IMG/VR virus record: IMGVR_UViG_3300001533_000136
Span: 1 to 20,681 of that record
Length of the DNA stretch: 20,681 nucleotides
Reading direction: 5' to 3' (one strand)
Origin: a virus
Below are positions 1 through 20,681 of the stretch, one piece after another. The stretch's first letter is position 1. Every line of letters begins with the position of its first letter. The notes under the pieces were generated by a model. It was not told the origin of the DNA. It saw only the letters and a list, made by a program, of their open reading frames with translations, and did no database searches. A program made the translations under genes and the position numbers.

Positions 1-747
1 GAAGAGACCAGAGCAGAAACTTATCAAGGATTCCTAACAGGCAAGTATAATTTCAGGGAAGACATTGCTACGTTACGCAGGTATAAAGGTAATAGATACG
101 ATAAAGATGGTAACAGGATTACAAATCAGCCAAAATGGTTACCTGAATGCCGAGAGTATCTACAAAAGTCCTGGAAATGTAAGTTGGTTCATGGAGAAGA
201 GGCAGATGATGCCTTGGGCATTGCTCAAATAAAGAACCATAAGAACTGTATAGATAGCGTTATAAGTAGCATTGACAAAGATCTTTGGATTATTGAAGGC
301 TTACATCATAATATGAACTCAGGTTTAATTGAATATTCTGATTATTTTGGGTTTATTAATAGTTATAAATCTAAACTTTTGGGTACAGGTCAAAAGTTCT
401 TTTATGCACAGTTACTTATGGGCGACACAGCAGACTGGATACCAGGCTTACCAAAAGTAACGGAAGGTATGGTAGAAAATTATGGTGTACGCAGGGGTGG
501 GTGCGGTGCTGTTGCTGCTTTCAAAACTCTTGAGAGCGCAGATACAGAAGAAGAATGTTTAAAAAGAGTTTGGGAATGTTATAAAGAATACTGGTGTAAT
601 AATGACTATAATCATTGGAGAACTGGTGAGCTTTATAAAGCAGGAGAAGAGACAGCATTGAAACAATTAACAGAACAGGGTAGGCTACTCTGGATGAGAA
701 CAAAAGAAGGAGAAATGTGGCAACCAAAACTGGAGATGTTAAAATAA
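1..747 (+). CDS. 5'-3' exonuclease (T7 gp6 / flap nuclease family), 5' end outside window
   Basis: The frame is open from base 1, so the start codon lies upstream; 248 codons are visible. The protein should degrade DNA 5' to 3', removing RNA primers and feeding host DNA into the nucleotide pool, as T7 gp6 does. Visible motifs (numbered from base 1) are RYKGNR at about 27-32, the metal-binding GEEADD at 65-70, and MGDTADWIPGLPKV at 140-153. The last matches the GD-x2-D-x-IPG helix-three-turn-helix signature of FEN/T5-type nucleases. The visible part fits a protein of about 300 residues with the N-terminal metal site missing. Its 3' end overlaps the endonuclease VII-like gene by 31 bases, suggesting coupled translation. 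The family call is firm; assignment to the gp6 branch rests on gene order. Confidence 0.88.
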   Translation, partial: EETRAETYQGFLTGKYNFREDIATLRRYKGNRYDKDGNRITNQPKWLPECREYLQKSWKCKLVHGEEADDALGIAQIKNHKNCIDSVISSIDKDLWIIEGLHHNMNSGLIEYSDYFGFINSYKSKLLGTGQKFFYAQLLMGDTADWIPGLPKVTEGMVENYGVRRGGCGAVAAFKTLESADTEEECLKRVWECYKEYWCNNDYNHWRTGELYKAGEETALKQLTEQGRLLWMRTKEGEMWQPKLEMLK

Positions 748-1157
748 AAAGTACTGATATAGCACAAGTACGAGACGAGCTTTTGGAAAAGCAGAACTGG
801 ATATGTCCTGTATGTAATCAGAGTCTAAGGTATACTCTTACAAGAAATATCGTAGTAGATCATGATCATAATACAGGATATATCAGGGCAGTTATGCATA
901 GGGGTTGTAATAAAGCAGAGGGTTCTATTTTTAAAACAGCACAGAAATGGGGCAAGGCTGCTAATTTACAAGAAGTTATTAAAGTACTTGAAAGTCTTAT
1001 TGCTTTTTGGAAATTACATAATAAGCCACAAACAAACTTGATTTATTACAACCATAAAACTCCTAAAGAAAAACAAGAAGCAGCAAAGAAAAAAGCAGCT
1101 AAGAAGCGGGCAGCTAAGAAAACAACAATTAAAAAATTTAAAAAGGGGATTAAATGA
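717..1157 (+). CDS. Endonuclease VII-like HNH resolvase with lysine-rich tail
   Basis: 146 residues. It should cleave branched DNA such as Holliday junctions, the role of T4 endonuclease VII and, by position, T7 gp3. The visible core is CPVC at 30-33, DHDHNTGYIR at 48-57 and MHRGCNKAEG at 61-70, the usual DHDH-x-TG-x-R...CN-x2-G layout of the family. The second zinc half-site is H62-x2-C65 where family members usually have C-x2-C, so the metal site would be C3H. From about residue 118 the protein is almost all Lys, Ala and Arg, a likely non-specific DNA-binding tail. The start is GTG at 717, four bases after AAGGAG (707-712), inside the exonuclease gene. The frame ends in ATGA overlap with the next ORF. 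Confidence 0.88.
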   Translation: MATKTGDVKIKSTDIAQVRDELLEKQNWICPVCNQSLRYTLTRNIVVDHDHNTGYIRAVMHRGCNKAEGSIFKTAQKWGKAANLQEVIKVLESLIAFWKLHNKPQTNLIYYNHKTPKEKQEAAKKKAAKKRAAKKTTIKKFKKGIK

Positions 1158-1234
1158 TTGATAAAGCTTTAAAAGAGCGTATTTATACTTGGAATCGGGA
1201 TAGGGGTTTAACTAAATTCAATGGAAGAATGTAA
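1154..1234 (+). CDS. Short ORF, likely N-terminal piece of the MazG-like protein
   Basis: A 26-codon frame that starts in an ATGA overlap with the resolvase gene and has a good ribosome site (AAAAGGGGA, 1141-1149). It encodes MIDKALKERIYTWNRDRGL followed by TKFNGRM and a stop. The segment ERIYTWNRDRGL resembles the first helix (W-N-x2-RGL) that normally precedes the EE-x2-E helix of phage MazG-like proteins, and that helix begins just downstream in another frame. The next ORF (1221) overlaps this one by 14 bases and has a poorer ribosome site. Ribosomes therefore probably load here, and the full protein would need a +1 or -2 shift around 1212-1231. It may instead be a decayed N-terminus or a sequencing error. 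Confidence 0.5.
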   Translation: MIDKALKERIYTWNRDRGLTKFNGRM

Positions 1235-1676
1235 CGAGTTTTATATGGCCTGTGATCCTGCTCATATTGTTCAGGAATATTGTGATTTTCTATTTGTATC
1301 TTATGGTACAGAATTTAAAATAGGCTGCATTACTTATGATAGTATGCCTAAGTTTGAGGTCTGGTATTCCCAATGTGAAGATTTGTTTGAATTTATTTCT
1401 GTTATAAAGAATAAAATGTACAGAAGAGTAGAGGGTGTAATTGAAAATTATATTGGTTACTCAGGGTATGATTTTGAAAGAGATCTAACTATTCCTGATA
1501 AAATTATTAATAAAGCTCTTTTGTATGTAACAGAAGCCAATGAAGCAAAGTCAGCAGAAAAAGATCATTCTGGTAAAATAGTTAAGGGTGATAAGTATAT
1601 CAGCCCTTATGACCGGATAAAAGATACGCTGGATTTTTATGAATCAAAATATGTAAGCGATTTTAAAGAGGAGTAA
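1221..1676 (+). CDS. MazG-like all-alpha NTP pyrophosphatase (N-terminus displaced to another frame)
   Basis: 151 residues. MazG-type enzymes hydrolyse NTPs or dNTPs to monophosphates and pyrophosphate; phages carry them among nucleotide genes. The signature here is MEECNEFYMA at 1-10 followed by QEYCDFLFVSYG at 18-29. This is the EE-x2-E plus E-x2-D metal-binding pattern of the all-alpha fold. The expected first helix is missing from this frame but present in the overlapping 1154 frame. No Shine-Dalgarno sits close to the ATG; the nearest, AGGGG, is about 15 bases away. This suggests the protein is made by frameshifting or that the gene is damaged. The C-terminal half (about 60-151) is not recognised. 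The family call is moderately sure; substrate unknown. Confidence 0.55.
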   Translation: MEECNEFYMACDPAHIVQEYCDFLFVSYGTEFKIGCITYDSMPKFEVWYSQCEDLFEFISVIKNKMYRRVEGVIENYIGYSGYDFERDLTIPDKIINKALLYVTEANEAKSAEKDHSGKIVKGDKYISPYDRIKDTLDFYESKYVSDFKEE

Positions 1677-1677
1677 T

Positions 1678-2223
1678 ATGCAAATAAAGAAACTTGATGA
1701 AGCCGGTTATCGGTCTGCCCTTCTCGGACTATCCTTTTCTTATGTAGTAGAATGTGATGTTGAAGACTGTATATATGATTTTGCCAGAATAAAGAAAAGG
1801 TCTGAAATGCTTTGCAAGAAAGATTCAGGACATAATAAATTTCTTGAACAGATTCAAACCTGGTATATTATTAGGGCGCCTTTGTACTGGTGGAAACAGT
1901 TTGATACTTATAGGGTTGGTGTAAGCAAGTCAAGTAAGAGCACAATGCATACGATTATAAAAAAAGAATTTGAACGATCTGATTTTAGTCTTGATGTTTC
2001 TTCTGCTACTATTAAGTATTTAGAAAGTCTTAGGCGAAATAAATTTTTTGATCTGCTTAATGCAGAATTGCCTAATGGGTATTTACAAACTCGACTTGTT
2101 AATATTAATTACAAGACACTGAGAAACATAATTAAGCAGAGAAAAAATCATAAATTAACAGAGTGGGAACAATTTATAGATATTATTTTATTAACTGTAA
2201 ACAGACCAGAACTTTTAGAATAA
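1678..2223 (+). CDS. Conserved phage protein with distant ThyX-like pattern
   Basis: 181 residues, starting at an ATG two bases after the previous stop, with AGAGGAG as ribosome site. Two blocks stand out. IRAPLYWWKQFDTYRVG at 65-81, followed by SKSSKSTMH at 83-91, parallels the thymidylate synthase ThyX segment (RAP...Q-x2-RHR-x5-S-x-RY). LPNGYLQTRLVNINYKTLRN at 131-150, followed by RKNHKLTEWEQF at 155-166, parallels the ThyX C-terminal block (LP...N-x3-L-x2-F-x2-R...AQ-x-E). The catalytic RHR is replaced by TYR, so flavin and dUMP chemistry may be altered or lost. From memory, similar proteins are common but uncharacterised in phages. The location among nucleotide genes fits; the function is inference only. 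Confidence 0.5.
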   Translation: MQIKKLDEAGYRSALLGLSFSYVVECDVEDCIYDFARIKKRSEMLCKKDSGHNKFLEQIQTWYIIRAPLYWWKQFDTYRVGVSKSSKSTMHTIIKKEFERSDFSLDVSSATIKYLESLRRNKFFDLLNAELPNGYLQTRLVNINYKTLRNIIKQRKNHKLTEWEQFIDIILLTVNRPELLE

Positions 2224-2225
2224 TT

Positions 2226-2251
2226 TGAATTGTTACAATAAAGGATAGAGA
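2226..2251 (+). promoter_or_regulatory. Predicted phage promoter, copy 1 (T7-RNAP-like)
   Basis: This 26-base stretch sits in the 63-base gap before the next gene and matches 4772-4797 at 21 of 26 positions. The shared pattern is TGAATYGTTACAMTAMAGG, then two variable bases, then AGAGA. Its right half resembles the CACTATAGGGAGA start region of T7-family promoters, though this copy is the weaker match (ACAATAAAGG). Flanking sequence is not conserved, so the similarity is a discrete element. It would drive the 120-residue protein, the reductase and the DUF3310 gene. Confidence 0.5.
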
Positions 2252-2286
2252 AGCATTAATTTAACTTAATTTAAGGGAGAACAAAA

Positions 2287-2649
2287 ATGGAAGACATGAA
2301 CATGAACGAAACTGTAGAAGAGGGAACAGAAGCACCAGAATCAGTAGATTATACTGGTATCGCTGTGGATGTATTTAACATTGCCTGTGTTGCAAGAGAA
2401 GTAGCAAATCAAATTCAGGAACTTGATAATGGCACTGTCAAAGGCAAGGCAGAATTCAGGAAAGCTACTGTAGAAGCAAGACGCGCTCTTAAACCCCTGC
2501 TTAGTGATATCAAGAAAGCAAGGAGAGATATCCTTGTCTGGAAAGCATATAAAGTTGACGAAATCCCTGGTGCAAGAAAGTCTAAGACCAAAGAGCAGCT
2601 TATGGAAGAGGCACAGAAACTTATGGACAGAGCACAGTCTATGAATTAA
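2287..2649 (+). CDS. Small phage protein of unknown function
   Basis: 120 residues, first gene after predicted promoter copy 1. The ribosome site is AAGGGAGA, eight bases before ATG. The N-terminal 20 or so residues are acidic. The rest is predicted helical and rich in Lys, Arg and Ala, including FRKATVEARRALKPLLSDIK at about 59-78 and KARRDIL after it. A charged helical basic half suggests nucleic-acid or protein binding. There is a faint likeness to histone-H1-like phage proteins, not strong enough for a call. The reductase follows after 11 bases, so the two are probably co-translated. No enzyme motif or membrane segment is seen. Confidence 0.7.
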   Translation: MEDMNMNETVEEGTEAPESVDYTGIAVDVFNIACVAREVANQIQELDNGTVKGKAEFRKATVEARRALKPLLSDIKKARRDILVWKAYKVDEIPGARKSKTKEQLMEEAQKLMDRAQSMN

Positions 2650-2660
2650 AAGGAGACTGT

Positions 2661-4268
2661 ATGACATTCAAATTCAGAACGGATTTTGGTCATACAGTCT
2701 TCAATTCTAAATACAGAAACACTGCAAATAATTGTGATACCTGGCCTGACCTGGCAGAAACTTTGGTTAGGTCAGTGTGTTCAAGGTATTTAGAACCCTG
2801 GGAGCAAAAGTATTTAGTTAAGTATATCACTGAAATGAAATTTATACCTGCCGGTAGGTACTTGTATTATGCTGGCAGACCTGTAAAATTCTTCAATAAT
2901 TGCTTTGCTATGATACCAGAGGACTCCAGGGAAGGCTGGGCAGAACTTGGTTATAATCATTTTATGGGACTTATGTGCGGCGGGGGTATAGGTACTTACT
3001 ATGGCAAAATAAGACCGAGTGGTTCAAAGATAAATAAGACAGGCGGAGAGGCATCAGGGCCTTTAAGTCTTATGTATTCTATGAATGAAATAGGCAGGAA
3101 TGTTAGGCAGGGTGGTGCAAGACGTTCAGCTTTGTATGCATCTCTTAACTATGATCATGCTAATGTAATGGAATTTATTCATGCAAAAGATTGGACAGAA
3201 GAGCAAATAGCAAGCAAGGCTAAGGATTTTAATTCAGCGGCACCGCTTGATATGACTAATATATCAGTAGGCTATGATACAATAGATTCTTTATATCATT
3301 GGAGTTTTGAAGAAACAGTCAGAAGTATGCTTAAGACTGGTGAGCCTGGGCTTAGTTTCAATATAAATAAGCCTGATGAAGTGGGACGGAATGCCTGTTC
3401 AGAGTTTATTACTGATAGAGATAGTGATCTGTGTAACTTGGGTAGTCTGAATCTTGCTAATATAAACTCACAAGAGGAACTTGAATCTGTTACAAAACTT
3501 GCAAGTAAATTTCTTGTATGCGGTTCCCTGGAAGCAGATCTGCCTTATGATAAATGTTATAAAGTACGTAATGATGTACGTAAAATAGGCTTAGGTCTAA
3601 TGGGTGTACATGAATGGCTACTCCAAAGAAAAAGTCCTTATACAGTAACAGGAGGGTTACATGACTGGCTTAAAACATATAAAGAAGCAAGCAAAGAATC
3701 TGCTGATTCTCTCACTAACAGGCTTGGGGTTTCTGGCTGTGTTCGTTATCGGAGCATTGCTCCTGCCGGTACTATTAGTATTATTGCTGGCACTTCTTCT
3801 GGTATCGAGCCTATCTTTTCTGTGGGTACAAAGCGTAGATATTTATCAGGAGATACGTGGAAATATCAGTACATTGTAGATCCGTTAGCTAAACAGCTTA
3901 TACAAGAAGGCATTGATCCTGATAGTATAGAAACTGCTGCTGATCTTGCTAAAGATCCTGAAAGGCGTATTAAGTTTCAAGCTGATATACAACAGTATGT
4001 TGATATGGGTATCAGTAGTACAATTAATTTACCTGCATACGGAACTGAGTTTAATAATAAAGACTTAGTTTATACTTATGTTAATTTATTCAGAAAGTAT
4101 GCTCCTAAGTTAAGAGGCATAACCTGCTATCCGGACGGTTCTCGGGGAGGCCAGCCTTTGACTACTGTTTCTTATGTTGAAGCCTTGGCAAATGAAGGAC
4201 AAGAATTTGAAGAGAAATATAATTTCTTGACAGAAGCATCCTGCCCTTCTGGAGCCTGCGGTATTTAG
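2661..4268 (+). CDS. Class II (adenosylcobalamin-dependent) ribonucleotide reductase
   Basis: 535 residues; reduces ribonucleotides to deoxyribonucleotides for phage DNA synthesis, using a B12-derived radical and no separate small subunit. The redox cysteines are C81 in FNNCF and C258 in DLCNLGSLNLA. The active-site triad is N244-x-C246-x-E248 in RNACSEF. The phosphate-binding loop is APAGTISIIAGTSSGIEP at 367-384. The protein ends in C528-PSGA-C533-GI, the C-terminal cysteine pair that re-reduces the active site. No nrdB-like gene follows, which agrees with class II. At 535 residues it is short for the family and lacks an N-terminal ATP-cone. The ribosome site is AAAGGAG before ATG 2661. An out-of-frame hydrophobic ORF lies inside (3661-3879). 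Confidence 0.92.
   Translation: MTFKFRTDFGHTVFNSKYRNTANNCDTWPDLAETLVRSVCSRYLEPWEQKYLVKYITEMKFIPAGRYLYYAGRPVKFFNNCFAMIPEDSREGWAELGYNHFMGLMCGGGIGTYYGKIRPSGSKINKTGGEASGPLSLMYSMNEIGRNVRQGGARRSALYASLNYDHANVMEFIHAKDWTEEQIASKAKDFNSAAPLDMTNISVGYDTIDSLYHWSFEETVRSMLKTGEPGLSFNINKPDEVGRNACSEFITDRDSDLCNLGSLNLANINSQEELESVTKLASKFLVCGSLEADLPYDKCYKVRNDVRKIGLGLMGVHEWLLQRKSPYTVTGGLHDWLKTYKEASKESADSLTNRLGVSGCVRYRSIAPAGTISIIAGTSSGIEPIFSVGTKRRYLSGDTWKYQYIVDPLAKQLIQEGIDPDSIETAADLAKDPERRIKFQADIQQYVDMGISSTINLPAYGTEFNNKDLVYTYVNLFRKYAPKLRGITCYPDGSRGGQPLTTVSYVEALANEGQEFEEKYNFLTEASCPSGACGI
3661..3879 (+). other. Possible overlapping gene: small hydrophobic membrane protein inside the reductase gene
   Basis: A 72-codon frame, shifted by one base from the reductase, beginning with ATG four bases after a strong Shine-Dalgarno (AGGAGGG, 3650-3656). 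The predicted protein has a basic N-terminus (MTGLKHIKKQAKN), then about 42 residues without a charge, with a proline near 36. It could form two membrane helices, followed by a short polar tail. That is a holin-like outline, and no other lysis gene is seen in the window. Caution: reductase codons ending in T automatically give NTN (hydrophobic) codons in this frame, so hydrophobicity alone is weak evidence. Low confidence. Confidence 0.2.
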
Positions 4269-4300
4269 TCTCAGGAAAGCAGAACATAGTTAAATTTTGA

Positions 4301-4344
4301 CGTTCAGAATTTTCTGGTATGTTTATATCAGGATTTTCTGAACG
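4301..4344 (+). terminator. Hairpin after the reductase gene (terminator or processing site)
   Basis: A perfect 9-bp stem, CGTTCAGAA (4301-4309) with TTCTGAACG (4336-4344), encloses a second stem CTGGTA/TATCAG with one G-U pair. It lies 32 bases past the reductase stop and 29 bases before the DUF3310 start. No run of T follows (CCCTTAAATC), so it is not a classic intrinsic terminator. An attenuator or RNA-processing hairpin is equally possible. Confidence 0.4.
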
Positions 4345-4373
4345 CCCTTAAATCAAACAAACGGGGGTTTAAA

Positions 4374-4616
4374 TTGAAAATAAAGCAGATATACCCAAAT
4401 GCCGGGGCCCTGGATTATCAGGAAGGCGGGGATCACTATACGAACTTCAAGATTCAGCCAGCAGAATATACGATTTTAAACGGTTTAGGATTTGCTGAAG
4501 GCAATGTTATCAAATATATTTCCAGGCATAATTCTAAAGGCGGGATTGAGGATCTGAGAAAAGCCAGACAGTATCTGGAAATGATAGCTGAAATTGTTTA
4601 TGAAGACGTACTCTGA
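4374..4616 (+). CDS. DUF3310 family protein
   Basis: 80 residues with the full family signature: GGDHYTNFKIQPAEYTILNG at about 18-37, GLGFAEGNVIKYISRH near 37-52, and KGGIEDLRKARQYLEM near 55-70. The family is widespread in phages and some structural work groups it with nucleotide-related helical proteins, but no activity is established. The start is TTG at 4374, preceded by CGGGGGT; no in-frame ATG lies in the conserved N-terminus, so TTG is favoured. It is the last gene before the long non-coding region and may be translated from the reductase transcript across the 4301-4344 hairpin. Confidence 0.88.
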   Translation: MKIKQIYPNAGALDYQEGGDHYTNFKIQPAEYTILNGLGFAEGNVIKYISRHNSKGGIEDLRKARQYLEMIAEIVYEDVL

Positions 4617-4622
4617 TTAAAC

Positions 4623-4715
4623 TTATACGACAATAAACGGCTTTTAGCCGAAGGCTGTTGTCAAATTTATACGACAATAAATTGTCAAATTTATACAATT
4701 GTATAATCCGATTGA
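4623..4715. repeat. Cluster of direct and inverted repeats after the DUF3310 gene
   Basis: TTATACGACAATAAA occurs at 4623-4637 and 4667-4681, and TTATAC recurs at 4691. TTGTCAAATTTATAC occurs at 4660-4674 and 4683-4697. Hairpins can form from CGGC-TTTTA-GCCG, from AGCC-GAA-GGCT (mutually exclusive with it), and from GACAAT-AA-ATTGTC (4673-4686). The cluster ends in the palindrome TTATACAATTGTATAA (4691-4706). A composite operator or transcription stop at the end of the metabolic gene block is plausible. The ATACGAC core is also shared with the T7 promoter, which may be chance. Confidence 0.55.
4691..4706. repeat. 16-bp palindrome TTATACAATTGTATAA, copy 1 of 3
   Basis: A perfect palindrome found again at 10296-10311 and 14840-14855. 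In base composition like this a given 16-mer would not be expected three times in 20 kb. Here it sits in non-coding DNA, between the repeat cluster and promoter copy 2. Candidate roles are a protein-binding operator or a hairpin core in RNA. Confidence 0.6.
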
Positions 4716-4771
4716 AAATCATATAATTCTAAAAATTCCAAATTTCAAAACCCTTGCCAGGCCTTGCTTTC

Positions 4772-4797
4772 TGAATCGTTACACTACAGGGGAGAGA
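4772..4797 (+). promoter_or_regulatory. Predicted phage promoter, copy 2 (T7-RNAP-like)
   Basis: This copy shares 21 of 26 bases with 2226-2251. Its right part, ACACTACAGGGGAGA, is close to the CACTATAGGGAGA initiation region of T7, K11 and related promoters, with one substitution and one extra G. Initiation would fall near the G run at 4789-4792. It lies directly before the AT-rich repeats and about 280 bases before the first gene of the structural block, so it is the likely source of the late transcript and possibly of an origin primer. Confidence 0.55.
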
Positions 4798-4799
4798 CA

Positions 4800-5040
4800 A
4801 TATATATAAACAGTATTATTAGAATATAAATATATTAATATATATATAAACAGTATTATTAATATTATTAGAATATAAATATATTAATATATATATATAT
4901 AAACAGTATTATTAGAATATAAATATATTAATATATATATAAACAGTATTATTAATATTATTAGAATATAAAAATATATATATATAAACAGTATTATTAG
5001 AATATAAATATACTAATATATAATTAAACAATATTATTAA
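4800..5040. repeat. AT-rich tandem repeat array, candidate replication origin
   Basis: About 240 bases almost entirely A and T. A 14-base marker, AAACAGTATTATTA, starts at 4808, 4848, 4901, 4941 and 4986, with a decayed copy at 5026. Spacings are 40, 53, 40, 45 and 40. Between markers runs GAATATAAATATATTAATAT and a variable number of AT steps. The second and fourth units carry an extra ATATTATTA, so short and long units alternate. No ORF crosses the array. An easily melted repeat just downstream of a phage promoter is the layout of the T7 primary origin. Confidence 0.7.
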
Positions 5041-5074
5041 CAGACCAGCTAACAGTCTGACAGGGAATTGGAAA

Positions 5075-5227
5075 ATGGATACAGAAGAAGAAATTTATGA
5101 TCTAATAAAACAAGCAGTAATTTCAGATATAAAAGAATCAAGAGAATCTGGATATGATTTAAATTCAGATCAAGAAGAGCTCAGATTAATTTATAATATA
5201 ACAGAGGAGGAATTGGAAATTGAATAA
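5075..5227 (+). CDS. Small acidic phage protein, 50 residues
   Basis: ATG at 5075 follows AGGGA (5062-5066) by eight bases. The frame runs MDTEEEIYDLIKQAVISDIK and continues with a second acidic stretch to ITEEELEIE. It overlaps the next gene by eight bases, and its 3' end supplies the GAGGAGG used by that gene, as expected of a real coupled pair. A short CAGAC/GTCTG stem lies just upstream (5041-5059). Predicted wholly helical and strongly acidic, with no recognised domain. It is the first gene after the AT-rich repeats. Confidence 0.6.
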   Translation: MDTEEEIYDLIKQAVISDIKESRESGYDLNSDQEELRLIYNITEEELEIE

Positions 5228-5420
5228 AAATAAACGTACAGTATGTCCCCCTGTTTCTAAAGAATTAATTAAGCATTTAACAGAATCATTTCCTGATAAT
5301 TATAATATATCAGATGAATTATTTCAACAGAAGTTAGTATTTCAGGCTGGAATAAATACTGTCATTAAATACCTGGAAGTAAGAAATAAACAACAGGAAG
5401 GATTAGGTGATGTTAAATAA
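5220..5420 (+). CDS. Small phage protein of unknown function, 66 residues
   Basis: The start is TTG at 5220, nine bases after a perfect GAGGAGG (5204-5210), which decides the start despite the rare codon. The protein has TVCPPVSKELIKHLTESFPD near its N-terminus and LVFQAGINTVIKYLEVRNKQ near its C-terminus. That helix-rich outline resembles the small proteins marine and T7-like podophages carry just before their portal genes, but no function is known. It overlaps the preceding ORF by eight bases and the next gene starts inside its 3' end. Confidence 0.68.
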   Translation: MNKNKRTVCPPVSKELIKHLTESFPDNYNISDELFQQKLVFQAGINTVIKYLEVRNKQQEGLGDVK

Positions 5421-5757
5421 AACAGATAATACAGACAGAATATTTAAACAGTTACCAGATAATACAGTAATATACTCCTGGAACAGACCTTATCCTATAT
5501 GTTATATAGCCTGTGAAATTCATAATGATGTTTGTTTAATGCATTTTTATATACCTAAAGAATATAAAGCTAAATCTAATATAGACCTGGCTAAGAATGA
5601 ATTATTTCCTGCTGTATGTAAAGCTTTAAAAGAACAGGGTATAGAATTTTTAACAACTAACTGTAACGTACAGGATACTAAAACTTCTAAGTTATTTAGA
5701 GACGTAGGCTTTATGACTCAGAATTTAACAGTAGGTATATACAAATTGGAGGAATAA
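5410..5757 (+). CDS. GNAT-like (acetyltransferase fold) protein, T7 gp13-like
   Basis: 115 residues from ATG 5410. GTG at 5407 is in frame, but ATG sits at better distance from GGAAGGA (5397-5403). The pattern fits a small GNAT fold: VCLMHFYIPKEYKAK near 37-51 as strand 4 and the acetyl-CoA loop region, AVCKALKEQGIEFLTTNC near 71-88, and SKLFRDVGFMTQNLTVGIYK near 95-114. The LFxxVGF motif is typical of the GNAT C-terminal part. The pyrophosphate-binding Q/R-x2-G-x-G/A motif is not intact, so it may not be an active enzyme. T7 gp13 and similar internal virion protein A homologues share this fold. The order, before the portal, differs from T7. Confidence 0.55.
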   Translation: MLNKTDNTDRIFKQLPDNTVIYSWNRPYPICYIACEIHNDVCLMHFYIPKEYKAKSNIDLAKNELFPAVCKALKEQGIEFLTTNCNVQDTKTSKLFRDVGFMTQNLTVGIYKLEE

Positions 5758-6083
5758 TGGCAACAGTTGCAGGATACTTAGGTGTATCTGTAGGTGCTAT
5801 GTTTTTTGGTGCTGCTACTGTAGCAATGGGTGCTTATTCTGCTTATGAGGCATCTTTACAGGAAGCTCCTGAGTTAAAAAAAGTAGATCCTATTGTAGAC
5901 AAGACTTCACAACAGGAAGCAGAAGAAGTAGAAGCCCCTGAACTTCTATCAGAAGAAGAAAAAAGACGTAAAAGTTTAGGTATAGCTCAGTTTACAATAG
6001 AACGAGATAAGCAAACAGAGCAACCGCAGCAAACAACTACTGGCGTACAAACACTAACAGATGTACCTGGAGTACAGATATGA
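5757..6083 (+). CDS. Small membrane-anchored protein upstream of portal
   Basis: 108 residues, starting in a TAATG overlap with the previous gene after TTGGAGGA. Residues 6-28 (GYLGVSVGAMFFGAATVAMG and a few more) form one clear hydrophobic, Gly- and Ala-rich helix, which could be a membrane segment. The rest is polar: acidic from 36 to 68, then EEKRRKSLGIAQFTIERD and a Gln/Thr-rich end. It overlaps the portal start by four bases. Proteins of this outline sit before portal genes in many T7-like phages and may be minor virion parts; a holin-like role with a single helix is possible. Function not recognised. Confidence 0.65.
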   Translation: MATVAGYLGVSVGAMFFGAATVAMGAYSAYEASLQEAPELKKVDPIVDKTSQQEAEEVEAPELLSEEEKRRKSLGIAQFTIERDKQTEQPQQTTTGVQTLTDVPGVQI

Positions 6084-7176
6084 GTGATATAAGATCAGAA
6101 AAAGGATATATAAAACAACGATATGAACAGTTATGTGAAACCAGACAGCCGTATATAGATAGAGCAGAGAAGTATGCAAGAGTAACTCTTAGGTATATAA
6201 TGCCAGAAGAAGGAGATAATTCAAGTACAGAATTTCAGAGAGACTTTAGTTCTGTGGGTGCTGATAATGTAAATACTCTGGCTAATAAATATATGCTTAC
6301 CCTGTTTCCGCCTAACAAATGTTTCTTTAGATTACAGCCGGCAGTAACAATGGAAACTGCTCAGCATTTGGGTATATCTAAAGCAGAAATGCAGACAATA
6401 CTTACACAGGCTGAAAGAGAAGCAAGATATAAATTCGAACAGAAACACGGCAGACCGGCATTGATTGATTTGTTAAAGCATTTGATTATAACAGGTAATG
6501 CTTTGTTATATTATCCTGATGATAATAATATTCAGATGTATGCTTTAGATCAATATGCTATAAATCGTAGTTTAGATAATCAGGTAACTGAAGTAATTAC
6601 AGAAGACAAAAAATCATTAGCAAGCCTGAATACAGAACTTAGAAAAAAAGTAATGTTGGCTTTGGAAATACCTGATGATACAGATTTACACAGACATACA
6701 GTAAGACTGTTTACTTATGTAAGACTTGATCCTGATAATGATAAATATCTTATTGTAGAACAGGCTGTAGAAGCAGAGCCTATTAATGAGCCTTTTAAAA
6801 TTCAAAGAACTAAGAATAGATGGATACCGCAGGTCTGGCAGATAACACGTAGAGAAACCTACGGAAGGGGCCTGGTAGAGGATCATTATGGTAGCCTATG
6901 GGCAATCTCTTGTTTATCAGAGGCTATCGTAACTGGTGCTGCTGTACTATCAGATATTAAATACCTGGTTAGGCCGAGTTCTGTTCTTGACGTAGTTGAA
7001 TTAAATAAGGCTGCTTCTGGTACTTATCATATAGGTGAAGAAGGAGACGTAACAGAGGTAAGTTCTGGTAAGACAAGAGACCTTCAGTTTATACAAGCTT
7101 TAATTGAGAAGTATGAAAGGCAGATAGGCAAATCATTCTTATCACTGTCAAGTCAGATGAGAAATGCAGAGAGGGT
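6080..7176 (+). CDS. Portal (head-tail connector, T7 gp8-like), exon 1
   Basis: Exon 1 encodes 365 codons plus two bases of the next; joined to 7942-8401 it gives a 518-residue portal, close to the 536 of T7 gp8. Twelve copies form the ring at one head vertex through which DNA is packed and ejected. Typical portal segments are visible: RQPYIDRAEKYARVTLRYIM near 15-34, LANKYMLTLFPPNKCFFRLQ near 67-86, RPALIDLLKHLIITGNALLY near 125-144, and MRNAERV ending at 366. Without splicing the frame runs into the intron and stops at 7258 with an unrelated tail. The start is the ATGA overlap with the upstream gene. Confidence 0.93.
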
Positions 7177-7941
7177 TGAAAAGTGGCTCTCTATAAACTA
7201 CTTTAAAACGGTGAACATCACGATAAGAATTCAATTCTACGTGACAATACCGTGCTAACAATTTAACTTTTTATTACAGGACATAACATGACCTATCAAA
7301 AAGTAGACCTTATGGTCCCAACCGTTCATGATTATACAATTGACACTGAGGGTGTTGTAATTAATACAACCCTTGGAAAAACCTTAAAAGGAACTAAGAT
7401 AACTAAGTCTAATAGATACGTAAAGATTATATTAGACAAACGTTATTTATTGCATAGATTAGTTGCTGAACACTTTATACCTAATCCTGATAATTTACCC
7501 CAGGTTAATCACATAGATGGTGATAGGTATAATAACGCAGCCAGGAACCTTGAATGGGTTAGTGCATCAAACAATGTACTACACGCTTACAAAACAGGTT
7601 TAAAGACGAACGCAGGAGAGATGAATCCCATAAGTATATTAACAGAAGATGTTGTGGTTGATATATGGCGTTTATCCAAAGAAGGACATAAACCAGCCGC
7701 TATTATACGTTTGTTGAAATTAAATGTATGCAGAGGTACTGTAAGCCAAGTAACGAACGGTAAGAACTGGACACATATAACAAATAAATTGTGAGTGTAA
7801 CGACTATCGGAAACGAGTAGGGGCAAGTGTCCCGAAACAAGTAGGTGCTTAACAGCGCAAGATATAGTCTACTCTACATGGTGACATGTAGCAGTTCATA
7901 AGAGAACGGGTAAGGATTAACGACCTTTATCGAATACAATG
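7177..7941 (+). ncRNA. Group I self-splicing intron in the portal gene
   Basis: 765 bases. P1 pairs exon AGAGGGU (7170-7176) with the guide GCUCUCU in the intron. It has six pairs plus the U-G wobble that marks the 5' splice site in group I introns. The intron ends in G (7941), and P10 is the pair of exon-2 CAC with the guide's GUG. After the ORF lie the P7 strands: CGACTATC (7801-7808) and AAGATATAGTCT (7859-7870), the classic conserved R and S elements. CTACATG-GTGA-CATGTAG (7874-7891) is a GNRA-capped stem, probably P9. ACGGT/ACCGT and TCACG/CGTGA stems (7208-7253) belong to the 5' core. Splicing here yields V-T-A-E-E in frame. Confidence 0.93.
7288..7794 (+). CDS. HNH homing endonuclease encoded in the intron
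   Basis: 168 residues, wholly inside the group I intron, with its stop just before the 3' half of the catalytic core. Such enzymes cut the intronless allele and copy the intron into it. The N-terminus (14-60) fits a NUMOD4-like DNA-binding start: YTIDTEGVVINTTLGKTLKG. The HNH_3 core has LLHRLVAEHFIPNPDNLPQ at 54-72, VNHIDGDRYNN at 73-83 and NLEWV at 87-91, with H56, H75 and N83 as likely metal-site residues. The C-terminus (110-165) holds LTEDVVVDIWRL...GTVSQVTNGKNWTHI, a helix-turn-helix recognition region. The ribosome site is weak (AGGACATAAC before ATG). Expected target: the MRNAERV-TAEE codons of intronless portal genes. Confidence 0.92.
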   Translation: MTYQKVDLMVPTVHDYTIDTEGVVINTTLGKTLKGTKITKSNRYVKIILDKRYLLHRLVAEHFIPNPDNLPQVNHIDGDRYNNAARNLEWVSASNNVLHAYKTGLKTNAGEMNPISILTEDVVVDIWRLSKEGHKPAAIIRLLKLNVCRGTVSQVTNGKNWTHITNKL

Positions 7942-8401
7942 CACGGCAGAAGAGAACAGATTAAGGGCACAAGAATTAGAACAGGCTCATGCAGGTGTAT
8001 TTAGTACATTAAGTCTGGAATTACAGAAGCCTTTAGCTACACTATTGCTTGATGAATTTGATATTACTCTAAAAGATTCTGGAATAGAATTGATTATTGT
8101 ATCAGGGCTTGATGCTATGGGAAGGGTATCAGACAATGAGAAAATTTTACAGTTATTTCAGGATTTGACTGTATTAAATAACATTCCAGAAGTATTACTT
8201 CCGATATTTAAATTTGTTGAAACTGTAAAATATCTGGCTAATGGTAGAGATGTCAGCGTAGATGATATAATTAAATCAGAAGAACAAATGCAACAGGAAC
8301 AACAGGCACAGCAGCAAGCAATGCAGGAGCAACAGGCAACAGATTCTTTAATGAAAAAGGCAGAACCTGATCAAATAGCAGAAGCTATGGAAAGCCGTTA
8401 A
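7942..8401 (+). CDS. Portal (head-tail connector, T7 gp8-like), exon 2
   Basis: The first base completes the valine codon GT/C left open by exon 1. The frame then reads TAEENRLRAQELEQAHAGVF, continuing the AERV-TAEE motif that is unbroken in other T7-like portals. The exon supplies 152 further residues, including LSLELQKPLATLLLDEFDIT and ELIIVSGLDAMGR. It ends in a Gln/Glu-rich low-complexity stretch (about 8286-8340) and the end EAMESR. This tail is usual for gp8 relatives. The frame has no start codon of its own at the exon boundary; an ATG- or TTG-started fragment would lack the conserved part. The scaffold gene follows after 11 bases. Confidence 0.92.
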
Positions 8402-8412
8402 CTGGAGGGGAT

Positions 8413-9192
8413 ATGGGAGAACCGGAAAAACAAGAAAATCAGGACGTAAATCCTGAACAGGCAAGTATAAAAGATCAGGAAGTTACTGAAGATAATTTAC
8501 CTGATATAAAATTTAATTCTGATGGATCAGAAAAAACTTCTGATGAAATGGATGCAGATGTAGAACAAAAGCTTAAAGATGCAGGCTTTTCGCTGGAGGA
8601 TATATCTAAGCAGATCAAGGAATCAGGAGAAATAACAACTGAGTTGATTGACCAGATAAAAGAAAAGGTTGATCCTCAGTATATAGATGCTCATCTTGCA
8701 CGGTTAAAAGCAGAAGCTGAACTTGCTAAGAAAACACAGCAAGAACAGAGGCGAGAACAGGAAGCTAAAACAAAAGAAATGAATGATTATATCTACAGCA
8801 AGGTAGATGGACAATCTAATTTCAATAGTTTAGCTGGTGTTCTTAAAAACAATTTAAGTGAATCTGAATTGTCTACTATTAATAAACTTCTTGCATCTGG
8901 AGACAAGGGGCAAATTGATATAGCTATGCAAACTGCTATTAACAAATACAACACGATTAAAGGAAAAGGTGATTTAATGCAAGGTGATGCTGGAACAGAG
9001 AGACAAGAAAAATTCGAACCTTTGAGCAAGGAACAGTTTCGCAAGATTATACAGACTGAAAAATATCAGACTGATCCTGCGTATCAAAGACAGATAGACA
9101 AACAGAGACTTGAAACCCGTAAAAGGGATGAACAGACATTTATGCCTGGACAGTACTTTGCTCAGAGACATGGACAAAGATACGCAATTTAA
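8413..9192 (+). CDS. Capsid assembly scaffolding protein (T7 gp9-like)
   Basis: 259 residues. The scaffold lines the procapsid, guides assembly of the shell around the portal, and then leaves. The protein is very acidic over the first 100 residues (Asp/Glu/Gln/Asn rich). It has a coiled-coil-like middle (LARLKAEAELAKKTQQEQRR near 94-113), then IYSKVDGQSNFNSLAGVLKN and a basic C-terminus (RKRDEQTFMPGQYFAQRHGQ), the part that binds capsid protein in this family. The C-terminal FMPGQYFAQRHG resembles other gp9 proteins. Ribosome site GGAGGGG, four bases before ATG. The call rests on composition plus position between portal and capsid. Fourteen bases separate it from the capsid gene. Confidence 0.88.
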   Translation: MGEPEKQENQDVNPEQASIKDQEVTEDNLPDIKFNSDGSEKTSDEMDADVEQKLKDAGFSLEDISKQIKESGEITTELIDQIKEKVDPQYIDAHLARLKAEAELAKKTQQEQRREQEAKTKEMNDYIYSKVDGQSNFNSLAGVLKNNLSESELSTINKLLASGDKGQIDIAMQTAINKYNTIKGKGDLMQGDAGTERQEKFEPLSKEQFRKIIQTEKYQTDPAYQRQIDKQRLETRKRDEQTFMPGQYFAQRHGQRYAI

Positions 9193-9206
9193 AATAAGGA
9201 AATAAA

Positions 9207-10277
9207 ATGGCATTACAAGATATTAGTACTTATATAAATTATCCATTACAGGAAAACTTGGACGCAGACAGCACAAGTGATAACTTTGTAATGGCGATTG
9301 AGAAGTTTGATGCAACTGTACATACTACTGTACAAAAAGAATCAATTCTGTCTGGTATGTTTCAGTGGAAACCGCTGATTGGTACAGACACAATGTCTAA
9401 TGCAGCAATGGGTGATCCTATTCTTCAGGCAGTTACGCCTGGTGTAGAGCCTGCTGGCAAGCCTATTGAAACAGGTAAGATGATTGTACAGGTAAAGACA
9501 CCGATTATTGCAAGGGTAACAGAACCCATGCTGGCTGCTGTACAGGATCATCTGGACATTAAGAGCAGAACTCCTGCTAACTTTGGTAAAAAAATTGGTA
9601 AGCATGAAGACGAAGTACTGTTTGTACAGACTGTAAAAAGTATCCTGTATGAACATGAAACTATCGTACCTATTCATCCGTCTGATAGTGGTACTGCTGT
9701 ATCAAATAAGGGTACAGGTGGTATTCTTATTCGGGGTACTACTGTTACTCTTAACTCTCCTGGTGATGAAACAGATGCCGATGAAATGGATACCGCAGTA
9801 ACAAGCCTGCATCAGCAGCTTGCAGAAGCAGATCTTGATCCTATGTCAGATGGTTATCTGTATATGGCACCTGAGCAGTACTTTACTCTGCTTAAATCTG
9901 ATAAGCTTATCAATGTAGATTATTCATCTGGTAACGGTAACTATGCCGGTGCTATGGTATCAAGAGTTTCTGGACTGCCTATTAAAATGACCAATAGAAT
10001 GTCTCAGACTCAGAATGATTCAAGCTCAGGCGGTGATACCACAAACGGTGATACTATTTATGAACTGTATGGTTCTGCTTATGCTACTTCAGCAACAGAA
10101 GCAAAGATTGTAGCACAGTATATTTCAAGCCAGACTATTATGGTAGCTGCAAGTATTCCTCTTACTACTAAAGTATATTGGGATGATAGGCTGCTTTGTT
10201 GGTTTATTGATTCATACGAAGCCTTTGGCGCTGCTCCTGACAGAACAGACCTTTGTGGTGGAATCTTTAAAGCTTAA
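9207..10277 (+). CDS. Major capsid protein (T7 gp10A-like, HK97 fold)
   Basis: 356 residues, close to T7 gp10A (345). It forms the hexamers and pentamers of the icosahedral head. Start ATG 9207 with TAAGGAAAT. Visible features: TTVQKESILSGMFQWKPLIG near 39-58, the loop and spine region EPAGKPIETGKMIVQVKTP near 81-99, MDTAVTSLHQQLAEADLDPM near 194-213, and the late segment VSRVSGLPIKMTNRM near 252-266. A Ser/Gly/Asn/Asp-rich loop follows (SQTQNDSSSGGDTTNGD, about 267-283). This insertion may be surface exposed. No second shorter or frameshifted form (10B type) was noticed at the 3' end. A long hairpin follows the stop. Confidence 0.92.
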   Translation: MALQDISTYINYPLQENLDADSTSDNFVMAIEKFDATVHTTVQKESILSGMFQWKPLIGTDTMSNAAMGDPILQAVTPGVEPAGKPIETGKMIVQVKTPIIARVTEPMLAAVQDHLDIKSRTPANFGKKIGKHEDEVLFVQTVKSILYEHETIVPIHPSDSGTAVSNKGTGGILIRGTTVTLNSPGDETDADEMDTAVTSLHQQLAEADLDPMSDGYLYMAPEQYFTLLKSDKLINVDYSSGNGNYAGAMVSRVSGLPIKMTNRMSQTQNDSSSGGDTTNGDTIYELYGSAYATSATEAKIVAQYISSQTIMVAASIPLTTKVYWDDRLLCWFIDSYEAFGAAPDRTDLCGGIFKA

Positions 10278-10286
10278 TTAAACAAT

Positions 10287-10320
10287 GCCTGTGTATTATA
10301 CAATTGTATAATATGCAGGC
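10287..10320 (+). terminator. Long hairpin between capsid and tail genes (T7 late terminator position)
   Basis: Both 17-base arms pair throughout in RNA. GCCTG pairs with CAGGC, two G-U wobbles follow, then TATTATACAA pairs with TTGTATAATA. The core (10296-10311) is the 16-bp palindrome also found at 4691 and 14840. In T7 the late terminator lies at this same place, just after gene 10, lowering expression of tail genes relative to capsid. No strong T-run follows (TTATAAAGGG), so partial termination, RNA processing or protein binding are all open. Confidence 0.5.
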
Positions 10321-10335
10321 TTATAAAGGGATCTT

Positions 10336-10923
10336 ATGGCACAAACAGAACTTAATGCAGTAAACAGGTTGCTTGCTGCTATAGGTGACAGTCCGCAAAA
10401 CTCTCTGGATTTGGGTAATCCTGATGTATCAATAGCAGTAGATTTATTGGATAGTATAAGCGTTGATGTGCAGTCAGAAGGCTGGTGGTTTAATACAGAA
10501 GTTTATGATATGTCTTTGGATACAGACGGCAAACAGGTATTACCTGCTAATACTATATTTGTTGATACTTATAATTCTGATTGGATAAGAAGAGGATCAT
10601 ATCTATATGACAAGAAGAATCATACTTATGATTTAACAACTGCATTATTAAAAGTACATATTGTTCCTACATATAAAGTAATAGTTAAATTGGATTATGA
10701 TGAATTACCTACTATAGTGTATAATTTTATCATAAATTTAGCTAAGGTACAGTACTTACTGGAAATGGAAGGTGAAGCAGAAAAGTCTAAGGCCGCTGAA
10801 TTTATGGCACAAAGACAGTATGTACAGATAAAACGTATGCATACAAAATTCTCTGATGTATCAGCTTTTAATTCTTATACAGCAAGAAAGCTTCTATATA
10901 ATATACAGAGTTGGAGGTATTAA
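10336..10923 (+). CDS. Tail tubular protein A (T7 gp11-like, adaptor)
   Basis: 195 residues, matching T7 gp11 (196). Twelve copies join the portal to the tail nozzle. The N-terminus carries the family signature NAVNRLLAAIGDSPQNSLDL then NPDVSIAVDLL, and VQSEGWWFNTE near 48-58. A late block, YDELPTIVYNFIINLAKVQY near 130-149, is also typical. Start ATG 10336 after AAAGGG (10325-10330). It lies 58 bases after the capsid gene, with the hairpin in the gap. It ends one base before the start of tubular protein B, whose GGAGG lies within this gene. Confidence 0.92.
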   Translation: MAQTELNAVNRLLAAIGDSPQNSLDLGNPDVSIAVDLLDSISVDVQSEGWWFNTEVYDMSLDTDGKQVLPANTIFVDTYNSDWIRRGSYLYDKKNHTYDLTTALLKVHIVPTYKVIVKLDYDELPTIVYNFIINLAKVQYLLEMEGEAEKSKAAEFMAQRQYVQIKRMHTKFSDVSAFNSYTARKLLYNIQSWRY

Positions 10924-10924
10924 T

Positions 10925-13354
10925 ATGGGAGCGTACAATGGTACTATACAGAATTTTATACAAGGAGTTAGTCAACAGTCACAGAAACAGAGGATAGAGG
11001 GTCAGTTAGAACTACAAGAAAATTGTGTTAGCAGCATTCTAAAAGGGCTTACAAGACGTAATGGATGCCGATACTTGAGTGAAACAGGGATACACGGCTC
11101 TGGTACATTTTACTATACATATAACAGAGGTGATGGAAAAGAGAAATATTTATTTATCTTATTTGGTGGGATACTTTTTGTATATAATTTAGAAACAGGT
11201 GAACAAGTCTCGGTAGATAATGCCGACTATTTGTTTTCTTACTTTTCTGATATTGGGTCTATTCCAAAATTCTTTACAGTGGGTGATACAACTTTTGTAG
11301 TTAACACTAAAAAAACTGTTAGTATGTCTGACGCAAAAAGTACTTCTTTATCTGGTACTTATTTGTTGTACTTGAAAAAAGCAAGTTATGGAATTACTTA
11401 TGAAGTATTTGCTTATGATCCGGTTGCCGAAGAGGATATACAGATAGCTACATTTACTACAGATTCTACAGTAACTATAGCAAGTGAAAGACAAGATAAG
11501 ACTTTATATGAAGAGACTTCAGAAGTGTTAGAGGAGTTAGCTTCACAAATAGAAGACTGGTTTGATACTGCTTATGAGAATTTAGTTACAGTAGAAACAG
11601 AAAAAGGGGTAATTAAAGTAACATCTGATTCTGATCTCAGAGTTAATGTATCAGATACAAATGGAAATCAAGAATTGTTCTGTGTACATGATGAAATAAA
11701 AAGTTATGATGACTTACCGCCAGTGGCTCCTGATGATTTTAAAGTAAAAGTATTAGGTAATGATACATCTGATTGGAATGATTATTATGTAAAATTTGTT
11801 GCTGATTCTTCTGATTCTGTTGTTAGTACAGGTAATTGGAAAGAGACTTTAGCAGATGATATATATTATAACTTCTTACTTGCCAGTATGCCCTGTAAAA
11901 TAAAAAGATTAACTGATGGTACATTTGAAATCAGTGATTGTTCTTGGGTTCCAAGGGATGCAGGCGATGATATAAGTAACCCATCACCATCATTTATTGG
12001 TAAAGCAATAACAGATATTAAATTTTATCAAGATCGTCTTGTATTAAGTACAAATAATTCTGTTTGTGCTTCTGTTACAGGTGATTATTTTAATTTCTTT
12101 AGTGATTCTGTAATAAGCTCTTCTAATGCTGATCCAATTGATGTAAGTTCTTCTGATAATAAAGTAACTGATATACAGCACATGATTACATTTAATGGAT
12201 CATTGGTTATATTCAGTAAGCAAGGTCAGTACTTTCATCCGTATGATCAACCGTTTGATTCAGATCATTTTGCATTGGTTCCTAAAAGTCATTTCAGTAC
12301 AGAGATATCTGCAAGGCCACAAGCATCTGCAATTAATGTATTTGTTCCTTTTAATTTAAGTAATTATGTAGGCATAAGAGTACTTGATGTAAATAATTTA
12401 ACTGGTAATATAAAAGGTACTAAAGTAACCCATCACGTAGAGGAATATATCCCAGGTAGTTGTTTACAAATAGAAACATCAGAAGACCATGCTTATTTAT
12501 TTATTAGGTGTTCTGGTAAGCCTAATAGTTTATTTGTATATCAGTGGTATTATCAAGGAGATGAAATAAAACAGCAAGCTTGGCATGAATGGACATTTTC
12601 TGAAGTAGATTCTATTGATCATATATCTATTATAGATGATATATTATATATGCATACTACTACTTCTGATGTTGGTACAATGTATTCATTGGATTTTCAA
12701 TTTGATTATATTAAATATACAGATAAAACCTTTTATCTTGATTATTATGATTTGATAAAAGGTACAGAATATCCATCTAAAATTGAATATACATTACCGG
12801 ATATTCCTGTATTAGATTATGATTATAAAATTATGTTATCTGGAGCTTTTGAAGAGGAAGGAAAGATATTAGAGTCTTCTGATTATGATATTTTAGGGAA
12901 TACATTATCTGTATACACGACAGCGGCTACTCCAAAACCTGACGTTGATCTTTATATTTATATAGGTACTTTCTTTAGTTCAAAGATCCAATTAACAAAT
13001 CCTGTAATAAAAGATTACAAAGGGCAGCCTATAAACAGAGGTACTCTAAGATATAAAGATTTTAGATTCCAATTAGAGGATACAGGATACATTGATGTTA
13101 CTGTAATTAAATTTGATACTTATTATAACTTCTTATTTGATGCCGAGGATGTGTTAAACAACGTATTTGATGCTAAACTTATAAACAGTTATACACTTGA
13201 TTCTTACAATACATTAAATTACATTTATCATTTACCAGTACGAGCAAGGGCAGATAGTACAACAATTCAAATAGAATCTGGAAAACATTTACCATTTAAT
13301 CTTGTAGCTGCTGAATGGTCTGGTAATTACAGAGAAAAAGGTAGGAGAATATGA
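10925..13354 (+). CDS. Tail tubular protein B (T7 gp12-like, nozzle)
   Basis: 809 residues from ATG 10925, close to T7 gp12 (794). Six copies form the tail nozzle that carries the fibres. An open frame begins upstream at 10856, but the conserved start MGAYNGTIQNFIQGVSQQSQ, the GGAGG at 10913-10917 and the end of gp11 all point to 10925. The opening (GVSQQ..., then LTRRNGCRYL) is the gp12 pattern in which the protein begins by listing capsid-facing residues. Further on are TTFVVNTKKTVSM, KFYQDRLVLSTNNSVCAS and TFNGSLVIFSKQGQYF, all typical beta-rich gp12 segments. It ends in ATGA overlap with the next gene. Confidence 0.92.
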   Translation: MGAYNGTIQNFIQGVSQQSQKQRIEGQLELQENCVSSILKGLTRRNGCRYLSETGIHGSGTFYYTYNRGDGKEKYLFILFGGILFVYNLETGEQVSVDNADYLFSYFSDIGSIPKFFTVGDTTFVVNTKKTVSMSDAKSTSLSGTYLLYLKKASYGITYEVFAYDPVAEEDIQIATFTTDSTVTIASERQDKTLYEETSEVLEELASQIEDWFDTAYENLVTVETEKGVIKVTSDSDLRVNVSDTNGNQELFCVHDEIKSYDDLPPVAPDDFKVKVLGNDTSDWNDYYVKFVADSSDSVVSTGNWKETLADDIYYNFLLASMPCKIKRLTDGTFEISDCSWVPRDAGDDISNPSPSFIGKAITDIKFYQDRLVLSTNNSVCASVTGDYFNFFSDSVISSSNADPIDVSSSDNKVTDIQHMITFNGSLVIFSKQGQYFHPYDQPFDSDHFALVPKSHFSTEISARPQASAINVFVPFNLSNYVGIRVLDVNNLTGNIKGTKVTHHVEEYIPGSCLQIETSEDHAYLFIRCSGKPNSLFVYQWYYQGDEIKQQAWHEWTFSEVDSIDHISIIDDILYMHTTTSDVGTMYSLDFQFDYIKYTDKTFYLDYYDLIKGTEYPSKIEYTLPDIPVLDYDYKIMLSGAFEEEGKILESSDYDILGNTLSVYTTAATPKPDVDLYIYIGTFFSSKIQLTNPVIKDYKGQPINRGTLRYKDFRFQLEDTGYIDVTVIKFDTYYNFLFDAEDVLNNVFDAKLINSYTLDSYNTLNYIYHLPVRARADSTTIQIESGKHLPFNLVAAEWSGNYREKGRRI

Positions 13355-13929
13355 TAGGAGTAGCAGGTATAAGCCTTGGTCTTAATCTTGCCTCATCAGT
13401 ACTTGGTACAAGACAACAGAAAGCCGAATACGAAGCCGCAGTAAAGCAAGCCGAACAACAGCATGAAATGAATATAGCTGCTACAAGGCTTGCTTTAGAT
13501 ACATTAGGTATGCGTGTAAGTAGACAGGCTTCTGAAATAGAAAGAGATAGAATAAGATCAGAAATAAGCGTACAGAAACAAGCATATACAGCAAAAGGAG
13601 AACAGGCTGTAAAGTCTGCTCAGTTAGGCATTACAGGCCGAAGGGCAGAGTTATATGACGTACAAGATATTGAACGAAAACAAGCTGATATTGAATCAGA
13701 TATTGCTACACAAGCGGAAACAGAAAGATATAATTTAAAATCACAGCATCTTGATACAGCAAGAAAAGCAATTGTCAATTTAAATAATGCTGTACCTGAT
13801 GTAAATCAGCCAATGTCTGCATTAACAGCAGGATTACAGTCAGTTGCTGCTGGTGCATCTGCTTATGCAAGTCTTGATAAAGTAGACAGGGCACAGTTTA
13901 ATAAAAACATAAGAGATTTTTTTAATTAA
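13351..13929 (+). CDS. Internal virion protein B (T7 gp14-like)
   Basis: 192 residues, against 196 in T7 gp14. In T7 this protein is ejected first and forms the outer-membrane part of the DNA channel. The N-terminus is GISLGLNLASSVLGTRQQKA, a Gly/Ala/Leu helix followed by a long charged coiled-coil region. A later segment is TAGLQSVAAGASAYASLDKV near 160-179. The layout (hydrophobic start, coiled coil, Ala/Gly helix near the end) is that of gp14. The start overlaps the tubular B stop as ATGA, with AGGAGA before it. The gp15-like gene follows after nine bases. Confidence 0.85.
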   Translation: MIGVAGISLGLNLASSVLGTRQQKAEYEAAVKQAEQQHEMNIAATRLALDTLGMRVSRQASEIERDRIRSEISVQKQAYTAKGEQAVKSAQLGITGRRAELYDVQDIERKQADIESDIATQAETERYNLKSQHLDTARKAIVNLNNAVPDVNQPMSALTAGLQSVAAGASAYASLDKVDRAQFNKNIRDFFN

Positions 13930-13938
13930 AGGAGTATT

Positions 13939-16830
13939 ATGGATCTGACAAAAACAGCTTTAGGAAGCCCGTTTGCTGGCTTTCAGAAAGCTAAAACAGT
14001 AAATCCTAATAGAACAGCACAGGTACTCCAGCAAGCTACTACTTTGGGGGCAGGGTTAGCAAAAGAATACAGGAAAACTCAAAGAAACACAGAAGAAAGA
14101 AAAGCAAAAAGAGATATACTTAATAATAGTATTAATCCAGATTTGCAAGAAAGCTCTGCTATATATGCAGGCAAGATTCTTGAGTACGAACAAACAGAAA
14201 AGTTTAATCAATACAAGCAAGGTATCAAAGAAGGCAAGTATGATACTGTAAAACCTGAAGACTTTCAAAAAGAGCTTGATTCTGAGTATGAATCTTTCTA
14301 TAAACAAACAGAGGATAGTGATTACTCTGACTTACTGCAAGAAGTACATTCTAATTTTTGGTTAAAGAATGAAGAGTCTTTGGTTGCTTCTCAACGTGGT
14401 GTTGCAACTAAGCGTACACAAATGGATCAGCAGAACTTATTTATCAAAGATGCTTCTGCTAAATTTCAGAGTGTTGATAATGTAGAGAATACTAAAAAGA
14501 CTGTTGATTATTTGATGCAGAAAGGTGCAGGTGATCTTGTATCAGAAGAATTTAAGAAAAAATCTTTAATGACAACTGCTGTAGCAGAGGCTATGAAAGG
14601 TAAGGATTATCTGTTATCTGAAATGGAAAACAGATACAGTGTCAGTTCTGATCCTGCTTTAGCTGGTATATACAGATCAGGATTATCTGTTTATTCTGAG
14701 GCTGTAAAAGAACAAGATGATTTATATGATCTTAATACAAGAAAAGATTTAACAGATAAATCTAATAACGGTACACTTATTTGGGCAGACATAGAAAAAG
14801 CTGCTGAAGACCCTAAGGTAAAAATAACGCCCAATAAACTTATACAATTGTATAATAAAGGGCAAGAAAATCTTAAAGTAAAGAAACAAATGGACATGGC
14901 TTCAATTGCCTTGGCAGAAGGCCGGTCTGTTGATGCTGTTGGCCTGAGTGAGAAAGATCTACAGGAAGTATTTACTAACAGAATACAGGGATTAAGTAGC
15001 AATATTGAAGACCCTGAGAAGTTAGGATCAGCTATTGCTATGAATTTTGCAAACGTAGACGATACTCCTGAAGAGCTTACAAAAGAAATAAATACTTTTT
15101 CAGATGCAATGTTATTTGATAAAGATAAACCTTCTAAGCTTATGCTTGATACTTATAAAATGTTTAGAGGTATTGACAAAAGTAAGAATTATTCAAGAGC
15201 GCAATTTGATAGATTATTCAAAGGTAATGCTGAAGCATTGAGAACTTATAATACTATCAAACAGTATACAGGTGCAATGCAGGGTAATTATGATGAAAGA
15301 ATTACTGCTGCTTTGACTAAGGTAGAGCAGATAAGAGAAGGCAAAGACAGGATTCATCCTAAAGTAATACAGTCAAAACTTGAAGAAGCCGAGACAGGAT
15401 TCTCAGATTTCTTAGGAGACAAAGATCATTTCTGGTGGTTTAATAATACCGATTCTGAAATTATGCGCAGCTTTTATAAACCTATGTACTTGAAGTTTGT
15501 AGAACAGGAAATGCGAGCAGGGTATTCATTAGAAACTGCACAGGAAACAGCGCTATCTCTTACTAATAATATGTTTAGTTATGAGTTTGGACAGATCCAA
15601 TATACTGAAGGTGTTCCTATTTCAAAACGTACAGGATTCAAGAATACAGATGAACTTGATACAGCTTTTGAAACTGTTGTATCAGAAGACTTACAGGTTA
15701 AAGAGCAATTGATTGAGGCTTTTGGGCCTGATTATGACGTAAATGATCATAGTATCTATTATGATAATGATACAAATGTTATACATATAGGCGGTGAAGA
15801 GGGTTTAGGTGTAAGTATAAATACAGAAACTCTTAAAGGTAAGTACTTAAAAATTCTTGATTCCAAAGCAGATGAAATAAAAGAAGAGAGAAAAGAACAT
15901 GCAAGTGCATTACAGCATAGACAAGCTGCCGATGAAGTAAGTAAGAATAATCAGATAGCTCATATACTGCTTGATGCAGAAAGAGGAACTACTGGTGATG
16001 CCTTGTTTGGATATCAAAAACACAATTCAGCTAAAGTAAGATCAATACTTAATGATTTGCCTGGTAATTTTAAAGGATTAACTTTTAAACAATATGACTC
16101 ATTATCAACTTCTGATAAAAAAGAATTCAGAAAAGTATTTTTAGATGCTTTGTCAGATAATCAGTATATACCTGGAGTAAGTACACCGTTCTGGAAGAAG
16201 TTATTTATAGATGGTGATAAAGTAATTCCTTATGATTCTTTGGTCAATAAGCTATTTGATAAGAAGAAAGAATACAGTACAGGATTACAATTATCTGGTA
16301 TAGGTGGTGTAGCAGAAAGACCAAAACCTGATGCTGATTCTGTTAGTTGGGTAAATATTACACAACAGACTGATCTTGAAAAAGGATTAATGGAAGTAGA
16401 GAATGGTATTAATCAAGGATTAAAGGATGATAAATTTTACCCTTATGGATCTTTAGAAGGTGGAACAGATACTATTGGCTATGGTCATAAACTTACAAAA
16501 GAAGAACAAGAATCTGGTAAATACTCTGATGGTATTACTGTAGCTCAGGCAAAAGATTTGCTTAATAAAGATATAGACAAAGCAGAAAACAGACTAAAGA
16601 GTAGTTGGCCTGGTTATGAAGCCTTGCCTGATAAGTATAAAGATATATTAATTTCTATTTCTTTTAACGTAGGGAATGTTGATCCCAAATCCTGGCCCAA
16701 ACTTAAAGCAGCTATGGAAGAAGGCGATGATGAGAAAGTAAAAGAAGAAATGGCTACCTCTTATACAGTAGGGGATAAAAAGATACAATTATCAAGTAGA
16801 CGTGATACATTAGCTGATCTATTATTATAA
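13939..16830 (+). CDS. Internal virion protein (T7 gp15-like) with C-terminal lysozyme domain
   Basis: 963 residues, versus 747 for T7 gp15. The first 800 or so are helical and charged, like gp15, which forms the periplasmic tunnel. The opening is MDLTKTALGSPFAGFQKAKT, with many YKQ/EYE helices after it. The last 150 residues form a T4-lysozyme-like (GH24) domain: GLMEVENGIN at 816-825, then EGGTDTIGYGHKLT at 840-853, and ISISFNVGNVD at about 910-920. E819 or E821 is the likely acid, with E840 and T845 in the usual D and T places. It should cut peptidoglycan during DNA entry. Ribosome site AAAGGAG before ATG 13939. A copy of the 16-bp palindrome lies inside (14840). Confidence 0.85.
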   Translation: MDLTKTALGSPFAGFQKAKTVNPNRTAQVLQQATTLGAGLAKEYRKTQRNTEERKAKRDILNNSINPDLQESSAIYAGKILEYEQTEKFNQYKQGIKEGKYDTVKPEDFQKELDSEYESFYKQTEDSDYSDLLQEVHSNFWLKNEESLVASQRGVATKRTQMDQQNLFIKDASAKFQSVDNVENTKKTVDYLMQKGAGDLVSEEFKKKSLMTTAVAEAMKGKDYLLSEMENRYSVSSDPALAGIYRSGLSVYSEAVKEQDDLYDLNTRKDLTDKSNNGTLIWADIEKAAEDPKVKITPNKLIQLYNKGQENLKVKKQMDMASIALAEGRSVDAVGLSEKDLQEVFTNRIQGLSSNIEDPEKLGSAIAMNFANVDDTPEELTKEINTFSDAMLFDKDKPSKLMLDTYKMFRGIDKSKNYSRAQFDRLFKGNAEALRTYNTIKQYTGAMQGNYDERITAALTKVEQIREGKDRIHPKVIQSKLEEAETGFSDFLGDKDHFWWFNNTDSEIMRSFYKPMYLKFVEQEMRAGYSLETAQETALSLTNNMFSYEFGQIQYTEGVPISKRTGFKNTDELDTAFETVVSEDLQVKEQLIEAFGPDYDVNDHSIYYDNDTNVIHIGGEEGLGVSINTETLKGKYLKILDSKADEIKEERKEHASALQHRQAADEVSKNNQIAHILLDAERGTTGDALFGYQKHNSAKVRSILNDLPGNFKGLTFKQYDSLSTSDKKEFRKVFLDALSDNQYIPGVSTPFWKKLFIDGDKVIPYDSLVNKLFDKKKEYSTGLQLSGIGGVAERPKPDADSVSWVNITQQTDLEKGLMEVENGINQGLKDDKFYPYGSLEGGTDTIGYGHKLTKEEQESGKYSDGITVAQAKDLLNKDIDKAENRLKSSWPGYEALPDKYKDILISISFNVGNVDPKSWPKLKAAMEEGDDEKVKEEMATSYTVGDKKIQLSSRRDTLADLLL
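14840..14855. repeat. 16-bp palindrome TTATACAATTGTATAA, copy 3 of 3, inside the gp15-like gene
   Basis: Identical to the copies at 4691 and 10296. It is read in frame as part of LIQLYNK. GCCC (14829-14832) and GGGC (14860-14863) flank it, so a longer stem like that at 10287-10320 could form with small unpaired gaps. A coding location makes plain terminator function less likely and a bound regulator or RNA hairpin more so. Confidence 0.55.
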
Positions 16831-16839
16831 AGGATAAAT

Positions 16840-19800
16840 ATGTTTGAGTCACTGAAAACAAATACAGACTTATCTCCTGTTGATACAGATATAAAAGGAT
16901 TAACAGAAGAGGAAGTCTTTGATCGTGGCGCACAAATGCAAGAGGCACCTGAACCAGAGGGCTCTTTGGTAACAGAAGGTTTAGGTTACTTTAGATTTGA
17001 TACTCTTATAGGTGCTGTGGGTGAAAAAGTAATTGATCAATATGATGAAGAATATGATCCTGAATTTGACGTATTTACAGAATTAGAATCTCAAGGGATT
17101 CCAATGCAGGAATATGATAAGTCAGATCAGGATATATTAGCTGATGCAAGAAACAAACAGCATCTTGCTGAACTTCAGAATAAAGTAAATGATAGGCAAA
17201 AATACAGAGAGAATGCACAGCACCTTGGAGTAACAAGCAAACTTGCTGTTGACTTTGGTATGGAAGCATTTAATCTATTTAATTATATACCTATCATTGG
17301 TGTAGCCAAAAATATATCAAGAGTAAAGAAAGCTGCCACAGTAGGATTACAGGCAGGAGCACAAGCTGGCCTGGAAGAGGCTGCTCTGAGCAGAATTTAT
17401 ACTGACAGAGGAGTATCTGATATCGTAGGGGGTATTCTTATGGGCGGGGCCTTTGGCTCTGCTGCCGGGGCTTTGATCAAGCCGTCTCCTATGACTTCTG
17501 CTCAGGAAACTGTGGCAAAAGATTTATATAAAGCCGGAGAAAAAATTATCTCAGAGGGCACATTTGACAGAATAAAAGCCCCTGAAGGATCAGCAGGTGC
17601 TATGCGCCTTGATCCGTATGAAGAACTTACAGGCAAGGTACATGCTCAGTTCAGAGGGGATGAAGCAGATCCCACAGTAATGGAAGCTTTTAATAAAATG
17701 GTAGATGGAAAGCTTCCAAAAATGAAAGGTAAACTAAGACCTGATGCAATAGTTGGTATGGGAGAGTCCCTGCAAAGATCAGATAATCCTTTGGCAAGAT
17801 ACATAGGATCAAAGGTTATTGAGCATGGAGAAGGCACAGGTGGAAAAGTAACAGCAGAACATTCAGCAGATTTGTTATCAGATATTTATTTTCATAACCT
17901 TGGTGTAAAGTATAGTCAGGATTACATAAATAATTCTGGTATGTTTAAAGCCGATATAAAAAAGAAAGGTTTAAATGTATCTTTTGATGATGCTGTTTAT
18001 AAAGAAATAAATGCTCAGGAGCTTGGGTTAGATTCTGCAATAGAGAAACTTGAGAATCCCGAGCCCTGGCAGATAGCTGTAAGAGATCATGCTTATAGAA
18101 TAGGACAATATAATAAACGTTTATATGACCTTGGAAAGAAAGCAGGAGTTACAGAATTTCAGCAAATAAAGTCTAATGAGTTTTACTTAGTAAGACAGTA
18201 TGATGCAAAGAAAATGGTTAATCTTTCTAATGCTTATGGCAAAGAAAATGTTATAAGACTTATTCAGAAAGCAATATTAACAAGTGATCATTTTGAAACT
18301 AAGTTTAATAAAGTACCAGAAGGAAAAGAAGTACCTGATATAGAAGAGACTGCCTTAAATATGGCTAAGGCTGTATTTAATAGAATGTCAAACAGAAGTA
18401 TTCATACAGGTGCTGATGCTAATATACTTCAGACAAGTGACAAAAGACTTTTGCGTGATGCTTTAGATGATGCAAATATACCTAAAGAACAAAGAGATCA
18501 TATTAACTACATACTTGATACAGCAGGTAAAGATAGATTTAGTAATCCTAATAAATCAAGAATAAGTATGAATATGACAGCAGAACATTCTGGTATGACT
18601 ATGATGGATCTGCTTGATACTGATCTCGCTAAAGGTTATGTAGGTCATATAAGAAAGTGGGCAGGCAGAGCAGCTTTGGCAGAAAAAGGTTTTAATGATC
18701 GTGGAGTGTTTGAAAACGCATTAGACAGTATGAAGCAAGTTGGTAAATCTAAAGGTCTTATTAAACAAACACAGAAAGATTATGATAGATTAAATGCTTC
18801 TTGGGATTTAATTCAAGGAGTACCTATTGATAAAGATATTGATTCTGCTTCAAAGAAAGGTATGAGAGCCTTAAGAAAACTTGCAGCTGTAAGTAAACTT
18901 GGTAAACTAACTTTTGCACAGGTAACAGAAACAGGTAGAGCAGTAGCAGCGGTTGGTATATTAAGAACATTAGAAGGTATACCTGCATTTAAAGGAGTAA
19001 TAAGAAATGCTAAAACAGGTAAACTGTCTGATAGTTTCTTAAATGATATAGAGGCTGCTGGTTACGGGCGTATTGGTGATGAGTACATGCTTACCCATAA
19101 AGACTTCAGAGTAGAAGAATTACATGAAGGTGCTTTTCCAGGTGAAAGAGTACTCGATGATATGAATTATAAGTTAGGAAAATATACAGGTTTCTATGCT
19201 GTACAGACAATGCAGAAAAGACTATTTGCAAGACAGTACGGTATGAAACTCTGGAAAGAAATAACTACTGATAAATTATCAGAGGTAGTCAGAAATGATT
19301 TAGGCATAACCAAACGTCAACAGAAACTTATAAAAGATAATATGAATAAACATGCAGAGTTAAAATCTGGTTTATTCAGAGGTCAAAATGTTGCTAATCT
19401 TAACGTAAGGGATTGGCAATCGGAAGCAAGAGGTGTATTTATTGCTGCATTACATAAAAAGAGTTCTAATGCAATACAGAAATTACACGTTGGAGACTTG
19501 CCTAGATGGGCACATAAATCATGGGGCCAGTTTTTGGCTCAATTCAGAACATTTGGACTTGCTTCTGGTGGTAAACATGGAGTACATGATTATAGGATGG
19601 CTAAATCTGGTAACCTGGAAGGAGTTAATGCTTTCTTATTTAATGCTATGCTCGCTTCTCTTGTATATATTGCTAAAACAGAAGTAGATTCTTTTGGATT
19701 AGATCCAAGTAAACGTAAGAAATTCCTTAAAAATCGTTTAAGTACAAAAAGGATTGTAAAGAATGCAGGTAACTATTTAAGTCAATTAGGTCTTGCTTTT

Positions 19801-20079
19801 GATACAAGTCAATTCTTACTTGGTTCATTAGCCCCTCAAGTACTTGGTGATGATATTACTTATTCAAGAACAGGAATTGTGGGTGCTGCAGAAAGTGTAC
19901 CTAGCTTTTCTTATTTAGATGATGCATTCAAAGCAGTAAGCAGTGGAACAAGGGCAGTTACTTCAGATTATGATTTTACAAATACTGATTTAAAGGCTGC
20001 CTGGAGTATAATACCTTTTAATAATATTATAGGTATGACAAACTTAAGAGATAAAATTGGAGATAAATACTTTGAGTAG
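16840..20079 (+). CDS. Internal virion protein (T7 gp16-like core/ejection protein)
   Basis: 1079 residues, against 1318 for T7 gp16. In T7 the protein spans the inner membrane during DNA ejection. The first 100 residues are acidic, then come LAVDFGMEAFNLFNYIPIIG near 132-151 and VGGILMGGAFGSAAGALI at 196-213, hydrophobic Gly/Ala stretches that could insert in the membrane, as in gp16. The long middle is helical and charged. The late parts LGKLTFAQVTETGRAVAAVG near 687-706 and LPRWAHKSWGQFLAQFRTFG near 887-906 are the aromatic, family-like segments. No lytic transglycosylase domain is seen at the N-terminus; the size deficit agrees with its absence. Ribosome site AAAGGATA before ATG 16840. 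Confidence 0.87.
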   Translation: MFESLKTNTDLSPVDTDIKGLTEEEVFDRGAQMQEAPEPEGSLVTEGLGYFRFDTLIGAVGEKVIDQYDEEYDPEFDVFTELESQGIPMQEYDKSDQDILADARNKQHLAELQNKVNDRQKYRENAQHLGVTSKLAVDFGMEAFNLFNYIPIIGVAKNISRVKKAATVGLQAGAQAGLEEAALSRIYTDRGVSDIVGGILMGGAFGSAAGALIKPSPMTSAQETVAKDLYKAGEKIISEGTFDRIKAPEGSAGAMRLDPYEELTGKVHAQFRGDEADPTVMEAFNKMVDGKLPKMKGKLRPDAIVGMGESLQRSDNPLARYIGSKVIEHGEGTGGKVTAEHSADLLSDIYFHNLGVKYSQDYINNSGMFKADIKKKGLNVSFDDAVYKEINAQELGLDSAIEKLENPEPWQIAVRDHAYRIGQYNKRLYDLGKKAGVTEFQQIKSNEFYLVRQYDAKKMVNLSNAYGKENVIRLIQKAILTSDHFETKFNKVPEGKEVPDIEETALNMAKAVFNRMSNRSIHTGADANILQTSDKRLLRDALDDANIPKEQRDHINYILDTAGKDRFSNPNKSRISMNMTAEHSGMTMMDLLDTDLAKGYVGHIRKWAGRAALAEKGFNDRGVFENALDSMKQVGKSKGLIKQTQKDYDRLNASWDLIQGVPIDKDIDSASKKGMRALRKLAAVSKLGKLTFAQVTETGRAVAAVGILRTLEGIPAFKGVIRNAKTGKLSDSFLNDIEAAGYGRIGDEYMLTHKDFRVEELHEGAFPGERVLDDMNYKLGKYTGFYAVQTMQKRLFARQYGMKLWKEITTDKLSEVVRNDLGITKRQQKLIKDNMNKHAELKSGLFRGQNVANLNVRDWQSEARGVFIAALHKKSSNAIQKLHVGDLPRWAHKSWGQFLAQFRTFGLASGGKHGVHDYRMAKSGNLEGVNAFLFNAMLASLVYIAKTEVDSFGLDPSKRKKFLKNRLSTKRIVKNAGNYLSQLGLAFDTSQFLLGSLAPQVLGDDITYSRTGIVGAAESVPSFSYLDDAFKAVSSGTRAVTSDYDFTNTDLKAAWSIIPFNNIIGMTNLRDKIGDKYFE

Positions 20080-20087
20080 GAGGAAGT

Positions 20088-20681
20088 ATGGCATATAGTT
20101 ATTTAGAAGTTGAGTATGTAGATCAAACTTCTTTTAATTTGCCTTTTGAATATATAAGTCGCTCTGATGTTCATTTGCTTATAAATGATACATTGGTATC
20201 AGATGATGATATAACATGGATAAGTGATTATGTTGTATTTACTGAAGCAGAATTGACAGAAGGTGATATTCTATTATTTTATAGAGATACAGAAAAAGAT
20301 TCTGCAGTGGTCGATTATGCATCAGGAAATATATTAACGGCAGCAGACCTTGATTTAAGTAATATGCAGTCTATATATAATGTACAAGAAGTCTTAGATA
20401 GATTGGATTTCAATTTAGCAGAAAAAGCTGATAAAGTACATGATCATGATGACTTATACTACACAGAATCAGAAGTAGATAATCTTCTAACAGCCGCAGT
20501 GGTTCAAGCGCATCCAGATACATCTTCTGTTGAATCTGTAGATAATTCAGGTACAGAAGTTATACAGGATTTAACTTTTGATATTTATGGGCATGTAACA
20601 GAAGTAGAAAGTAAAACATTAGATCTAACTGATTTTGATATAACAGCGTCAAATTCAGAATTGAATACTGTAGCTGACGGA
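20088..20681 (+). CDS. Tail fibre protein (T7 gp17-like N-terminus), 3' end outside window
   Basis: 198 codons are visible and the frame is open at the window end. ATG 20088 follows TAGGAGGAAGT. Residues 1-100 are the T7 gp17 tail-attachment domain: FNLPFEYISRSDVHLLIND near 15-33, LTEGDILLFYRDT near 56-68, and VDYASGNILTAADLDLSNMQ near 74-93. This part binds the tail nozzle. Then comes KVHDHDDLYYTESEVDNLL, the HDHDxLYYT motif common in fibre shafts, and later GHVTEVESKTLDL and the TASNSELNTVADG repeat-like unit. The receptor-binding end lies outside. It begins nine bases after the gp16-like gene. Confidence 0.9.
   Translation, partial: MAYSYLEVEYVDQTSFNLPFEYISRSDVHLLINDTLVSDDDITWISDYVVFTEAELTEGDILLFYRDTEKDSAVVDYASGNILTAADLDLSNMQSIYNVQEVLDRLDFNLAEKADKVHDHDDLYYTESEVDNLLTAAVVQAHPDTSSVESVDNSGTEVIQDLTFDIYGHVTEVESKTLDLTDFDITASNSELNTVADG

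Follow-up and report, generated by a model that had tools for sequence, protein, structure and literature searches.

The locus poses the question of why the portal (head-tail connector) gene of an Autographiviridae-like phage breaks off at AERV and continues with TAEE in another frame 765 nt further on. The window, i.e., the whole stretch of DNA analyzed, is a viral contig fragment of 20,681 bases of the metagenomic type with T7-like head genes, and the first-pass annotation had attributed the break to a group I intron. Our answer, given with high confidence, is that codon 366 of the portal gene is interrupted by a mobile intron of group IA2 (td-type) whose P6 loop holds an HNH homing-endonuclease gene; splicing, cutting, and homing are predicted from sequence. 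The main elements are as follows:

6080–7176, plus strand: portal (head-tail connector) exon 1 (Pfam Head-tail_con, 2.2e-35; PHROG 449 positions 7–362).
7177–7941, plus strand: td-like group IA2 intron, 765 nt (leave-out covariance models R1 and R2; covariation).
7288–7794, plus strand: predicted HNH homing endonuclease ORF, 168 aa, in the P6 loop (Pfam HNH_3, 2.9e-8; PHROG 59, 2.4e-37; I-HmuI (1u3e), 2.4e-8).
7942–8401, plus strand: portal exon 2 (PHROG 449 positions 364–508; spliced protein colinear with intronless portals).

Both exons matched one portal family, PHROG 449, in register (7–362, then 364–508), and their joining gave a single open portal of 518 aa reading ...AERV/TAEENR..., which bore out the claimed frame break. 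Exon 1 ends with AGAGGGT at 7176 and exon 2 begins with CACGGCAGAAGAG at 7942; the predicted spliced junction is GAGAGGGT/CACGGC (ligated exons ...GAGAGGGU/CACGGC...), and self-splicing with exon ligation would restore the 518-aa reading frame. The alignment with other portals that the first-pass annotation had proposed was colinear and gapless at the junction. In the intronless portals aligned with the spliced protein, A363, E364, R365, V366, and T367 were invariant, so that the insertion site (ERV/TAEE) falls within the portal's most conserved motif. Intact portals read ERVTAEE here, and one metagenomic contig (L099) reads ADRVTAEE. The exon-1 frame continues for 27 codons beyond the break, codon 366 counted, and then stops, and exon 2 does not open with a start codon, the first one listed lying at 8045.

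The Rfam covariance search for Intron_gpI (RF00028), also proposed at the first pass, failed: no Rfam model matched the window at the gathering threshold, and with a relaxed threshold RF00028 reached 23.6 bits against a gathering value of 50, with its 5′ half placed inside the ORF. The T4 td intron is an experimentally known self-splicer, and as a control it gave no Rfam match even at E 0.5; the introns of relatives likewise stayed under the gathering threshold. Since td was missed too, the Rfam negative is uninformative, and passing the gathering threshold is not a defining group I feature. Rfam misses both introns since an ORF interrupts the core of each, the difficulty also described for cores split by nuclease loops (PMC11878797). 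Leave-out models were therefore built from the portal-site introns of other phages with the window excluded, R1 spanning P7 to the 3′ end and R2 the exon end through P4. R2 matched 7169–7258 (E 1.3e-16) and R1 matched 7795–7941 (E 2.4e-33, 148.6 bits), both E-values being rough due to short calibration, with no second match of either model anywhere in the 20.7 kb window. Both models detected T4 td, the positive control, and in the intronless portal loci searched neither matched at the portal site.

The insert is thus a td-like group IA2 intron, in which every core helix (P1, P3–P9.2) can be placed. The predicted RNA elements are:

7170–7176, plus strand: P1 5′ strand, AGAGGGU, at the end of exon 1, last pair U·G; pairs with 7186–7192.
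7183–7192, plus strand: internal guide sequence, GUG (7183–7185; P10, with CAC 7942–7944) and GCUCUCU (P1 3′ strand).
7198–7203, plus strand: P3 5′ strand, CUACUU; pairs with 7839–7844.
7208–7253, plus strand: P4-P5-P5a domain (P4 7208–7212/7249–7253, P5 7218–7222/7240–7244, P5a 7226–7230/7234–7238).
7258–7265, plus strand: P6a 5′ strand, ACAAUUUA; pairs with 7785–7792, overlapping the ORF end.
7802–7806, plus strand: P7 5′ strand, GACUA, guanosine-binding helix; pairs with 7865–7869, invariant in 12 introns.
7807–7833, plus strand: P7.1 (7807–7809/7814–7816) and P7.2 (7820–7824/7829–7833), IA2-type extra helices, read directly.
7839–7858, plus strand: P3 3′ strand (7839–7844) and P8 (7845–7849/7854–7858).
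7874–7931, plus strand: P9 (7874–7880/7885–7891, GUGA loop), P9.1 (7894–7897/7904–7907), and P9.2 (7909–7915/7925–7931).

P1, P10, P7, the GNRA (GUGA)-capped P9, and the terminal G, on which the intron had originally been recognized, were all present. Its borders, 7177–7941, came out exactly as first proposed and were fixed independently by the introns of relatives: all 11 distinct introns at this portal codon have U before the 5′ splice site and a terminal G, and these, together with P1, P10, and all other introns of the set, determine the exact junctions. The window intron ends in G7941, G being terminal in 12 of 12 introns, and its 5′ splice site lies at the U7176·G7186 pair of P1, a U·G pair kept in 11 of the 12 (the td cell is U-A in the automatic alignment). 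A junction shifted by one base (7178–7942) was rejected: it keeps Val-Thr, but the intron would end in C and the U·G pair would be lost. In the same border placement the td intron measures 1016 nt, its known length.

Covariation was counted for P1, P3, P4, P5, P7, P7.1, P7.2, P8, P9, P9.1, and P9.2 on 12 introns, in which 93.4% of the cells were paired. Two-sided changes affected 35 pairs and 95 cells, compared with 17.8 pairs and 28.0 ± 4 cells in shuffles; the covariation score was 0.462 versus 0.180 in shuffles and 0.046–0.095 in slid versions, above all 500 shuffles and every slid control. MAFFT misaligned one intron (contig L047) in P7.1/P7.2; it was kept, which could only lower the pair counts. 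The conserved core (P3, P4, P5, P7, P8) was present with covariation, the P3 pseudoknot showing two-sided changes in all six pairs and P7 being invariant. Between P7 and the P3 3′ strand lie the extra helices of the IA2 type, P7.2 (96.7% paired, four pairs altered on both sides) and a short P7.1, which in the window has 3 bp with a GAAA loop, less than in the relatives. P6a, outside the covariation set, was placed from the direct complementarity in the window, and no clear P6a pairing was found in contig L024. Given the leave-out E-values, the lack of a second match, and covariation exceeding all shuffles and slid controls, the structure is not chance complementarity, and the group I assignment made at the first pass is supported by the models and by covariation across relatives. 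In the portal-site intron of L047 (1620–1735) the P1 loop is enlarged by a long additional hairpin and the usual P9.2 is missing; this intron is an independent-looking variant at the same portal codon.

Neither the HNH ORF nor the affinity to td had been mentioned in the first-pass annotation. The HNH_3 match was above the Pfam cut-off, and the HNH domain together with the homology to I-HmuI points to an I-HmuI-like HNH homing endonuclease, which would cleave the intronless allele near the insertion site, as the recurrence at one site and the tree conflict described below indirectly suggest. CAGGA at 7277–7281, 6 nt before the ATG, is likely the ribosome-binding site, and the stop codon sits at the P6a 3′ strand. 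NCBIfam gave no match for the HNH or portal proteins.

The same portal site is occupied elsewhere. By blastn, the 3′ half of the intron matched 594 phage records, the best being Pectobacterium Phimunavirus (80%), and nothing was found with the 5′ half, which is short and variable. Slant, PP90, and Pseudomonas Ep4 have an HNH ORF between two ‘collar/connector’ ORFs, and in Slant and Ep4 the intron borders were placed at the same portal codon as in the window. Overall, about 33 Pectobacterium Phimunavirus records, Pseudomonas Ep4, and no fewer than eight distinct lineages of metagenomic phages have the site occupied. Scanning IMG/VR with a single portal protein returned no relatives, while an alignment-based scan did, and a 3′-junction pattern scan followed by tblastn turned up numerous contigs that combine a td-like core and an HNH ORF with a gap in the portal at this codon. 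Of 80 portals sampled blind to the intron, by a pattern upstream of the insertion site, four (L047, L062, L070, and L075) were interrupted at this codon and 76 were intact. The nearest portal relative of the window, L024 (67%), also has the intron. The codon before the intron was the arginine codon AGG in 10 of the 11 set introns (AGA in the other) compared with 3 of 82 intact sites, the kinship of the rows being uncorrected; this bias fits a preference for the target (P1) and co-conversion of the flanking sequence alike.

Other td-like introns were seen near some of these portals. A second one lies in the L024 major capsid gene at 4220–5160 and has its own HNH ORF (4432–4980); R1 matched it at 5001–5160 with 116.9 bits. 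The window capsid gene (9207–10277) is uninterrupted. Downstream of the portal, td-like introns were also located in L048 (4296–5085, portal intact) and L027 (8477–9105, portal interrupted).

The HNH identity between the window and ten relatives was 51–60%, the portal identity 25–67%, and the closest portal relative had the lowest HNH identity. The portal tree grouped the window with L024 (97/98), whereas the HNH tree grouped it with L047 (100/98). The HNH data rejected a window + L024 clade (p-AU 0.0017), and the rejection of window + L047 by the portal data was marginal (p-AU 0.056). This conflict between the two trees supports horizontal homing of the intron. In the proposed sequence of events, the portal pre-mRNA would fold and P7 would bind a guanosine for attack just after U7176, a position held by the U·G pair of P1; the freed exon 1 would then attack after G7941, aligned by P10, so that the exons are ligated into one portal mRNA and the 765-nt intron is released. 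Where a co-infecting phage has an intronless portal gene, the HNH protein made from the intron ORF would cut or nick it at the highly conserved site, and repair would copy the intron across. We consider it rather probable that a single clade of td-like introns with I-HmuI-like HNH nucleases has long used ERV/TAEE of the T7-type portal gene as its homing site, that it jumps between phages whose portals are only 25–40% identical, and that it went unrecognized as an intron since annotators split the gene.

In 8 of the 11 portal introns the exon-1 frame stops at intron nucleotides 29–31, just before P4. The frame of the window, where the P1 loop is 1 nt shorter than in L024, stops at 80–82; because it reaches that far, ribosomes would run on into P4-P5 and might disturb folding. 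Such a 27-aa read-through tail reaching P6, unlike in most relatives, and the shortened P7.1 are what might be expected of a group I intron that has decayed and lost splicing, leaving a truncated portal of 392 aa in a possibly defective phage. This reading is improbable: all core helices are paired, with P7 invariant and P1, P10, and the terminal G intact, a high score was obtained in the leave-out search (148.6 bits), the HNH ORF is uninterrupted and retains its motif, and exon 2 is open and portal-like along its whole length.

A free-standing HNH gene that split the portal into halves assembling as separate proteins, with no splicing, would agree with the database annotation of PP90, Slant, and Ep4 as separate ORFs and with the wording ‘splitting ORFs’ in PMC6115819. 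It is very improbable, however, as a covarying group I core flanks the ORF on both sides, exon 2 lacks an initial start codon, and the split lies inside an invariant motif. Least credible of all, to the point of being nearly negligible, are an assembly error, chance complementarity, or an intein. Although the window is a metagenomic-type virus fragment, the recurrence of the insertion at the same codon in independent contigs and isolated phages already refutes these readings, and an intein needs one open frame, which is broken here by stops.

The mobile intron has several known counterparts. Group I introns of phages are textbook knowledge, those of T7-like phages being known in DNA polymerase genes. 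T4 td (group IA2, I-TevI) shares P3–P9.2 with P7.1/P7.2, an ORF in the P6 loop, and about 74% identity along much of its 3′ half, but it resides in a thymidylate synthase gene and encodes a GIY-YIG endonuclease instead of an HNH one. I-HmuI of the SPO1 DNA polymerase intron is a homologous HNH protein in a group I intron (E 2.4e-8) with another target gene; nuclease activity of the window protein is predicted. The introns of the Autographiviridae phages Jarilo, ULINTec4, and VL73 have a td-like core found by R1/R2, yet they interrupt DNA polymerase and not a virion gene. Group I introns with homing endonucleases in head genes are represented by the LittleE capsid (PMC3706429) and the crAss-like MCP (PMC7886860), in the capsid rather than the portal and in unrelated phages; a terminase intron is also known among virion-gene introns (PMC8541194). 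Closest are the introns of Phimunavirus (Slant, PP90, and others) and Ep4, with the same codon, td-like RNA (80% identity, 3′ half), and homologous HNH proteins (53–59%), although their portals are only about 30% identical to that of the window and are annotated as separate ORFs, and in Slant and Ep4 the P10 pairing, read directly, is absent or weak.

The portal location had been put forward as the novelty; the virion-gene target stands, but its implied newness is smaller, the site being occupied in Phimunavirus and Ep4 and the split of the PP90 head-tail connector ORF by a homing endonuclease having been noted in 2018 (PMC6115819). The word ‘intron’ is absent from the main text of PMC6115819, which gives the PP90 case as a split ORF only, and the open-access literature, the scope of the search, yielded no paper in which an intron at this portal site is named; the recurrent portal site thus seems undescribed as an intron. 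Phage group I introns have been described as favoring nucleotide- and DNA-metabolism genes (PMC12350094), and the recurrent portal site suggests that late genes for virion proteins serve just as well as homing targets across phage lineages where they contain a near-invariant motif. Moreover, interrupted portals are mis-annotated as truncated genes, and portal phylogenies and gene counts miss exon 2. The window and its relatives also offer natural material on ribosome entry into the intron versus splicing.

Three other genes of the window deserve mention. A free-standing endonuclease VII-like gene at 717–1157 (Pfam Endonuclease_7, 3.6e-13) adjoins an exonuclease gene. The ribonucleotide reductase large subunit at 2661–4268 is short (535 aa), having the barrel domain and little of the usual N-terminal part, and a large internal-virion-type protein at 13939–16830 carries a C-terminal phage lysozyme domain (PF00959, residues 841–955).
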